Assembly (NCBI RefSeq): GCF_000183135.1
Contig: NC_014734.1
Location: forward strand, 1,364,001 to 1,428,000
Reading direction: 5' to 3'
DNA: 64,000 nucleotides
Origin: Paludibacter propionicigenes WB4
GTDB lineage: Bacteria > Bacteroidota > Bacteroidia > Bacteroidales > Paludibacteraceae
A model generated the notes under the pieces. It was given only the letters and a program-made list of their open reading frames with translations. It ran no database searches and had not been told where the DNA came from. Below, in pieces: positions 1 to 64,000 of this stretch. Both the position numbers and the translations under genes were made by a program. Position 1 is the stretch's first letter; each line of letters begins with the position of its first letter.

Positions 1-1
1 T

Positions 2-889
2 GGAGTTCTGAATGAGCTTTTCATGTCGGCCACTCAAATTTTGGAAGACAATACATTTTTGAATGATTTCATAGCTTTTCTAAACATGCCGACAAGCTCT
101 AACAGTTTGCAGAGCGATCATTCCTTCTCATTAAGCAAGGAAATTCGAATTGAAAATGTCAGATTCCGCTATAAATCAAGTAAACGTGATGCACTAAAAT
201 TGGTGAACATAACTATTCCTGCAGGAAAGACGGTGGCTTTCGTCGGTGCAAATGGTTCAGGTAAAACAACTTTAATAAAACTGCTTTGTGGATTTTACCA
301 ACCGGATTCAGGGCGCATTCTTTTTGACGGCATTGATGCTACTGAAATTGGCCAACAAAAGATTTGCGAAAACATAACAGCCGTTTTTCAGGATTTTGCC
401 TTGTATAACATTAGTGCTATCAATAATATCGGTTTAGGAAACACCCGGGAAACCCTTGATTTTGATAAAGCTGTAAAAGCAGCAAAAGCGGCAGGCATTA
501 ATGATATTTTGGAACATCTTCCGAATGGTTACAACACCTTGCTAGGTAATTTATTTAGCTGTGGAGAAGAACTTAGTATTGGCCAATGGCAGAAAATGGC
601 CATAGCAAGAGCTTTTTATCGAGATTCTTCGTTAGTGCTTCTGGACGAACCTTCAAGTGCACTGGATGCAGAATCGGAATTACAGATTATCAATGGATTA
701 AAAAAACTATCGCACGATAAAACAGCCGTAATTATCAGTCACCGTCTTAGCACCGTGCAGTGGGCAGATATTATTTATGTATTTAATGATGGTGAAGTTG
801 TGGAATCCGGCAATCATCAAGAACTTCTGCAACTGGGAGGAAAATACTACTCGTTATTTCATACAAATAATAATCAATCTATTGAGTGA
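2..889 (+). CDS. ABC transporter ATP-binding domain (C-terminal part, 5' end outside window)
   Basis: This is the nucleotide-binding half of an ABC exporter. The reading frame is open to the window edge upstream of the ATG at 23, so the gene is 5'-truncated and probably has an N-terminal membrane domain outside the window. Counting from the ATG at 23, the Walker A motif GANGSGKT is at residues 75-82, the signature LSIGQ at 184-188, Walker B LVLLDE at 204-209 and the switch histidine in ISHRLST at 240. All ATPase elements are intact. The substrate cannot be told from this part; exporters of this type carry peptides, lipids or glycans. It converges on the nucleotidyltransferase gene with one base between the stops, and is the only clear plus-strand gene before position 41758. 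Confidence 0.9.
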   Translation, partial: GVLNELFMSATQILEDNTFLNDFIAFLNMPTSSNSLQSDHSFSLSKEIRIENVRFRYKSSKRDALKLVNITIPAGKTVAFVGANGSGKTTLIKLLCGFYQPDSGRILFDGIDATEIGQQKICENITAVFQDFALYNISAINNIGLGNTRETLDFDKAVKAAKAAGINDILEHLPNGYNTLLGNLFSCGEELSIGQWQKMAIARAFYRDSSLVLLDEPSSALDAESELQIINGLKKLSHDKTAVIISHRLSTVQWADIIYVFNDGEVVESGNHQELLQLGGKYYSLFHTNNNQSIE

Positions 890-890
890 T

Positions 891-2078
891 TCATTTATTC
901 CATGATTTTTTCAAGTGGAATACAACACCTCTTATGCCTTCCGTCCATCTTAATGGATAATAGAAAACGACCAAAGAAGAATACTTAACCTTATACCGTT
1001 CAATCATGAAATCTTTAGGAGGAAACAACACACCCAAAAGGTATCTGACTTTATTTGAAAACGTTCTAACCTCTTTCAAATAATAAAAATGTGAAGACAA
1101 TGAAATAGTTCCTGAACTACCAACTCCCTTCAAATACTTGAAAAATTGTTGTTCTGTTTCTTCTGTCAATAAATAGCTATACTTATTGATAACATCAATG
1201 GGAACGGGCGCATTCATATACTTATTTACCAAAACGATATATTTGAATATTACTTCTTCAGACTTATACAATCGGCATGATGCCGTAAAAGCTCCCCAAT
1301 CAAAGCCTTCTACATTTTCATTTAAAACATTTGTTATGTCGCTCAAGCAGGTAAACTGAACCTTTCCTACCTGAAAATGTTTATCGAGATGTGCACAAAG
1401 GTGAATTAGTAAATCATTATTTTCTAATGCAAGAACATTGCATTTATTGACCGTAACGGGCATCGCATTTTTCCAAACCTCAGAGGTCAGCAAATTATAC
1501 TTTTCTCCTTTTCGGTGCAGCTTTATATGAATTTCTATTGACACGCCGTGTAACACCATTGGCGTATAATGAACAATATCAAATTGTGAGCTTACAAATT
1601 CTGATAGTTTTAATGCAGACACTGCCCTGTATCCCAAATTCCGGAGAATGTCTAAACATCTTTCACCATCCTCCTCATGTACCAATAAATCAATATCGCT
1701 AAATTGCCTCAATCCAATATCGTGATAAAGATTCTCGGATAAATAAACTCCTTTTAATGCAATTACAGGAATACCTTGATTTGAAAACTCTTTAGCAATC
1801 TGTTGGAAATAGTTTAGTAACAAAGTCCCTCTGCTAATGGTAATATAATAAGTTTGTTGCAATTTTGCCTGAACAGCGTCGGGTATCAGAGAACTATTTT
1901 TTAAAGCTGGGAGCTTTTTAAACAGCAACGGAGCTATTCCTCTGTCGATAATCGTTTTGGTAAGATAATCCCAATCCTTAACTTCCAAAATCAGATTATC
2001 TATTTGCTCTAATTCCGAAACAGAAGGATTAATTTTTATTGAAGAAAGAATAAGTTTGTCTTCGTGGGATAACGTCAT
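891..2078 (-). CDS. Nucleotidyltransferase family protein (NTP_transf_5-like)
   Basis: The protein resembles the uncharacterised nucleotidyltransferase family PF14907. The fold marker is an ALKG segment near residues 107-110 followed by SDIDLLV near 127-133, where the two aspartates would bind metal. The rest is helical with no membrane segment. Family members are often found beside ABC exporters and peptide or polysaccharide genes, but no substrate is established. The frame extends to a TTG at 2117, but I choose the ATG at 2078 because the extra 13 residues are hydrophobic and unlike the family N-terminus. The gene lies 56 bp downstream of the sugar-transferase gene and may be the last gene of the polysaccharide transcription unit. 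Confidence 0.75.
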   Translation of the reverse strand: MTLSHEDKLILSSIKINPSVSELEQIDNLILEVKDWDYLTKTIIDRGIAPLLFKKLPALKNSSLIPDAVQAKLQQTYYITISRGTLLLNYFQQIAKEFSNQGIPVIALKGVYLSENLYHDIGLRQFSDIDLLVHEEDGERCLDILRNLGYRAVSALKLSEFVSSQFDIVHYTPMVLHGVSIEIHIKLHRKGEKYNLLTSEVWKNAMPVTVNKCNVLALENNDLLIHLCAHLDKHFQVGKVQFTCLSDITNVLNENVEGFDWGAFTASCRLYKSEEVIFKYIVLVNKYMNAPVPIDVINKYSYLLTEETEQQFFKYLKGVGSSGTISLSSHFYYLKEVRTFSNKVRYLLGVLFPPKDFMIERYKVKYSSLVVFYYPLRWTEGIRGVVFHLKKSWNK

Positions 2079-2134
2079 AGGAACTACAAAAAAATAATTT
2101 GGTAGGTATAAAAACAATAAGAAACATCAACTAT

Positions 2135-3652
2135 CTATGCACTACGCGCTCTCTTGATTAATATATTCTTAAGAATCTGAATCAGGTATCTCATATCGGT
2201 TATCATCGTGCCATCGGTTTCGCAGGCTGTAAGATAATCCATTTCCGATTTCTGAATCTCATCCAGTGTGCGGGGAAGATCGGCATAGAAAGGAGGTAAT
2301 AAACCGGGTTTGAATTTTACACGTTTCTTTTGCAGTTCTTCATTATATAAGCCGAAATACTGCTTGCTCAGCGGACGCACACCCACCAGTTTCATCTCAC
2401 CATTAAACAAATTAAAGAACATAGGCAGTTCATCTATCCAGTATCTCCTCATTATGCGTCCAACAGTGGTAATGCGGATATCTTTATTGAATTTGCCATC
2501 GTCTTTTAAATAATTACGCTCGTATATATAGCTCTGTAGGTACTCCGAAAAAGGGTGCATGGTTCTGAGTTTATACACCTGAATCATCTCGGCATCTTTA
2601 CCGTATCGTCTGAGGCGGATTAATGGCCCGTAGATCCGTTTTTGTGTTGTTTCAGGATTTTTGACACGCTTGGCTAGCACGTAGGTAAGATGACATACTT
2701 TTTTCTCCATCACCACCATAAACCCCGAACAATATAACCGTCCCAACACTTCAGCTTTTGAAAACACCCTGTCGTTGCCTTTCGAAAGAAAATAATAAAG
2801 ATTTCTTGTGAGAAAAACTTTAGGCATTACCCGCTTAAACAGATAATAAAAGATGTAAACTATACGATTTATTACATTGGGGTACTTCCTTAGAATAGTC
2901 TTTTTACGGGTGCTTTTAGATTCAAAACAACAGACAAACAGGCCATCGTCCGGCAGCTTCTCATTGATTATGGTAAGTTTCTTGTTGATGTTTCTCACAT
3001 TATTCAATCTCTCTAACTGAATAATCGTAGAGTAACGATAATTGGGATACATGCGAAGATTTTCAACATCATTATTCACATATACCAATGTATTACCGCT
3101 TCTCAGGTTCAGGTTATTTTCCAGAAATTTAAGTACACCACTTGTAGAATGTGCACGTATGGTGGATTGTAGCTGAGCATAACTTGCTTCATCGATGTCG
3201 CTTTCAGGAATAACATTTGCGTTAATTCTCTCTTTGCTAGGCTTCAGGTTTACCTCGTTATAATCTACAGCCAGCTTGTAAGCGTAATAGAAAGAAAGGA
3301 AAATATAATTCACCAGAAAAGTAAGAACAGTAGTAGCCAGCAATACGAATCCTGAGTAGGGTTTAAAGTAATAGTGAATCAAGCCCATAAAAATCAGCGC
3401 ATTCAATAGCGAAACATAAAACAAACGAAGCGTTATCTGATAGAACTGTTGTCTTCTTAAAGGCTTATATCTTTGTATCAGATACGAAATGAGAACCCAT
3501 TGGAGGATATAAAAAATCGAAGGAAGTGAATATTTACTGAAAGGAGAATTGGTTGTAAGTGGAAACCAATCCAATACCACATACAATGTAAGAATTAGTA
3601 TCAGAATGTCGATAATCAGGTAAAAATATGCAGGTTTGTAGAGTACTCTCAT
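2135..3652 (-). CDS. Initiating sugar-phosphate transferase (bacterial sugar transferase family)
   Basis: Likely a polyprenyl-phosphate sugar-1-phosphate transferase that starts a glycan on undecaprenyl phosphate at the inner membrane. Four hydrophobic segments lie at about residues 10-28, 45-60, 76-95 and 101-125. The C-terminal third has the PF02397 signature: YKLRTM, then RITTVGRIMRRYWIDELP, then NGEMKLVGVRPL. These carry the basic and acidic residues expected of the WcaJ/PglC catalytic core. The usual clear membrane hairpin just before the catalytic domain is weak here, so the enzyme may be divergent. It is the most promoter-distal enzyme of the minus-strand cluster. The start ATG is at 3650-3652. 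Sugar specificity (glucose, galactose or an amino sugar) is not visible. Confidence 0.88.
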   Translation of the reverse strand: MRVLYKPAYFYLIIDILILILTLYVVLDWFPLTTNSPFSKYSLPSIFYILQWVLISYLIQRYKPLRRQQFYQITLRLFYVSLLNALIFMGLIHYYFKPYSGFVLLATTVLTFLVNYIFLSFYYAYKLAVDYNEVNLKPSKERINANVIPESDIDEASYAQLQSTIRAHSTSGVLKFLENNLNLRSGNTLVYVNNDVENLRMYPNYRYSTIIQLERLNNVRNINKKLTIINEKLPDDGLFVCCFESKSTRKKTILRKYPNVINRIVYIFYYLFKRVMPKVFLTRNLYYFLSKGNDRVFSKAEVLGRLYCSGFMVVMEKKVCHLTYVLAKRVKNPETTQKRIYGPLIRLRRYGKDAEMIQVYKLRTMHPFSEYLQSYIYERNYLKDDGKFNKDIRITTVGRIMRRYWIDELPMFFNLFNGEMKLVGVRPLSKQYFGLYNEELQKKRVKFKPGLLPPFYADLPRTLDEIQKSEMDYLTACETDGTMITDMRYLIQILKNILIKRARSA

Positions 3653-3759
3653 TTTTCAAAAAAAAGATTTTGCAAATATAATACAAATTTATACAGAAAT
3701 TACATAGAAAAACTGCTACAATAATAACAGGAAGTGTTTACACTCAAATTTTGGGTTCA

Positions 3760-4599
3760 TTAATAATCTGTTCGGTTTAATACTATATATTTCTTTATAA
3801 CGTTTTTGATTTTTTGCTTTGCAAACTCCAGGTACCAGTCAAACATATTATCTGTCCATCGCTGCGGATGTGTGGTAATCATAATTGCACCCGGTAACTT
3901 ATTATTTTCCAACCAATGAATAACATCAAAAGTTGTGTGAATCTTCATGTCGGAAGTTTCGTAAATACTCTCGGTTTTTGAAGCATTACCATCGCCGCGC
4001 TTTGTACCCAGCAACTTATCTCTGACATTGTATTTATCGCCGTCCCACATTCTGGCTGTATCAGTAAAATAAACAATATCTTCGGTAGTATTGGATTCAT
4101 TGTTCAACAAATCGAAATAAGGCTCACCCGCAACACCGAAATCACGATAATTGAATTCTCTCCAAAGATCTCTGTTGTCCCATTTAGAAGCCGGACTTCC
4201 GTGCATACAAATAGTACGAACAGGATAAAACTGCCGGAAATAATTCAGTTGTTGTTCAAAATGTTTAATCGCTTTCTCTTTATCTCCTTTAAACAGTGAT
4301 AAGTCTTCGTAATGATAACCAATTTCATGACCCAAAGCAGCAATTTGAGTTATAACCTCTGGTATATTACTTTGCGGAACTACCCTGAAGTAATAAGAAG
4401 CCCTTACCCCCATCTCTGCCTCTATCTGAGCAGTACTCAGTGAATTATTCGCCATCAGGTCAACGTCGTGTCGTAAAATCACAAAACGACCCTGAGCTTT
4501 ACCATCACACCAATCCTCAAATGTAAAAATTGAGTATCCTGCTTGTATTAAAGCAAGTATCAATTGGCGATAAGCTGAAAGAGTAAAATCTTTTGGCAT
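3760..4599 (-). CDS. Polysaccharide deacetylase-like protein
   Basis: The protein has the look of the NodB/carbohydrate esterase 4 fold in a divergent form. A metal-binding type motif FVILRHDVD lies near residues 43-51, with HEIGYHYED near 91-99 and an ICMHGSP segment near 130. No signal peptide is visible, so a cytoplasmic role acting on a nucleotide-linked or lipid-linked sugar is more likely than action on exported glycan. It lies between wecB and the initiating transferase, separated by about 55 and 107 bp, suggesting co-transcription. It differs from the second deacetylase of the window (22744-23640), which has the canonical TFDDG motif. The exact substrate is unknown. Confidence 0.7.
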   Translation of the reverse strand: MPKDFTLSAYRQLILALIQAGYSIFTFEDWCDGKAQGRFVILRHDVDLMANNSLSTAQIEAEMGVRASYYFRVVPQSNIPEVITQIAALGHEIGYHYEDLSLFKGDKEKAIKHFEQQLNYFRQFYPVRTICMHGSPASKWDNRDLWREFNYRDFGVAGEPYFDLLNNESNTTEDIVYFTDTARMWDGDKYNVRDKLLGTKRGDGNASKTESIYETSDMKIHTTFDVIHWLENNKLPGAIMITTHPQRWTDNMFDWYLEFAKQKIKNVIKKYIVLNRTDY

Positions 4600-4654
4600 A
4601 TTGGATTAAAAAATTAAATACACGAAGATTATATTATTTATTTTAAAAATCTGA

Positions 4655-5773
4655 CTATAACTCATCAATGAGATGAATAATTCTTTCTGCAGCATGTCCA
4701 TCCCAATACTTCGGAACAGTCCCGTGCTTACCTTCTCCATCAATGATAGAGCTGACTTCTGCTACTATATCATGTACTTTTATCAGTTTGTTACTTCCCT
4801 CCCACACCGTAACAGGGCGTTCCGTATTGGGACGAACCGTTAGGCAGGGAATATTCAAAAAAGTAGTCTCCTCCTGAATCCCACCGGAATCTGTCAAAGC
4901 AAAAGCTGACCGGCTTACTAAATGAATAAACTGAAGATAACCCAAAGGTTCAATAAAATATAGATTCGGATATTTATCTATATCATGTTGCAAACCGAAT
5001 TGTTGTATGTTTTTATAGGTTCGCGGATGTACCGGAAAAACCAAGGGGATTCGTTGCGATATTTCTCCCCACAAATTGACCAGCAATGTGAGTGTATCCT
5101 TATCATCTACATTGCCGGGGCGATGAAAAGTCAATGCCCCGTATTCTCCTGCTTTAAAATCGGAGCCTAATCTAATCTCTCTGTCGTGATTCAACAATTT
5201 GAAAACCAATTCTGTTTGCTGAGCTTTAGGCAATTGTTCAACCAATGAGTCGATCATCAAATTTCCAAGCATATGAATCTTATCCGCCGCTACTCCTTCG
5301 CGTAACAAATTATCATCGGCATCAACGCTGGTTGTGATAAACACATCGCTGATAGCATCAGTTACAAGACGGTTAATCTCTTCGGGCATAGTTCGGTCAT
5401 TACTGCGTAAACCTGCCTCGTAATGAATGGTTTTAATTCCCATTTTGGAAGCAACCAATGTACAAGCGGCAGTACTGTTAACATCTCCAACCACTAATAC
5501 AAAATCTGGTTGCTCACTGATGCAAACTTTCTCAAAACCCTCCATAATACGTGCTGTCTGAACGGCATGACTGGCCGAACCTACTTCGAGATTTATATCT
5601 GGTGTAGGTATATTAAGCTCATCAAAAAACTGACCCGACATTTTTACATCATAATGCTGACCGGTATGTACCAAAATTGGTTTTATGCTCTTATGATTCT
5701 TTAAAGCATGCATCAGTGGAGCAATTTTCATAAAATTTGGTCGTGCACCGGCAACAAGAATAAGTTTTTTCAT
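4655..5773 (-). CDS. wecB: UDP-N-acetylglucosamine 2-epimerase (non-hydrolysing)
   Basis: This enzyme interconverts UDP-GlcNAc and UDP-ManNAc in the cytoplasm, supplying ManNAc or precursors of further sugars for the glycan. The sequence begins with the typical KKLILVAGARPNFMKIAPL, followed by HTGQHYD, VVGDVNST, HYEAGLRS with EEINR, TFHRPGNVD and LTDSGGIQEE. These are the UDP-binding and catalytic segments of the WecB family. The length of 372 residues is normal. The next gene upstream in the unit is a DUF354 protein, a family related in fold to this epimerase. A dehydrogenase that would make ManNAcA (wecC) is not in the window, so ManNAc itself or another derivative may be used. Confidence 0.95.
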   Translation of the reverse strand: MKKLILVAGARPNFMKIAPLMHALKNHKSIKPILVHTGQHYDVKMSGQFFDELNIPTPDINLEVGSASHAVQTARIMEGFEKVCISEQPDFVLVVGDVNSTAACTLVASKMGIKTIHYEAGLRSNDRTMPEEINRLVTDAISDVFITTSVDADDNLLREGVAADKIHMLGNLMIDSLVEQLPKAQQTELVFKLLNHDREIRLGSDFKAGEYGALTFHRPGNVDDKDTLTLLVNLWGEISQRIPLVFPVHPRTYKNIQQFGLQHDIDKYPNLYFIEPLGYLQFIHLVSRSAFALTDSGGIQEETTFLNIPCLTVRPNTERPVTVWEGSNKLIKVHDIVAEVSSIIDGEGKHGTVPKYWDGHAAERIIHLIDEL

Positions 5774-5780
5774 TATAAAT

Positions 5781-5885
5781 ATAGTTGGTAGTTAGAAGTC
5801 AGTAGTTGGTAGTTCTTAATTAGCAGTTTGGAATTAGTATATTGCTATTTATCCCTTTCTACTTACTTTTACTACTTTCTACTTA
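5781..5885. repeat. Opposed arrays of 7-bp repeats in an intergenic gap
   Basis: The gap between the DUF354 gene and wecB starts with in-register heptamers on the plus strand (TAGTTGG, TAGTTAG, AAGTCAG, TAGTTGG, TAGTTCT) and ends with heptamers of the opposite orientation (CTACTTA, CTACTTT, CTACTTA). The two runs face each other and could pair in RNA. Similar arrays recur in many gaps of the polysaccharide locus. Confidence 0.75.
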
Positions 5886-5892
5886 CTATAAA

Positions 5893-6987
5893 CTATTTAA
5901 AATTGTTTTGATATTCGGGATTTAATTTCATCGTTCTGGCACTATTGGGATAGTCTTCAATAAACCAGGTAAGCACCTTGGCAAAATCAATTTTCTTAGA
6001 AAGCATAGTTTTTCTTCTTTCCTGAAATATTTGAGATCTATTCGGCAAAGCTACCAATTTTTCAATAGTGCTATACAAACGTTCCACCTCATTTGTTTTG
6101 ATTCCGTATCCAAGTTCAAACTCATTTTCCAGCTCATTGAGATAACCTATCCTTCCTACAAAATCATTATACCTGATAAAAGGCACTCCTAATACTCCTG
6201 CTTCGGCAGCCATAGTCTGACTATCACCAATGTATAACTGTGCAAAAGCCATCACATGGTGGATATCCAAAGGATTTAAAACAATACGGTATTTTTCAAA
6301 CTCCGGCTCCAATTCACGCTCCGAGCTTATGTAAACTGTTCCGTAAGGTTTCAGTCGGTTTATTATGTTTTGTGTTATTTCGGCTTCAATACCTTTGATT
6401 CCTGAGTCATGATAAGCCGTAAGTTTTGCTAAACGAATCAGAAAATAAGGTTTATCGGGTGAAAAATATCTCTCAACTATCGTTTTGTCCGGAGTAAAAT
6501 GATTTGGGTGCAAATAGGCTAGTTCGTGATACGAATGATATTTAATAGCTTTTTTATCCCAACGCCCACTATTACAAACGCATGGATTTAAGATGGAAGA
6601 AGCTAACGGATAGCTCAACTTTGCATAGAGTGGCACAACATCGGCATCATCTTCGTTTACGTTTACGACGGGAATGCCCAACACTTTACCCACAAAAGAA
6701 TTCTCTACACTTGTTCCGGTCAGAATATCAGGCTTATGTCGGATACAAAATTTAAACAACCTGATAGCACGCTTAAGCATTCCTACAAATATTCCCCAGG
6801 TAGAATCTACTCTTCCTTCTTCCAAAATATTAAAAAAGGACATATTAGACGCTATAAGTAAGTCTTCTAATACATCTTTTTTCTTTATGAGGATAAATAT
6901 TTGATGACCTCCCTCCACCCAACTAATTATTGAGTTTCTATAAATATGAAAATGGGCAGGATGACCTAAATATACGAGTATTTTCAT
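5893..6987 (-). CDS. DUF354 family protein (copy 1)
   Basis: A DUF354 (PF04007) protein with the GT-B type fold shared by UDP-GlcNAc 2-epimerases and some glycosyltransferases. Its function is not established. The N-terminus MKILVYLGHPAHFHIYRN matches the family start, so I use the ATG at 6987 rather than the in-frame ATG at 7005. Further conserved segments are DILTGTS, NEDDADVVPLYAKL, the YHELAYLHP motif, GDSQTMAAEAGVLGVPFIRYN and a C-terminal ERRKTMLSKKIDF with WFIEDYP. The next gene upstream is a diverged paralogue with all the same segments in the same order. It may modify or transfer the amino sugar made by wecB, but that is inference from its position. Confidence 0.88.
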   Translation of the reverse strand: MKILVYLGHPAHFHIYRNSIISWVEGGHQIFILIKKKDVLEDLLIASNMSFFNILEEGRVDSTWGIFVGMLKRAIRLFKFCIRHKPDILTGTSVENSFVGKVLGIPVVNVNEDDADVVPLYAKLSYPLASSILNPCVCNSGRWDKKAIKYHSYHELAYLHPNHFTPDKTIVERYFSPDKPYFLIRLAKLTAYHDSGIKGIEAEITQNIINRLKPYGTVYISSERELEPEFEKYRIVLNPLDIHHVMAFAQLYIGDSQTMAAEAGVLGVPFIRYNDFVGRIGYLNELENEFELGYGIKTNEVERLYSTIEKLVALPNRSQIFQERRKTMLSKKIDFAKVLTWFIEDYPNSARTMKLNPEYQNNFK

Positions 6988-7132
6988 TTGAGCATTTATC
7001 TCCATCTAAAGTAAAAGAACTTGTATTACCAGAGATTAGATAAGATTTTGGAGTCTTACTTTTTTCAGTACATTTTAACTATAAATCAAATTTGTTTCAA
7101 AAGTACAATAAAAATGCATATGTAACATTATT

Positions 7133-8218
7133 TCACCTGAAGCAATCTTGAAAATTCGGATTTTCTTTCATAATTTGTTTGCTATCGGGATATTTTTCAA
7201 TAAACCATACATAAAATGCTGTCACATCAATTTTATCTTTCAACATTTTCATTCGTCGTTCCTGCCATATTTCCTTTAAATTAGTCAACGACAGTAACTC
7301 TTCAATCTTTAGTTGCATGGCATCAAACTTGCCCGGCAAAAAACCATAAGTCAAACCATATTTATGTTCTTCCTCCTCCAGATATGAGATTTGCCCGACA
7401 AAACTGTTGCTTCGTATAGCCGGTGTTCCGAGTACAGCTGCTTCGGATGTCATGGTCTGGCTATCGCCTATCAACATAGTGGCATAATAAATTAGCGAAT
7501 GCACTTTTTCAGGAGATAGAAGCAATTGGTACTTCTTAAACTCATCGTCTATGCTTCGTTCCGTTGTTATGAACACTTTTCCTTTCTGCTCCAGATATTC
7601 TATCAGCTTACGCTTATTCTCAATAGACAAACCCATCACACCAACATCATGATGTGCCTTAAAAGCATTAAAACGTAACACAAAGTAAGTATCACCTTCT
7701 TTTAAACCAATTTCTTTCAATACGGATGAATCAGGAGTAAATCGACTTGGTTGTAAATAAGCTAACTCGTGATAACCCCTGTAAGCAACTCGCTTTGAAG
7801 TGGCTCTTTGAGCGCACTCCGGACTAAGCACTACGTCGGCATAAGGATGAGCATATTTTACAACAAGAGGTTCAACAACATCATCATCGTCATCCAAAAA
7901 TATTGATTTCATTCCCGTTATTCGGGAAATATGTGTAATGGTGAGTGACGAACTAAATCCAATTTCGATTTTATTAGAAATTACCAATCTCCATATTTTA
8001 AAATCATACTTCAATTGTAAAAGAGCTTTACCTATCAAACTATCTTTCTTGCCTCCTAAATATGTGTAGGGAATCTGATAAATATCTAACAGTTTAATTG
8101 CTGCCGGTATATCCTTAACTGTTACAAAAACTTTGTGTCCTCGCTTTGTCAACTCATAATACGTACTCCTAAGTAGATGCACATGAGCTGGATGAGCAAT
8201 ATCCATTAGTATATTCAT
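7133..8218 (-). CDS. DUF354 family protein (copy 2)
   Basis: The second DUF354 protein, colinear with copy 1. It starts MNILMDIAHPAHVHLLRS, then has the acidic DDDDDVVEPLVVKYAHPYAD segment, YHELAYLQPSRF, GDSQTMTSEAAVLGTPAIRSN and the C-terminal ERRMKMLKDKID with WFIEKYPDSKQIM. No signal peptide or membrane segment is present, so it is cytosolic or peripheral. The duplication looks old because the two proteins differ at many positions outside the motifs; this suggests different but related substrates rather than redundancy. The ATG at 8216-8218 is the family-typical start. It lies 47 bp below the FemAB-like gene in the same direction. Confidence 0.88.
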   Translation of the reverse strand: MNILMDIAHPAHVHLLRSTYYELTKRGHKVFVTVKDIPAAIKLLDIYQIPYTYLGGKKDSLIGKALLQLKYDFKIWRLVISNKIEIGFSSSLTITHISRITGMKSIFLDDDDDVVEPLVVKYAHPYADVVLSPECAQRATSKRVAYRGYHELAYLQPSRFTPDSSVLKEIGLKEGDTYFVLRFNAFKAHHDVGVMGLSIENKRKLIEYLEQKGKVFITTERSIDDEFKKYQLLLSPEKVHSLIYYATMLIGDSQTMTSEAAVLGTPAIRSNSFVGQISYLEEEEHKYGLTYGFLPGKFDAMQLKIEELLSLTNLKEIWQERRMKMLKDKIDVTAFYVWFIEKYPDSKQIMKENPNFQDCFR

Positions 8219-8265
8219 CCGTGATAATGGTTAGTTATTAATGATAAGTGATAAATAATGACAAA

Positions 8266-9273
8266 CTATTTCCTTTGGGCTTTTAATTTTCCAATAATAT
8301 ATTTTCCAAGCGAGTATAATCGGGAGTTGAAAATATACAAAAAGCGACCGTGTTCAACAAGTTCGCCACCAAATTTAGATTTAAATTCTCTTACACCATA
8401 TCCTTCATCCGGTTTACCGGCACCCATCATGTCGAATTTCTCATAGCCATCTAATGCTGCGTATTCAATGCCTGCCCAGGTTGCTACTGTAGATGGATAA
8501 ATATTTTTTATTTGTCCATCTAATCCGCAGACAAACCATTCGTAAACAGTTCTGTTTCCCATCATCACACAAATGCTCCCTCCTATTATACTCCCTTGAT
8601 GCTTTACTACAAAAAGTTTTCCATATTGGGACAAGACTATCTTTTCAAAAAACTCAAGTGGAAACAGAGGTGTTTTTATTTTAGTTTTATATAAATGCTG
8701 TAATAATTTATAATAGGACTTTACATCCTCCCGTTCTGTAGTTTCTAGCCATTCTGCACCTTCTTTGCGCGAAAGTTTTATATCTCTTCGTTTGGTGCGG
8801 TTAAGTTGCATATTAGCCGAATCGACATCCTGAGTAGCCACATGAAAGTTCAAGTGAGGCTGGTAAACAAAATTCGCTAATTCAAAACCAGTACGAAAAA
8901 GCGAATAATCGTTGAAATTTCGTATTTCTATATAAATACTTTGCTTATTAAGTTCTTGCTTAAGGTGATTCAATAAAAACTGTAGCGCATCAGTAGATAT
9001 TTCATTATCAAGTAATAGCCCTCCCGGAACAATAGCCCGACGACTAAAGAATCTCTTAATGAAATTTCCTTCAGAAATCACATAGCCGCAAACCAAACCC
9101 GTCAATTTTTCATTTTCGGATACAGCATAAACAAATGGCTTTAAAAATGTCAGAGTTGCATAAAACTCGTAACATTCCAATGTTTGGAAAAAAGATGCAA
9201 CGTCAGAACTAGAAACAAGTTCTTCCCATTGCTTTAAATCTATATCTGAAAAAGCTGTGTGAATTCTAATCAT
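8266..9273 (-). CDS. GNAT/FemAB-like acyltransferase
   Basis: A 335-residue protein resembling the Acetyltransf_6 (PF13480)/FemAB group, which moves acyl or aminoacyl groups from CoA or tRNA to amino groups. The visible family features are the RTKRRDIKLSRKEG segment near residues 140-155, the LYKTKIKTPLFPLEFFEKI region, and GGSICVMMGNRTVYEWF followed by PSTVATWAGIEYA and a KSKFGGELV-like end. No membrane segment is seen. In polysaccharide loci such enzymes often acylate a sugar amine. Which acyl donor it uses cannot be read from sequence. It sits between a GT4 gene and the DUF354 pair, all minus strand with short gaps. Confidence 0.75.
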   Translation of the reverse strand: MIRIHTAFSDIDLKQWEELVSSSDVASFFQTLECYEFYATLTFLKPFVYAVSENEKLTGLVCGYVISEGNFIKRFFSRRAIVPGGLLLDNEISTDALQFLLNHLKQELNKQSIYIEIRNFNDYSLFRTGFELANFVYQPHLNFHVATQDVDSANMQLNRTKRRDIKLSRKEGAEWLETTEREDVKSYYKLLQHLYKTKIKTPLFPLEFFEKIVLSQYGKLFVVKHQGSIIGGSICVMMGNRTVYEWFVCGLDGQIKNIYPSTVATWAGIEYAALDGYEKFDMMGAGKPDEGYGVREFKSKFGGELVEHGRFLYIFNSRLYSLGKYIIGKLKAQRK

Positions 9274-9312
9274 GTAGAAACTTAATAAAAAAGGATAGCT
9301 TCATTGTTTTCC

Positions 9313-10227
9313 TTACGAAAGTACTTTATTATAGACATTCAGTATTTTAGTTGAGATAGAATCACTATCTAAGCCCATTTCTATTATTCGATTTCGTCCC
9401 TGAATTCGCCCTCCAAAAGCAAGTGCCTGCTTAATTTTAGCAACAATATCAGTCGGCTGATAAGACGAAATATAACAGCCATTTATACCTGAAACTACAT
9501 CTTCTACATCACCAACCGATACGGAAACTATCGGACAATTGCAGGCCATTGCTTCTTTGATGATTTGAGGAGACCCCTCAGAAAAGCTGGTTAGCAACAA
9601 TAAATCTACTGCATTTAAAAGTAAAGCAACTTCAGGCCGTGAATAGCCTTTGAGTTCTAAAAGTTCCACATCTTGAAAGAATAATAGGGCTGATTTAGCT
9701 AAATCCGGGTTCTTTACAGAATTTGTGAAGGCTCCTGCAAACAAAATATACTTTTTATCTGCATTCAAACTTAACTGCTGACGAGCTTCAAGCTTATTCG
9801 TTGGTTGAAATAGACTAATATCAACGCCACATGGAATCAATGATTGATTACGGGTTTGATTTGATTTCAATCTATTTTTCTCTGAAACAAAGATATTATG
9901 AACCGACAAAATCATATTCAATCTGGACAGTGGAAATATCTTAGTATTATTAATATCACTGCCATGATACGTAGTAATTACGGGTATTTTACGCTGGAGA
10001 TTTGCCAATAAACCCGACAATCCATAATGAGCATGAATCAAATCAGGCATAAACTCATTTATCTTCGATAACAATCGTTTTTTGTTTTTCAGGTAACCAC
10101 AGAGTCCCTTTCCTTCTATCGAAAAGTAAGCAACCTCCACTCCTAACTGAGACAAAGCATCACCTTGCTCTTGAATAAAAGGAACAATCTTCCCTGAATT
10201 ACGGCTACAAACGATTATTACTCTCAT
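9313..10227 (-). CDS. Glycosyltransferase family 4 protein (short form)
   Basis: A GT-B glycosyltransferase that would add a sugar to the lipid-linked glycan at the cytoplasmic membrane face. The N-terminal half has HAHYGLSGLLA and ITTYHGSDIN; the C-terminal half has ILFAGAFTNSVKNPDLA and the donor-binding FSEGSPQIIKEAMACNCPIVS with the expected two glutamates. At about 304 residues it is shorter than the usual 360-400 of the family, mainly through short linkers. The ATG at 10227 (MRVIIVCS) is preferred over a GTG six bases upstream. A heptamer array lies immediately upstream of the start. Confidence 0.88.
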   Translation of the reverse strand: MRVIIVCSRNSGKIVPFIQEQGDALSQLGVEVAYFSIEGKGLCGYLKNKKRLLSKINEFMPDLIHAHYGLSGLLANLQRKIPVITTYHGSDINNTKIFPLSRLNMILSVHNIFVSEKNRLKSNQTRNQSLIPCGVDISLFQPTNKLEARQQLSLNADKKYILFAGAFTNSVKNPDLAKSALLFFQDVELLELKGYSRPEVALLLNAVDLLLLTSFSEGSPQIIKEAMACNCPIVSVSVGDVEDVVSGINGCYISSYQPTDIVAKIKQALAFGGRIQGRNRIIEMGLDSDSISTKILNVYNKVLS

Positions 10228-10228
10228 A

Positions 10229-10262
10229 TTCACTACTTACTACTTACTACCAACTACCAATC
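10229..10262. repeat. Heptamer array
   Basis: A short run of 7-bp units on the plus strand (CTTACTA, CTTACTA, CCAACTA) fills the 37-bp gap between the GT4 gene and the upstream membrane-protein gene. It is the same unit type as at 5781-5885. Confidence 0.65.
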
Positions 10263-10264
10263 CT

Positions 10265-11677
10265 CTACGCCAATCCTCTTCCTGCAAGTTTCACATAATT
10301 CCATGCGATTAGTGCAATAAAAACAAATATCATATACAATTTGAAATATTTCTTATCACTATTTGTCATCTTGCTTAAGCCAAAAGCAGCCATAATCAAC
10401 AGAAATGGTAATGCAGGTAAGTGAAAACGCTCTGCCTGAGCAAATGAACTCATTGCTATAACGCCTAAGTATCCTATAGTAAATGAACCTATCAATGTGT
10501 AATCCCTCCATTTTTTATTCTTAATTACCCAGATAAAAGCCAGCAGAACAAAGAAAGCCATAAAGTTCTTTACATAATATCCTCCATGCAACAATTGGGA
10601 ATTTTCTTGTCCATCTGTATAGACCATGGTTGGGAATGGCATAACAAAAATAATAGGAGCAAATACGGCTGTTGAAGCATATTTAGCAAACGAATTTCCA
10701 TTTTCTTGCTTGGCACGATACTCCATGGATGTTGCTTGATTTTCATCTTTGTCTTTCCATGCCTGTTCTACCTCGGTAGATATTTGCCCACCAACAAAAT
10801 AAAAAACTGTTCCAATTACCCAAACAGTTATTACCAACCTCTTTCCCCAACCCACAACTTGCGAGGATGAAAACATTAACGCAGTAAATAAAGCAAAAAG
10901 CGCAGCACCACCCAATACAGTTCGGAAAAAGAATAGTAAACCTGCTAAAAGTAAAGGTGGAGCTATTTCTGCAAAATTAAAATTTTTGTTACGCAACATA
11001 GCATCGGCTCGTTCCATAAACCAGACAGTAAGTAAAATCATTTCTGTTTCCTTTAAATGCAGCCCACAATAATAAATCATGTTAGGCATAAGCATACAGA
11101 AAATCCCTGCCATTCGTCCTACTTCTTCACCAAAGTTACGTACTGCAAATTTATAAATCAACACACAGGTTAAAGCTCCGTACAGCACCTTAAGTAATCG
11201 GGCAATTATTATAGAATTATCGGTAAAGTAGTACTGTATCCCTAAGTAAATTGCATATCCTGCATCCGAATATCCACCTTTTAAACTGTCTAGGAAAGGT
11301 TTAAATCCCTGATTCGCTACAATAAGATTATTAATCCAAACAGCAGATTCATCATAACCACGTGAATCACGAGCTTCGAATTCAAATGGAATACCATACC
11401 TGGCTGTATAAAAAAAGTAACTAAATATAAACCAGCCTAATCGAATGAGTAAGGCTGTGTAAAAAAGATTTAATCTGAACCTTTTTTGAGAAAAAGATGA
11501 CCATTTTTTAGTTAATGTGTTGGCAAAATAAAAGAATGCCGCCACTTCAACAAAACCAAAAGTCATAAACATTAACGGAAGTGCACGCGAGAAGAAAACT
11601 AAACTTATAACCAGTAACGCTCCTAAATAAAGTAGAATAGCCTTTTCAGTAAAGTATTTAGGTATGAAATTAAGCAT
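10265..11677 (-). CDS. Multi-pass membrane protein, GT-C-like
   Basis: A 470-residue protein with about ten to twelve membrane helices and no cytoplasmic domain. After the early helices comes an acidic loop with EARDSRGYDES, which resembles the extracytoplasmic acidic motif of GT-C (ArnT/PMT-like) glycosyltransferases. A later stretch LKETEMILLTVWFMERAD and a broad loop around residues 300-340 add to the likeness. It could instead be a glycan polymerase, but the locus has an ABC exporter, which does not need a Wzy polymerase. I infer transfer of a sugar from a polyprenyl-phosphate donor on the periplasmic side. Sequence alone does not settle this. Confidence 0.65.
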   Translation of the reverse strand: MLNFIPKYFTEKAILLYLGALLVISLVFFSRALPLMFMTFGFVEVAAFFYFANTLTKKWSSFSQKRFRLNLFYTALLIRLGWFIFSYFFYTARYGIPFEFEARDSRGYDESAVWINNLIVANQGFKPFLDSLKGGYSDAGYAIYLGIQYYFTDNSIIIARLLKVLYGALTCVLIYKFAVRNFGEEVGRMAGIFCMLMPNMIYYCGLHLKETEMILLTVWFMERADAMLRNKNFNFAEIAPPLLLAGLLFFFRTVLGGAALFALFTALMFSSSQVVGWGKRLVITVWVIGTVFYFVGGQISTEVEQAWKDKDENQATSMEYRAKQENGNSFAKYASTAVFAPIIFVMPFPTMVYTDGQENSQLLHGGYYVKNFMAFFVLLAFIWVIKNKKWRDYTLIGSFTIGYLGVIAMSSFAQAERFHLPALPFLLIMAAFGLSKMTNSDKKYFKLYMIFVFIALIAWNYVKLAGRGLA

Positions 11678-11716
11678 ATTATATTCAGTAGTCTTTATTA
11701 ATGTTCAAAGATAATA

Positions 11717-12877
11717 TTAAATCATCGTTTTATACAAATTCATTATTTCATTTGATATAAAGTACCAATCGTATTTGAATGACTCTAATCTATTTCTTTT
11801 GGCAATTTCACTTCTAATTAAACCATTTTTCAACAATTTAATTACATTATCAGCAAAAGTATTGATATCACCAAAATCAGATAATAATCCATTCACATTA
11901 TTTTCAACAATCCAGGGAATACCTCCAACATTAGTTGCAACTATTGGTATTCCGGCAGCCATTGCTTCACAGAAAACTATACCTTGCGATTCCTCTTCAC
12001 TATGCAATACAAATAATTCTGACTTTTTAAATAAAACCTGAATCTCAACGAATGAAGCATTAGGATAAATTTTAATATTATTTTCAAGATCATATTCAAG
12101 TATAGTGCTCTGAATCAACTTATAATAATCACCATCGGATACGACTCCCACTATAGAAAGGAAAAAATCAGGAATCTGAAGTTTTACTTTTTTCATTGCT
12201 TCAATCAGATTAAGATGACCTTTGCGCCTGTTTATTGCTCCAACTGCTAATAAATGATTTCTTTCGATTGATTTCTTCAATTGAAAAAAATCAGAATTCA
12301 CCCCTTGCGGAATAACTTTACAAATTGGCATTTTAAAAATTTTCCTCTGATTCTTATAGTGTTTAATGGTATTAGCAACATACTCTGTATCTGCAATCAA
12401 TATTGGACAAATACTCAAATATAAAAATTCGGTTATACTTTGACCCCAATATTTCAATAGGTTTCTTAAACTATGCCTTTTATGCCAAACATTTCTCTTT
12501 TCTATATGTGCTAAACCATGAACAGTAACTATACATGGAAAATGCAATAACTTCAAAGAAATGTAACATATTAATGAAAATAAACTGGTAGTATGAATAT
12601 GACAAAGATCAGGTTGTTGCACACGGATTATTGATACTATTTTCTTTAATCTAAAAATCGTTGTGAAATTCCGTTGACTTGGAGCTGAAAACCGATAACT
12701 GGTTATTTGATCATTTTTTTCGATAAAATCGCTTTTAATTTCATATCTTGGTATATCAATCACAAACACTTGATTTGTCTTAGCAAGTTCCATTGAAAGG
12801 CCATATACAGAAGCTTCAACACCCCCCTGAATACAAGAAGCGTTTAAAGGGAAAGGTCCTATTTGGCATATCTTCAT
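11717..12877 (-). CDS. Glycosyltransferase family 4 protein
   Basis: A retaining GT-B glycosyltransferase of normal length (386 residues). It begins MKICQIGPFPLNASCIQGGVE and has the acceptor-side LCHIHTTSLFSL and VTVHGLAH segments. The donor half contains PQGVNSDFF, LLAVGAINRRKGHLNLIEAM and ESQGIVFCEAMAAGIPIVAT followed by NVGGIPWIV, giving the EX7E-type pair of glutamates. No signal peptide or membrane helix is visible, so it acts at the cytoplasmic membrane face on the growing lipid-linked glycan. The gene lies 39 bp upstream of the GT-C-like gene and 33 bp downstream of the GT2 gene, in a tight same-strand series. Confidence 0.92.
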   Translation of the reverse strand: MKICQIGPFPLNASCIQGGVEASVYGLSMELAKTNQVFVIDIPRYEIKSDFIEKNDQITSYRFSAPSQRNFTTIFRLKKIVSIIRVQQPDLCHIHTTSLFSLICYISLKLLHFPCIVTVHGLAHIEKRNVWHKRHSLRNLLKYWGQSITEFLYLSICPILIADTEYVANTIKHYKNQRKIFKMPICKVIPQGVNSDFFQLKKSIERNHLLAVGAINRRKGHLNLIEAMKKVKLQIPDFFLSIVGVVSDGDYYKLIQSTILEYDLENNIKIYPNASFVEIQVLFKKSELFVLHSEEESQGIVFCEAMAAGIPIVATNVGGIPWIVENNVNGLLSDFGDINTFADNVIKLLKNGLIRSEIAKRNRLESFKYDWYFISNEIMNLYKTMI

Positions 12878-12910
12878 TATAATGTGAATTAGTCTAATTA
12901 ATGAGTTTTT

Positions 12911-13885
12911 TTAAGTAAGCATTTTTTGTTTCACAATTGATCCAATCTTCAAAAAATGCATCCAAAACTGCACGATTACTATTGGCAATATCTTATAATA
13001 CAATCTATACTTGAAAGCATGATCTTTCCAATTAATTCCGGATAAAATCAGTTTTACTTCTTTCTCATTTTTTCCTGTCAGATAATATGGCAACAAACCA
13101 TACAATGCCAGTTGTTCATATAAATATCGAAATTCCGGATTACTTTGTAATGCTCCATAATCGGTAAAAAGCATGTGCTCGTATGGTTCATATAACTTTT
13201 CACCAATGGCTCTATTTGCCAGTTCCACATCCTGATTATAGTTCGACAACGGTTTGTTTAAAATCACCACAGGATATTTTTGAACTACCCGAATCCACAA
13301 ATCAAAATCTTCACCGAGCTTCAATGTCGGTTTAAATCCATGTTCCGATTCAAAAATTGTTTTTCTGATAATCGTTGACCCTGTCCATAGCGGCATACAA
13401 AGTGTATTGGAGTAAGTTCTGCAGTAATTTATCTCTCCTTTTTTAAATGTCCTCTCTACTCCTACCGGAGCAATACGCTTTACTCCATTTTTTATCAGAA
13501 AATATCCACTACCATATATTCCGGCCTGAGGAAATTCTTCAATCAATAGCTTCATTTCTTCCAAATAGGTTGGTTCCCACCAATCGTCGGCATCCAGAAA
13601 AGCGATATAATCGTATTGTGCTACTTTTACTCCATTGTTTCGGGCAATGGAAACGCCCAAATTGCTTTGAGTTAAAACCCCCCATCCCCCTAAAGAGGGA
13701 GAAAAAGCCCCTAAATTTCCTAAAGGGGACTTAAAAAAAGTTTGTACAACATTCAGAGAATCATCCGTTGAACCATCATTCACAACAATCAGTTCAAACT
13801 CCCTATAAGTTTGAGAGAGCACCGAGTTTATGGCTTTTTCCACATACGGGGCTTTATTATAAAGAGGAATTATTACTGAAAACAA
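12911..13885 (-). CDS. Glycosyltransferase family 2 protein with an in-frame repeat insertion
   Basis: A GT-A family 2 glycosyltransferase. It opens FSVIIPLYNKAPYVEKAI, continues VVNDGSTDDS at residues 34-43 and has the metal-binding DAD at 98-100 in YIAFLDADDWW. Between the second strand and the GVSIARNNG helix, where relatives have about ten residues, it carries the odd stretch SPLGNLGAFSPSLGGWGVL (residues 53-71). The DNA there is an interspersed GGGG-rich repeat read in frame. The start is a TTG at 13883-13885; no ATG is available before the upstream stop at 13919-13921. The unusual start and the insertion raise the chance of reduced function, but the frame and the active-site motifs are intact. 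Confidence 0.85.
   Translation of the reverse strand: MFSVIIPLYNKAPYVEKAINSVLSQTYREFELIVVNDGSTDDSLNVVQTFFKSPLGNLGAFSPSLGGWGVLTQSNLGVSIARNNGVKVAQYDYIAFLDADDWWEPTYLEEMKLLIEEFPQAGIYGSGYFLIKNGVKRIAPVGVERTFKKGEINYCRTYSNTLCMPLWTGSTIIRKTIFESEHGFKPTLKLGEDFDLWIRVVQKYPVVILNKPLSNYNQDVELANRAIGEKLYEPYEHMLFTDYGALQSNPEFRYLYEQLALYGLLPYYLTGKNEKEVKLILSGINWKDHAFKYRLYYKILPIVIVQFWMHFLKIGSIVKQKMLT
13673..13737. repeat. GGGG-rich interspersed repeat inside a GT2 gene
   Basis: On the plus strand this stretch has CCCCCCATCCCCCTAAAG, then GGGAGAAAAAGCCCCTAAAT, then CTAAAGGGGACTT. It is read in frame by the GT2 gene. A related copy lies between the FabH-like and SDR genes at 36254-36361. The base composition differs sharply from the A/T-rich neighbourhood. 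Elements of this look are, to my knowledge, common in Bacteroidetes genomes. Confidence 0.75.
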
Positions 13886-14242
13886 TTTCTTTAAAGATTT
13901 GCGGTTAGCGATAAATGATTAACAAATTATTCCTTTTCAAAAACAAGATCCATATATGATTGGAAAAAGCCTCTGTGAATACTCGGATAAAGTTTCTACA
14001 AAAAGTTCGGATTTTACATTTAGTTAAAAACACCTCTCGGGATTTAAATGATAAAAAATAATTACTGATATATTATTCCAAAATAACATTCAGTGAATAA
14101 GACTTGTAACCCGTAACTAAGTAATTGAAACTATATAATGTCACATTTCTTAATTCTCCTACTTTCGTGTAAATTTGTGTAATTAGCTTCACTGACAGTT
14201 GGTTAGTGGTTTAATGATTATTTAAAACCACAAATTGCACGA

Positions 14243-14280
14243 ATTTCCACAAATTAATTCGAGAAATAATTTGTGGAAAT
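14243..14280. repeat. 14-bp perfect inverted repeat
   Basis: ATTTCCACAAATTA at 14243-14256 is the exact complement of TAATTTGTGGAAAT at 14267-14280, with a 10-base loop. There is no T-run on either side, so it does not look like a terminator. Related CACGAATT/GTGTAATT fragments surround it and also occur at 30636-30823. Confidence 0.7.
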
Positions 14281-14560
14281 ATGAATTGTCACGAATCAAT
14301 ATACGACATTTAATTGTTCGTCCTACTTAAATACTCGTAACTACTTAATTTATTGTCAAAATATTTAATAAGCAAAGATAATATTTTTTTCCTCGTTTTT
14401 TAGGCATAGTAGAATAAATCCGAACAAATCTCAGATTAGTTATTCCAACCATTTCTATTTATGAGATAAGAATGATAAGAATTGAATTGAACCATTTTGT
14501 ATCAAGTGGTTCTTAATCGAATCTTATACTAATAGTTATTGCCTATTACTTAAATTCAAA

Positions 14561-14587
14561 AAGAGAATGCCTTACAGACATTCTCTT
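14561..14587 (-). terminator. Rho-independent terminator of the unknown-protein gene
   Basis: The 9-bp stem AAGAGAATG (14561-14569) / CATTCTCTT (14579-14587) has a 9-base loop. On the minus strand it is followed by a T-run, 30-60 bp beyond the stop of the 14619-15311 gene. It ends that gene's transcript and separates it from the GT2 gene downstream. Confidence 0.75.
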
Positions 14588-14618
14588 TCTTTTTACTTGT
14601 AACCCCTGATTTATTATT

Positions 14619-15311
14619 TTAAACAATAACAGTACTTACTAAACGTGTCCAGGGTCCTGCAAGTTCGGGATGTTTGGTATTATACCAACGTAAGTAAATG
14701 TATAGGGATTGTGCAGAAACTCCCGAGCCCAGAGAAAGCGTAAAAGTAGCCCTTGTACTGATATTCCGATTAAGACCTACAGCATCGGCCGATTCGGGCG
14801 GAGTTTTTCCTACCATGTAAGCATATTGTACACAGTCTGCTTCATCAATAATAGAGGCACTCGAGCTTCCGTCTTCGCGACATTTAATCGTTACCGATCC
14901 ACCACCTAATAACTGAATAGATACATCAACTCCTACCTGAATAGGTTGTACTGCAACAGAACGTTTGGTTGATCCACTTTTGATATTAAAGGTTTTTAAA
15001 TCCACTACAGTTACATTAGCCGAAGCGGCTATTCGGTTCAATAAATGTTTCGACTGGTTTAAATCATTAAACTCGGTTATCAAATCCTGTAACTGGGCTA
15101 TTACAACAGTTGTACGAGTCTTTTCTTTGTCGCTGTATAAAACATACAAAGGATTCCAGCGGGTAACAATTCCGGTCAATAAAGTAAGTTCATCGTCTGT
15201 AATAGTTAAGCGTTCGCTATTCTTTGGTGTTCCGGCGTTTAAATAGTCTAACGCATTATTTACATACAAATTAAAATCAACAATTGCTTGGGGTACTCTT
15301 GAATTTGGCAT
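14619..15311 (-). CDS. Unknown 230-residue protein, candidate LytTR target
   Basis: I do not recognise the function. The protein has no signal peptide and no membrane segment. The first about 95 residues are helical (PQAIVDFNLYVNNALDYLNA, then DELTLLTGIVTRWNPLY and a long helix with VVIAQLQDLITEFNDL). The rest looks beta-rich, with GGGSVTIKCRED and a C-terminal SLYIYLRWYNTKHPELAGPW resembling Ig/fibronectin-like strands. Similar proteins of unknown role occur, as far as I recall, in other Bacteroidetes, often near cell-surface genes. It has its own promoter and terminator, so it is a single-gene unit. Four phased TGTGACAAA repeats lie just upstream of the promoter, and a LytTR regulator gene lies upstream in the same direction. 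Confidence 0.75.
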   Translation of the reverse strand: MPNSRVPQAIVDFNLYVNNALDYLNAGTPKNSERLTITDDELTLLTGIVTRWNPLYVLYSDKEKTRTTVVIAQLQDLITEFNDLNQSKHLLNRIAASANVTVVDLKTFNIKSGSTKRSVAVQPIQVGVDVSIQLLGGGSVTIKCREDGSSSASIIDEADCVQYAYMVGKTPPESADAVGLNRNISTRATFTLSLGSGVSAQSLYIYLRWYNTKHPELAGPWTRLVSTVIV

Positions 15312-15376
15312 ATCATTCTATATTTAAGGGTGAATAAATTCGGTTCTACCTAAACCAATCAGGAGAGAAACCGCAG

Positions 15377-15407
15377 CAAATATAGATTGTTGATTTTCAA
15401 AACAAAA
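15377..15407 (-). promoter_or_regulatory. Promoter of the unknown-protein gene
   Basis: On the minus strand a TATATTTG -7 box (complement of 15377-15384) lies 18 bp after a TTTTG -33 box (complement of 15403-15407). This fits the Bacteroidetes TTTG/TAnnTTTG promoter. The predicted transcript would have a leader of about 60 nt. Confidence 0.65.
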
Positions 15408-15423
15408 TACACACCAGTTACTT

Positions 15424-15494
15424 TGTGACAAATGCCAACTGAATTGTGACAAACAAAAAGAGGCTGTGACAAACGGTATATGAATAGTGACGAA
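15424..15494 (-). promoter_or_regulatory. Four phased direct repeats, candidate LytTR operator
   Basis: TGTGACAAA occurs at 15424-15432, 15445-15453 and 15465-15473, with a variant AGTGACGAA at 15486-15494. The start-to-start spacing is 21, 20 and 21 bp, that is two helical turns. The array starts 17 bp upstream of the -33 box of the unknown-protein gene. On the minus strand the third copy reads ACCGTTTGT, which fits the known LytTR-site pattern of 9-bp direct repeats spaced about 12 bp. Confidence 0.6.
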
Positions 15495-15524
15495 AGTTGA
15501 AGGAGGATAATCAATGGATAGTAT

Positions 15525-15846
15525 TAATTAACGTGAGTTCGATATAAGCAAACAGCTAAAAATCAATTATAAGTGGATTTAGAATCCTGAAAAGGATTCA
15601 ATGTGAATAACCGCGGGTGTAACCCGTGGTATTTGTACAAAACAATCAGAACCCCGAATGGGGGTTCAATATCACATATTTATATATTGAACCCCATTCA
15701 GGGTTCGCATTCAGGTTCTGTCTTTTCCACGGGTTACACCCGCGGTTATTCATATTCAAGTCCGTTCGACTGAGCTCACGCCGAAGCCTTCGGACTTGTA
15801 AAATAGTGAAATTCAAAAGAATCTTATATCGAACTCACGTTAATTA
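15525..15846. mobile_element. 322-bp MITE-like element with 24-bp inverted ends
   Basis: Bases 15525-15548 and 15823-15846 are perfect 24-bp inverted repeats containing AACGTGAGTTCGATATAA. Inside, a second perfect 25-bp inverted pair (15605-15629 and 15727-15751, core ACCGCGGGTGTAACCC) encloses a third, imperfect pair (15650-15672 and 15684-15705, core AACCCCGAATGG). The right part also has an AAGTCCG/CGGACTT pair. The whole could fold into one nested hairpin. No transposase is encoded. The right terminal repeat supplies the last six codons and the stop of the LytTR gene. Between 15312 and 15524 lie the promoter and operator of the neighbouring gene. Confidence 0.75.
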
Positions 15847-16678
15847 CTAATTCCTGCCATTTCTTTAAATTTCGTTTAAATGTTTTTCCGATGACTATTC
15901 TTTCATCTATTCCATCTATTTTTAAAAGTTTCGGATTTCTATCTAAATCCTCTCTGTTGACATACATCATATTCACCAAATAAGATTTTTGAACACGCAC
16001 AAACTGATTGTATGCCGACAATTGTTTTTCAGCATCCGATATTTTATAGCGCAGATGAATCTTTTTAGGAGAATTTTCGAGCATATAGTGTAGAAAAATA
16101 TAATTTTCGTCTGATTTTATAAGCAAAATATCCGTAGGAATGACAGTAAATTTATCAAGAGTAATTGTGTCCATTTTTCTATGCTGTTTCAATCTATACT
16201 TTTTATCACACCACAGCAAATACCCAATATAATACAAGAGAAAAAACAAACTGAAGCTAAATACATGTTTGATCGATTTGAATAATGAAAAAGCGTCAGC
16301 CGGATATTCCTCGTAAATATAAACAGTATAGAGCCAACTAAATACGCCGGCACATAGCACAACCAGAACAAACAAGACTCCCAATCTAAATACTGAGATT
16401 ATGCTCAACACTACCGGATAAATGATGTTTTGGGGAGTAAACAACAGACATAGACAGATTGTGACTACGTAAATGAATCCAAAGCCTGAAAGTTTAAAGA
16501 TTTTGTACCGATCCTGCCAGAGTGATATATTATAAGGTTCGGCATCGTACAGGAAAAAAGTTATGACTACAATGGCTGTAGTCGCAATAAGAAGCTGTAG
16601 TCGTTTTTCTTTCAATAAAGCAATAAATGAATATAACTGTTTCTGAACAACTATATTCAGTCCCTGAAAATCACTCAT
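15824..16678 (-). CDS. Membrane-anchored LytTR-family transcription regulator
   Basis: A transcription regulator with four hydrophobic helices at about residues 29-44, 65-82, 98-118 and 138-156, then a LytTR DNA-binding domain at 180-284. LytTR hallmarks are IPTDILLIKSDENYIFLHY, the FVRVQKSYLVNM segment matching the F-R-x-x-x-S-Y-L-V-N core, and IGKTFKRNL. There is no response-receiver domain, so any signal would be sensed by the membrane part. The start ATG at 16678 is preferred over a GTG at 16714. The last residues INVSSI and the stop are encoded by the right terminal repeat of the 322-bp element. A TATATTTG box precedes the gene. Its likely target is the unknown gene downstream. Confidence 0.88.
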   Translation of the reverse strand: MSDFQGLNIVVQKQLYSFIALLKEKRLQLLIATTAIVVITFFLYDAEPYNISLWQDRYKIFKLSGFGFIYVVTICLCLLFTPQNIIYPVVLSIISVFRLGVLFVLVVLCAGVFSWLYTVYIYEEYPADAFSLFKSIKHVFSFSLFFLLYYIGYLLWCDKKYRLKQHRKMDTITLDKFTVIPTDILLIKSDENYIFLHYMLENSPKKIHLRYKISDAEKQLSAYNQFVRVQKSYLVNMMYVNREDLDRNPKLLKIDGIDERIVIGKTFKRNLKKWQELVINVSSI

Positions 16679-16730
16679 AAAACAAACAAATAAATAATTA
16701 AAACCACAAATCACAGTTAAAATGACGCTA

Positions 16731-16738
16731 CAAATATA
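16731..16738 (-). promoter_or_regulatory. -7 promoter box of the LytTR gene
   Basis: The minus-strand TATATTTG lies about 53 bp upstream of the ATG at 16678. No convincing -33 TTTG box is seen at the expected distance, so activity may depend on an activator. Confidence 0.45.
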
Positions 16739-16916
16739 ACGTTAATTATTTATTTCCCTATTATTTTCACTTACCATTTTTTACATTACTACATTATATT
16801 TGCATTTTGTATATTTAGTTATTATTTATTCCATTAGAATAGACTTATCTCCCTAATACATTTGCGAAAGACTCTATTTTAAACTTGATATCAAGCTATT
16901 GGACAGAAATAGTTCA

Positions 16917-17115
16917 ATGGCGAAAGTAAAAAGCAGTGCGGCAAAAAAGAAAAGCCGTGCGGCGAAACAAAGAAGCCACACGGCCTTTTGAAATGGACAT
17001 ATAGCGGAAGAGAAAAGCCATACAGCTATTTGAAACTGACATGCGGCGGAATGGAAAAGCCATACGTCTATTTAGAACCGCCGTGCGGCGAAAGAGAAGT
17101 GCTACGTGGCTGTAG
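16917..17115. repeat. Degenerate 21/42-bp tandem repeat array
   Basis: About 200 bp made of units that begin GCGGCGAAA or a variant and contain AAAAGCCATAC. The first units are 21 bp long (boundaries near 16916, 16937 and 16958), then the period is 42 bp (about 16958, 17000, 17042 and 17084), the longer unit adding CTATTTGAAACTGACAT-like sequence. Short GCCG/CGGC palindromes recur. In one plus-strand frame each unit ends in a stop, so the array is not a long coding sequence. Units are too diverged and have no unique spacers, so it is not a CRISPR array. It fills the gap between the LytTR and GT10 genes. Confidence 0.75.
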
Positions 17116-17124
17116 AGAAATTTA

Positions 17125-18117
17125 TTATGAAATAATCTGAATGATTTTTCTTTCTAACTGTTGAAAACTGTTATATATTATTTCTGGAGCTTCGGCTTTT
17201 AAGCGAGCTTGAGACGTAAACCTTATAAACTCATTTTTATTTTTATACAAATACTCAATATCATTTAAAACCGAAGAATTATCGCCTTTCTTAAGAAAAA
17301 TAATAGCATCGGAGTTTAAAATATCTGGTTCCGGATTATTTTCTGCACCCCAGTAGATTGGGATACAACCGGAGTAGATTGCATCAAAAATCTTTTCTGT
17401 GACAAGTCCTTCAAAATTTGAGTTTTCTGGACAGAGATTGAATTTATATTTCTTCAAATACGCTCTTTTATCGTTATTGTACTTTAATAATAAATTTTCA
17501 TCATTGTGCATAAAAGTACTTGGACAATCTACTTTATCAATAGAATTAATCAAATCATAAAAGAACTTTCTATCTCCATTATAATCATTTCTGCAAATAA
17601 AAGAGCAAAATTTGTCTTTTACATCTATGTCTCTATGATATGACAAAGCTTGACATTTTTGTTTTATTATTTCGTAATTATCTTCCGGATCAAAATGTAC
17701 CATCATCCAAAAAGGGAAACGTAAATACTGAGGGTTGGTAATATAGTCAAATCCCAAAGATAAGGAAACAGATTGTTCCTGAATCAGCAAATCTTCATAT
17801 TGAGTCCACCAGGAGCCTTCATCATGAATATTCTCTGCAGTATAAAATAATTTAAATTTATCTTTATTCAGAGTTATAGCTTCTCTATATCCATTAGCGC
17901 CAAATATACTTAGTTTCTTTTTTGTGTATTTATGAATACCTACTCTATCCACGATGAATCTGTACAGCCAATGATTTGGAGTATGTTTTCGACTCAAGTA
18001 TGTATTCATGTCATAAATTAGAGTATTAAAGCACCTTACCTGATACTTGTTAGATTCTTTATAGTCTCTAAAATAATTTCTATATAATCTATATTTCTTT
18101 TTGATATTTGAACACAT
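17125..18117 (-). CDS. GT10 glycosyltransferase (alpha-1,3/4-fucosyltransferase-like)
   Basis: A family GT10 enzyme, which typically transfers fucose from GDP-fucose. The diagnostic donor-binding region is at residues 229-258: CPENSNFEGLVTEKIF followed by SGCIPIYWGAENNPEPDIL. Upstream segments FYTAENIHDEG (residues 91-101) and RFPFWMM (133-139) also match the family. No membrane segment is visible. A second GT10 gene lies at 20898-21863, with the acyltransferase and a GT2 gene between them; the two share all motifs but differ widely elsewhere. No GDP-fucose synthesis genes are in the window, so the donor must come from elsewhere or be another GDP-sugar. Confidence 0.9.
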   Translation of the reverse strand: MCSNIKKKYRLYRNYFRDYKESNKYQVRCFNTLIYDMNTYLSRKHTPNHWLYRFIVDRVGIHKYTKKKLSIFGANGYREAITLNKDKFKLFYTAENIHDEGSWWTQYEDLLIQEQSVSLSLGFDYITNPQYLRFPFWMMVHFDPEDNYEIIKQKCQALSYHRDIDVKDKFCSFICRNDYNGDRKFFYDLINSIDKVDCPSTFMHNDENLLLKYNNDKRAYLKKYKFNLCPENSNFEGLVTEKIFDAIYSGCIPIYWGAENNPEPDILNSDAIIFLKKGDNSSVLNDIEYLYKNKNEFIRFTSQARLKAEAPEIIYNSFQQLERKIIQIIS

Positions 18118-18149
18118 ATATACTTTTTATAACTCGTCGTGCATTTAAA

Positions 18150-18440
18150 CTACAAGTGATTTTATATTGTCGATATTTATATTTAATAATTTGTTTATCA
18201 TTTGAATAACCGTTAGTGAAGTTATTTTAGATAGAACTCTGTTTTTATATCCGTAAAAGACTTAGCGTATTTTCGACGAATTATACACTGATCACAAAGT
18301 TGAGAAAAGAGTGTCTCAATACATTTTCTTGTTTTTTTCAATAGAGATTTTGTAGCCATATAAATGCAACTTATGACTGAAACAATAACCTTTGGAGAAA
18401 CTTGCTTAGAAGTTTTCTTTACATATAATAGCTCTTCGTA
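18150..18440 (-). pseudogene. Decayed IS982-family transposase fragment
   Basis: The minus strand carries pieces of an IS982-like transposase in shifted frames. One piece reads SKGYCFSHKLHLYGYK (about 18348-18400), matching the GYCAS-x-x-x-x-FYGYKLH region. A second reads KCIETLFSQLCDQCIIRRKY (about 18260-18335), matching the C-terminal domain. A third, in another frame, reads RVLSKITSLTVIQMINKLLN (about 18165-18235), matching the C-terminal end. A large internal part is missing and several frameshifts and stops are present, so it is inactive. No terminal inverted repeats could be identified. It fills the gap 18118-18680, whose remainder is A/T-rich with a short TA repeat near 18620. Confidence 0.68.
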
Positions 18441-18680
18441 GTGACTTAGTTTCCATATTTCAAAGATATAATGTCAAAACAGTTATCTAAGCTAGTCATT
18501 TTTCTTCATCAACACTTTATGGATTCGCTCTTTTACAAAAAACAATTTTCATTTTCTACATTGTATCTGGGAATAGATAAATGAGAATTTTATTAAATCT
18601 TTAATTTATCAAGAATTTAAATATATATATATTTTATCGGGCAATAGAAATAAGCTTATTGAATTTATTAATATTTATTT

Positions 18681-19907
18681 TTATCGTTTACCAAGAAGAA
18701 GAATATTTGCAATTCGATTCTTCTTCAAAAAATAAATAATTAGATATGAAACAATCAAAACAACTATTGTTTCAAACAGAGAAACAATATAATTTATTGA
18801 TAAGTTTGTAGTCAACTTTTGTACAAATATAAAAAGATAACATGAAACGATATAAATACCCAAAGAATTAATACCAAGTTTTGTTATAATATCTTCTTTA
18901 GAAAAAGTTTCAAACTTAAATAGTTTATTGACAATAACAATCAGAGAAATGCCTCCAAACAAACCAACAATCAATCGATAAATATCAATAGCAATTTGAG
19001 TTAGTGCATTTCTTCCTATAATTGTATATCCACTAGTATATATATATGAACTATTGTTATAAAACTGCATTAAAAATAAATAAATCAGACATCCAACTAA
19101 CAGAAGATAAATACTATTTATCTTCTGTAGTATTTTATAAACAGCTTCCTTATTTTTACAATAAAAGTAACCAATTATAAAAAATGGATACATATACTTA
19201 TACAGAGAGATATTAAATGAGTCAGGGATAATAAACGTCAACAGAAAAACTAATATGTATATGATTATACTATCTTTAAATAATCTATTAGATATCATTA
19301 CTATTAGCGAGCACCATAGAATTGCCCACAAAAACCAAATTGTCTGAAAACTTGAACGAAAATAATTCGACATTTCTGTCTTTAAATTAACACCAATAAA
19401 ATCATGTAGAATAATATTATGATGAATAAAATGTGTTGCAAAGTGAAATATCAAAAACAACCCGTTCCAGCTAAATATTGGGATCAAAAACCTAGTTATT
19501 CTACTTAATAATACTTCTTTATTTGAATGATTTTGCATTGTATAATAAAATAGATAACCACTTATCATCATAAATACGGGCATATGAAAACTATATATTA
19601 CTTTAAAAAGGACATTTTCATAGAATAAGGAATTCCTAAAATAATATGCACCGTTTCCATATTGAATTGAGTGCCCTAAAACAACTAAAATAATAGCAAT
19701 ACCTTTTATAAAATCTAAAAAGTTATTTCGTTTATTTGGGGCTTTCTTGTTTAGAGTTTTTGGTTCTTCCATACGATTAGCATATATAGACATAACGATT
19801 AACATTAATTTACGCACAACCCATGCTGAAGCATTTCGAAATACTCGCATATTACATTTCTGAACTGGGCGATAATCCGGGTTGACTATCAAATTGTAGG
19901 CATTCAT
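18681..19907 (-). CDS. Membrane acyltransferase family 3 protein
   Basis: An integral membrane O-acyltransferase (PF01757), likely adding acetyl or another acyl group to the glycan or its precursor. The family start is seen at NFLDFIKGIAIILVVLGHS, with the catalytic-type histidine, then FHMPVFMMISGYLFY, then about nine further helices. The long form begins 15 bp after the stop of the upstream GT2 gene. Its first 45 residues (up to MEEPKTL, ATG at 19772) are not part of the acyltransferase domain and include NPDYRPVQ, reminiscent of the N-terminus of serine-acetyltransferase-like proteins. They may be a remnant of another gene. Starting at 19772 would leave a normal acyltransferase of 363 residues. 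Confidence 0.85.
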   Translation of the reverse strand: MNAYNLIVNPDYRPVQKCNMRVFRNASAWVVRKLMLIVMSIYANRMEEPKTLNKKAPNKRNNFLDFIKGIAIILVVLGHSIQYGNGAYYFRNSLFYENVLFKVIYSFHMPVFMMISGYLFYYTMQNHSNKEVLLSRITRFLIPIFSWNGLFLIFHFATHFIHHNIILHDFIGVNLKTEMSNYFRSSFQTIWFLWAILWCSLIVMISNRLFKDSIIIYILVFLLTFIIPDSFNISLYKYMYPFFIIGYFYCKNKEAVYKILQKINSIYLLLVGCLIYLFLMQFYNNSSYIYTSGYTIIGRNALTQIAIDIYRLIVGLFGGISLIVIVNKLFKFETFSKEDIITKLGINSLGIYIVSCYLFIFVQKLTTNLSINYIVSLFETIVVLIVSYLIIYFLKKNRIANILLLGKR

Positions 19908-19922
19908 CTTCTAAAAATAAAT

Positions 19923-20894
19923 TTAGAAGAGCCTTATTAAATACTTTAAAAGTGATTCTAAGCCCATATACATTCTAAATAACAAAGGATGAAAAGTTAA
20001 TAAAATATAAATTCGCCTATGCCGATGATAAACACTTACTTTCTTAAAACTTTGCCAATTAATACGTCTTTTTATCTCAGCATCCTTGTTGCCGAATAAC
20101 TTAGCATTATTACTTGTAAAAGCTCCGAAATACTCACCGGCAATTTCCCTATAAAGTTGACTTTTATCTATACTGTTAATTAAAATAAAGAAAGCTGACA
20201 GTTTATTAGCTACAGTAATCATATCATAAAGCCGTTGCAAATTGACAGATTGGGTTATACTACCTTGGCGAATACGATAAACATATAGGCAATCTGGTAT
20301 TACTTTTACAGTTTGTGCATAATAACAAGCAAGAGGTGTAAAGAGATTATCTTCGTGGTAAATACCTTCTTCAAAAAACAACTTGTGTTCCAACAAGTAT
20401 TCCCGACGATACAACCGCAACACAGAACAGACAAAATGAAACTTCCGACGAACCAGAGCATATTTGCAGTAATACTCCCAACCGGTCAAAAGCGCTTCTT
20501 CTATTCCACTGTCCGGTTCTTCAGTCCTTCCATCTTCAAATACCCTGCAACCATTAAAACACACTAAATCTTCTCCACATTGTTTCTGCACCAGTATCTC
20601 CAACGTTTTTGGTTCTATCCAGTCATCGCTATCCAGGAAAAACAAATAATCACCTTTAGCAGCCTGTATACCGGCATTGCGTGCAACGCTTAATCCTTTG
20701 TTTTGCTGGGAGATGACTGATATCTTATTATATTTCTTCCGAAACTCCTCCAAGATAACCAAACTTCCATCCGTTGACCCATCATTCACACAAATCACCT
20801 CGTAATCAGGATAAGTTTGTGCAACAACCGAAATAAGACAATCCCGTAGGTATTGCTCTACGTTGTAGACGGGGATGATGATGGAAACGAACAT
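19923..20894 (-). CDS. Glycosyltransferase family 2 protein
   Basis: An inverting GT-A glycosyltransferase. It starts FVSIIIPVYNVEQYLRDCL, has ICVNDGSTDGS, the GLSVARNAGIQAA helix and the DSDDW metal-binding segment near residues 91-95. A later HEDNLFTPL matches the ED acidic pair expected near the catalytic base. Its length of 323 residues is typical and no membrane helix is evident. It lies 3 bp below the second GT10 gene, so the two are almost surely co-translated. Acceptor and donor cannot be told from sequence. Confidence 0.93.
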   Translation of the reverse strand: MFVSIIIPVYNVEQYLRDCLISVVAQTYPDYEVICVNDGSTDGSLVILEEFRKKYNKISVISQQNKGLSVARNAGIQAAKGDYLFFLDSDDWIEPKTLEILVQKQCGEDLVCFNGCRVFEDGRTEEPDSGIEEALLTGWEYYCKYALVRRKFHFVCSVLRLYRREYLLEHKLFFEEGIYHEDNLFTPLACYYAQTVKVIPDCLYVYRIRQGSITQSVNLQRLYDMITVANKLSAFFILINSIDKSQLYREIAGEYFGAFTSNNAKLFGNKDAEIKRRINWQSFKKVSVYHRHRRIYILLTFHPLLFRMYMGLESLLKYLIRLF

Positions 20895-20897
20895 TGT

Positions 20898-21863
20898 TTA
20901 TTGAGTTGTCAAATATCTCATTTTTTGTTCTAAGGTTTCAAAATAGCTCCAAATCACCTCGGCTGCATGCGGCAAAAAGCGCTGCTGCGAAGCAAAATCA
21001 ATATACTTATTTTCGTCCATGGTCAAATCGTTAATCACATTTAGTAAGTTTGTATTATCTTTTCCCTGATTCCAGCAGAAAATAGCATCCTGATTCAGAA
21101 TTTCAGGTTCAGGCCTATTATTTGCACCCCAATAAACGGGAATACAACCAGCTTCAATCGACTGAAATATTTTTTCAGTTATATATCCTTCGGCATTAGA
21201 ATTTTCGGGACAGATATTGAACTTAAACTGTTTTAAAAACTCATGTTTATTATCATTATAAGTTGTATACAACTCGTTCGTATTTTGTCTGAATTTACCT
21301 CCGGAGCTAACTATATCAATAGACTGAAGTGAATCCATTATTTCTGTACGTATCCCATTCCAATCATGACTGGCAACTAATGAACAAAAACGAACTCTGT
21401 TATCAGCTGACTTTTTAGATAATCTGCCAACTTTTACTTTAATATCTTCATAAGTCGATTCCGGTTCAAATAAATACAGTATCCACAATGGAAATCGTAT
21501 GTTGGATCCAAAATTATCACCATCAAACCCTATAGATAAGTCAAACGGCTTCTTTTCGCAAGCCAACCTATACTCATCGAAGCGTTCGTCATGCATATTT
21601 TCGCCGGAAAAGAAGATATTCAAACCTTTCCGTCTATATTTTAATGTTTCTGCCGGACCTAATACTGAATAAAAATTTATTTTAGCTGAATAATTGCTAT
21701 TTAGTTTATGATGCTGTATAAAACGTGTAAACCACATTTCATGTGGTAGTTGAGTATCCCAAAAGTTATAAAAACGAATCTGACCATTCTTGTTTAACCT
21801 TGTATCATCCGAATACCTGTTAAAAAAAAAATTAAACAGCTTCAAGCTATCAGAAATATTCAT
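20898..21863 (-). CDS. GT10 glycosyltransferase (alpha-1,3/4-fucosyltransferase-like), second copy
   Basis: A second GT10 enzyme of 321 residues. The donor-site region spans residues 218-247 and reads CPENSNAEGYITEKIF followed by EAGCIPVYWGANN. Other matches to the family and to the first copy are FFSGENMHDERF (84-95) and IRFPLWILYLFEPEST. As in the first copy there is no visible membrane anchor. Two distinct GT10 enzymes in one locus suggest two fucose-type branches or two different linkages. It starts 24 bp downstream of the FkbM methyltransferase gene and ends 3 bp before the GT2 gene. Confidence 0.92.
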   Translation of the reverse strand: MNISDSLKLFNFFFNRYSDDTRLNKNGQIRFYNFWDTQLPHEMWFTRFIQHHKLNSNYSAKINFYSVLGPAETLKYRRKGLNIFFSGENMHDERFDEYRLACEKKPFDLSIGFDGDNFGSNIRFPLWILYLFEPESTYEDIKVKVGRLSKKSADNRVRFCSLVASHDWNGIRTEIMDSLQSIDIVSSGGKFRQNTNELYTTYNDNKHEFLKQFKFNICPENSNAEGYITEKIFQSIEAGCIPVYWGANNRPEPEILNQDAIFCWNQGKDNTNLLNVINDLTMDENKYIDFASQQRFLPHAAEVIWSYFETLEQKMRYLTTQ

Positions 21864-21887
21864 ATTTAGTATAAAACTATTTATATA

Positions 21888-22637
21888 TCAGAGTTTTTTG
21901 ATCATTGATTTAATTCTTTTTTCTGTCTTTGAAATAAGAGGAAATTTTTTCCGCCAAGTGTATGCCAAAACAAACAAAAACACTTGTAACCGAAAATACA
22001 ATAATGACCGGCTTGTCTTGATAAAAAAATCGTCGGTAACTGATTTTATACATTTATAGCCTTTATCCTTGAGATAAAATCGGAGTTCATCGGACGAATC
22101 GTTATTTTCGATTGTAAGAAATTCAATATTAATTTCATTTAGATCAATAGACTTTATAATTGTCGATTCCGCACCCTCTGTATCGATACTTAAATAATCA
22201 ATGTGTCTAATATTATTAGATTTCAGGATAGCGTTTAAGTTTTTGCTCTCAACCCTAATATCCTCAAAATTACTATTATATTTAGCACATTCGTCATTTA
22301 TTCTATCTATATGTTTCTGGTCCATAAACTCCAAAATACCACTCAGCATTTCGGAATAACCAACGACTTTTCTGAAAACAACACTACCTTCAGTATCTGA
22401 AATACACACATTATAATTCTGGCTCAGTCTGTTTATTTTCAACTGAACAAAAACAACCGGATTAGGTTCAATGCAAATACCAGCCCAGCCCCTTTCTTTT
22501 TCTAAAAAATAAGAGTTAGAAAATGAGACACCATCATAAGCACCGATATCTAGGAAAAAACCATTATCCTTCTTTTTAAAATATATATCTACAAACTTAT
22601 CCTGCTTGTATTGTGAATATTTAAGATTTTTACTCAT
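21888..22637 (-). CDS. FkbM family methyltransferase
   Basis: An SAM-dependent O-methyltransferase of the FkbM group (PF05050), commonly methylating sugar hydroxyls. The SAM site is GFFLDIGAYDGVSFSNS near residues 27-43, followed by GICIEPNP and the later HIDYLSIDTEGAESTI, where the aspartate after the fourth strand is conserved. The protein is 249 residues long, with a hydrophobic stretch near residues 213-225 that may be a membrane-association helix. In ABC-exported glycans methylation can cap chain ends; that is one possible role here, but an internal methyl group is equally possible. Confidence 0.88.
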   Translation of the reverse strand: MSKNLKYSQYKQDKFVDIYFKKKDNGFFLDIGAYDGVSFSNSYFLEKERGWAGICIEPNPVVFVQLKINRLSQNYNVCISDTEGSVVFRKVVGYSEMLSGILEFMDQKHIDRINDECAKYNSNFEDIRVESKNLNAILKSNNIRHIDYLSIDTEGAESTIIKSIDLNEINIEFLTIENNDSSDELRFYLKDKGYKCIKSVTDDFFIKTSRSLLYFRLQVFLFVLAYTWRKKFPLISKTEKRIKSMIKKL

Positions 22638-22743
22638 TCTTATTTACATATAAAACCACGCAAATATACAACTATTCCATTAATAAACAATCATTAATTT
22701 TATCTAAAATATTTTTATATAATTGCATAAAATTCACAATCAG

Positions 22744-23640
22744 TCATATTCGTTGTAATTTAAACTGAGAATTATCTCGTCTTACTTTTCCCCCATTTGC
22801 CAGTACTGCTGTACTATATCCTGCATCTGCTACTTGTATGAGCACAGAATCATTCCAGGCTCCATAGGGATAAGCAAAATGGAAAACTTTTTTACCTATT
22901 TGTCTTTCCAGCTTTAATTTTGACTCGTTCAGCTCTGTTTTCACTCGATCATCACTCATATTAGTGAGCACACCATGTGATAACGTATGTGAAGCAATTG
23001 TACAAAGGTTATCTGTTGACAATATCCTTATTTGCTCCCAACTCAAAGCTAAAGATTTATTCTTATCCTTGAATGAATAATTATAATTAGTAAACAACTG
23101 ATTTAATGTCTGTTCTATTTGTGGTGATTGTGAATCAAATATTTTTTGTTTCACCAGAACAAAGGTTTCATTCTTCTTATCTATGGTTGAGCAGTCAGAC
23201 CTGCTTCCATCTCCTAATATTAATTCATCAGAATTCATAAGTATATCTTCCAACACATACCACCAAAGCAAGGCCTTTCCATCAGGGAAATCGGTTGTGA
23301 CATAGATTGCAAAAGGACAATTGTACTTTTTAAAAATAGGATAAGCCAACTCGTAATTATCGGCATATCCATCGTCGAACGTAAAACAGACAAATTTCTG
23401 CCTTAATCTTTTCTGTTTACTCACTATTTCATGCACTTCGTCCAACGAAACAAACAGATAGCCTCTGGCCTGATAATCCAATATCGTTTTTTCTAAAAAC
23501 TCAGGCGTAATTTCCATCTGTCTATTAGCTTCAAGTTGACTTTGCTTTTGCACAACGCGATGTAGCATAAGAATATCACCCCAGACAGGATGAAATAACT
23601 TATAGAGTTTTCGCTTTATTTTAAAAAAGAGAGTTAACAT
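22744..23640 (-). CDS. Polysaccharide deacetylase (NodB homology domain)
   Basis: A carbohydrate esterase 4 family deacetylase. Motif 1 is CFTFDDGYADN with the base and metal aspartates; motif 2 is ASHTLSHG with the two metal histidines; motif 3 is FAYPYGAWND. A weak hydrophobic N-terminus precedes the domain. The protein ends at FKLQRI, where relatives usually continue with a few more residues, so the C-terminus may be slightly shortened. It lies 1 bp below the start of nothing else: its ATG abuts the stop of the upstream GT2 gene at 23641. It would remove N- or O-acetyl groups from the glycan or its lipid-linked form. Confidence 0.9.
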   Translation of the reverse strand: MLTLFFKIKRKLYKLFHPVWGDILMLHRVVQKQSQLEANRQMEITPEFLEKTILDYQARGYLFVSLDEVHEIVSKQKRLRQKFVCFTFDDGYADNYELAYPIFKKYNCPFAIYVTTDFPDGKALLWWYVLEDILMNSDELILGDGSRSDCSTIDKKNETFVLVKQKIFDSQSPQIEQTLNQLFTNYNYSFKDKNKSLALSWEQIRILSTDNLCTIASHTLSHGVLTNMSDDRVKTELNESKLKLERQIGKKVFHFAYPYGAWNDSVLIQVADAGYSTAVLANGGKVRRDNSQFKLQRI

Positions 23641-24651
23641 CTATAAAATACATTTATAAAACAACGACAAATTTCTTCTTAAACTCAGATATCGCCAGTC
23701 AAATGAACAAGCATATCGTAAACCATTGATTATCGATTTTTTTTTAAAATACCGGTTTAAAACATATTTTTTATACCCTGCTTGCATATATTTATTCAGC
23801 TCTTTATCCAGCACACGTGCCTGAATATAAAAACCGTTTAATTTATTTTGAAATTGCAATGTTTCTTTCCATGCAATACACTTTTTATAGTCATTCACCG
23901 ACTCAATCTTTTGTTCAGCAAAAGTCTTTAAATGAAACTCTTTTTCCTCTTCTGTTGGGTGGGGATAGATACGCTCCAACATCTCTAATCTTACTCTATT
24001 CTTCACTTTAAGTTGTGCAGGTGCATGGACAGAGCATATCTGTGATTGATGTTGTCGGTACGAAACAAGCACTTCGGGGATATTATATATTTGGGTATGA
24101 TTTAGACAATCAATCCACATTTTATAGTCATCCGCCAAATAATAATCAGGTGAATATCGTAATCCAGACTCAATTAAAAAAGACTTACGAAAAACAACAC
24201 TGGGATGACTCATTAAACATCCAAACAAAAATCCTACCTTTAAAAGTTCATTGCTTACTGGAAACATACGCACTCCCGTTCTATCACCAATCAACTCTAT
24301 AGAAGTTCCACAAAGCCCTATTCCCGGGTTTGAATCTAATAACTCTATCTGTTTTTTTAGCTTGTCAGGCAACCAAAGATCATCCTGATCAATACGTGCA
24401 ATATATTCTGTTTGAATTAAATCCATCCCCTTTTGTGGCGAACCGATAGAACCTAAATTTTGTTCGTTTAATAGATATTTAATCCGGATATCGGTATATG
24501 AAAGAATTATCTCTTCACTGTTATCTGTAGAGGCATCATTGATGATCAGAAAATCAAAGTCGGGGTAAGTTTGATTTAAAACCGAGTCAATTGTTTCCGT
24601 TAAGAATTCGGCACCATTGTATACCGGTAAAAGAACAGTAACTCTATTCAT
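23641..24651 (-). CDS. Glycosyltransferase family 2 protein
   Basis: A GT-A glycosyltransferase with VTVLLPVYNGAEFLTETI, FLIINDASTDNS, LGSIGSPQKGMDL in place of the more usual ARNxG helix, and ARIDQDDLWLPDK as the metal-binding site. The C-terminal about 100 residues are basic and helical, possibly for membrane contact. The start overlaps the stop of the upstream GT2 gene by 4 bp and its own stop touches the start of the deacetylase, so the three genes form one tightly coupled block. No transmembrane helix is visible. Donor sugar unknown. Confidence 0.92.
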   Translation of the reverse strand: MNRVTVLLPVYNGAEFLTETIDSVLNQTYPDFDFLIINDASTDNSEEIILSYTDIRIKYLLNEQNLGSIGSPQKGMDLIQTEYIARIDQDDLWLPDKLKKQIELLDSNPGIGLCGTSIELIGDRTGVRMFPVSNELLKVGFLFGCLMSHPSVVFRKSFLIESGLRYSPDYYLADDYKMWIDCLNHTQIYNIPEVLVSYRQHQSQICSVHAPAQLKVKNRVRLEMLERIYPHPTEEEKEFHLKTFAEQKIESVNDYKKCIAWKETLQFQNKLNGFYIQARVLDKELNKYMQAGYKKYVLNRYFKKKSIINGLRYACSFDWRYLSLRRNLSLFYKCIL

Positions 24652-25565
24652 ACGTTTTTCAGATTAGACAGGATTATACGGAAATAAACAAAAACATTAA
24701 TCAAGGGATTATAATTAAAAAACATTTTTAATACGTAATGTCTAAGTTCCTTTGGAAAATGATATTCTCTATCAGCCTTTTGGTACATTTTAGCCCAATC
24801 ATATAAACATCTTATCGGAATTGAAATACCTTCAATGCGAGAAACATATTCAAAAACACGGAATCCTTCGGTAAAATACATTCCCAATTTTTTGGCTTCT
24901 GATGAAACATTATTACTGTGTATGCGATAGTTATTCAAGGTCTGTTTTATTTCCAACACATCGGTATGTTGACAAAGTTGCACATATAAGAACCAATCAC
25001 CACAATACTTCATATGTTTAAATGAAGTATCATTCAATTTATAAAACAAGTCTTTTTTAAAAACCATCATGCTGGCATTCCAAATGGCATTTGAAGTAAG
25101 CAACTTTTCTGATATAAATTGGATTCCCTTATGTTCTATTAGTTCATTTGAGTTTTGTTCTTCATTTTCAAATGTAACTTCACCTCCTGAATTAATTAAC
25201 TTTGAAGTAGTATAAGCCAGCCCAATAGTATTACTTGTTCCGATTCCGTTTATTATTTTCTCCAGAAAAGTTGTGTCCGCCCAATCATCACTTTCCGCTA
25301 TCCAGATATATTTCCCTTTAGCAAGTTCAATACCCTTCTCCCATTGTTTAAATGTACCACCACTGTTTTGCTTATTAAAAACCAAGTGTGAAACTTTAGG
25401 ATGATCTTTATACGAAAGTAATACTTCCACGCTATTATCCGTCGAACAATCATCCAGCAATATCAACTCAAAATCCTCATAGGTTTGATTTAATATACTA
25501 CCAATGCGTTGTCTCAAATAAAGTGCATGATTGTAATTGGGAACTATAACAGAAATTTTAGGCAT
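24648..25565 (-). CDS. Glycosyltransferase family 2 protein
   Basis: A family 2 glycosyltransferase of 305 residues. It begins KISVIVPNYNHALYLRQRI, followed by ILLDDCSTDNS and the metal-site segment WIAESDDWAD near residues 89-98. The ending has KELRHYVLKMFFNYNPLINV, a segment common at the C-terminus of similar rhamnosyl- or galactosyltransferases in polysaccharide loci. Its start overlaps the WbsX gene by 8 bp and its stop overlaps the next GT2 gene by 4 bp, pointing to translational coupling. It acts at the cytoplasmic membrane face. Confidence 0.92.
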   Translation of the reverse strand: MPKISVIVPNYNHALYLRQRIGSILNQTYEDFELILLDDCSTDNSVEVLLSYKDHPKVSHLVFNKQNSGGTFKQWEKGIELAKGKYIWIAESDDWADTTFLEKIINGIGTSNTIGLAYTTSKLINSGGEVTFENEEQNSNELIEHKGIQFISEKLLTSNAIWNASMMVFKKDLFYKLNDTSFKHMKYCGDWFLYVQLCQHTDVLEIKQTLNNYRIHSNNVSSEAKKLGMYFTEGFRVFEYVSRIEGISIPIRCLYDWAKMYQKADREYHFPKELRHYVLKMFFNYNPLINVFVYFRIILSNLKNV

Positions 25566-26709
25566 TTTTTTTTGATGGAGAAACTTTAAGTACAGACATT
25601 AATAAACGTATTATTTTAAAACTCCTCAAAAACACAACAATATTACTTATATAAATATAATTCATAAAATTTGAATTAGTCATATTTCCTTTCAATGTCT
25701 GCTTTATCACTTCAAGGTACTTAAAATTTGTTCTACAATCAGGCTCAATATGACAACCTTCACCCCATTCATTCCAGGCGTTTATAAATATATACTTTTC
25801 TTTGTTAGTGCTTTGTTGAGTAAATTCTACTATTCTCTGCAGATAATACTTAAAAACATCAATATCATTATTTATAAAAATTGTTCCTTTAGAATTTTTC
25901 CTAGCCGTATTATCCCACGAAGGAAATACACATCGAAACACAGGGTAGTTGTAGTTTTTCAATATCATATTGAACACTGACGTTGGATAATCAATACAAT
26001 TCAGCGGATAAAACTTATTACTTGGGTTACAACACGACCAATCAGGAGCAAATTCCATTGCAGCATCAAATCCAATAGTTTTTGGATTTACTTTACCTAC
26101 AAAACTTTCAACTCTAACTAAATATAGACCTTTATATCCATTATTTTTTGCCACTTTCCTCCACATTTTTACTGTTTCCTTTATATCAGGAAACAATTCG
26201 GTACGATAAATTATAAAAACAGGCTTTTCATCTATTTTTATGTATCGCTGATCCGAGAACACATTTTTACATAAAAAATCGATATGAGATTTATCATCTT
26301 CTAACGAATAATCTTGTTTTATAATAATTTCTTGATCTAAACCATCCCAGCGCTTTGTCCAGTTCTCATTTGCCCAAATATATAAAAATGGAAAATCAGG
26401 TTTACCTGATTGAAGCATATTATCTAGTGGTGTTTCTAATAATCTTTTTCCATTAAACCAATAATGATAATATGCAAAACCATAAATACCATATTCCTTC
26501 GCCATTGCTGCTTGGCGTATCAACACTTCAGGTTCTGATAAATCATAGTACCCTACACTTTCATTTGGTACATGAGGCTGATAATGAGCCTCAAATAAAG
26601 GCTCTGCTTTTTTTACATTAATCCACTCAGTAAACCCCTTACCCCATGCAGCGTCATTTTCTGGGATTGTGTGGTACTGTGGGAGATATATAGCTATAGG
26701 TTTAATCAT
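25558..26709 (-). CDS. WbsX-like glycan biosynthesis protein (GH99-like domain)
   Basis: A member of the WbsX group (PF14307), distantly related to family 99 glycoside hydrolases and found in O-antigen, capsule and rhamnan loci. The N-terminus AIYLPQYHTIPENDAAWGKG is diagnostic, followed by GFTEW, YDLSEP, GFAYYHYWFNGKRLLE, WANENWTKRWDG and near the end INAWNEWGEG. The acidic residues of the GH99 active site are retained in the last motif. Whether the protein cleaves, trims or transfers glycan is not established. There is no signal peptide, so it is cytoplasmic. It overlaps the downstream GT2 gene by 8 bp. Confidence 0.9.
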   Translation of the reverse strand: MIKPIAIYLPQYHTIPENDAAWGKGFTEWINVKKAEPLFEAHYQPHVPNESVGYYDLSEPEVLIRQAAMAKEYGIYGFAYYHYWFNGKRLLETPLDNMLQSGKPDFPFLYIWANENWTKRWDGLDQEIIIKQDYSLEDDKSHIDFLCKNVFSDQRYIKIDEKPVFIIYRTELFPDIKETVKMWRKVAKNNGYKGLYLVRVESFVGKVNPKTIGFDAAMEFAPDWSCCNPSNKFYPLNCIDYPTSVFNMILKNYNYPVFRCVFPSWDNTARKNSKGTIFINNDIDVFKYYLQRIVEFTQQSTNKEKYIFINAWNEWGEGCHIEPDCRTNFKYLEVIKQTLKGNMTNSNFMNYIYISNIVVFLRSFKIIRLLMSVLKVSPSKKNA

Positions 26710-26710
26710 G

Positions 26711-27535
26711 TTATTTTGAAAATGCTTTATACTTACGTAGTAGTCCTGATATTGCCTGAATTATAGAATGATAGCATATTAATATCTTTAAATACACATT
26801 CTTATTTTCACCAGAAATTTGAATTATATGGTGTCGAAATAACGGATTAAATAACTTCCACTTATAATACAGAACTAAATTTGCCCAATAATCATCATGA
26901 AAATTATCATCAATTAAAAAATTACTAGCACCACCACCATTAAATAGAGAAATAATAAGATCTATATAATGAAAATGAAAATTTGCCCAACACCTGATAT
27001 TAAAATCATAATCAGCACATATTTTATAATTTTCATTATATAGTCCATTTTTTTTGAATACTGAAGAATGGTAGAATATAGCTTGGTGACAAATATTATA
27101 TTCCAAAAGTTTATTTAGATTAAAGACACCATCATATATTTGCCCATCTGTTGCCCAACCAGCATTTCCAACAATTTTCACATTCCCGTAAATAATTTTT
27201 CGGTTAGTTTGCGCTATCTCAATATTTATTTTTGCTAGAACAAACTCATCATATAACTCATCATCGCTTCCTAGAAAAAATAACCATTCACCTTGAGCTA
27301 ATTTAATGCCTTTATTCATTGCATCATAAATACCATTATCAGGTTCCGATATTATTTTAATTCGTTCATCATTAAACCTCAAAGCAATATTCAGAGTGTC
27401 ATCTGTTGAGACACCATCAAGAATCAATATTTCAAAGTCCATAAAGGATTGTAAGATAACACTGTTAATACATTGAGGCAATGTTGAATCACTATTAAAC
27501 GTGGGTATTATTATAGAGAATTTAACATGTTTCAT
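26711..27535 (-). CDS. Glycosyltransferase family 2 protein (short, WcaA-like)
   Basis: A 274-residue GT-A glycosyltransferase. It has FSIIIPTFNSDSTLPQCINS, ILDGVSTDDT in place of the more usual NDGS, the SEPDNGIYDAMNKGIKLAQG segment and the metal site FLGSDDELYDE. The EPDxGIYDAMNKG signature is typical of a GT2 subgroup in O-antigen and colanic-acid clusters. No membrane segment is visible. It lies 1 bp above the WbsX gene stop-to-start boundary and 26 bp below the next GT2 gene, within the same minus-strand series. Substrate unknown. Confidence 0.92.
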   Translation of the reverse strand: MKHVKFSIIIPTFNSDSTLPQCINSVILQSFMDFEILILDGVSTDDTLNIALRFNDERIKIISEPDNGIYDAMNKGIKLAQGEWLFFLGSDDELYDEFVLAKINIEIAQTNRKIIYGNVKIVGNAGWATDGQIYDGVFNLNKLLEYNICHQAIFYHSSVFKKNGLYNENYKICADYDFNIRCWANFHFHYIDLIISLFNGGGASNFLIDDNFHDDYWANLVLYYKWKLFNPLFRHHIIQISGENKNVYLKILICYHSIIQAISGLLRKYKAFSK

Positions 27536-27561
27536 TTCTTAATGAATTAATTCAAGAACCC

Positions 27562-28518
27562 TTAAAGAGACCATTTGAAATAAACCTTATAATAGAGCTT
27601 TATCGATTTAGTAACTGAAATAATAATTTTCGCTTCCTTCTCATTATAAAATCTAAAAACATCCAGCAAATTAACCAATGGGAGTTTTAAATAGTGATGT
27701 TTGATAACAGCTTCAAGATTAAATTCTGTAGCTCTTAAAATATCTTCATACGAGACTCTATCATCATTATTTTCTATTTTCATGTATTTAAAAAAATCAA
27801 TAATCCAATTAAGAAACTGAAAATGGCCTTTAATTGTTTTTGCAACATTTCTTTTTACATTACCTGATATGTTATAACAACCAAGCCTCCAACTAATCTT
27901 AGCTTCCTTCATTGTACAAATCCCTTTATCCTTCGATAATCGAATAAAAGTAGCCCAATCAGCAGCTTGAGCATAGTCTGTCTTAACAAAGCCATATTTA
28001 TCATAAATGGATCTTGAAAAAATATGATCAGGCATCGAATGACCTCTTTCAAACATTAGTATACAATAGGCCATATTTTCAGAAGTATCAACAAAAGGAC
28101 TTTCAGTCGACTCTGAAAGCACTAAATCTGTGTCATCAATCACCCTAGTGTCAAACCTATAAACATCATATTTACACTTATCAGAATTAATTGTAAAATA
28201 AAATACTTCAACACAGTTTGAGTCAATTAAATCATCATCTGAAAATACCCAAATCCAATCCTCAACTTTACTCAATTCAATACAACGAATCCATTGATCT
28301 ACTAAATTCTTAGCCCCAATATTGTTGATAAATTTAATATATTGAAGATTTAATTTGCTTTCATGTCTTTTACAAATACTTTCTAAATCATATGGACTAT
28401 TATCATCACCCACATAAACATTAAAGTTCTTATTGGTTTGATTCTCCAATGAAATAAGTACTTTTTCTAAAAATACTTCTTTGTAAGCTGGAATAATAAT
28501 TGCCAAATTATTTCTCAT
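27562..28518 (-). CDS. Glycosyltransferase family 2 protein
   Basis: A 318-residue family 2 glycosyltransferase with NLAIIIPAYKEVFLEKVLIS, VYVGDDNSPYD and the metal-site segment WVFSDDDLIDSN near residues 89-100. The GxxNLVxxW form of the middle helix (GAKNLVDQWIRC) suggests a subgroup different from the other GT2 enzymes here. The C-terminal half is rich in lysine and aromatic residues and has no membrane helix. Its start overlaps the SAM-methyltransferase stop by 11 bp, so the pair is translationally coupled. Confidence 0.9.
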   Translation of the reverse strand: MRNNLAIIIPAYKEVFLEKVLISLENQTNKNFNVYVGDDNSPYDLESICKRHESKLNLQYIKFINNIGAKNLVDQWIRCIELSKVEDWIWVFSDDDLIDSNCVEVFYFTINSDKCKYDVYRFDTRVIDDTDLVLSESTESPFVDTSENMAYCILMFERGHSMPDHIFSRSIYDKYGFVKTDYAQAADWATFIRLSKDKGICTMKEAKISWRLGCYNISGNVKRNVAKTIKGHFQFLNWIIDFFKYMKIENNDDRVSYEDILRATEFNLEAVIKHHYLKLPLVNLLDVFRFYNEKEAKIIISVTKSIKLYYKVYFKWSL

Positions 28519-29380
28519 TTTTTCGACAAACTAATATCTGATACCCTGTATATTTTTTCCCTAAATCCGAAACAGCGAATTGATTATGAAATTCTTCAAT
28601 TTTAGAATAATTTTGTCTCGCTTTCCAATCAGTTAACAGTACAGGGAACTCGTATGCTTTGCCATTTATTAGTTTTCTTAGTTTTCTTACGATTCTCGTT
28701 TTAACACTCCTATCATTTGATTCTTTAAAAGATTTCAAAATTTCATCATTTATTAACTCATTTTGATATATTTGAGTATAAATTTTTTCTATTAGAAAGA
28801 ATTTCGAAATCATTTCTTGAAAATATTTGAAACCCCATTCTCGAGTATGATATGGATTGCTCGGGTTGTCTATTATGTCTTTATCAGCAATAGGTGTCGA
28901 GATTATAAAAAGACCATTAATCTTTAAACAGCGTCTAATATTCTGCAAAAAACCATCATAATCAGTCAAATGCTCGATTGTTTCAAAACTAATTACCAAA
29001 TCAAACTCCCTATCAAATATTAACTTTTCTGCATTTTGAACCAAAAAGTTTATCTTTTCATTTTTGAATCTATGACTTGCATATCTTATTGCTTGTTCAC
29101 TAATATCACAAGCAAAAACATGCTGAGCACTTCCTTTTGTTGCTATCAAGTATGAACCATAGCCTGTTCCGCAAGCTACTTCTAAAACCGATTTATTGTT
29201 TGAATACTCAAGGACTAATTTATATCTCTCAAGATGATCATGCTCAACAACCTCTAGTGAAAAACCAGAGACCATCCTTTCACTTTCATTTCGAATGAAC
29301 AAATCAGCTAGAGCATTCAACTCAAATTTTAGGCAGAAATTCTCTTCCGACAGTTTATTCATGTCTTCAATTGTAATCAT
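28508..29380 (-). CDS. SAM-dependent methyltransferase (class I)
   Basis: A class I methyltransferase. The SAM site reads SVLEVACGTGYGSYLIA near residues 65-81, followed by FACDISEQAI, the NAEKL segment and DLVISFETIEHLTD with CLKINGLFIISTP. The remainder has the insert typical of sugar or lipid-linked glycan methyltransferases, ending in a basic helix. The gene starts 1 bp after the stop of wzt and overlaps the next GT2 gene by 11 bp. A methyltransferase directly after the exporter ATPase fits the model in which a terminal methyl group marks a finished chain for recognition by Wzt, but this is inference. Confidence 0.88.
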   Translation of the reverse strand: MITIEDMNKLSEENFCLKFELNALADLFIRNESERMVSGFSLEVVEHDHLERYKLVLEYSNNKSVLEVACGTGYGSYLIATKGSAQHVFACDISEQAIRYASHRFKNEKINFLVQNAEKLIFDREFDLVISFETIEHLTDYDGFLQNIRRCLKINGLFIISTPIADKDIIDNPSNPYHTREWGFKYFQEMISKFFLIEKIYTQIYQNELINDEILKSFKESNDRSVKTRIVRKLRKLINGKAYEFPVLLTDWKARQNYSKIEEFHNQFAVSDLGKKYTGYQILVCRKNEK

Positions 29381-29381
29381 A

Positions 29382-30629
29382 TTATAACCAGTTTTGCTGA
29401 ATGAGAAAATCGCCTTGACTTTGATCAGGCAAAATTACATTGATATTTGCAGGCATTAAAATTTCAAAAAACAATGGATCTTTATAATAATCCAAAGTAA
29501 TGTATTCTGTTCCTATAAAAAGCTCTATGAGATACTCGCCAGGTTTTAATTGTAACGAATCAACGGAACAAACAATTTTATTAATGCCTTTCTTTAGATT
29601 GTATTTTTTGTTTAAAAACTTGCTAAATAACGTAAATACACGAATATCATTTATATTATTAATCCCTATACCCAAATAAACATCATTAATGTCTTCCAAT
29701 GATTCTATTTCAACACTAAATAAAGCGGAAGAATAAGTTTGTAATACTTTGTCTGTTTTATTAGTAATATCTAGATTTACAAACCAAACCTTTTTACCCT
29801 CTTTATATACTTTGAGTTTCTTCGACATCAAATTTTCTTTATCTGAATTATATACTGAAATCGCATCACTCGCACTTCCATTATAATATATGTAACCGTT
29901 TTTTAAAACTATTCCTGTTTGACAAAGATTTGCAACAGCATGGAGATTATGACTTACAAACAATACCGTTCTCCCCTCTCCTTTTGAAACATCCTGCATT
30001 TTGCCAATGGCTTTCTTTTGGAATTCGGCATCGCCTACTGCAAGGACTTCGTCTACTACCAGTATCTCAGGTTCCAGATGGGCTGCAATTGCAAAACCAA
30101 GACGTACAGTCATACCACTTGAATAACGTTTCACAGGAGTATCCAGATAACGTTCTACACCTGAGAAATCTACAATTTCATCTAACTTACGGGTTATTTC
30201 GGCTTTAGTCATGCCCATGATAACACCATTCATATAGATATTCTCACGTCCTGTCATTTCAGGGTGAAAACCGGTACCTACTTCCAATAAAGAAGCTATA
30301 CGTCCCGCAGCTTTAATGGTTCCGGTGGTAGGTGCTGTAACTTTGGAAAGAATCTTCAGTAAGGTAGATTTACCGGCACCGTTTTTTCCTATTATCCCCA
30401 GCACATCGCCTTGTTGTACCTCAAAGTTAATGTCTTTCAATGCCCATACATAATCGCTTTCACCTTTATGCGCACGATCATTTACCTCGCCTATCTTTAG
30501 GTATGGGTCTTCTTTACCCTGAATATTCATTTTCCACCATCGGTTTAGGTCATGACTCAGCGTTTGAGTGGAGACGAGTCCAAGGCGGTATTGTTTAGAA
30601 ATATTTTCGAATTTTATCGCTGTGCTCAT
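29382..30629 (-). CDS. wzt: Polysaccharide ABC exporter ATPase with C-terminal substrate domain
   Basis: The ATPase of a Wzm-Wzt exporter that moves lipid-linked glycan across the inner membrane. The N-terminal domain has Walker A IIGKNGAGKSTLLK near residues 83-96, KRYSSGM as signature, Walker B EILVVDEVLAVGD and the switch SHNLHAV. About 155 residues follow (roughly 260-415) that are beta-rich and match the Wzt C-terminal carbohydrate-binding type of domain. This domain reads chain ends in characterised O9a/O8-type systems. Unusually, the partner permease wzm is 10 kb away at 40625-41461; the genes between belong to sugar and acyl synthesis. A 196-bp repeat-rich gap precedes the start. Confidence 0.93.
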   Translation of the reverse strand: MSTAIKFENISKQYRLGLVSTQTLSHDLNRWWKMNIQGKEDPYLKIGEVNDRAHKGESDYVWALKDINFEVQQGDVLGIIGKNGAGKSTLLKILSKVTAPTTGTIKAAGRIASLLEVGTGFHPEMTGRENIYMNGVIMGMTKAEITRKLDEIVDFSGVERYLDTPVKRYSSGMTVRLGFAIAAHLEPEILVVDEVLAVGDAEFQKKAIGKMQDVSKGEGRTVLFVSHNLHAVANLCQTGIVLKNGYIYYNGSASDAISVYNSDKENLMSKKLKVYKEGKKVWFVNLDITNKTDKVLQTYSSALFSVEIESLEDINDVYLGIGINNINDIRVFTLFSKFLNKKYNLKKGINKIVCSVDSLQLKPGEYLIELFIGTEYITLDYYKDPLFFEILMPANINVILPDQSQGDFLIQQNWL

Positions 30630-30635
30630 ATTTTT

Positions 30636-30823
30636 TTAATTTCACGAATTTTCTTTAATTAGACAAATTACTTATGAGTAAATCTGCCATTCCCTAATTC
30701 GTGTAATTTGATTTAATTCTTGAACTTATTATCCTATTAGTATCTTTCAGTCGTAAAATTATAAAAAAATCTGTATAATTCGCTTTAATTAGTGTAATTC
30801 GCTTTAAATTCGTGCAATTAGCT
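30636..30823. repeat. Intergenic cluster of ATTCGTGTAATT-type repeats
   Basis: The gap between wzt and the upstream membrane-protein gene holds at least four variants of a unit such as ATTCGTGTAATTTG, ATTCGCTTTAATTAGTG and ATTCGTGCAATTAGC. The same family occurs at 14170-14300. No promoter of convincing quality is seen. Confidence 0.55.
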
Positions 30824-30825
30824 TT

Positions 30826-31989
30826 CTAATAATAATATCCTGTAATTAAAAGCCGAACAAAATAAATCAGTCCCATTAAAACATGAATTGAAAATACTGA
30901 AAGTAATAAAATATTTTTAAAAGTTTTGCCTTCCATTTTCATATCTTTAAGCAAAGCTAACAAGGCTACAAAGAAAGATAACCATGTAGTTATAACGATT
31001 TGCCAATAGAAATTTCCATGAGAAGCCCGTGGACCGGATTCTGATATAAAAAAGAAAATCAACACCGATACTACAAATGAAAGCAAAGTGTACCAAAAAA
31101 CCTGACTCTTAATTACTTTTGGAATATTGAGGAAACTATAAAGAAGCGGGAAAAGCACAGAAAACAACATCGCAACAGGTATTAAATTGAATTCTTCAAA
31201 CTCCGGATTACGATAAAAAGGTAAGAAAATCACCGATGAAGCTTCTTTATTAGTTGGTGTAGTGGTTTTATAGATAATCCAGTATTCCAGTATCAAAAAG
31301 AAAAAACCTATAATAAGAGGAAGGATGCTATACCAAAATTCTTTCTTAAACTTGTATTTGAATAATAGCATCAAAGGATAAACACAAAGGAATACAAAGA
31401 AATAGCTTGGCTTGATAAATAAATTCAGCAATATTAATAAGAAAATCCACAGGTTGCGTTTTGCGTCATAATCTTGTAACTGCTTATATGATTGATAGAA
31501 AAGCAACATTGCAAACGGGAACAAAAAGAGGATGGTAGAGTTATGCCACACATTAGGAACATAGTTACCAATATACATAAAGTAATCATCAGAGAAATAA
31601 CTCGGAATAGGAATAGCAAAAACAAACAACATACATAGTGCATAAAATGCTGTTGAAGTGTAATTCGATGTATTTCTGGTACGGCTCTTAACTACTTCTA
31701 AAATCATTTTTTGAGATAAATAATACCGAAACACCCCTGCAAAAGCTAATAAACCACACAAGCTAAGTTCCGTGGCTGTTACATGCGCGCTGAAAAACGA
31801 AAACACATTGACCAGCAGATAAACCAGAAAGTTTCCGGTATACGGAATCTCACCTGTACACATCTTTCGTGCAAAAGCTGCATGATCATGCATATCGTTA
31901 TAATCGGCAGGGATTACTTTTAAAATGCCATAATATGCAGCAAACAAAAGCAAAAACAAAAGGGGAATAATAAACTTATTTTTATTCAT
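30826..31989 (-). CDS. Multi-pass membrane protein, GT-C-like
   Basis: A 387-residue protein with about ten membrane helices. The first helix is followed by an extracytoplasmic loop with PADYNDMHDHAAFARKM, an acidic motif in the position typical of GT-C glycosyltransferases. A later SYFSDDYFMYIGNYVPNVWHN adds another acidic pair. It has no homology I recognise to O-antigen polymerases or flippases. Three such proteins are in this locus (also 10265-11677 and 33631-35097), which suggests several periplasmic glycosyl additions. Substrate not determinable. Confidence 0.6.
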   Translation of the reverse strand: MNKNKFIIPLLFLLLFAAYYGILKVIPADYNDMHDHAAFARKMCTGEIPYTGNFLVYLLVNVFSFFSAHVTATELSLCGLLAFAGVFRYYLSQKMILEVVKSRTRNTSNYTSTAFYALCMLFVFAIPIPSYFSDDYFMYIGNYVPNVWHNSTILFLFPFAMLLFYQSYKQLQDYDAKRNLWIFLLILLNLFIKPSYFFVFLCVYPLMLLFKYKFKKEFWYSILPLIIGFFFLILEYWIIYKTTTPTNKEASSVIFLPFYRNPEFEEFNLIPVAMLFSVLFPLLYSFLNIPKVIKSQVFWYTLLSFVVSVLIFFFISESGPRASHGNFYWQIVITTWLSFFVALLALLKDMKMEGKTFKNILLLSVFSIHVLMGLIYFVRLLITGYYY

Positions 31990-31990
31990 A

Positions 31991-32035
31991 GAGAAATTAG
32001 TTGGTAGTTGGTAGTTATTAGTCGGTAGTTAGTTT
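31991..32035. repeat. Heptamer array left of the four-helix-bundle gene
   Basis: Plus-strand units TAGTTGG, TAGTTGG, TAGTTAT, TAGTCGG, TAGTTAG in register. A run of the opposite orientation lies on the other side of the 32029-32418 gene. Confidence 0.7.
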
Positions 32036-32418
32036 ATTGGACTAACACCAAATTTATCAGGATTATTAACCATAAACGATAATAACCGTCCAACTTCTTC
32101 ATTCAATTTTATCAATTGTATATAATCTTCTTCAGTAAAATAATGGCAATGTAAAGAGAAGTTGAGCCAGACGAGAGTTTCACTATTCTCCCCCAGACAA
32201 TCAGATAATTTAAGCAGATAGTGTTTGTAATAGTTTCTTTTTCGATATGCCTCTGCTAAGTTTGCACAAACTGAACGTGAAGAGCGTCTAATCTGATCCG
32301 TTAATGAATATCTTTCCTCTTTTGGAAATTTAAGCGTAATATCAAATATCTGACAAGCTTGTTGAAAAGCTTTCTGATATGCCATTAAATCTTTAAAGCC
32401 TTGATTTACATTATTCAT
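32029..32418 (-). CDS. Four helix bundle protein
   Basis: A 129-residue all-helical protein of the four-helix-bundle family (PF05635), first known from intervening sequences in 23S rRNA genes and common as a free gene in Bacteroidetes. The core IRRSSRSVCANLAEAYRKR and the following HYLLKLSDCLGENSETLVWL match the family. Its molecular role is unknown. It is not inside an rRNA gene here; it lies between a membrane-protein gene and the sugar aminotransferase. It is bracketed by heptamer arrays in opposite orientation (31991-32035 and 32430-32475), which suggests independent arrival in the locus. Confidence 0.9.
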   Translation of the reverse strand: MNNVNQGFKDLMAYQKAFQQACQIFDITLKFPKEERYSLTDQIRRSSRSVCANLAEAYRKRNYYKHYLLKLSDCLGENSETLVWLNFSLHCHYFTEEDYIQLIKLNEEVGRLLSFMVNNPDKFGVSPIN

Positions 32419-32429
32419 AATTTAGCTAT

Positions 32430-32475
32430 ACTCTCTTTCTACAAACTACTTGCTATTAACTACCGACTACTTGCT
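32430..32475. repeat. Heptamer array right of the four-helix-bundle gene
   Basis: Plus-strand units such as ACTACTTG, ACTACCG and ACTACTTG in near 7-bp register, opposite in orientation to the array at 31991-32035. The stop of the aminotransferase gene lies inside it. Confidence 0.6.
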
Positions 32476-33618
32476 ATAAACCGATTTTATAGTAGCAATT
32501 ATCTTATTCTGATCTTCAAGACTTAGTTCATAGAACAACGGTAAACGCACCAAACAATCGGCAAACCTATCACAATTAGCTAATACTCTCCCATCATGTT
32601 TTTCTGCGTAATACGGGCTGCTATGCAAACTCAGATAATGGAACACTGCTAATATTTCATTTTGCTTTAATGCATTTATAAGTTCGGTTCTTTCTTCCAA
32701 CGAAGGACAAACCAAATAAAACATATGTGCATTATTTGTCGCATAGTCAGGGATCTGAGGTAATTTAAAATATCCTTTGTCGGCCAATGGTTTTAATGCT
32801 TCAGAATACCTGTTCCAATGTTCTTTACGCTTATTTTGTATCTCATCCAGATGTTCAATCTGAGCCCAGAGGAAAGCTGCAATCACTTCGGAAGGTAAAA
32901 AAGAAGAACCTATATCCACCCATCCGTACTTATTTACTTCGCCTCGAAAGAATTCGGCGCGATTTGTTCCTTTTTCCCAAATAATCTCGGCACGATGAAT
33001 AAATCGTTCATCATTGATGGCAAGCATTCCTCCCTCACCGGAAATGATATTTTTTGTTTCGTGAAACGAAAAAGCAGCTAAATGTCCAACACTTCCCAAC
33101 GCTCTTACCTCTTGCCTCTTGCCACTTACCTCTGAATAAAATGAATCCACCGCTTGTGCAGCATCTTCCACCACCAATAAATTATATTTGTCGGCCAGAG
33201 CCATGATTTTAGTCATATCACACGCCATACCGGCATAATGAACAGGGACAATCACTTTAGTTCTGGGCGTTATCAATGCTTCAATTTTATCTGCATCGAT
33301 GTTCGGATGTTCTGATTGACTATCTGCAAAAACGATAGTAGCTCCCTGACGAACAAAAGCTAAAGCAGTTGAAACAAAAGTATAACTAGGAATAATCACT
33401 TCGTCGCCCGGTTTTACATCACATAGAATGGCAGCCATTTCCAATGCATCGGTACATGAAGTTGTCAGAAGACACTTCTGGAAGCCGTAGCGTTTTTCGA
33501 AATAGGCCTGACAACGTTGTGTGAACATCCCATTGCCTGAAAGTTTACCGGTAAAAACGGCTTCATACATGTAATGAGCTTCTTTACCAGTGAGATATGG
33601 TTTATTGAAAGGAATCAT
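32467..33618 (-). CDS. wecE: dTDP-4-amino-4,6-dideoxygalactose transaminase (WecE/RffA-type)
   Basis: A PLP-dependent sugar aminotransferase that would convert a nucleotide-linked 4-keto-6-deoxyhexose to the 4-amino sugar, with glutamate as donor. It begins IPFNKPYLTGKEAHYMYEAV as in WecE. VVEDAAQAVDSFY carries the cofactor aspartate (D152) and AAFSFHETKNIISGEGG carries the PLP lysine (K189). Between them, residues 162-171 (SEVSGKRQEV) replace the short linker of relatives; the DNA there is a heptamer array read in frame. The product amine is a natural substrate for the acyl module encoded upstream. A dTDP-glucose synthetase and dehydratase are not in the window. Confidence 0.92.
   Translation of the reverse strand: MIPFNKPYLTGKEAHYMYEAVFTGKLSGNGMFTQRCQAYFEKRYGFQKCLLTTSCTDALEMAAILCDVKPGDEVIIPSYTFVSTALAFVRQGATIVFADSQSEHPNIDADKIEALITPRTKVIVPVHYAGMACDMTKIMALADKYNLLVVEDAAQAVDSFYSEVSGKRQEVRALGSVGHLAAFSFHETKNIISGEGGMLAINDERFIHRAEIIWEKGTNRAEFFRGEVNKYGWVDIGSSFLPSEVIAAFLWAQIEHLDEIQNKRKEHWNRYSEALKPLADKGYFKLPQIPDYATNNAHMFYLVCPSLEERTELINALKQNEILAVFHYLSLHSSPYYAEKHDGRVLANCDRFADCLVRLPLFYELSLEDQNKIIATIKSVYSK
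33102..33136. repeat. Heptamer array inside wecE
   Basis: Five units in register on the plus strand: CTCTTAC, CTCTTGC, CTCTTGC, CACTTAC, CTCTGAA. They encode most of the extra residues 162-171 of the aminotransferase. Confidence 0.75.
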
Positions 33619-33619
33619 T

Positions 33620-33642
33620 TTAGTAGGTAGTTAGTAGTTTCT
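33620..33642. repeat. Short heptamer array
   Basis: Plus-strand units TAGTAGG, TAGTTAG, TAGTTTC span the 12-bp gap between wecE and the membrane-protein gene and include the stop of the latter. Confidence 0.6.
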
Positions 33643-35097
33643 TTTTTGATATAAATACCCTGTTTCGTTGGAAGCAATGATATTATAAGTTGATAAGTGT
33701 AACTTATTATTAGAATATATATATTTTGAGTTGAGTTTGTCAGTCAAAGTATCAGAATACGTAATTCCAATTCCTGCAGGAATATTCAAAACGACATCTG
33801 AACTAAACTGATGGACAACAATTGTATTTGTAAAACGAGAATTTGGAAATTTAGTATAAACAATATGATTCAACATCTTATTTCCTTTAGGATTTGCATA
33901 TCGACCATTATTAAATGAGTCTAACACTTGAGGCGAAATCAATAGAAAGAGAATTCCTAACAAGTTTGCAGCGAGTGAAAAATAGATGATAAAACGTTTA
34001 CTATTCAATATCAAAAACAAAACGCTGCCAAACAAAACAGGAGCAATCACTCTATAGTCACGCCAATCAAACACATCATACGCAGCAATATTAATCAACA
34101 GAAATAAAAACAAAATCAAAAATACTATAAAATATTCAATTTCAATCTTTTTAAATCGAGTTTGAATAGCCTTTGACTTAACTAAACAAACCAAGCAAAT
34201 AAAAATGATAAAATACCGACTCAACACTTGAATAATATCCTCCGAAACCGGATTGATCATATTCCATGCATTCTGAGAAAAATGTTCTGCAAAATTACTA
34301 ACAAATTCAGAAAAACCCTTGCTGGAAAGCCATTCATTGAGGAAAGAATCGGGATAAGGCGAAACAAAGAGATTATTTAGCACAAACAGCAATGCACTAA
34401 ACACAATCCACAGAACAATAGAAATCAGAAATTTAAGATCAAATTGAAATTCCGTTTTTCTTTTAAAAAGTAACGGCAAAAATAGTACAATATAGATAAT
34501 GCGAATAAATGAGATTGCCGTACAAAACAACAATAACGATATAAGCATTTTCCTACTTCCGCCTTTGAAGTAAATATAAAGTGCACTAAAATATACGATT
34601 AGTGCTGAATAATTCAGCAACTCGGTCATGGAAGTAGAAGAAAACAGAATCAACGGCGTATAACTGAAGCTAAACAAAAGAATATAAAGTAAACTTTTAG
34701 AAGATATTTTGACAGCAATAGTCAGAAACAAAAAAGCAAACGACATAAAAAATGCATTGGCTATGACAATTGAATACGTTTTCCAACCGAAGATTTTGCC
34801 AAATAAAGCATAGACTGAAACTGCTCCAAATCCATGAGAACCAAACGAAAGGTACTTGGGCAAAGATTCATTTATGGTGTAATAACCAAAATTCAGTCCT
34901 TTCTGAGAAAAAGAAAGGATTTCATGCCAATAAGACAATTCATCTGACCAACAAGGTATTGAATTAAATACCGAATGGCGGACAATGACATTAGTCGTAA
35001 TAAACAAGATTATCCACGGTGAAGCAATCAACAATAAACTTAATGACAAATGAGTCTTATTCAGTTTATAAATTTCAGACTTCTTGAAGATGTTCAT
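33631..35097 (-). CDS. Multi-pass membrane protein, GT-C-like
   Basis: A 488-residue membrane protein with about eleven helices and a soluble C-terminal part of about 90 residues. After the first helix comes SIPCWSDELSYWHEI, in which SDE matches the acidic motif of GT-C glycosyltransferases on the first extracytoplasmic loop. The helices between residues 90 and 400 and the C-terminal domain are in the arrangement of ArnT- and PMT-like enzymes. I infer a periplasmic glycosyltransferase using a polyprenyl-phosphate sugar. The start ATG at 35097 has no nearby alternative. Heptamer arrays lie on both sides. Confidence 0.65.
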   Translation of the reverse strand: MNIFKKSEIYKLNKTHLSLSLLLIASPWIILFITTNVIVRHSVFNSIPCWSDELSYWHEILSFSQKGLNFGYYTINESLPKYLSFGSHGFGAVSVYALFGKIFGWKTYSIVIANAFFMSFAFLFLTIAVKISSKSLLYILLFSFSYTPLILFSSTSMTELLNYSALIVYFSALYIYFKGGSRKMLISLLLFCTAISFIRIIYIVLFLPLLFKRKTEFQFDLKFLISIVLWIVFSALLFVLNNLFVSPYPDSFLNEWLSSKGFSEFVSNFAEHFSQNAWNMINPVSEDIIQVLSRYFIIFICLVCLVKSKAIQTRFKKIEIEYFIVFLILFLFLLINIAAYDVFDWRDYRVIAPVLFGSVLFLILNSKRFIIYFSLAANLLGILFLLISPQVLDSFNNGRYANPKGNKMLNHIVYTKFPNSRFTNTIVVHQFSSDVVLNIPAGIGITYSDTLTDKLNSKYIYSNNKLHLSTYNIIASNETGYLYQKRNY

Positions 35098-35102
35098 TCT
35101 AA

Positions 35103-35250
35103 CGCGATGTGATGATGAATGATGTGGTAATGTGATGATGAATGATGTGATGATATGGTAATGTGATAATTATTATCCTACTTACTATCTATCAACCACT
35201 TACTTCCTACTACTCACTACTCACTACTTACTGTTTACTACTTACTGCTT
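35103..35250. repeat. Low-complexity and heptamer repeats upstream of the GT-C-like gene
   Basis: The left half is an imperfect direct repeat of GTGATGATGAATGATGTG-like units. The right half is a heptamer run on the plus strand (CTACTCA, CTACTCA, CTACTTA, CTGTTTA, CTACTTA) that extends over the stop of the FabH-like gene. Confidence 0.65.
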
Positions 35251-36238
35251 TCAAAACCGTTGCACCCCACGAATATCCGACTCCAAAACCGGCAATCAGT
35301 ATATTTCCTTTTAATTTGCCTTCCTTTTGAGCTTCACACAGAGCAATAGGAATAGTAGAAGAAACCGTATTACCAACCGTTTCGAGGAAGAAAAAGAATT
35401 TATCCGGCTCTATCTCAATTAGTTTTCGCAAGTAATTCATCATATACTTATTAGCCTGATGAAAAACAAATAAGTTTATGTCGTCTTTCGATAGTTGATT
35501 TTTAGCCAGCACTTCATCTACCAAAACAGGAACGGCTTCGGAGGTAAAATTAAATATCTCCCCGCCATTCATATACAAATAATCCGACGAACTCGGATTT
35601 CCTGCTTCGTCAAAGGTCATTTCATTTAAATCTTTTGCATGGCGTAATCCTCCATTTTTGACTATCAGGTTCTCGGCTCCACGGCCATCGGTACCAAGGC
35701 TGAAGTTTTCAATAGATGCAAAACCATCGGTTGAAATCAACGTTGCAGCCGAAGCATCGCCAAAAATAGTTCGGTTTCCTTTATCACTTGGGTGAATATG
35801 TTTTGAATAAGTCTCTGCAGTGAGCAACAATACATTCTTGGCAATTCCACCGGCTATCAGACCCTTGGCCAACGATAGTCCGTAAACAAAACCCGAACAA
35901 CCCAGATTAAAGTCCAACGCACCACACGAAGTTGACAAGCCCAACCGATTTTGAATCAGACAGGCAGAAGTTGGCAAGTAATAATCAGGACTTTGCGTGC
36001 AAAGAAGAATAAAGTCAATCGTTGAACGGTCAATGGCATGCTCGGCAAAAAGCTTTTCGGCTGCCTGAGTTGCCATGTCGGAAGCTGTTTCATTATCCGA
36101 AGCAATGTGTCGTTCATGTACTCCTACTTTTCCTGCTACTTTTTCTACCGTCCATTCGGGAAATTCCTTTACCAAATCTTCATTTGTAACTACTTTCTCG
36201 GGTAAAAAGTAGGATATGGCTTTTATATATGATTTCAT
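35228..36238 (-). CDS. FabH-like 3-oxoacyl-ACP synthase III
   Basis: A ketoacyl synthase III that would condense an acyl-CoA (or acyl-ACP) with malonyl-ACP. The complete catalytic triad is visible: C114 in DFNLGCSGFVYG, H260 in FVFHQANKYM and N290 in ETVGNTVSSTIP. The length of 336 residues is normal. It lies with an acyl carrier protein, an SDR reductase and a NeuD-like acyltransferase in one direction, so it is likely dedicated to making the acyl group of a sugar rather than to bulk fatty acid synthesis. The 123-bp gap to the SDR gene holds a GGGG-rich repeat. Confidence 0.9.
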   Translation of the reverse strand: MKSYIKAISYFLPEKVVTNEDLVKEFPEWTVEKVAGKVGVHERHIASDNETASDMATQAAEKLFAEHAIDRSTIDFILLCTQSPDYYLPTSACLIQNRLGLSTSCGALDFNLGCSGFVYGLSLAKGLIAGGIAKNVLLLTAETYSKHIHPSDKGNRTIFGDASAATLISTDGFASIENFSLGTDGRGAENLIVKNGGLRHAKDLNEMTFDEAGNPSSSDYLYMNGGEIFNFTSEAVPVLVDEVLAKNQLSKDDINLFVFHQANKYMMNYLRKLIEIEPDKFFFFLETVGNTVSSTIPIALCEAQKEGKLKGNILIAGFGVGYSWGATVLKAVSSKQ

Positions 36239-36253
36239 TATTTAATTGTTTAA

Positions 36254-36361
36254 ACAACCCCTAGCCCCATAAAGGGAGAATAGGTTCGTTTCATTCTGAA
36301 TTTACACGCAAATTTTACTGTACCAAAACTGCATCATGAAGCCCCTTCAGGGGTTTGGGGT
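36254..36361. repeat. GGGG-rich interspersed repeat with inverted ends
   Basis: The gap between the SDR and FabH-like genes begins with AACCCCTAGCCCCATAAAGG and ends with GCCCCTTCAGGGGTTTGGGG, which are inverted relative to each other. The first part matches the repeat inside the GT2 gene at 13673-13737. Confidence 0.7.
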
Positions 36362-37105
36362 CTATTGCAACGTATAACCTCCATCAATGAGTAAGCTGGT
36401 ACCAGTCATCCATTGGGTTGCGTCCGACAATAGATATGTAGCTGCATAAGCCACTTCTTCGGGCTTACCGTAACGTTTTAGCGGATATTTCAATCTGTCT
36501 TTCTCCAGTTCTTCTTCGCCAATACTTCCCGCTTTCAATAAATCGGTTTCTATCATACCGGGATTAATACAGTTGGCACGAATACCTCGTGGAGATAGTT
36601 CCAATGCCACAGCTTTCATAAAGCCGGTCAATGAACTCTTCGAAGCTGCATAGATGGAACTGCCGATATAAGCACAATTATTACCATTTATGGACGAAAT
36701 ATACACCAACGAAGCACCTTTGTTTAGCTTCTTATGCTGCAATACCAAACGCGTTAAATGAACAGGAACCAATGTGTTGGTTTGAAAAATATCATTTACA
36801 TCGTTTTCTTCGGTCAACTGAAGTACCAGGGGGTTTGCAATACCGGCATTGTTTACCAATCCATCAATCTTGGGCAACGATTCCACCAGCTTTTCCATTT
36901 CCGGAAGATTAGTCAGGTCGGCAGCAATTTGCAGATGTCCATCTCCTTCAAGCATGGAAACCGTTTCCGACAAACGGGATTCGTTACGCCCTGTAACAAT
37001 AAGAGTCGCTCCCATTTGCGAACAAACAACAGCGATGGCTCTTCCTATACCCGACGATGCACCGGTTACTAAAATAGTTTTGCCTGCTAATGAAAACGGA
37101 TTCAT
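36362..37105 (-). CDS. SDR family oxidoreductase (FabG-like)
   Basis: A short-chain dehydrogenase/reductase, probably reducing a 3-oxoacyl-ACP to the 3-hydroxyacyl-ACP with NADPH. It has the cofactor motif TGASSGIG near residues 14-21, LVNNAGIANP, the catalytic serine in YISSINGNN and the catalytic pair in YAASKSSLTGF, then NCINPGMIET. The ATG at 37105 is chosen because it lies one base after the stop of the acyl carrier protein gene; the frame itself runs to 37135 over that gene. Family members with a C-terminal LIDGGYTLQ ending are usual. A sugar-reductase role is possible, but the ACP neighbour favours 3-oxoacyl reduction. Confidence 0.9.
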   Translation of the reverse strand: MNPFSLAGKTILVTGASSGIGRAIAVVCSQMGATLIVTGRNESRLSETVSMLEGDGHLQIAADLTNLPEMEKLVESLPKIDGLVNNAGIANPLVLQLTEENDVNDIFQTNTLVPVHLTRLVLQHKKLNKGASLVYISSINGNNCAYIGSSIYAASKSSLTGFMKAVALELSPRGIRANCINPGMIETDLLKAGSIGEEELEKDRLKYPLKRYGKPEEVAYAATYLLSDATQWMTGTSLLIDGGYTLQ

Positions 37106-37106
37106 C

Positions 37107-37340
37107 TTAGCTAAGTTTGGATTGTACCAGATCAAATAATTCCTGAACGGTATTGGTTGGTTTCATTTCCTCCGGTTTTAGCACTACCGAGTACTTTTTC
37201 CCAATCATATTCAAAATGGCCAAAGCATTCAACGACGACCATTCATCTAATTCTCTGAAACGGGTTTCGAGTGTGAATTCAGAAGCATCTGTATCATCAA
37301 ATTGTGCGGCAAAGTTTTTTATAAATTCGTTAGCGTCCAT
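37107..37340 (-). CDS. Acyl carrier protein
   Basis: A 77-residue acyl carrier protein. The phosphopantetheine site is the serine in EWSSLNAL (S36 by position relative to the usual DSL), followed by the acidic helix with PEEMKPTNTVQELFDLV. It differs clearly from a housekeeping ACP, which starts with a typical MSDIxxRVKxIIVEKL segment. It carries the acyl intermediates between the FabH-like synthase, the SDR reductase and the acyltransferase. The stop lies one base before the start of the SDR gene, so the two are coupled. Confidence 0.88.
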   Translation of the reverse strand: MDANEFIKNFAAQFDDTDASEFTLETRFRELDEWSSLNALAILNMIGKKYSVVLKPEEMKPTNTVQELFDLVQSKLS

Positions 37341-37379
37341 TTTATGTTCGTTTAAATATAGTTTGTTGTATATGTTTTA

Positions 37380-38057
37380 TCAAATAAAATCCTGAATCAG
37401 ATTATTCGGATCAGGTGTAAGCGGGGTCGATTTTGTCAGAAAAGAACTTCCGTTTTTGGTGTTTTTTAGCAAAACAGATCCGGCGCCCAGTATATTTTGC
37501 TCTCCTATAGTAGTTTTATCTTTTATCACCGCACTCATGCCAATAAAAGTGTTTCTCTTGATTGTGCAAAAACCTCCTATCATAACATTCGATGTCAGAA
37601 AGCAGTTCTCTTCAATTACAGAATCATGCCCGATTCTATTTCCCACATTAACTATAACGTTATCGCCAATTTTTACGTTTTGCATAAAAATGTTGCCTTC
37701 CATAATAAAGCTGTTTTCACCTACCTGCAAATCATTCCAGTATGAGTTTCGCGAACAAAGATAGCTAATCAAATGGTAACCTTTTTCTTTAGCCTCTCTG
37801 AATTTCAGTTCGCGTGTGGAGTTTAGTTTATGATACCCAATGGCAATAAACATAGCGTACTCACTTGGCGGATAAACTTCATCCACTTTTTCAAAATCAA
37901 CCACCGGAAGATTTAAAAAAGTCTTTGTTTTATTATATTCTGCGTTAACCGTATAGGCTACAATTTCAAAGTCCGAATCATTCTTCAGATAAAAGCTTAC
38001 CTGACTGGCAAAATCGCTGACACCAAAAATAATAATCTTTTTATAATCCTTTTTCAT
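37380..38057 (-). CDS. NeuD-family sugar O/N-acyltransferase (left-handed beta-helix)
   Basis: An acyltransferase of the NeuD/PglD group. The N-terminal Rossmann-like part starts IIIFGVSDFASQVSFYL, which binds the nucleotide sugar in characterised members. From about residue 105 there are hexapeptide repeats: FIMEGNIFMQNVKIGDNVIV, IGHDSVIEENCFLTSNVMIG, then IGMSAVIKDKTTIGEQNILG. The cofactor in PglD is acetyl-CoA. Here the neighbouring acyl carrier protein suggests an acyl-ACP donor. The likely acceptor is the 4-amino sugar from the WecE-type enzyme. The histidine in GHDSV is at the position expected for catalysis. Confidence 0.88.
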   Translation of the reverse strand: MKKDYKKIIIFGVSDFASQVSFYLKNDSDFEIVAYTVNAEYNKTKTFLNLPVVDFEKVDEVYPPSEYAMFIAIGYHKLNSTRELKFREAKEKGYHLISYLCSRNSYWNDLQVGENSFIMEGNIFMQNVKIGDNVIVNVGNRIGHDSVIEENCFLTSNVMIGGFCTIKRNTFIGMSAVIKDKTTIGEQNILGAGSVLLKNTKNGSSFLTKSTPLTPDPNNLIQDFI

Positions 38058-38098
38058 CGAATAAACGCATTGCTTACTGCTTACTAAAAACTATCAAC
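38058..38098. repeat. Heptamer array
   Basis: Plus-strand units CTTACTG, CTTACTA, AAAACTA, TCAACTA fill the 40-bp gap between the acyltransferase and the GT2 gene. Confidence 0.6.
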
Positions 38099-39033
38099 TA
38101 TTTGTAAATATCTCTTACAATGAAAGTTTGTCTGTTTTTTGTTTGATTAAAGAGCTTATCAATATAAATGCCAAGAACCCCTAATGAGCTTACGATCACT
38201 CCTACGGAGAAAAGCAACGCAACAATCAAAAAGGTAAATCCTGAAAGTACAATTTCCGGGTTAATCAGTTTTTTTACCACAAAGAAAATCCCGGTGAAAA
38301 CACTCAGAGCAGAGATAAAAAAGCCGAATTTAAATAACACGATAAGCGGATAAGACGAGAATGAAGTAATAGCTTCCATACTCAATGCTATACGTTTGCC
38401 CAGCGTGTAGGTACTTTGTCCTTCCCGTTGTCCCTTTTTTATGGTTATCGGTATTTGCTTGTATCCAATCCATTGCATCATACCAGCCATAAAAATATTT
38501 TTATCGCCCATCTTAATCAACTCCTCCACATAACGGCGACTCATTAACCGTTCGGTAAGCAGATTCTCCGGAATGCGAGTATCGGTCAAACGATTAAAGA
38601 ACCCATAAAACAACCCGCCGATTGTTCTTTCAATAAAAGAACCTTTGCGCGTTTCCTGAACACCATAAATCACATCACAGCCCTGCTCTTCCTGCATTTT
38701 GTGATAAAAAGTAGGTATATGCGTTGGTGGAACTTCCAGATCGCAGTCGATCAAAAAAACATAATCACCTGTAGAATATGTCAAACCGGCCATAATAGCA
38801 TAATGATGTCCGAAGTTGCGCGACAAGTCAACAGCTACTATACTGTTGTTTTTCTCCTTTAGCTTTAAAACCTTATCCAACGATTTATCGGGAGACCCAT
38901 CGTTTACAAATACTATTTCGTAACTGCTACATTCAATTGAGGCCATTGCCTCTTCACATTGCGCTACAAAAGTATCTAGAAAGCGCTCCGATCTATATAA
39001 TGTAGTTACAATTGATAACTGTGGTTTGCTCAT
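38098..39033 (-). CDS. Polyprenyl-phosphate glycosyltransferase, GtrB/DPM1-like
   Basis: A family 2 glycosyltransferase with two C-terminal membrane helices (about residues 225-250 and 262-285), the architecture of GtrB, ArnC and DPM1 enzymes that load a sugar onto undecaprenyl phosphate. The catalytic part has LSIVTTLYRSERFLDTF, IVFVNDGSPDKS, VDLSRNFGHHYAIMAGL and the metal site FLIDCDLEVPP. A 4-bp overlap with the ATP-grasp gene upstream and the EamA flippase gene next to it suggest a lipid-linked donor route. The sugar is unknown. Confidence 0.9.
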   Translation of the reverse strand: MSKPQLSIVTTLYRSERFLDTFVAQCEEAMASIECSSYEIVFVNDGSPDKSLDKVLKLKEKNNSIVAVDLSRNFGHHYAIMAGLTYSTGDYVFLIDCDLEVPPTHIPTFYHKMQEEQGCDVIYGVQETRKGSFIERTIGGLFYGFFNRLTDTRIPENLLTERLMSRRYVEELIKMGDKNIFMAGMMQWIGYKQIPITIKKGQREGQSTYTLGKRIALSMEAITSFSSYPLIVLFKFGFFISALSVFTGIFFVVKKLINPEIVLSGFTFLIVALLFSVGVIVSSLGVLGIYIDKLFNQTKNRQTFIVRDIYK

Positions 39034-40139
39034 ATTCTAAAACGTTTTTCGGCTTGATAAATAAAATATCCACTTCGGTCGGCACTACACTGAATGGCAT
39101 GAAGCGTCGTATCTGTTATTTCTGATTCGATAATTTCTTTGTATTTCTCCGGATGCTGAATTACGGGCAATAGATGCTCGGTTTCCTTACAAAGGAAATA
39201 AACTCCCGCTGCTTGCTGATTATGCAAATGAGGCTCTTCAAACTCTCCCAACGCAATATCAATGACTCCTTGTACAAAGTCATATCCGGTAGACAGTTTT
39301 ACTAAATGCGACCCGATAAAATCACCGCCCATCCTGGCTCCTACTTCAATGGCAAAAACCTCACCGGCACTGGTTATTTTAAATTCAGCATGACTGGCAC
39401 CATAATTTATTTTCAGAGCAGCCAGTGCTTTGAGTGTTTCCGACTTTATTTTTTTTTGTATCTCCGGACTCAACAAACTGGGTTGATGATGCTCCAACTC
39501 TACAAAATACGGTTCTTCGGTTGTCACCTTATCGGTAATAGCCAGGATATAATGTTTCCCTTCCCACGAAATACTTTCGACACTCACCTCCGATCCTGAA
39601 ACATATTCTTCTACAATTGCGTGATGTGTAAACGATTCCTTTTGAGCTCGTTTTATAGCTTCGGGTAAATCTGCCGGGTCTTCAATCTTTTTTACACCAC
39701 GGCTACCCGAACGATCTGTTGGTTTAACGATTAAAGGGTAACGAAAGTTTTCTACCGTATAATTTTCATCCGCAATAACAAAGCGTGGTGATGAAACCGA
39801 AAAATCGGCAAACCGACGACGCATCATATATTTATCGGTTGCAGCTAATGCATCTTCAAAATCATTCGCAATTAATCCCATTTCGCGCGCAACAAAACAA
39901 ACCGTCGGCACGGCAGCGTCAGAAGCAATGGTGGTAATTCCATTGATATGTACTTGTTGGCAAACTTTAAGTATTTCTTCTTTGTCAAGAATGGAAATAG
40001 GATAAAAATAATTGGCAACATCTTTACATACTGCACCATCTTCCCAGGCGAAGCAATGTGTTTCAATACCCATTTCAGCAGCCTTTTGCACAAGGGGTAA
40101 CTGCAAATAGCTTGCTCCAATAATAGCTAATTTCTTCAT
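39030..40139 (-). CDS. ATP-grasp family ligase
   Basis: A 369-residue ATP-grasp protein related to carbamoyl-phosphate-synthase-like and D-Ala ligase-like enzymes. It joins a carboxylate to an amine or thiol using ATP. It starts KKLAIIGASYLQLPLVQKA, with YPLIVKPTDRSGSRGVKKIE for ATP binding (near residues 132-152) and EFKITSAGEVFAIEVGARMG for the metal site. The exact carboxylate and acceptor are not visible. It lies between the flippase and the GtrB-like gene, with a 1-bp and a 4-bp junction, so it acts in the same pathway. It may amidate or aminoacylate a sugar. Confidence 0.88.
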   Translation of the reverse strand: MKKLAIIGASYLQLPLVQKAAEMGIETHCFAWEDGAVCKDVANYFYPISILDKEEILKVCQQVHINGITTIASDAAVPTVCFVAREMGLIANDFEDALAATDKYMMRRRFADFSVSSPRFVIADENYTVENFRYPLIVKPTDRSGSRGVKKIEDPADLPEAIKRAQKESFTHHAIVEEYVSGSEVSVESISWEGKHYILAITDKVTTEEPYFVELEHHQPSLLSPEIQKKIKSETLKALAALKINYGASHAEFKITSAGEVFAIEVGARMGGDFIGSHLVKLSTGYDFVQGVIDIALGEFEEPHLHNQQAAGVYFLCKETEHLLPVIQHPEKYKEIIESEITDTTLHAIQCSADRSGYFIYQAEKRFRI

Positions 40140-40140
40140 A

Positions 40141-40509
40141 TCAAAATCTAACGGTAACTATCAATCCTATAATGATTAGTCCCAGACCTACCACTTTCCC
40201 GATCGTAAATGTTTCGCCTAATAGCCACACACCCAGCAAAAAAACGATTGCAGGAGCCAGACTCATAAACGGATAAGCTTCGGTGATTTGGAACTTAGTC
40301 ATAGCCATAGACCAACAAACCGAAGCTATAAAAGCCGAGAGAAAACCGGAAAAAATAAATGGATCAAGCAAAAATTTGGTGTATGAAACCACCATATCCC
40401 AAATACCTGTGTGAGGCATGGTCCAGTTCAATTTCAGAATTCTCCACTTGAGGATCATTTGTCCGTAAACGGTAAAAAAAAGTGTTGCAAATATATATAG
40501 GTAACGCAT
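40141..40509 (-). CDS. Small EamA-type transporter (flippase-like, four membrane helices)
   Basis: A 122-residue protein with four hydrophobic helices, the fold of one EamA half, as in the ArnE/ArnF and SMR transporters. The final helices contain ITEAYPFMSLAPAIVFLLGV and GLGLIIIGLIVTV. ArnE/F proteins flip an undecaprenyl-phosphate-linked aminoarabinose across the membrane. The adjacent GtrB-like enzyme would make such a lipid-linked sugar, so a flippase role is well supported by context. It stops 1 bp before the ATP-grasp gene. Confidence 0.82.
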   Translation of the reverse strand: MRYLYIFATLFFTVYGQMILKWRILKLNWTMPHTGIWDMVVSYTKFLLDPFIFSGFLSAFIASVCWSMAMTKFQITEAYPFMSLAPAIVFLLGVWLLGETFTIGKVVGLGLIIIGLIVTVRF

Positions 40510-40624
40510 AAATGTGTTTATTGTGAGGTGGAATGTGTAAAGTGTAAAGTAAAATTAAGAGTTTAATTGCTTTTGATAGGCAGCTTTCACCCCACTCAAT
40601 TTTTTTGCTATCATATCAATAAAA

Positions 40625-41461
40625 TCAAACAGTATCCATAAATGAGCGTTGCACTTTATTAAATACAACTATGCCAATAGCCAAAAGAACAACCATAAAG
40701 CCAAAACTGTAGCCCAATTGAGCCCAACTAAATGTTCCGACTCCCATGGTGCCATATTTAAAGGTTTCCACCAGCGATGTTACCGGATTTAAAGCCATAA
40801 TCCATTGACGTTTTGGCGACATCGTGCTCAACGGATAAATGATCGGAGTGGCATACATCCAGAGTTGAACAATAAAAGTAAACAGTATCGTCAAATCCCT
40901 GTATTTGGTAGTCATGGATGAAATAATAATTCCAAAGCCCAATGACAAACCAGCCAACATAATAATTACCAACGGTAGAAGCAGAATATATATATTGGGA
41001 GCAACATGCACCCCCATAATCAGATAATAAATATAAACCACTACAAAAAGCAAAAACTGAATACCCATCCGTACCAAATTAGAGGCCACAGTAGAAAGCG
41101 GCACAATCATCCTCGGAAAATAAACTTTTCCAAATATTCCCTGATTGGCCGTGAAGGTTGAAGACGTTTTATTCAAACAATCGGAAAAATACTGCCAGCA
41201 AACTATACCCGCCAGATAGAACATGGGCTGCGGCAAGCCATCGGTCGATATACCTGCAATACCACCGAAGACAATCATATACATCACAGTCGTTAAAGCT
41301 GGTTGAATGAAGAACCAGGCAGGCCCAAGGATTGTTTGCTTGTATTGCGTAATAATATCGCGCTTTACAAACATGGAAAACAAATCACGATACTGCCAGA
41401 TTTCTTTAAAATCGACTTCTAAAAGCTTATTTTGTGGCTTTATAATTGTGTTAAATTCCAT
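40625..41461 (-). CDS. wzm: Polysaccharide ABC exporter permease
   Basis: The membrane part of the Wzm-Wzt exporter (ABC-2 type, PF01061). It begins with the amphipathic KEIWQYRDLFSMFVKRDI segment typical of Wzm/TagG/KpsM, then ILGPAWFFIQPALTTVMYMI and five further helices, with the conserved ATPIIYPLS segment and NPVTSLVETFKYG near the end. It is the first gene of the whole minus-strand polysaccharide region and has a promoter about 100 bp upstream. The ATPase partner is 10 kb downstream. No UpxY-type antiterminator gene precedes it in the visible sequence. Confidence 0.93.
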   Translation of the reverse strand: MEFNTIIKPQNKLLEVDFKEIWQYRDLFSMFVKRDIITQYKQTILGPAWFFIQPALTTVMYMIVFGGIAGISTDGLPQPMFYLAGIVCWQYFSDCLNKTSSTFTANQGIFGKVYFPRMIVPLSTVASNLVRMGIQFLLFVVVYIYYLIMGVHVAPNIYILLLPLVIIMLAGLSLGFGIIISSMTTKYRDLTILFTFIVQLWMYATPIIYPLSTMSPKRQWIMALNPVTSLVETFKYGTMGVGTFSWAQLGYSFGFMVVLLAIGIVVFNKVQRSFMDTV

Positions 41462-41560
41462 TTAAAATTAATCTTTAGCAATAAAATTAAGTCGACAAAA
41501 AAGGTACAATACTTTTTATCAGACAACTACATTGTTTTAGCTCAGTAATTTATTATAATG

Positions 41561-41568
41561 CAAAAGTA
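41561..41568 (-). promoter_or_regulatory. -7 promoter box of the polysaccharide locus
   Basis: On the minus strand TACTTTTG fits the Bacteroidetes TAnnTTTG box and would give a leader of about 90 nt before wzm. No good -33 TTTG box is seen upstream. The 296-bp divergent gap 41462-41757 also holds the mtaB promoter. Confidence 0.5.
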
Positions 41569-41726
41569 GTATTTTTTTAATGTGTATTACTAATAAATAC
41601 AGATTTTAAACAGTTCTCATAGTAATCAAAAACCCAAAACCAACAGATTAGTGCTGTTTATTTTAACTTACGTATTTGATAAATACCTACATTAGAGCAT
41701 GGCATTTACAATCTATTGTTTTTTGT

Positions 41727-41734
41727 TACCTTTG
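41727..41734 (+). promoter_or_regulatory. -7 promoter box of mtaB
   Basis: TACCTTTG, followed by GCACC, is a good TAnnTTTG box 24 bp upstream of the ATG at 41758. Transcription would begin near 41741, so the longer frame starting at a TTG at 41716 cannot be translated in full. Confidence 0.65.
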
Positions 41735-41757
41735 CACCCGAAAACTTGTATATTAAA

Positions 41758-43068
41758 ATGATCGACAACACTATATTTAACGATAAAAAAGTAGCATTTC
41801 ACACCTTAGGCTGTAAGCTCAATTTTGCCGAGACATCGGCTATTGGCAAGCAACTTACCGACGAAGGATTTGCAAAAGTAAAAACCGGAGAACAGGCCGA
41901 TATTTGCATCATAAATACCTGCTCTGTAACCGACACGGCCGACCATAAATGCCGTCAGGCCATCAATCGTTTAAACAGACAACATCCTGATGCAATTATG
42001 ATTGTAACCGGATGTTATGCACAACTAAAACCAGAAGAAGTAGCCGCCATTGATGGGGTTGATCTAGTTCTCGGGGCTAATGAGAAGTTCAATGTCCTTG
42101 AATATATACAAAAGCTGGACGGAACTGAAAAAAGTGAGATTCATCGTTCGGAAATAAAAAGAGTGCGGGAGTTTAAACCGTCCTGCTCTCGCGACGACCG
42201 TACACGCTACTTTCTAAAGGTACAGGACGGATGCGATTACTTCTGTACCTATTGCACCATTCCTTATGCACGTGGACGTAGCCGGAATGCAACTATCCCC
42301 GAAACTGTAGCCATGGCTATGCAAGCTGTCGAAGCCGGAGCTAAAGAAATTGTACTGTCGGGCGTGAATATAGGTGATTTTGGCAAAAGCACCGGCGAAT
42401 CATTTTTTGACCTCGTAAAAGCCCTTGACACAATTCCAGCCGATGTACGGTTCAGAATATCATCTATCGAGCCTAATTTACTTACAGACGAGATAATTAC
42501 CTACATTTCTACAAGCCACCGTTTTATGCCTCATTTTCATATCCCGTTGCAATCGGGAACTAACGAGGTACTTCAACTGATGAAGCGGAAATATAACAGG
42601 GAACTGTTTGCACACAAGGTAGAGCTTATCAAAAGCCTTTTACCTCATGCATTTATCGGGGTTGATGTCATTGTGGGTGTTCGTGGTGAAACAGACGAAC
42701 TTTTTGAGCAATCCTGTCGGTTTATTGACTCACTGGATATATCGCAATTGCACGTATTCACCTATTCGGAACGTGCCGGAACGAAAATGCTCGACATAGA
42801 ATATACAGTATCACTTAACGAACGCAAACGCCGTAGCAATGTACTCCATTCTTTATCCGAGAAAAAGACAAAAGCTTTCTACCAAAATCAAGTAGGCAAT
42901 ACCTACCCTGTATTGTGGGAAAGCCGACACAACGGAGAATTTATGGTTGGTTTCAGCAGTAATTACGTAAAGGTCGAACGACAGTATGACAAAAAACTGG
43001 TTAACACCATTCAAATCGTAACTCTTGGAGAATGGAACGACGATAAGTCGGCATTAATTGGAGTTTAA
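41758..43068 (+). CDS. mtaB: tRNA t6A37 methylthiotransferase
   Basis: A radical-SAM enzyme that adds a methylthio group to t6A at position 37 of tRNAs. The N-terminal domain has TLGCKLNFAE, INTCSVTD and VTGCYAQL, whose cysteines bind one iron-sulfur cluster. The radical-SAM cluster motif is CDYFCTYCTIPYARGRSRN. A C-terminal TRAM-type domain follows. Length and motifs are those of the MtaB subgroup rather than MiaB or RimO. The ATG at 41758 is chosen over an upstream TTG because the promoter box overlaps the extra part. It is transcribed away from the polysaccharide locus and lies 54 bp before hisF. Confidence 0.94.
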   Translation: MIDNTIFNDKKVAFHTLGCKLNFAETSAIGKQLTDEGFAKVKTGEQADICIINTCSVTDTADHKCRQAINRLNRQHPDAIMIVTGCYAQLKPEEVAAIDGVDLVLGANEKFNVLEYIQKLDGTEKSEIHRSEIKRVREFKPSCSRDDRTRYFLKVQDGCDYFCTYCTIPYARGRSRNATIPETVAMAMQAVEAGAKEIVLSGVNIGDFGKSTGESFFDLVKALDTIPADVRFRISSIEPNLLTDEIITYISTSHRFMPHFHIPLQSGTNEVLQLMKRKYNRELFAHKVELIKSLLPHAFIGVDVIVGVRGETDELFEQSCRFIDSLDISQLHVFTYSERAGTKMLDIEYTVSLNERKRRSNVLHSLSEKKTKAFYQNQVGNTYPVLWESRHNGEFMVGFSSNYVKVERQYDKKLVNTIQIVTLGEWNDDKSALIGV

Positions 43069-43122
43069 TAGTCCAACTGAATCAGAGATAAATTAAGAAT
43101 TTTTAATTGTGAATCAAATAAT

Positions 43123-43878
43123 ATGTTAGCAAAACGTATCATCCCCTGTCTGGATATCAAAAATGGACAAACAGTGAAAGGCATTAATTTCGAGAACATT
43201 ACCGATGTTGGTGATCCGGTAGAGCTAGGAGCTCTATATGCCCAAATGGGTGCCGATGAATTGGTGTTTCTGGATATCACTGCAACCAACGAGAAACGTA
43301 AAACTTTATCGGAACTCGTTACACGCATTGCCAAACATATTAATATTCCATTCACTGTAGGTGGAGGTATTTCAAGCGTGGAAGATGTATCGGTGTTACT
43401 TGCATGTGGCGCTGATAAAATTTCCGTAAACACATCAGCCGTTCGCAATCCACAGTTAATAAGCGATTTAGCATCTCAGTTTGGAAGTCAATGCGTAGTA
43501 CTGGCAATTGATACCAAATACATTGATGGAGAATGGTTTGTATTCCTCAATGGCGGTAGAATTCCTACGGACATTAAGACAGTCGAGTGGGCAAAACAAG
43601 CGGTTGCACTTGGAGCCGGAGAAATATTGTTGACATCGATGAATAACGACGGCACCAAAGACGGATTTGCCTTAGACATTACGTGTGCCGTTTCCGAAGC
43701 TGTAAATGTGCCGGTCATTGCCAGTGGCGGTGCAGGAACTATGGAACACTTTGTAGAAGTATTTGATGCAGGAAAGGCTGATGCAGCACTGGCAGCAAGC
43801 ATATTTCACTACAAAGAGATTGGCATTCCCGAATTAAAAATGTTTCTGAAAGAAAAAGGTGTTGAAGTTAGAATTTAG
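43123..43878 (+). CDS. hisF: Imidazole glycerol phosphate synthase, cyclase subunit
   Basis: The cyclase half of the enzyme that makes imidazole glycerol phosphate in histidine biosynthesis. It starts [19 protein letters not shown], with catalytic D11, and has VLAIDTKY with catalytic D130. The phosphate-binding segments VGGGISS and [11 protein letters not shown] are present. Length (251) is normal. No other his gene, and in particular no hisH glutaminase, is near. It follows mtaB in the same direction and converges with the PAP2 gene three bases away. It is either an isolated his gene or a second copy; the intact residues speak for normal activity. Confidence 0.93.
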
Positions 43879-43881
43879 TCT

Positions 43882-44550
43882 TTAGCTGACGAAACTATAC
43901 ACAATTATTCCCAAAAAACTTAAGCCCAGCACTGAAACCGGGACTAAAGCCACTGGTCTTTCTATTTCAGTATATGCTTCGTGCTTTAGCAAGCTCGGAC
44001 GATACTTGTATATAAACCCATAACAAATAGAAGCAGCCAGAGCACCTATAACTGCTCCACCCAAAATGTCTAACGGATAATGCACACCGAGATAAATTCT
44101 GGAATAGGCTGTGATAATAGCCCATGCAAATATTGAAAAACTATAAGCTTTCTGTTTTAAAAGCAACGATGAGAGCAATGCAAAACCTACTGCATTTGAA
44201 GCATGAGATGAGGCGAATCCATACATACCACCAGCATAACCTTTCACTAAGTGTATTATATCTTTAAGCTCATCAACATGAGATGGACGAAGCCGCTTAA
44301 CAAGGTTTTTCAACAAACCGGACGCGACCTGATCGGAAATAACAATACATATAACCAGAGCCAAAACAAGCCAAATAGATTCTCGCTTCCAATGCTTTAC
44401 CAAAACAAACAAAACGGCAATGTACAAAGGCACCCAAGTCATCTTATAGCTTACAGCGTACATGAATTGGTCAAAAAATGGAGAATGAAGCCCATTAATC
44501 AATAAAAACAGATTTAGATCTAACTGTTTTATCACTTCGATTAGATTCAT
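43882..44550 (-). CDS. PAP2 family membrane phosphatase
   Basis: A six-helix membrane phosphatase of the PAP2 superfamily, acting on lipid phosphates or undecaprenyl pyrophosphate at the periplasmic face. The three signature parts are present: KRLRPSH, then GFASSHASNAVG and SRIYLGVHYPLDILGG, with the catalytic histidines and arginines. It is 222 residues long. It is the last minus-strand gene after batE, with a 59-bp gap, and may be co-transcribed with the Bat operon. The function could be undecaprenyl phosphate recycling or lipid A dephosphorylation. Confidence 0.9.
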   Translation of the reverse strand: MNLIEVIKQLDLNLFLLINGLHSPFFDQFMYAVSYKMTWVPLYIAVLFVLVKHWKRESIWLVLALVICIVISDQVASGLLKNLVKRLRPSHVDELKDIIHLVKGYAGGMYGFASSHASNAVGFALLSSLLLKQKAYSFSIFAWAIITAYSRIYLGVHYPLDILGGAVIGALAASICYGFIYKYRPSLLKHEAYTEIERPVALVPVSVLGLSFLGIIVYSFVS

Positions 44551-44609
44551 AATCTGATTATTATATGATTAGTTTGTGATTTAATGACATGAAAGAACTA
44601 ATTGATTTA

Positions 44610-45362
44610 TTAGATCTTTTCAATATTTGCTTGCTCAACCCAGCCTACGTTTCCGTTTCCCAGTTTAATTTCAGTCCAATTGCCTAACGTGCTCTTTACT
44701 TTCACCTTAGTTCCTTCGTGCAACTGGAATAAATCTGTTCCGCTTTTATCCGGTGAACTCTTAACCGTCACTACTCCCACCATAACAATTGCTTCTCTAT
44801 GATTCACTAACTGATCTTTACGTATTCCCGAGAATATGAAAGTAGCAAAACAAACCAACAGTAAAGATACTGCTACCTGAAAAGACAGCTTGCGTATGAA
44901 ATGCGTTGACCCGAAAATAAAAAGAAAGATTAGTATAAGAGTAACAACAAATAACGCGACGCTAATTCCTAACCATTGGTTTGAGGTAAGCATCTTAATA
45001 AAATTCTGAATCCAACGACTTAAGAAAAAAGTAGAAGACTGCATCGAATTATCAACCACCTTTGTTTGAGCAAGTTCCAGATTAAATCTGGCATCATCGT
45101 ACGATGGAGACAATCTTAAAGCCCGTTCATAATTCAGAATAGAACGTCCAATTTCATTTGATTTATAGTACGCATTGCCAAGATTAAAATACAGTTCCGG
45201 AGCAACACCTTGATTGCTTAATATCGTTTCGTATTGCTTAGCAGCAGAAGTATAATCGCCTTTTGTGTACAAATTGTTAGCCTGACTCACAGCATCAGAT
45301 TGAGCCATTGTCAATGAGCTAAAAGCAGTTAAGATGGATATAAACAGAATGATACGTTTCAT
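44610..45362 (-). CDS. batE: BatE, TPR and SH3-domain protein
   Basis: The last Bat-operon protein, periplasmic or membrane-bound. It has a signal peptide (MKRIILFISILTAFSSLTMA), TPR repeats around residues 25-95 with YFNLGNAYYKSNEIGRSILN, two membrane helices near 125-180 and a C-terminal SH3-like domain with VKVKSTLGNWTEIKLGNGNVGW. The frame extends to 45485 over the end of batD, but I use the ATG at 45362, which provides the signal peptide. Bat proteins are linked to oxygen and stress tolerance in Bacteroides; their molecular role is unsettled. The gap to batD is 16 bp. Confidence 0.9.
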   Translation of the reverse strand: MKRIILFISILTAFSSLTMAQSDAVSQANNLYTKGDYTSAAKQYETILSNQGVAPELYFNLGNAYYKSNEIGRSILNYERALRLSPSYDDARFNLELAQTKVVDNSMQSSTFFLSRWIQNFIKMLTSNQWLGISVALFVVTLILIFLFIFGSTHFIRKLSFQVAVSLLLVCFATFIFSGIRKDQLVNHREAIVMVGVVTVKSSPDKSGTDLFQLHEGTKVKVKSTLGNWTEIKLGNGNVGWVEQANIEKI

Positions 45363-45378
45363 ATAAATTATACGTTTA

Positions 45379-47208
45379 CTATTTTTTGAAAATTTCTTCA
45401 AGATTACTAATAGCCTGAATTGTTTCGGCATATAAATCACCCATTTCTTGCTGACCCGAATTCGGAGCAAAGCGTGCAAACTCACAGGTATTCAGAATAT
45501 CAATGAATTTATTTATATGTGTCTGTTCTACCTGATGATTGAGCAACTCAGTTTCTACATTATCTTTTGTAAGCGAAGATACCGGAATGGATAACTTATC
45601 ACTCAAATAAGTCCATGTTGCCTTCATCACTTCTTCGTAGAATTTATCTTTATTTCCCTCTTTCAGCAATTTCTGGGCTAGCTTCAATCGCTTCTGGGCT
45701 AATTTATTTGCTTTCTTGTTTTTCACTAAACTGATATCAGCATTCTCTTTTGCCTGTTTACGGAAAATGAAGAATAGTAACAGAGAAATTAAAAGCGGAA
45801 TAAGGTATAACAGCCAACTAATATAAGTCCCAAAAACAGGCTCTTCCTCTTTTGAAAGTTTAAATTTATTCGTTTGAATAAATCTAATATCCTTGCTAAT
45901 TTGCTTTACATCCTGCTTATCTACATAGCTACTAACCACGGTTGGGCTTTCACCTCCTGCACCTTTCTCAACCTGTAGATTATAAACAGGAGTTCGCAAT
46001 GTTTTATATGTTTTTGACTGAATATCAAAATAGGAAAATTCGGCAGACGGTATTTCAAACTTACCTGAATGACGGGGAATAAACATATATTCAATGACCT
46101 TACTTCCTGATAACCCAACTGATGAATTTTTGAAGTTGTTTACAACTTTTGGATCGTACGTCTCAAAACCATCAGGGAACTTTAAAACCGGATTCTTAAT
46201 CAGTTTCATATTTCCACCACCTTCTATAGAAACTTTGATAGTTACAGCATCGTTGGTTTTAACCTGAGTTGCTGAGATAGTGGAATTCATATTAAAACGA
46301 CCTACTGTACCGCTAAATGTAGCCGGTTTTCCAGCCGGAAGCGCGTTCACATTAATTTTCACAGCCGGCGCAGTGATAATTTTGGAAACATTGGTATACG
46401 AGTCGAAAAAATCATCGAATATACTTCGTACTGCTGTCCGATTCTTCACCTGAACCACTGCTTCAAAGTTCCATTTATCAAGTTGCAAAACACCCGAATG
46501 CTGTGGATAAAGTAAAAATTTATATAGAACAACCGATGTATAATTTCTTCCTTTATAATTCTCAAGCGCAAATTGTTTGTTAGTAGGCTGATCAATGTCT
46601 TGCTTCATAAAGCCTGTGAAATCAATCATTTTCTTGGGACTACATTGAACCACATCTACCAAAGTATATAGCTTGTAAGTTACCAAAATAGCTTCCTGCT
46701 CATACACATTGGTCTTAGATACATCAGCTCGTATAAAAAGATTATCATTGGTGATAGAGGTCTGAGCACCTGATCCTGCATTTCCGCCTCTTCCTCCCTG
46801 TGACTTTGGTTGCGCATCTGCAGGCAGAACCTTTATAGACACTCCATTAGAGGTGTATTTCTGTCCTCCAACAATTATACTAGCGGATGAAATAGCAAAA
46901 GTTCCTGTTTTTTGAGCCTGGAGCGTATAAGTATAAGAAGTGGATTCTGTGGATGATTGTCGTCCATTAATTATCTGAATACTTGAGCTGTGCGACTGAA
47001 AAGGACCGGCCAACACATCGAAATTTGTTATCTCCGGTACGCGTAAATCTCTTCCTGCTGCATTAATGGTGTAAACCAATTGAAATGGCGTATTCAAAAC
47101 AACTGTAGATGGAGCCGATGCTGAAAAACGCACAGGCTCATCAGCTTTTACTATAACGGCGTTTAGCAAAAAAAACGTTAGCGATATAAATATAATTCTG
47201 CGTTTCAT
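45379..47208 (-). CDS. batD: BatD, large beta-domain membrane protein
   Basis: A 609-residue envelope protein of the BatD family (PF13584). An N-terminal signal sequence (MKRRIIFISLTFFLLNAVIV) precedes several Ig-like beta domains with YTINAAGRDLRVPEI and NVNALPAGKPATFSG. A single membrane helix at about residues 468-488 (SWLLYLIPLLISLLLFFIF) leads to a cytoplasmic helical tail of about 120 residues with LTKDNVETELL and CEFARFAP. A central Gly-rich stretch (SQGGRGGNAGSGAQ) is a linker. It would sit on the outer face of the inner membrane with the VWA proteins BatA and BatB. Length is normal. Confidence 0.92.
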   Translation of the reverse strand: MKRRIIFISLTFFLLNAVIVKADEPVRFSASAPSTVVLNTPFQLVYTINAAGRDLRVPEITNFDVLAGPFQSHSSSIQIINGRQSSTESTSYTYTLQAQKTGTFAISSASIIVGGQKYTSNGVSIKVLPADAQPKSQGGRGGNAGSGAQTSITNDNLFIRADVSKTNVYEQEAILVTYKLYTLVDVVQCSPKKMIDFTGFMKQDIDQPTNKQFALENYKGRNYTSVVLYKFLLYPQHSGVLQLDKWNFEAVVQVKNRTAVRSIFDDFFDSYTNVSKIITAPAVKINVNALPAGKPATFSGTVGRFNMNSTISATQVKTNDAVTIKVSIEGGGNMKLIKNPVLKFPDGFETYDPKVVNNFKNSSVGLSGSKVIEYMFIPRHSGKFEIPSAEFSYFDIQSKTYKTLRTPVYNLQVEKGAGGESPTVVSSYVDKQDVKQISKDIRFIQTNKFKLSKEEEPVFGTYISWLLYLIPLLISLLLFFIFRKQAKENADISLVKNKKANKLAQKRLKLAQKLLKEGNKDKFYEEVMKATWTYLSDKLSIPVSSLTKDNVETELLNHQVEQTHINKFIDILNTCEFARFAPNSGQQEMGDLYAETIQAISNLEEIFKK

Positions 47209-47249
47209 ACTATTTTATTTCAAATCAAGCTTTTCTTTCTAATTTATAA

Positions 47250-47909
47250 TTACCAATCTTTTTCAGCTTTCTTGTTTGTCCTCGGCTGTTGCTTTTTAGC
47301 TTTGTCTTGTGCGTTCTTCTCGTCCTGCTGTAATGCATCAAGTATCTGTTGAGCATTATCCTTAGACATTTGCTGCTGCTGAGGTTGAGGCTTAGGCTGA
47401 GGTTGCTGAGGCTGTGGTTGAGGTTTTGGATCTTGCTTTTGCTGATCTTGTTTTTTATCCTTGTTCTTATCTTTGTTTTGCTTCTTCAATAGTGCTTGCG
47501 CATAAGCCAAATTATAACGGGTTTCGTTATCTTTAGGATTTTTCTTCAATGCCATCTCATAAGCCTTTATACTCTCCTCTATTTTGTTATCGAGCAATAA
47601 AGAATTTCCGGTATTATGAAAGGCTGCCGCAATTTTTTCTTTTTCATCCGGCTTGATGGATATCGCATTATTGTACCTTTCCAGCGCTTCAGAATATTTC
47701 TTTTGTCTGAACAAAGCATTACCCAAATTGTAGTTGGCCTCAAATGATCTTGGATTTTTCAATAATCCTTTTCTGTAAGCTATTTCGGCATCAGTGAACT
47801 TCGATGATTTATACAATTTATTTCCTGCCCTGACATCATCGCTTTCTTTTTGAGCTGCAACCGGAACGACTACTAAACTCATAAACAATATGTATATTAT
47901 CTTTTTCAT
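47250..47909 (-). CDS. batC: BatC, TPR protein
   Basis: A TPR protein with signal peptide MKKIIYILFMSLVVVPVAAQ. Three TPR units lie at about residues 35-140, including NPRSFEANYNLGNALFRQKK and NPKDNETRYNLAYAQALLKK. The C-terminal part is a lysine-, glutamine- and proline-rich low-complexity tail (about 145-215). The ATG at 47909 is preferred over one at 47918 because it gives a compact signal peptide. It would assemble the periplasmic Bat complex through TPR contacts. The gap to batB is 24 bp. Confidence 0.88.
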   Translation of the reverse strand: MKKIIYILFMSLVVVPVAAQKESDDVRAGNKLYKSSKFTDAEIAYRKGLLKNPRSFEANYNLGNALFRQKKYSEALERYNNAISIKPDEKEKIAAAFHNTGNSLLLDNKIEESIKAYEMALKKNPKDNETRYNLAYAQALLKKQNKDKNKDKKQDQQKQDPKPQPQPQQPQPKPQPQQQQMSKDNAQQILDALQQDEKNAQDKAKKQQPRTNKKAEKDW

Positions 47910-47933
47910 TGAATGCATTTTAAAAAAATGTCA

Positions 47934-48974
47934 TTATTTCGTGACCTTATCTTTTAAATCAAAAATTTTAATTTTGCTGAGTCTTTTGTTTTTTCTATCA
48001 AAAATGAAAAAATCTATCACTAATATCAACAGAGCCAACAAAGCAAACGACTGAAATTGTTCGTTGTATTCCGAATAAGAAGTTGATTTCAAATCGGATT
48101 TTGCAAGCTTATCCAGTTCCTTGTTTATTACCTTATAAGCTCCATTTGTATTATCTGCATGAACGTAAACTCCCTTACCGGCCAACGCAATCTCTTTACA
48201 CATTTGTTCGTTCAGCTTCGAGACCACAACATTTCCATCTTTATCCTTCCGAAAGCTCATGGTACCCGGAACAGGAATAGGAGCACCATCAGTTTTCCCC
48301 ATACCTATTACGTTTACAATTATATTATTCTCAGCAGCCAGTTTAGCAGCACCTATAGCATCATCCTCATGATTTTCACCATCAGTAATTAAAATTATTG
48401 CTTTCCCCGCCTCACTTTTAGCTCCAAACGACTTGATGGCTAAATCAAGCGCACTGCCAATAGCTGTTCCCTGACGAGGTACTAACTCCGGCGAGATATT
48501 TGATAAAAACATCTTTGCTGAAACGTAATCGACAGTGATAGGTAGCTGTGTGTAAGCATCTCCTGCAAAAACCACCAGACCGACTTTATCATCATTCATA
48601 TCATCAACCAGCTTTGACAAAATCTGCTTGGCATTTTCGAGCCTGCTTGGCAACACATCCTGTGCTAACATGGAGTTTGAGACATCTAATGCAATCATAA
48701 CCTCAATTCCTTTACGTTTTTCTTTTTCCTGTTTTAATCCGAACTGAGGTTGCGCCAAAACTATGGTCAATAGAAAAACTACCACCAGTTGAAAATAAAA
48801 CTTTAGCTGTGGCCTGACTTTAGATACGTTTGGCATCAATTGAGCCAAAATATCCGGATTTCCAAACTTAGCGATATTCCTGCGCTTTTGAATGCTGGTA
48901 TAAATAAATACACCTATTAATAACGGGATTAAAAGGAGTAAAAATAAATATTCAGGATGAGCAAATCTAAACAT
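47934..48974 (-). CDS. batB: BatB, VWA-domain membrane protein
   Basis: A membrane-anchored von Willebrand A protein. Two helices at the N-terminus (about 8-26 and 58-76) precede the VWA domain, whose metal site reads MIALDVSNSMLAQDV with DxSxS. TAIGSALDLAIKSF and LITDGENHEDDAIGA complete the MIDAS-type motif. A final helix (LLALLILVIDFFIF) lies near residues 310-325. It is very similar in layout to BatA; together they form a VWA pair typical of the Bat system. Length is 346 residues, as expected. Confidence 0.93.
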   Translation of the reverse strand: MFRFAHPEYLFLLLLIPLLIGVFIYTSIQKRRNIAKFGNPDILAQLMPNVSKVRPQLKFYFQLVVVFLLTIVLAQPQFGLKQEKEKRKGIEVMIALDVSNSMLAQDVLPSRLENAKQILSKLVDDMNDDKVGLVVFAGDAYTQLPITVDYVSAKMFLSNISPELVPRQGTAIGSALDLAIKSFGAKSEAGKAIILITDGENHEDDAIGAAKLAAENNIIVNVIGMGKTDGAPIPVPGTMSFRKDKDGNVVVSKLNEQMCKEIALAGKGVYVHADNTNGAYKVINKELDKLAKSDLKSTSYSEYNEQFQSFALLALLILVIDFFIFDRKNKRLSKIKIFDLKDKVTK

Positions 48975-49031
48975 TATGTTTTATGTAGTTTGAATAGTTT
49001 AACAATGATATAATACCTTATTGTGCAACAA

Positions 49032-50015
49032 TTAAGGTATTTTTCTGAAAACGGTATTTCTGAGAAGAATTTCTAAAATCAGGAATACAAATGCAAATAT
49101 GCTGAACAGGTAAAATTGCTCATCTTTCTTGCTATATTGTTGAATCTTGATTCTGGTTTTCTCCAACTTATCTATTTCCTGGTATATATTACGCAGTTTA
49201 GAGTTATCTGTTGCACCAAAGTACTTACCTCCTGTAAGATTTGCAATATTTTCTAAAGATTTGGCATCAAATTCCGATTGAACTCGCTGATATTGGATTC
49301 CCATTGGAGTTGAAACAGGTATATTTATTACACCATGAGTTCCTACACCGATAGTGTAAATTCTGATACCAAAAGTTTTTGCTATCTCTGCTGCTGTGAT
49401 AGGGGCTATATCTCCACTATTGTTAGATCCATCAGTAAGAAGGATAATAACCTTAGATTTTGATTTTCCATCTTTAATTCTGTTTACGGCATTAGCCAAT
49501 CCAAGTCCGATAGCAGTTCCATCTTCAATCATACCATTGTTTACACCATTGAAGAGATTAACCAACACGGCATGATCTGTTGTTAACGGACATTGAGTAA
49601 AACTTTCGCGTGCAAAGATAACTAAACCGATGTTGTCATTAGGACGTGATAGTATAAACTCTGTAGCAACAGATTTGGCAGCTTCCAGTCTGGTAGGCTT
49701 GATATCTCCGGCCAACATGGTACTGGAAATATCCAGAGCCATCATAATATCAATTCCTTCAGTATTTTGCGTACGCCAGCTATTCGAAGCCTGAGGCCTT
49801 GCCAATGCTATAATAAGGCATGCAATTACCAATATTCTGAGAACAAACGGAATATGCCTCAGCTTAATTTTTTTGCTTTGTGGAAACTGCTTTAAGTTGC
49901 GATGCGCTGAAATCTGTAAGCTGGCATCTGACTTGTGCAGCTCCCATACGTACCAAAATACTATTGGAATAAGCAGTAGCAGTAAAAACAAATATTCAGG
50001 GTTATGGAATGTCAT
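49032..50015 (-). CDS. batA: BatA, VWA-domain membrane protein
   Basis: The first VWA protein of the Bat operon. It starts MTFHNPEYLFLLLLLIP at the ATG at 50015; a longer frame to 50054 overlaps the neighbouring stop and is rejected. Two N-terminal helices are followed by the VWA domain with MMALDISSTMLAGDI as metal site, TAIGLGLANAVNRI and ILLTDGSNNSGD. A C-terminal helix FYLFSIFAFVFLILEILL anchors the end. The tail ends with basic residues. BatA and BatB share the same order of parts. It lies 35 bp downstream of the DUF4381-like gene. Confidence 0.93.
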   Translation of the reverse strand: MTFHNPEYLFLLLLLIPIVFWYVWELHKSDASLQISAHRNLKQFPQSKKIKLRHIPFVLRILVIACLIIALARPQASNSWRTQNTEGIDIMMALDISSTMLAGDIKPTRLEAAKSVATEFILSRPNDNIGLVIFARESFTQCPLTTDHAVLVNLFNGVNNGMIEDGTAIGLGLANAVNRIKDGKSKSKVIILLTDGSNNSGDIAPITAAEIAKTFGIRIYTIGVGTHGVINIPVSTPMGIQYQRVQSEFDAKSLENIANLTGGKYFGATDNSKLRNIYQEIDKLEKTRIKIQQYSKKDEQFYLFSIFAFVFLILEILLRNTVFRKIP

Positions 50016-50050
50016 TGTTATATTTAAATTATAAAAAATGAAAGCTAAAA

Positions 50051-51025
50051 TCAATTGATTACATCAGTTGATTTTTCGTTTTTAATTTCTTCGACCGGTT
50101 TTACATCCTCCACTTTTGTCTGGCTGATGAACAAGTATGCATTCTGAAGACTCAACTCATGTTCTTCAGGCAAAGCATTCCACTTGGCAAATTTCACTAA
50201 ATCAGCCAGATTCAAAATCTGTTGCAAATTAAGATATGCCGATTTCTTTTCCAACTTAAGCCAACGTAAATGATCTAAAATTTCTTCCGAGGTCATTTCC
50301 ATGCTGTTGACATCAAAGATTCTTTCAATATACTCGCGGATTACGTCGGTCAACTCAGTGTGATACTCTTTATACCTTCCTTGCTGCCACGACTTTTCCT
50401 GTTTAATCTTATCTAACTGATTAAGAGCCACAACATGAGCCGGTAAAAGTAATTTTATCTCTTTATCACTCAAAACAGGCTTTTTCTTGATAAACTTTTC
50501 ATAAATGATATATAAAGCAACCAGTAATCCAAGAATTATAAACCCAAGCAGCACTCTTAAAAAGAAACTGCCCCAATTAAACTTTGAATTAAAAACAGGT
50601 TTGATATCAGCAATTTTATGCGAAGCTGTATCAATTTTAAATGGCTGAACAACCTTGAGAGAAAGAGACTTTGACCAAACAGTATCTCCATTCAGTACAA
50701 AAGGGAACGGAGGTATGTAAATTAGCGAATCTTTAAACGATGTAACCGTATAACGATGAGAAACAAGAAGTTGTCCATCAGGAGATTTTGCAGTATCAGC
50801 TTTCACAGGTTCTACTGTTTCCAGTCCACCAACAATAGTGTCGGAAAAAAGCGGCATTATCACGTGCTGTTTTGGCTGTTGAGAAACTACAAAAGTCAGA
50901 TTCGTTTGATTTCCAATCCAGATAACAGCTGAGTCTAAACGAGCACTAACCGTTATTTTCTGAGCATGCACTTGTACACACCCAAAAACGAAGATTATTA
51001 TTGCTAAAAAAAGAGATTTTCTCAT
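50051..51025 (-). CDS. Membrane protein of the moxR-bat operon (DUF4381-like)
   Basis: A 324-residue protein with signal peptide MRKSLFLAIIIFVFGCVQVHA, a beta-rich domain to about residue 145 (VIWIGNQTNLTFVVSQQP and DSLIYIPPFPF), one membrane helix at about 152-172 (FFLRVLLGFIILGLLVALYI) and a cytoplasmic helical tail with YKEYHTELTDVIREYIERIF and SEEILDHLRWL. The tail resembles the end of DUF4381 proteins found in moxR-VWA operons. It lies between DUF58 and batA, as in other Bacteroidales. Its role is unknown; topology suggests it links periplasmic Bat parts to cytoplasmic DUF58 or MoxR proteins. Confidence 0.82.
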   Translation of the reverse strand: MRKSLFLAIIIFVFGCVQVHAQKITVSARLDSAVIWIGNQTNLTFVVSQQPKQHVIMPLFSDTIVGGLETVEPVKADTAKSPDGQLLVSHRYTVTSFKDSLIYIPPFPFVLNGDTVWSKSLSLKVVQPFKIDTASHKIADIKPVFNSKFNWGSFFLRVLLGFIILGLLVALYIIYEKFIKKKPVLSDKEIKLLLPAHVVALNQLDKIKQEKSWQQGRYKEYHTELTDVIREYIERIFDVNSMEMTSEEILDHLRWLKLEKKSAYLNLQQILNLADLVKFAKWNALPEEHELSLQNAYLFISQTKVEDVKPVEEIKNEKSTDVIN

Positions 51026-51051
51026 ACAAATTTTAAATTGTCAATCATTCT

Positions 51052-51918
51052 TTATGCTCTCATCTTGAATAACTTCATCAAAGCTCGAACGTAATCGTCG
51101 GAAGTACTCATAGAGACCAAATCAACACCGGATTTCGTAAAGGCTTTCTGCAGAGCCAACTGCCCTTCTCCCCAAGCGTGTTTAAACGTTGTTCGAAGCC
51201 TTTTATCGGAAGTATCTACCCAAACCCGTTCACCCGATTCTGCATCTTTCAGTTTTATTAAACCTACATTCGGCAGTTCGGTTTCACGAATATCATAAAC
51301 CTGCATAGCAACCACATCATGCTTTCTGCTTGCAATGGTCAAATCTCTTTCAAAATTGGTATCAATAAAATCGGAAATAATAAATGCTGTTGAACTTTTC
51401 TTAATTGCGTTTGTAAGGTAGCGTAATGCTCCGGCAATATCAGTTTTGTTACTCTCCGGCTCGAAATCAATTAATTCCCTGATAATTTGGAGAACATGTT
51501 TTTTCCCTTTTTTAGGAGGAATAAATTTCTCTATTTTATCGGAAAAGAATATCACTCCGATTTTATCGTTATTCTGAATGGTTGAAAAAGCAAGTGTAGC
51601 AGCCACTTCGGTAAAAATATCCTTCTTTAACTGTGATACGGTACCAAACTCACGACTACCAGATACATCAATTAACAGTACCACTGTCAATTCACGTTCT
51701 TCTTCAAAAACCTTTATATACGGATGCCCAAAACGCGCAGTCACATTCCAATCAATCGACCTGATATCATCGCCGTACTGATATTCACGCACTTCGGCAA
51801 AGGTCATTCCACGACCCTTGAAAGCTGAATGGTATTCTCCTGCGAAAATATTCTTCGACAAACCACGTGTCTTAATCTCTATCTTCCGTACCTTCTTTAA
51901 TAATTCACTGGTTTCCAC
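51052..51918 (-). CDS. DUF58 family protein
   Basis: A DUF58 protein with a VWA-like domain. It has the family core IFAGEYHSAFKGRGM, VREYQYGDDIRSIDWNVTAR and KVFEEERELTVVLLIDVSGS, where the last gives the DxSxS metal site. It is cytoplasmic with no membrane helix. The frame can begin at a TTG at 51954, but the GTG at 51918 gives the family-like start (VETSELLKKVRKIEIKT) and the usual length of about 288. It lies 28 bp below moxR and is expected to work with it; the MoxR-DUF58-VWA trio is a conserved chaperone-like system. Confidence 0.9.
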   Translation of the reverse strand: METSELLKKVRKIEIKTRGLSKNIFAGEYHSAFKGRGMTFAEVREYQYGDDIRSIDWNVTARFGHPYIKVFEEERELTVVLLIDVSGSREFGTVSQLKKDIFTEVAATLAFSTIQNNDKIGVIFFSDKIEKFIPPKKGKKHVLQIIRELIDFEPESNKTDIAGALRYLTNAIKKSSTAFIISDFIDTNFERDLTIASRKHDVVAMQVYDIRETELPNVGLIKLKDAESGERVWVDTSDKRLRTTFKHAWGEGQLALQKAFTKSGVDLVSMSTSDDYVRALMKLFKMRA

Positions 51919-51982
51919 GTATTCAATTTGTTTATTATCAATACCAATTTTCAATCACAACAAACAACATGTGAATAGTTCA

Positions 51983-52978
51983 TTATGGCACTTCAACTGT
52001 ATTCAAAATTTCAGTTATAATTTCGTCGGAAGTCATATTGTTAGCTTCAGCTTCATAACTTAACCCAATACGGTGACGCAATACATCATAACAAACTGCA
52101 CGTATATCTTCCGGAATCACGTAACCTCTTCGTTTAATGAATGCATAAGCGCGCGCTGCCAATGCCAAATTAATTGAGGCACGAGGTGAAGCACCAAATG
52201 ATATCATTTCTTTTAAAGAATCCAAACCATAATCCTGTGGAAAACGGGTTGCAAAAACAATATCTACAATGTAACGTTCAATTTTTTCGTCAATATAAAC
52301 CTGACGAACAATATCACGGGCTTCGATAATATCTTTTGGAGTCAGAATTGGAAGTACGGTTGGTTTATCCTTCAACAAGTTCTGGCGGATAATCAATTTT
52401 TCTTCTTCTTTCTTAGGATAATTAATTATCACTTTCAACATAAAACGGTCTACCTGAGCTTCTGGTAAAGGATAAGTTCCCTCCTGCTCTATCGGGTTCT
52501 GAGTGGCCATTACCAAAAATGGCTCTTCCAGCTTGTAAGTCTGATCACCGATAGTCACCTGACGTTCCTGCATCGCTTCAAGCAAAGCACTCTGAACTTT
52601 GGCCGGAGCACGGTTTATTTCATCAGCTAAAACAAGGTTCGCAAAAATAGGCCCTTTTCTAATGCTGAATTCTTCTTTCTTTTGGCTATAAATCATTGTT
52701 CCGATAACATCAGCAGGCAGTAAATCCGGAGTAAACTGGATTCTACTATAATTACCTTTTATCAAATCTGACAATGTTTTGATGGCCAGAGTTTTTGCCA
52801 ATCCGGGTACACCCTCGAGTAAAATGTGTCCATCTGAAAGTAAACCAATCAATAACGACTCTACCAAGTGTTTTTGACCGACAATTACTTTATCCATCCC
52901 CATGGTTAATGCATCAACAAATGAACTTTGTTTTTCTATGCGTTCATTAAGTTCCCTAATATCAACAGATTGAATCAT
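51983..52978 (-). CDS. moxR: MoxR-type AAA+ ATPase
   Basis: A MoxR-family AAA+ ATPase of 331 residues. Walker A is LLEGVPGLAKTL near residues 53-64 and Walker B LVLADEINRAPAK near 113-125. The sensor segment VMATQNPIEQEGTYPLPEAQ and VDRF follow, with a C-terminal lid domain ending in DVLRHRIGLSYEAEAN. It heads the Bat operon (moxR, DUF58, DUF4381-like, batA-E, PAP2). MoxR ATPases with VWA partners are thought to act as chaperones for metal or cofactor insertion. It has its own promoter at 53016-53023. Confidence 0.93.
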   Translation of the reverse strand: MIQSVDIRELNERIEKQSSFVDALTMGMDKVIVGQKHLVESLLIGLLSDGHILLEGVPGLAKTLAIKTLSDLIKGNYSRIQFTPDLLPADVIGTMIYSQKKEEFSIRKGPIFANLVLADEINRAPAKVQSALLEAMQERQVTIGDQTYKLEEPFLVMATQNPIEQEGTYPLPEAQVDRFMLKVIINYPKKEEEKLIIRQNLLKDKPTVLPILTPKDIIEARDIVRQVYIDEKIERYIVDIVFATRFPQDYGLDSLKEMISFGASPRASINLALAARAYAFIKRRGYVIPEDIRAVCYDVLRHRIGLSYEAEANNMTSDEIITEILNTVEVP

Positions 52979-53015
52979 ATTATTTTATGTTTGTAATGTT
53001 GTTTTATTTGTTGAA

Positions 53016-53023
53016 CAAATATA
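53016..53023 (-). promoter_or_regulatory. -7 promoter box of the moxR-bat operon
   Basis: The minus-strand TATATTTG lies about 38 bp upstream of the moxR ATG. It fits the TAnnTTTG pattern; the -33 region has only a weak match (GCTTTAACG). Confidence 0.55.
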
Positions 53024-53142
53024 GTGTAAATTGAAGCGTTAAAGCATTGATTTAATATCTATTAACCACAATTTAGATTATTAAGTACAGAGGCTTTTTT
53101 ATGGTGAAATTCTGCATTATTTTTCAATTCTTTGAATTAAAA

Positions 53143-53175
53143 AAGTTCTGCATAGTGTAAACAAATGCAGAACTT
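53143..53175 (-). terminator. Rho-independent terminator after the HU-LysM gene
   Basis: An 11-bp perfect stem, AAGTTCTGCAT (53143-53153) and ATGCAGAACTT (53165-53175), is followed on the minus strand by a T-run. It lies about 55 bp downstream of the stop at 53229 and separates that transcript from the moxR-bat operon. Confidence 0.85.
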
Positions 53176-53228
53176 CTCTAATAAAATATCCTCAATAAAT
53201 CATAACACTAAAAATCAACATCGCTAAC

Positions 53229-54713
53229 CTAATCCTCTTTCTTTACATACAAATCATGCAGTTCCTTTGCTTTTTTTATACAGCGGGGATTAGCAGGGTC
53301 AATCAATCGATGATCCAATTTCGGTATACGAATCTGGGTACCTTCTGATATTCTGTCAGGATCTGGGATTCTGTCTTTATTAGCTTCATAAATATAAACC
53401 CAGAAGTCTTTACTTCCATAATATCTTTTTGCCATTATGGTTAATCGTCCGTTTGGCTTAACTGTTTCTGTTGCAATAAAAGCTTTATAAACTCTTGTTC
53501 TGTCAAACATTAACTGCAAGCTATCTACCGGCACTTTAGCCACGACAGAGTCATGGGTTGTAGTATCTTTAGGAGCAATCACTACTTTTCTTACAGGTAT
53601 CGGAGCCGGTTTTTGCTTTGGTGTAAACCAGTTTGAAACCGTATTAAACATTTCAGTCATAGAGACTTTCTCCGAAGTTTTTAATATACTACTCTTTGCA
53701 TCAGCAGCAGTTGAATTTGTGAAATTTCTAACAGGAGCATAGAACAAATAAAACCCGGAGAAAGTAACAAGAATCAATACAAATACAATCAAGGCTCTTA
53801 CCCAGAATCTACGCAGCTTTCCGGGATGAATCTCTTTCAAAAACTCTGATGAATCGAATTGCACTTCTGAATTTTCTTCTTCCGGTTGCGATAGTCCAGC
53901 TAAATAATCCTTATTTGCAGAATCTTCCAAATCAAACTGCCGAACATCTTCAACGATATGAGAAGATGATATCGACACAACTTCCTCGTTTCTGTAATCA
54001 CTATTTTCTACTACTCGCGAAGGTTCATTAAGCTGCTCATGAACTATCACTTCATCATCTTTATCCTGAGCTAAATTTTCTACAACTTCCCTTTCATACA
54101 CCGGCTCAGGAACGTCCTCTTCTACAGGCAAAGTTTCTTTCTGATTTACTTCTTCTACCGAATCATCAACTGGTGAACCCTGTAATAGATAATCTGCATA
54201 TTCAGCTCCGTCATGTATAGATTCAACGCTATCCGTAACGGGTTTTGGGCTTTCAACAGCAACATCCTGCTTTGGAGACAATGATTGAATCTCAGACAAC
54301 AAATCTTTTATCTCCGATGCCTGATCATTAAATATACGCAACGGATCAAGCGCAACATCAGTCTTTTCCTGTTGTGGTTCTGGATTTTCTGAATCCAGTT
54401 CTACAGGCGTTAAATGAGCAAACGGTTCGTTTACCAAATCCTTTAATACAACATCAGGAGTAAATGTCACTTTGTAATAACCGGCTAGCAAAATATCTTC
54501 ACCCGAATGAACATTCACACTCTTACGAGGCTCATTCCATTGAAGCTTAAAAGTGCCGAAATTCTTGATTTTTACCACATCACCCGAGAGTAAAGATTCC
54601 TCAATAGTAGAAATCATTACCTTCAAAAAATCTTCGGATACGCGTTTACTTACCTGTGCTTTTGATGAAACAAGGTCGATAACTTCCTGCGATGATATCT
54701 TATCCTTAATCAT
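53229..54713 (-). CDS. Membrane protein with HU DNA-binding domain and LysM-like domain
   Basis: A 494-residue protein with a rare domain order. Residues 1-100 are an HU/IHF-type domain (KISSQEVIDLVSSKAQVSKR, VKIKNFGTFKLQW). Residues 105-300 are an acidic, low-complexity linker. A membrane helix follows at 304-326 (FWVRALIVFVLILVTFSGFY), with arginines on the N-terminal side that place the HU domain in the cytoplasm. Residues about 415-467 (TIMAKRYYGSKDFWVYIYEA and GTQIRIPKL) form a LysM-like peptidoglycan-binding domain in the periplasm. The HU part lacks the usual arm proline. The start overlaps the small HU gene by 8 bp. The layout suggests a link between nucleoid and cell wall. Confidence 0.85.
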   Translation of the reverse strand: MIKDKISSQEVIDLVSSKAQVSKRVSEDFLKVMISTIEESLLSGDVVKIKNFGTFKLQWNEPRKSVNVHSGEDILLAGYYKVTFTPDVVLKDLVNEPFAHLTPVELDSENPEPQQEKTDVALDPLRIFNDQASEIKDLLSEIQSLSPKQDVAVESPKPVTDSVESIHDGAEYADYLLQGSPVDDSVEEVNQKETLPVEEDVPEPVYEREVVENLAQDKDDEVIVHEQLNEPSRVVENSDYRNEEVVSISSSHIVEDVRQFDLEDSANKDYLAGLSQPEEENSEVQFDSSEFLKEIHPGKLRRFWVRALIVFVLILVTFSGFYLFYAPVRNFTNSTAADAKSSILKTSEKVSMTEMFNTVSNWFTPKQKPAPIPVRKVVIAPKDTTTHDSVVAKVPVDSLQLMFDRTRVYKAFIATETVKPNGRLTIMAKRYYGSKDFWVYIYEANKDRIPDPDRISEGTQIRIPKLDHRLIDPANPRCIKKAKELHDLYVKKED

Positions 54714-54996
54714 GATGTGGCAAGTCTTTAAGTTTTTCTTTCAAAATATTACTCTGCTTAAAGTTCACCACCAATTTTGGGGGGATAAGCGTACGAACCT
54801 GGGTGGAGGGATGAACAGACAGACGTTCTTCTTTTTTACGAATCTCAAAATTACCAAAACTTTGAAACCCAATTGTTTTGTTTTCAACCAATAATTCAGT
54901 ACAAGTTGTAACTGTTGTATCCAACAAGTCAGCAACAACCGACTTTGGTGCATTTAGTTTAGCAGCCATACTGGCTATCAGTTCTTTGTGATTCAT
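54706..54996 (-). CDS. HU-family DNA-binding protein
   Basis: A 96-residue HU/IHF-type protein. It begins NHKELIASMAAKLNAPKSVV, has TIGFQSFGNFEIRKKEERL and the arm segment with VHPSTQVRTLIPPKLVVNF, in which the intercalating proline is kept. It dimerises and bends DNA in characterised relatives. It overlaps the following HU-LysM gene by 8 bases, so the two are translationally coupled and may form a mixed dimer, linking the membrane protein to DNA. The next gene upstream is ftsY and rimO in the same direction, with rimO 83 bp away on the other side. Confidence 0.92.
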   Translation of the reverse strand: MNHKELIASMAAKLNAPKSVVADLLDTTVTTCTELLVENKTIGFQSFGNFEIRKKEERLSVHPSTQVRTLIPPKLVVNFKQSNILKEKLKDLPHHD

Positions 54997-55079
54997 AATT
55001 TATAATTTGAAAAATCAGTTACAAGTTATAGATACAAACATTGCATCAAACCACCATACTAGTTGCTATAAGCGATTTC

Positions 55080-56384
55080 CTAGTTTCCGTAAAGATCAAA
55101 GTCTGTTGCATCAAAAATTCGGGCATTGAAAAACTCTCCCTGCCGCACACCTTCCGTCGAAGTAGGAATCAACACCTCCGGATCAACTTCCGGTGAATCA
55201 TATTCTGTTCTTCCTACAAAATACTCATCTTCAACCCTGTCAATCATCACTTTCAGAGTTTTCCCAATTTTTGTCTGATTTATTTCAGCAGAAATAGTTT
55301 GTTGAAGAGACATTATTTCATTAACCCGGTTTTGTTTAACCTCATCCGGTATATTATCTTCATATGTTTTATAAGCATAAGTCCCTTCTTCATTCGAAAA
55401 AGCAAATGCTCCTAAACGTTCAAACCGGACTTTCTGAACAAAATTCTTCAATTCTTCAACATCCTCTTCCGTTTCTCCCGGATGTCCGAGCAACAAAGTT
55501 GTTCGAAGATGAATATCCGGAACTTCTTGTCGAATTTTATCGATCAGCTCATAAGTCTGAGCAGAAGTAATATTGCGCCGCATCTTACCCAACATATTAT
55601 CACTCACGTGCTGCAAGGCAATATCCAAATAATTACACACATTATCCCGTTCGCGCATCACTTTCAGGATATCATACGGAAATTGGGTTGGATAAGCATA
55701 ATGCAATCGAAGCCACTCCACTCCCTGTATATCCGACAATCTCTCAGTCAGTTCGGCCAACTTCAATGACTTATATCGATCTTGTCCGTAATATGATAAA
55801 TCCTGAGCTATCAGTTGGAATTCCTTCACGCCTGATGCAACCAATCCTTTTACCTCATTTTCAATATCTTCGATAAAACGTGAACGATGACGACCTGTTA
55901 TTATTGGGATAGCACAATATGAACAAGTGCGATTACAACCTTCTGATATTTTGATATATGCGTAATGATTGGGGGTTGTAAGTTTTCTTTCCAAACGTAA
56001 ATCTGCACGATACTCCTGTCCTATCTCCTTCAAAATATCCGTGTAGTTGAATTTTCCATAGAACTTATCAACTTCAGGTATCTCAAGACTCAATTCATTC
56101 AAATATCTTTCAGACAAACAGCCCATTACAAAGAGCTTTCCTATCTTATTCTGCTTGCGCAAATCGGCAAATTGAAGGATAGTATTAATACTTTCCTCTT
56201 TTGCATCGCCAATAAATCCACAGGTATTAACAATAACTATTTCTCCATCGGGTTTTTCGGCATCATGCCTTACCTGATAACCAAGAGCATCAAACTGACG
56301 CATCAATTGTTCCGAATCTACCAGATTCTTTGAACAACCCAGCGTAACAACATCAACAATTCCTCTTTTACTAGAACTTCTCAA
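55080..56384 (-). CDS. rimO: Ribosomal protein S12 methylthiotransferase
   Basis: A radical-SAM enzyme that methylthiolates an aspartate of ribosomal protein S12. N-terminal cysteines lie in VVTLGCSKNLVDSEQLM, IVNTCGFIGDAKEE and FVMGCLSERYLNEL; the radical-SAM cluster motif is CNRTCSYCAIPIITGRHRS. A TRAM domain ends the protein. The GCSKN form and overall length (434) distinguish RimO from MiaB and MtaB. The start is a TTG at 56384 with AAGGAAG directly before it; no ATG is available before the upstream in-frame stop. It follows ftsY by 24 bp. Confidence 0.94.
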   Translation of the reverse strand: MRSSSKRGIVDVVTLGCSKNLVDSEQLMRQFDALGYQVRHDAEKPDGEIVIVNTCGFIGDAKEESINTILQFADLRKQNKIGKLFVMGCLSERYLNELSLEIPEVDKFYGKFNYTDILKEIGQEYRADLRLERKLTTPNHYAYIKISEGCNRTCSYCAIPIITGRHRSRFIEDIENEVKGLVASGVKEFQLIAQDLSYYGQDRYKSLKLAELTERLSDIQGVEWLRLHYAYPTQFPYDILKVMRERDNVCNYLDIALQHVSDNMLGKMRRNITSAQTYELIDKIRQEVPDIHLRTTLLLGHPGETEEDVEELKNFVQKVRFERLGAFAFSNEEGTYAYKTYEDNIPDEVKQNRVNEIMSLQQTISAEINQTKIGKTLKVMIDRVEDEYFVGRTEYDSPEVDPEVLIPTSTEGVRQGEFFNARIFDATDFDLYGN

Positions 56385-56408
56385 CTTCCTTATTATTTAT
56401 TATATAAA

Positions 56409-57359
56409 CTATTCAAAGAGCGTTTCAACAAAACGGTCTTTATCAAAAACCTGTAAATGCTCCATTCCTTCACCCAACCCGATATATTTCACTGGGATTT
56501 TGAATTGATCCGAAATGCCAATCACAACACCCCCTTTGGCCGTCCCATCAAGTTTTGTTATAGCTAAGGCAGTTACATCAGTCGCTTTGGTAAATTGCTT
56601 GGCTTGCTCGAATGCATTCTGACCGGTTGATCCATCCAGCACTAGCAACACTTCGTTCGGTGCACTAGGTACAACTTTTTGCATGACGTTTTTAATTTTT
56701 GTCAACTCGTTCATCAGATTAATCTTGTTATGCAATCGTCCAGCAGTATCTATAATAACCACATCTGCATTATTTGCCTTAGCAGACGCTATCGTATCAT
56801 AAGCAACAGATGCGGGATCTGCACCCATCTTTTGTTTGATAACAGGTACACCTGCCCGCTCACCCCAAATAACCAACTGATCTACTGCAGCTGCTCTAAA
56901 TGTATCGGCAGCACCAAGATACACCTTCTTCCCCGCTTTTGTGAACTGATGCGCCAACTTGCCGATAGTAGTAGTCTTACCCACTCCATTAACTCCTACA
57001 ACCATAATAACATAAGGTGTAGTAGGTAGTTCCGCATCAAAATCTATAGGTGTATCTGAGTTATTCTCAGCCAGCAAACCGGCAATTTCTTGTTTTAAAA
57101 TTCCGTTTAACTCAGATGTATTTACATACTTATCTTGGGCAACACGCTTTTCTATACGTTCTATTATGCGCAACGTAGTCTCTACACCTACATCAGAAGT
57201 TATAAGCACCTCTTCCAGGTTATCGAGCACTTCATCATCTACTTTCGATTTTCCGGCAACTGCACGTGTAAGTTTTGAGAAAACACTCTCTTTTGTTTTC
57301 GAAAGTCCCTGATCAAGCGTTTCTTTCTTTTCTTTACTAAAAATATTAAATAAACCCAT
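56409..57359 (-). CDS. ftsY: Signal recognition particle receptor FtsY
   Basis: The SRP receptor GTPase that delivers ribosome-nascent chain complexes to the Sec translocon. A helical N domain is followed by the G domain: [15 protein letters not shown] (P-loop), [19 protein letters not shown] and [10 protein letters not shown]. The protein is short (316 residues) because it has only a small acidic N-terminal region, as in other Bacteroidetes. The start ATG at 57357-57359 has a promoter of TTTG/TAATTTTG type about 95 bp upstream. Transcription continues into rimO. Confidence 0.96.
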
Positions 57360-57450
57360 TTTAATTGTTTTTCTTTTTTTAAACCCTCAAACTCAGATTT
57401 CACTCCTGCTAAGATACTGAATTATCATTAGTTCATTGAGAATAAGCTTA

Positions 57451-57484
57451 CAAAATTAAACCTTTTTTCTGAGCTAATTGCAAA
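57451..57484 (-). promoter_or_regulatory. Promoter of ftsY-rimO
   Basis: On the minus strand TTTG (complement of 57481-57484) and TAATTTTG (complement of 57451-57458) are 22 bp apart, matching the Bacteroidetes -33/-7 pattern. The leader would be about 85 nt. The wider gap 57360-57734 holds nothing else except the terminator at 57683-57710. Confidence 0.55.
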
Positions 57485-57682
57485 GAAAATCTACTCATTT
57501 TGAGAAACAGAGTATTTTTATGCTATAATTCCAATTGCTTTTATCTCTTTTAAACAGAAGTAGCTTTACTCCTCCACACTTCCACCTAGCATTTCATCCA
57601 TCATAAACCTCATAAAATCGACATGTAAAGCGTCAGCAAAATAATTTTAAACCCACTTATCAAAAACACAACTATAAAAAAA

Positions 57683-57710
57683 ATCCCCTCATTAATGTAA
57701 ATGAAGGGAT
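57683..57710 (-). terminator. Terminator of the rpmB-rpmG-DUF4295 unit
   Basis: The stem ATCCCCTCATT (57683-57693) and AATGAAGGGAT (57700-57710) has one mismatch and a 6-base loop. On the minus strand it is followed by a run of eight T. It lies 25 bp beyond the DUF4295 stop. Confidence 0.82.
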
Positions 57711-57734
57711 CTCTTTAATTATTTTAGAACGATC

Positions 57735-57887
57735 TTATTTTGCGAAATAATCTTTCACTTTATCGTTGTGTACAATTTCTTCCTGGAACGAATAAGCACC
57801 GGTTTTAGGCGATTTCACCATCTTGATAACCTTTGCGAATGAACGTCCTTCTCCACTTTGTAGAGATGCAACCGCTTTCTTTGCCAT
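57735..57887 (-). CDS. DUF4295 small protein
   Basis: A 50-residue basic protein of the DUF4295 family (PF14128), found next to rpmG in Bacteroidetes. Translating the minus strand from the ATG at 57887 gives MAKKAVASLQSGEGRSFAKV, then SPKTGAYSFQEEIV and a KDYFAK end. It is short and lysine-rich with no membrane segment. It lies 10 bp downstream of the rpmG stop, so it is the third gene of a ribosomal-protein unit and is probably ribosome-associated. No function is established. Confidence 0.9.
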   Translation of the reverse strand: MAKKAVASLQSGEGRSFAKVIKMVKSPKTGAYSFQEEIVHNDKVKDYFAK

Positions 57888-57897
57888 GATTCAGATA

Positions 57898-58086
57898 TTA
57901 TTTAATTTCTTTGTGTAAAGTTACTTTCTTCAAAATTGGGTTGTATTTTTTCAACTCCAAACGTGCCGGTGTGTTTTTTCTGTTTTTCACAGTTATATAA
58001 CGTGATGTTCCGGGCAGACCACTTTCTTTATGCTCTGTGCATTCCAAAATAACTTGGACTCTTGCTTCTTTCGATTTTTTTGCCAT
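57898..58086 (-). CDS. rpmG: Large ribosomal subunit protein bL33
   Basis: Ribosomal protein bL33 of 62 residues. The family core is [12 protein letters not shown] and [20 protein letters not shown], followed by [14 protein letters not shown]. Only one of the zinc-type cysteine positions is kept (C16 region), so this is a form without the paired CxxC zinc motifs. The ATG at 58086 is the only reasonable start. It follows rpmB by 19 bp and is followed by DUF4295. Confidence 0.95.
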
Positions 58087-58105
58087 TGTGTAATTCTCCT
58101 AAAAA

Positions 58106-58345
58106 TTATGCGTATAAATAGCCCTTTTCTGACGCTTTTTTAATGGCAGCATCTAATCCAATTTTGTTGATGGTACGTAATCCATTAGCTGAAACATTCA
58201 AGCTAACCCAAGTATCTTGTTCTACCCAATAGAATTTCTTTGTAAACAAGTTCACATCAAATGTTCTTTTGGTACGACGTTTTGAGTGTGATACGTTGTT
58301 TCCTACCATTGCTTTTTTACCGGTAATCTGACAAATTTTTGACAT
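58106..58345 (-). CDS. rpmB: Large ribosomal subunit protein bL28
   Basis: Ribosomal protein bL28 of 79 residues. It starts [20 protein letters not shown], a typical bL28 beginning, followed by [13 protein letters not shown] and [20 protein letters not shown]. Its length is normal. It is first in the rpmB-rpmG-DUF4295 unit and has a strong Bacteroidetes-type promoter (58391-58422) about 45 bp upstream, fitting high expression of a ribosomal gene. Confidence 0.96.
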
Positions 58346-58390
58346 TTCTATATCTTTTTATTGTTTACATTTTTTCTCAAAAACAGTGTG

Positions 58391-58422
58391 CAAAAGTATA
58401 GTATTTTTTCCAGATATACAAA
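58391..58422 (-). promoter_or_regulatory. Promoter of rpmB-rpmG-DUF4295
   Basis: On the minus strand TTTG (complement of 58419-58422) and TACTTTTG (complement of 58391-58398) are separated by 20 bp. This is the best match to the Bacteroidetes -33/-7 consensus in the window. Confidence 0.75.
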
Positions 58423-58501
58423 CTTTTCGCTCTTTAAATCTCAACATTTCTGCTCTTTAAGCCAAACAGCAAGATAAAACACTGTAAATATAGCACTTAC
58501 A

Positions 58502-59752
58502 CTACAAAATTTCTTTCAACATTAATAAAGCAGCCTGAGTTGCCCGTATTATATTTTGCTCACGTAAAGAACCAAATTTAAATTCCCGGCTGATAGTTTT
58601 ATCTTCCGAACTTACTGCAATCCAAACTGTTCCAACAGGTTTCTCTGCGGTTCCTCCCGAAGGACCTGCAATACCCGATGTTGCAATAGAAACATCACTT
58701 CGCAGCAGCTTTCTAGCACCTTCTGCCATCTGCTCAACAACGGACTTACTTACCGCCCCATCGTTTTCTAAATCAGTAGAAGACACTTGCAGTACTCCTG
58801 TTTTTATATCATTGGAATAAGCTACAACCGAGCCTTTAAAAAACTCAGAGCTCCCGGGTATTAGCGTTAACTCATGAGCAATATTACCTCCGGTGCAACT
58901 TTCTGCAGTTGCAACCATCAAACCTTTAGACTTAAGTAAATCACCTACCAAATTTGATATGGAAACATCTTCATAAGCGACAATTGCTTTTCCAAGTAGT
59001 TGTGAAAGTTTATCCACCTGCTGATTGATACTAAACTGTAAAGCTAACACATCATCAAGCTGTCCGCTTAAACGCAGCTTCACCACCCCTGAATTAGGCA
59101 AATAAGCAAGATGAATATATGCTGGCAATTCTTTTTCCCAATCAGCAATTTTTATAGCTAGCGCAGATTCGGGATATCCATAAACCTGCACTGTTTTATG
59201 GATTAACACGGGTGCACTGTAGTGGTTCTGTAATCGGGGAATTATCTCGCTTGTCATAACCTGCTTCATTTCATACGGCACTCCCGGCATGGACACGATC
59301 ACCTTTCCATCCTTCTCAAACCATGTTATCGGCGCTGTTCCAACCTTATTCTGTATTACGGTACAATTCTCCGGCACCATAGCCTGAGAACGGTTAAGAT
59401 CATTCAGACCATAGTTTGGCCGATTCGAAAACAATTGCTTAATGTTATCCAACACCGATTCATCAAATACAAGTCTGGTATCAAAATACTTAGCCAGCGT
59501 TTGCTTGGTTATATCATCGTTTGTTGGACCAATCCCTCCTGTAAACAGAACTATATCAGCTCTACCCAAGGCTAGATCCAAAGACTCAATAATATGTCTT
59601 TCATCGTCATGAATCGATGTTATTTGCGCTAGTTCGAATCCACATTTATTCAACTCAGTCGCCATCCATGCTGAATTTGTATCAACAATCTGACCAATCA
59701 GAATTTCATCGCCAATAGTGATAATTTCGACCTTAACCCTATCTGTATTCAT
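58502..59752 (-). CDS. cinA: CinA family protein
   Basis: A CinA protein with two domains. Residues 1-170 are a MoaB/Mog-like domain (IITIGDEILIGQIVDTNSAW, LFTGGIGPTNDDITK), which in homologues hydrolyses ADP-ribose-type or NMN-related pyrophosphates. Residues about 255-416 are a PncC-like amidase domain (MVATAESCTGGNIAHELTLI, ATSGIAGPSGGTAEKPVGTV) that deamidates NMN. It functions in NAD recycling in characterised relatives. Length (416) is normal. The start at 59752 is one base after the stop of the DUF3109 gene, so the pair is co-translated. Confidence 0.94.
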   Translation of the reverse strand: MNTDRVKVEIITIGDEILIGQIVDTNSAWMATELNKCGFELAQITSIHDDERHIIESLDLALGRADIVLFTGGIGPTNDDITKQTLAKYFDTRLVFDESVLDNIKQLFSNRPNYGLNDLNRSQAMVPENCTVIQNKVGTAPITWFEKDGKVIVSMPGVPYEMKQVMTSEIIPRLQNHYSAPVLIHKTVQVYGYPESALAIKIADWEKELPAYIHLAYLPNSGVVKLRLSGQLDDVLALQFSINQQVDKLSQLLGKAIVAYEDVSISNLVGDLLKSKGLMVATAESCTGGNIAHELTLIPGSSEFFKGSVVAYSNDIKTGVLQVSSTDLENDGAVSKSVVEQMAEGARKLLRSDVSIATSGIAGPSGGTAEKPVGTVWIAVSSEDKTISREFKFGSLREQNIIRATQAALLMLKEIL

Positions 59753-59753
59753 G

Positions 59754-60329
59754 CTATTTATTCTTTTTAAATTCTTTATCCGCTATTTCAAGTTGTTCAA
59801 ACCATTCAGTTCCAAATCTGCGAATTAATGGCTCTTTTAAAAACTGATATACTGGAACACCTAATTTACCACCAAGCTTACGGGCATAACCACACACACT
59901 CCAACGGTGGTAATTAACAGCTGTAAATTCATCATATTTTTGAAGACGAACCGGATATAAATGACAGGAAATAGGTTTATAAAAATTGGTCTTACCCTCA
60001 CGAAACGCTTTTTCAATTGCACATTTACAAACGCCTGACTCATCTGTGTACGTAAATACACATTCCGCACCGTTCACTATCGAAGTCACGGGCTCTCCAT
60101 CCTGATCGATATAGGAAACACCTTGTTTGTTGATAACCGACTTAGAAGCTTCAGATAAATCATCCCAAATCACCGGGAGCAAATCCTCTATTATTTTTAC
60201 TTCTGCCTCTTCCAAAGGTGCCCCATCATCGCCTTCAATGCAACAAATTCCTTTACAAGAATTTAAATCGCACACAAAGCGTTCTTCCAACAACTCCAGA
60301 CTTATTATAGTATCATCAATTTGCAACAT
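59754..60329 (-). CDS. DUF3109 family cysteine-rich protein
   Basis: A DUF3109 protein (PF11307) related to the YkgJ cysteine-cluster family. It has C20, C25, C29 and C30 in RFVCDLNSCKGICCIEGDDG, further cysteines in ECVFTYTDESGVCKCAIEKA, then SCHLYPVR and SVCGYARKLG. The pattern suggests metal or iron-sulfur binding. The protein is 191 residues long without membrane segments. Its function is not established. It lies one base upstream of cinA. A TAATTTTG box lies about 20 bp upstream of its start. Confidence 0.88.
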   Translation of the reverse strand: MLQIDDTIISLELLEERFVCDLNSCKGICCIEGDDGAPLEEAEVKIIEDLLPVIWDDLSEASKSVINKQGVSYIDQDGEPVTSIVNGAECVFTYTDESGVCKCAIEKAFREGKTNFYKPISCHLYPVRLQKYDEFTAVNYHRWSVCGYARKLGGKLGVPVYQFLKEPLIRRFGTEWFEQLEIADKEFKKNK

Positions 60330-60348
60330 TTTTCCGTTTTTTAGAGAA

Positions 60349-60356
60349 CAAAATTA
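60349..60356 (-). promoter_or_regulatory. Possible -7 promoter box of the DUF3109-cinA pair
   Basis: The minus-strand TAATTTTG lies about 20 bp upstream of the DUF3109 start. The -33 region has no clear TTTG, so this is tentative. Confidence 0.35.
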
Positions 60357-60371
60357 TAAGATAAAATCTAT

Positions 60372-60986
60372 TTATTGGTCGTCATGACCTTTCAATACCG
60401 GCAAGCTAATATGATACTTAACTGCCAAAACTCTTGTAATAATAACTGACAGAGCCGAGAAAAGCTGTGTAAACGTTGGAGACATATCCATTCTACTACA
60501 TCCCCAAAACACCAATCCCCCAATTACACAAGCCAAGGCATATATGTCTTTTCTGAATATTAATGGCAACTCATTAATTAACATATCTCTTGTAATACCT
60601 CCGACAGACCCAGTAATCATACCCATCACAATCGCCACCCAGAAAGGGAATCCAGCATCGAGTGAACGTTCAATACCTACAACAACAAATAGGCCCAACC
60701 CAATCGCATCAAAAATAAAAAATGTGTTATTCAACCGAATAAGATATTTCCCAAACAAGATAACTGAAAGTAAGGCAAGTCCGGTAACAATCAAATAAGA
60801 AGATTGAAGCATCCAGAACGGAGTTACATTCAACAACAAATCCCGGGTGGTTCCACCTCCGATTGCCGTTACAAGACCAACCACATAGGCACCAAACCAA
60901 TCGAACTTTTTTGCTGAGGCCAATCTAATTCCACTTATTGCAAAAGCAAAAGTTCCTGCATAATCTATTAAATTGATAAAATTCAT
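60372..60986 (-). CDS. TRIC-type cation channel family protein
   Basis: A seven-helix membrane protein of the bacterial TRIC/UPF0126 family (YicG-like), with two repeated three-helix units. The paired signatures are GAYVVGLVTAIGGGTTRDLL and VGIERS with VAIVMGMITGSVGGITRDML, the GGG-x-TRD form being typical. Length (204) is normal. Characterised prokaryotic relatives conduct potassium ions. It follows the secG terminator and precedes the DUF3109 gene by 42 bp, but need not be functionally linked to either. Confidence 0.92.
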   Translation of the reverse strand: MNFINLIDYAGTFAFAISGIRLASAKKFDWFGAYVVGLVTAIGGGTTRDLLLNVTPFWMLQSSYLIVTGLALLSVILFGKYLIRLNNTFFIFDAIGLGLFVVVGIERSLDAGFPFWVAIVMGMITGSVGGITRDMLINELPLIFRKDIYALACVIGGLVFWGCSRMDMSPTFTQLFSALSVIITRVLAVKYHISLPVLKGHDDQ

Positions 60987-61038
60987 CTCAATTTATACCT
61001 GTTTAGACATTCTCTCTTTAATTATAACAAAAAAGAAA

Positions 61039-61061
61039 GCGCATCAAAAAATTTGATACGC
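61039..61061 (-). terminator. Terminator after secG
   Basis: The stem GCGCATCAAA (61039-61048) and TTTGATACGC (61052-61061) pairs throughout except for one G-T. On the minus strand it is followed by a T-rich run. It lies 25 bp beyond the stop of secG and closes the unit that contains lptE and secG. Confidence 0.78.
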
Positions 61062-61085
61062 TCCAATTATATTTTTTGATACCAA

Positions 61086-61460
61086 TTATTTCTTTTCAGG
61101 TGCAGCTGTTGGTTTCGCCTGAGTTTTGGCAGCTTCAGTTTTTTCTCCAAAATCTGGAGTCACTACTCCGGGTTCGCTTTGTTTAGCCTGTTGTACTTGT
61201 TCTTTTATTTCAGAATCGTTAGCTGCTGAAACAGCTTGATGCTTATGAACACCTACAGATATAATTGATAATAGAACAACGCCAATTACCAATCCCCAAG
61301 TCATTTTTTCAACAAAATCAGTTGTTTTTCTTACACCCATGATTTGATTTGAAGACGAAAAACCGGCAGATAATCCACCACCTTTCGAGTTTTGCACCAA
61401 AACAAATAAGGTTAGTAATATAGACAGAACAACGATTAAAATGATAATAGCAATGTACAT
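61086..61460 (-). CDS. secG: Preprotein translocase subunit SecG
   Basis: The small SecYEG subunit SecG, which assists protein export. Two membrane helices are at about residues 2-22 (IAIIILIVVLSILLTLFVLV) and 52-72 (MTWGLVIGVVLLSIISVGV). Between them is the family segment QNSKGGGLSAGFSSSNQIMG. A hydrophilic C-terminal tail rich in lysine, glutamine and alanine follows, longer than in Proteobacteria and typical of Bacteroidetes. It is last in the sigma54-lptE-TPR-secG unit, 8 bp after the preceding gene. Confidence 0.94.
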   Translation of the reverse strand: MYIAIIILIVVLSILLTLFVLVQNSKGGGLSAGFSSSNQIMGVRKTTDFVEKMTWGLVIGVVLLSIISVGVHKHQAVSAANDSEIKEQVQQAKQSEPGVVTPDFGEKTEAAKTQAKPTAAPEKK

Positions 61461-61468
61461 AATATTGT

Positions 61469-62134
61469 TTATTTTTTTGAGTTTGTGATAATCTTTTCTA
61501 AAAATCGAATTTGGTCTGCAAAGTAAATACTTTTTTTCGGATTATTCAAATTTAAAGCCCTCAATATTTCAATTGCTTCCGCGTATTTTCTCTCAGCAAT
61601 AAGCTTTTTAGCTATTTCTTCCGTCACTTCACTTTTAGTGTCAATTAATTTCCTCTCTACAGTTTCTTCAGCGAGATCAACAACGGCTTGCTTTTGATTT
61701 TCTTTATGAATTTCCGGAGTTCGATGATTCGTAGGAGAAGCTACAATAGATCGAGCCATTTTCAGGCGTTCTGCCAAATTCTTTAATGATAGCTTCGTAT
61801 CCCCTCCCTCCGATTCGACTAAGTCAATCATATCAAAATAATCGCCCGCCGATTTAGTTTTGTTTGACAAACTGCGACGATAGGGCTCCGACACTATCAA
61901 TTTCTCCGGGTAAAGATAATAATACAACCAACGTCGACTAGAACAATAAAGCGATGCAGTTCTGAGGCCAGTAGCAAACTGAATACTATTCGATTGTTTC
62001 AAAGCCTTGGTATGGAAAATTCTGGCTGAAGCAAAATATGGATACGAATCAACCAACTCCTTTAAGTCGGACACGTGATTATTCGTAACCAACTCCGGCT
62101 TATCAACGACTGATATGAATTCCTCGTGTGTCAT
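61469..62134 (-). CDS. TPR-like protein of the lptE-secG unit
   Basis: A 221-residue soluble, mostly helical protein. The C-terminal part AKKLIAERKYAEAIEILRAL with LNNPKKSIYFADQIRFLEKI looks like a TPR unit. The N-terminal part has VSDLKELVDSYPYFASARIF, typical of a Bacteroidales protein found beside secG and lptE. I do not know its function. Gene order between lptE and secG is conserved in Bacteroidales to my knowledge, suggesting a role connected to export or outer-membrane assembly. No signal peptide is visible. Confidence 0.82.
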   Translation of the reverse strand: MTHEEFISVVDKPELVTNNHVSDLKELVDSYPYFASARIFHTKALKQSNSIQFATGLRTASLYCSSRRWLYYYLYPEKLIVSEPYRRSLSNKTKSAGDYFDMIDLVESEGGDTKLSLKNLAERLKMARSIVASPTNHRTPEIHKENQKQAVVDLAEETVERKLIDTKSEVTEEIAKKLIAERKYAEAIEILRALNLNNPKKSIYFADQIRFLEKIITNSKK

Positions 62135-62204
62135 TCTAATAAAAACATTTTGAGACTAAAATAAAACAACAACAAATCAGACTAATACTCAACTCTAAAC
62201 GAAT

Positions 62205-62741
62205 TTACCATTTAGCCACCGTGTCGTTATATATATTATCCACTATATCACTTATCATTTGTTTAATCAATTGATCCTGTACATCATTCAACATCAGAGT
62301 ACTATCAAAAGATTGGAAAGCCGTGTATGATTTATCAAAATCATCTTCCGAATTTTTATTATTGGTAAACCGAACCTTAAGTGTCAATGTGATTTTAGTT
62401 TTGGAAGCATAAGAATCGGCCGTAATTGCCATCGGCGTTAACTGATATCCCACAATTTCGCCTTCCAAATGCAAATCTCCTCCTTTCTTTACTGCTTGTA
62501 AGCGGGTTTGCTTACTATACGCATCTCTCAACGCCTCTGAAAACTCCTGCGACAGGGGTGGATAAACCAGTTCGGCATTATTGGGAAAATCGGAAATTGA
62601 AATTGTTTTAATTTTTGTATAGTCAATATTAGAACCATTAAACTTGTAGGATATTGAGCAAGATGAAAGCAACAACATTATCCCTATTAAGAATAAAGTC
62701 CCATTCAGTTTCTTAAGCCATGTGCGATTTAATAAGTTCAT
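62205..62741 (-). CDS. lptE: LptE-family lipoprotein
   Basis: A lipoprotein of the Bacteroidetes LptE type, likely a plug for the LptD lipopolysaccharide channel in the outer membrane. From the ATG at 62741 the signal peptide ends in the lipobox LLSSC with the acylated cysteine at residue 28. The mature part has SISYKFNGSNIDYTKIKTIS and EFSEALRDAYSKQTRL, both typical of this family. The longer frame to 62849 overlaps the sigma54 gene and lacks a signal peptide at its start, so the internal ATG is used. It lies 10 bp after that regulator's stop. Confidence 0.9.
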   Translation of the reverse strand: MNLLNRTWLKKLNGTLFLIGIMLLLSSCSISYKFNGSNIDYTKIKTISISDFPNNAELVYPPLSQEFSEALRDAYSKQTRLQAVKKGGDLHLEGEIVGYQLTPMAITADSYASKTKITLTLKVRFTNNKNSEDDFDKSYTAFQSFDSTLMLNDVQDQLIKQMISDIVDNIYNDTVAKW

Positions 62742-62751
62742 ATATCTATTA

Positions 62752-64000
62752 TTATTCAATTCCGTATTCTTTAATTTTCCGGTATAAAGTTCGTTCAGAG
62801 ATATCAAGCTCGTCAGCCGCCAATTTTCGCTTCCCTTTGTATTTATCAAGCGTCATTTTGATCATCTCTCTTTCCATACCAGCTAGAGTTAGAGGTTTCT
62901 GCATTGATTCGACCTCGTGATACTCTTCTGCATCCTGTATCGGCTCAGCCTCATCATAATGATTTTCGAAAGGTTTCGCGTCTCTTACAACCTTCTCGTT
63001 TTGATATTCAACAGGTGAATTTGATGCTGAAATTATTGTATCTTTCCTATTTAAAAAAGCTGTGGAATAATTTATATCATCATGTTTTATATCAATATTT
63101 TGGGTGCTTATGATTTCGTGAACAATTTTCTTTAGATCTGTCATATCTTTTTTCATATCAAAAAGTACTTGATACAAAATTTCTCGTTCACTATTAAAGG
63201 TTTTAGCATCATTTGTTGATGATGAGAATAAAGCCGGTAGCCTCTCCACGTCATCTTTAGGTAAATAAGCTCTTAATATTTGAGCTGTTATTTCTCTTTG
63301 CTGCTCAATGACTGATATTTGTTCTGTAATATTTTTAAGTTGTCTAACATTTCCATTCCAATAATAGTTCGATAAAAGTTGTCTCGCATCTTCTGTCAGC
63401 CTTACAGCCGGCATGCGGTATTTTTCTGCAAAATCGGATGCAAATTTTCTAAACAACAAGACAATATCTTCCTTCCTTTCTCTTAAAGCTGGTACCGAAA
63501 TAGGCACAGTATTAAGTCGGTAGAATAAATCTTCCCTGAATTTTCCATCTCGGGTAGCTTGAGTCATATTCAAATTTGTAGCAGCTACTACCCTAACATT
63601 TGTTTTTTGCGTTTTAGAAGACCCGACTTTAATGAATTCACCTGTTTCAAGCACACGCAACAATCTCACTTGCGTTGATAAAGGTAATTCTCCTACCTCA
63701 TCAAGAAATATTGTACCTCCATCAGCAACTTCAAAATAGCCTTTTCTATCAGCTGTTGCTCCAGTAAACGATCCTTTTTCGTGACCGAAGAGTTCTGAAT
63801 CTATTGTACCCTCAGGTATAGCTCCACAATTTACAGCAATATAAGGTCCATGTTTCCTGTGGCTATAATAATGTATAATCTGGGGAAAATTCTCCTTACC
63901 CACACCACTTTCACCTGTTATTAATACAGACAAATCAGTTGGGGCTACTTGTACAGCAATATCAATTGCTCTGTTTAGTATTTCAGATGTACCAATAATA
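62752..64000 (-). CDS. Sigma54-dependent transcription activator (N-terminal end outside window)
   Basis: An AAA+ enhancer-binding activator of RNA polymerase with sigma54. The frame is open to the window edge, so the N-terminus is cut. ITGESGVGKENFPQIIHYYS is Walker A, SELFGHEKGSFTGATA carries the sigma54-contact loop in the GSFTGA form, and GGTIFLDEVGELPLSTQVRL is Walker B. A C-terminal Fis-type helix-turn-helix ends in REMIKMTLDKYKGKRKLAAD and ERTLYRKIKEYGIE. A long linker of about 130 residues precedes it. No receiver domain is in the visible part. In Bacteroidales this gene commonly precedes lptE and secG. Confidence 0.93.
   Translation of the reverse strand, partial: IIGTSEILNRAIDIAVQVAPTDLSVLITGESGVGKENFPQIIHYYSHRKHGPYIAVNCGAIPEGTIDSELFGHEKGSFTGATADRKGYFEVADGGTIFLDEVGELPLSTQVRLLRVLETGEFIKVGSSKTQKTNVRVVAATNLNMTQATRDGKFREDLFYRLNTVPISVPALRERKEDIVLLFRKFASDFAEKYRMPAVRLTEDARQLLSNYYWNGNVRQLKNITEQISVIEQQREITAQILRAYLPKDDVERLPALFSSSTNDAKTFNSEREILYQVLFDMKKDMTDLKKIVHEIISTQNIDIKHDDINYSTAFLNRKDTIISASNSPVEYQNEKVVRDAKPFENHYDEAEPIQDAEEYHEVESMQKPLTLAGMEREMIKMTLDKYKGKRKLAADELDISERTLYRKIKEYGIE

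Follow-up and report, generated by a model that had tools for sequence, protein, structure and literature searches.

Which regulator controls the gene at 14619-15311 on the minus strand, and by which DNA sites might it do so? The gene lies in a stretch of 64,000 nucleotides from Paludibacter propionicigenes WB4, the whole of which is called the window here and which corresponds to positions 1364001-1428000 of a single contig. It encodes a protein of 230 amino acids (in the following the target) without any hydrophobic segment, which belongs to an unnamed family with the signature RWYNTKHPELAGPWS. The original prediction was that the LytTR protein encoded next to it acts on the target through a set of direct repeats. 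On the basis of the sequence comparisons described below, it is quite probable that this membrane LytTR protein binds the four repeats and controls, most likely activates, the target gene.

Direct Repeats Upstream of the Target Promoter

The 9-bp sequence TGTGACAAA was found three times upstream of the target gene (15424-15432, 15445-15453, and 15465-15473), and a fourth copy is the variant AGTGACGAA (15486-15494). The repeats start at 15424, 15445, 15465, and 15486, i.e., at steps of 21, 20, and 21 bp, and the gaps between them are 12, 11, and 12 bp. Read in the direction of the target gene, i.e., on the minus strand, repeats 1 to 3 share the core TTTGTCACA and repeat 4 is the variant TTCGTCACT. 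Repeat 1 is the promoter-proximal one and ends 17 bp upstream of the -33 box TTTG (15403-15406). The latter is located 18 bp before the -7 box TATATTTG (15377-15384), which was read from the sequence and which we take to be of the Bacteroidetes type TAnnTTTG. The order on the minus strand is the LytTR gene, the repeats from 15494 to 15424, the promoter TTTG-N18-TATATTTG (15406-15377), and the target gene (15311-14619). The copy number, the steps, and the distance to the -33 box were verified as originally described, and the fit of ACCGTTTGT to the LytTR consensus holds for the third copy only.

The repeats are direct repeats of the LytTR type, i.e., of about 9 bp, 10-13 bp apart and upstream of the target promoter; the canonical LytTR site has been described as a pair of 9-bp direct repeats with a distance of 10-13 bp (PMC11347149). 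By itself, the 9-mer is common in the window, with 3 matches versus 0.80 expected, and at least 3 matches occurred in 6 of 100 shuffles. The spaced pair TGACAAAN{12,16}TGACAAA has its sole site in the genome at this place (two overlapping matches in the 3,685,504 bp scanned), and the reversed control pattern had no match in the same genome. The three-site score of the window was reached in none of 200 shuffles of the local sequence.

The LytTR Gene and an Inverted-Repeat Element

The gene at 15824-16714 (minus strand) encodes a protein with a LytTR domain (PF04397) at residues 191-286 (Pfam E 1.7e-10, 41.4 bits versus a cut-off of 22.6). At E 0.001 Pfam matched no other domain in this protein, and an MHYT domain (PF03707) was not found. 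Four hydrophobic segments, identified with a crude hydropathy threshold, precede the LytTR domain, in agreement with the predicted membrane LytTR gene just upstream. The product would be a membrane-anchored one-component regulator, and the signal would be sensed by its four-helix part. An ATG at 16681 may be the true start of the gene instead of the GTG at 16714. A gene for a separate membrane inhibitor protein of the LRS type was not found beside the LytTR gene, the neighbors of which are the target gene and a fucosyltransferase-like gene. Eleven LytTR genes are present in the genome, two of which adjoin two of the five target paralogues.

A MITE-like inverted-repeat element of about 330 bp (15522-15849) is situated between the regulator and the repeats. 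Its outer arms (15522-15548 and 15823-15849) have a length of 27 nt and are 96% complementary. The element has 38 matches in the genome, a number that includes partial matches and the other strand of the same copy, and other genomic copies have similar ends. In its small size, its terminal inverted repeats, and its presence in multiple copies it agrees with a MITE. The right arm carries the last codons and the stop codon of the LytTR gene. Because the element separates the regulator from the operator and has replaced the C-terminal end of the LytTR protein, the pair may be partly decayed. The element and the alternative ATG were absent from the original prediction, as was a phased array at 16918-17119 (see below).

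The module is flanked by two glycosyltransferase genes, a fucosyltransferase-like gene at 17125-18117 and a family 2 gene at 12911-13885 (Pfam), and is apparently placed within a surface polysaccharide region.

The Target Family and Its Exchangeable Regulators

Searches with the target protein yielded no match in PHROGs or NCBIfam at E 1 and none in Pfam at E 10, and the best E value of a PDB profile search was only 0.046. An Rfam search resulted in one sub-threshold miRNA match only (E 0.54). Protein searches revealed 74 relatives of the window protein and 332 relatives of a paralogue, 120 of the 332 being among the matches listed. With a single sequence as query, the family was found in 15 of 200 genomes of the taxonomic family; with an alignment as query, the numbers were 17 of 48 genomes at the genus level, 17 of 393 at the order level, and 3 of 395 at the phylum level, the own genome being counted in each case. 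The own genome itself has five matches, two of which are partial alignments. No phage or plasmid record matched a target paralogue, which was used as query in place of the window protein. The locus sample comprised 110 places besides the window; 93 of them and the window formed the first 94 loci, and the other 17 were added later. A 207-amino-acid protein of the own genome (L181:14026-14649) has a C-terminus that by eye resembles the end of the target, a likeness that no tool reported; its gene lies beside a phased array and an AraC-like gene.

The subfamily of the window, read from the tree order, consists of 37 loci. At 25 of them a regulator gene was found at most 720 bp upstream, namely a LytTR gene at 8, an AraC-type gene at 6, and a divergent LuxR-type gene at 11; these 25 loci do not represent independent events, because some are orthologues (L144/L145 and L139/L143). 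All eight LytTR assignments have Pfam support, and the AraC and LuxR groups were defined by single-linkage BLAST clusters and verified by Pfam for L089, L139, and L145. The LytTR modules are the window, L088, L093, L094, L095, L100, L102, and L105, and their LytTR genes are located 149-638 bp upstream in the same direction. As read from the gene neighborhoods, the type of regulator is exchangeable in the target family between LytTR, AraC, and LuxR. With the same crude threshold, the numbers of hydrophobic segments in the other LytTR proteins are two (L088), four (L093), five (L094), three (L095), one (L100), two (L102), and one (L105). As the counts among the relatives vary from one to five, a four-helix sensor may not be general to all LytTR modules.

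Conservation of the Predicted Operator in LytTR Modules

The upstream regions of 34 modules were scanned for three sites at steps of 20-21 bp within the 260 bp before the start codon, using a leave-one-out weight matrix, the training sites of which had been chosen by eye before each locus was left out. A significant three-site chain was present in all eight LytTR modules (scores 11.0-29.2, shuffle p 0-0.015), which are not independent because all of them stem from four genomes of one genus. The shuffle p was 0 for the window, L093, L100, L102, and L105, 0.005 for L095, 0.010 for L088, and 0.015 for L094, the last two being the weakest LytTR modules. None of the 26 AraC, LuxR, or no-regulator modules contained a significant chain (best score 7.8, smallest p 0.055), and LytTR and other modules differed with a Mann-Whitney p of 5.5e-8. 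L100, which was outside the training set, had a score of 17.3. The length of 260 bp is a post hoc choice: the region was widened for all 34 modules because the candidate sites of L094 are located at -243 to -203. A 200-bp version of the scan yielded chains in 7 of the 8 LytTR modules (p 0-0.005), L094 being missed, and in none of the 26 others. An earlier pass had revealed chains at 20-22 bp in eight LytTR modules, some of which run through other repeats.

The core common to most LytTR modules, summarized from the sites of the scan, is roughly TTNRTCMCA. The distance from the start of the last site to the TAnnTTTG box is 39 bp in L088, L093, and L102, 40 bp in L094, L100, and L105, and 41 bp in L095; for L093 the fourth site was used, and in L088 the third site, which is at the 39-bp place, is degenerate. 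The last site of the window starts 49 bp before the -7 box, about one helical turn further away than in the seven relatives. The conserved sites are a phylogenetic footprint of the predicted LytTR operator. A search for homologous LytTR-target pairs elsewhere had been proposed as a check, and repeats of this kind and spacing turned out to be kept in every one of the eight, which supports the predicted action of the neighboring LytTR protein through the repeats. The two LytTR modules of the own genome differ in their core (TTTGTCACA in the window and GTGTCC in L100), which points to cognate pairing.

Putative Mode of Action and Comparison with Known Systems

The LytTR domain would bind the four direct repeats at 15424-15494. 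The repeats are about two helical turns apart, would lie on one face of the DNA just upstream of the -33 box, and the bound regulator would control the gene at 14619-15311, most likely by activation. Activation is suggested by the position of the repeats upstream of the -33 box, and it is clearly favored over repression. Most LytTR regulators bind upstream of the -35 and activate, as described in passages of PMC11347149. The alternative that the LytTR protein uses the repeats to repress the target has a precedent in CoxC of Afipia carboxidovorans, a characterized membrane regulator of the MHYT-LytTR type that represses from a site over the -35 and for which three repeats at two-turn spacing are required (PMC11347149). 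However, the CoxC operator overlaps the -35, whereas the nearest repeat of the window lies clear of the -33 box, and the last sites of the relatives, 39-41 bp before the -7 box, are at the usual activator position, which makes repression of the target unlikely.

A second alternative is that the operator is of the LytTR type, but is bound by another of the eleven LytTR proteins of the genome, so that the adjacency of the pair would be a relic. The inverted-repeat element between the pair and the altered C-terminus of the LytTR protein would be in line with such a history. Against it, the operator type occurred in every module with an adjacent LytTR gene and in none of those without, and in the own genome each of the two LytTR modules has a core of its own. 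Binding by another LytTR protein is rated as quite improbable, and the adjacent LytTR protein is retained as the probable regulator.

RcoM1 is a soluble haem sensor. Its operator resembles that of the window in having three direct repeats with spacers of 12-13 bp (quoted in PMC11347149), but the core is TTCNNGCA and the targets are cox genes. CoxC shares with the window protein the membrane segments followed by a C-terminal LytTR domain, and also the direct repeats at two-turn spacing (PMC11347149). In contrast, CoxC has an MHYT domain, seven transmembrane segments, a repressor role, and three repeats overlapping the -35 (PMC11347149), while the window combines four hydrophobic segments and no MHYT match with four repeats upstream of the -33 box of an unrelated target. 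The LRS systems HdrRM and BrsRM likewise join LytTR with a membrane part, and their 9-bp direct repeats just upstream of the -35 mostly have a distance of 12 bp and tend to lie 10 bp before the -35 (PMC6193735). Unlike the window, where one fused protein and four repeats at the neighboring target gene are found, the LRS encode the membrane inhibitor as a separate protein, and their repeat pair serves autoregulation (PMC6193735). Bacteroidia are enriched in transmembrane transcription regulators (PMC10269533), and for the Bacteroidales the paper titles listed by a literature search named no worked-out LytTR operator. The proposed mode of action is of a known kind; new are the four-repeat array at the 14619-15311 gene and the target.

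Phased Arrays on the 5′-Side of Family Members

The second phased array of the window, mentioned above, covers 16918-17119 and thus precedes the LytTR gene; it has a period of 42 bp (2 × 21) and matches only itself in the genome. Autocorrelation revealed arrays with periods of 21, 42, or 63 bp on the 5′-side of family members, periods of 22/44 bp being rare (two loci of one genome). A score of at least 20 within 2.5 kb upstream was reached at 80 of 92 loci, each with at least 300 bp of sequence, whereas control lags gave 11 of the same 92, and the downstream 2 kb gave 6 of 89. Removal of the heptamer and dinucleotide tracts of L100, L149, and L168 lowered the count from 80 to 77 of 92. Ten of the 17 later places were testable and eight had an array, one of them a weak AT-rich one, which results in a total of 85 of 102 testable family loci with a phased array. 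As a control, 13 of 320 random 2.5-kb windows, all from the own genome, carried an array. At 59 loci no more than 450 bp separate the end of the array from the start codon (median distance 117 bp). Any repeat score of at least 16 in the 450 bp upstream was found for 28 of 195 neighbor genes of the same loci versus 71 of 92 targets; nine of the 195 were at lag 21 or 42, and several of these nine genes encode the regulators of the modules themselves.

All 6 AraC modules and 2 of the 8 LytTR modules (window and L094) have their array upstream of the regulator gene. In 7 of 11 LuxR modules (L090, L101, L144-L148) it is found beyond the 3′-end of the divergent LuxR gene, at a distance of more than 1 kb from the target. 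Therefore, it cannot be an ordinary promoter element in the latter, and the idea that the array is an ordinary promoter operator everywhere is untenable. The 12 array-less loci of the 92 include five LytTR modules (L088, L093, L095, L102, L105) and three LuxR modules (L096, L121, L153). A coding origin (21 bp equal 7 codons) was rejected as a general cause: the variation between units, analyzed for 57 arrays with a lag-21 score of at least 30, had a codon phase at p<0.05 in only 2 of 57, five of the 57 have no open frame on either strand, and periods of 22 and 41 bp exist.

Palindromic units were weakly enriched versus shuffles, with p<0.05 in 9 of 57 arrays and a median p of 0.50, and pair covariation within arrays had z>2 in 12 of 73; both are suggestive, but not decisive. 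The likeness of arrays declines with protein identity. Among pairs from different genomes, 20 of 21 exceeded 99% of the null at protein identities of at least 80%, 49% of 37 at 65-80%, 19% of 155 at 55-65%, 16% of 232 at 45-55%, and 1-2% below; of 45 same-genome pairs with less than 55% identity, none had alike arrays. This covariation is equally expected from plain descent and is thus no proof of recognition. L103 and L104, from one genome, are two copies of a 1.8-kb unit of array and target, which are 98.3% identical and have different flanks; clear terminal repeats or a target-site duplication were not seen by eye.

Taken together, the array changes with its protein, stays at the 5′ outer edge of the module despite an intervening regulator, and can be duplicated with the gene. 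A tentative reading, possible rather than probable, is that the array is a functional partner in the module, i.e., a protein-bound platform with a locus-specific sequence and not a by-product of replication slippage, and that LytTR, AraC, and LuxR regulators would be plug-in controls.

BrickBuilt of Porphyromonas gingivalis also consists of tandem short-period repeats in a Bacteroidales genome (PMC4596501). However, BrickBuilt is one 23-nt unit inside a dispersed MITE (PMC4596501), whereas the units of the present arrays differ at most loci, have a 21/42/63-bp period, and are tied to one gene family.

Phased Arrays Elsewhere in the Genome and at DUF6261 Genes

A scan of 800 kb of the own genome at a distance from the target loci revealed 24 arrays with a score of at least 25, 12 of them at 21/42/63 bp, of which at least two look like heptamer tracts, and 7 at 41/61 bp. 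It was therefore rejected that the arrays are exclusive to the target family. Arrays with a similar 41-bp unit (AGCCATCTCGACAACCGC-like, by eye) were seen at L196:13717-14128, L218:6116-6489, and L219:8909-9299; located at different genes, they are a dispersed repeat family of the own genome. Long heptamer tracts (7/14 bp) are present between the LytTR gene and the operator of L100. Heptamer repeats of another sequence have been reported for this species, and the TAACTGA heptamers given in passages of that work are a different repeat from the arrays (PMC4679880).

Two of the 24 arrays precede genes of DUF6261 (PF19775), a family with 11 matches in the own genome; the DUF6261 genes considered here are L188:10935-11672, L207:1686-2417, and L221-L252. 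An array was found upstream at 18 of 32 DUF6261 loci, 10 of 11 in the own genome, whereas control lags gave 2 of 32 and the downstream side 3 of 30; the scan used broader lags (20-22, 41-43, 61-64) and covered 32 of 33 places from 20 genomes, 10 of the 32 being clipped by contig ends. DUF6261 resembles the target family in that both are multi-copy Bacteroidales proteins with phased arrays upstream, of 41-42 bp in the case of DUF6261, but it is a separate Pfam family, and as the target has no Pfam match, the two are treated as unrelated at the level of sequence models. Arrays phased at two helical turns thus repeatedly accompany uncharacterized protein families, at least two of which are seen here. 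If the doubtful reading of the array as a module partner were correct, the family of the window and DUF6261 would be at least two multi-copy families that travel with their own two-turn array, which is likewise conceivable, but not the likelier case. Among the titles listed by the literature search, which covered open-licence papers, none described an association of arrays with a gene family.

The abundance of arrays, both in the 800 kb and at the family loci, might suggest that the four repeats are one more phased minisatellite without a tie to LytTR, but this is very improbable, because the repetition is confined to the core of 9-10 bp, with spacers that are unlike each other, the four repeats have a lag score of 10 versus a shuffle mean of 7.7 while true arrays reach 281, the core has a fixed promoter distance in LytTR modules and not in the 26 others, and the window contains a true array separately. 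The four repeats are retained as the predicted operator of the LytTR protein.

Significance

The locus had been proposed to be a self-contained three-part unit. Regulator, operator, and target are indeed found together, but this description is too narrow, as the inverted-repeat element interrupts the unit, an additional phased array lies upstream of the regulator, and the regulator type is exchangeable. The larger finding is a module of array, exchangeable regulator, and target. The window offers a testable LytTR regulator-operator pair for the Bacteroidales, and the parallel LytTR pairs within one genome are natural material on the change of LytTR specificity. The combination of exchangeable regulators with a phased array at most loci, the latter also a feature of DUF6261, would represent an association between genes and arrays of a new kind and would give a lead to the function of two blank families.
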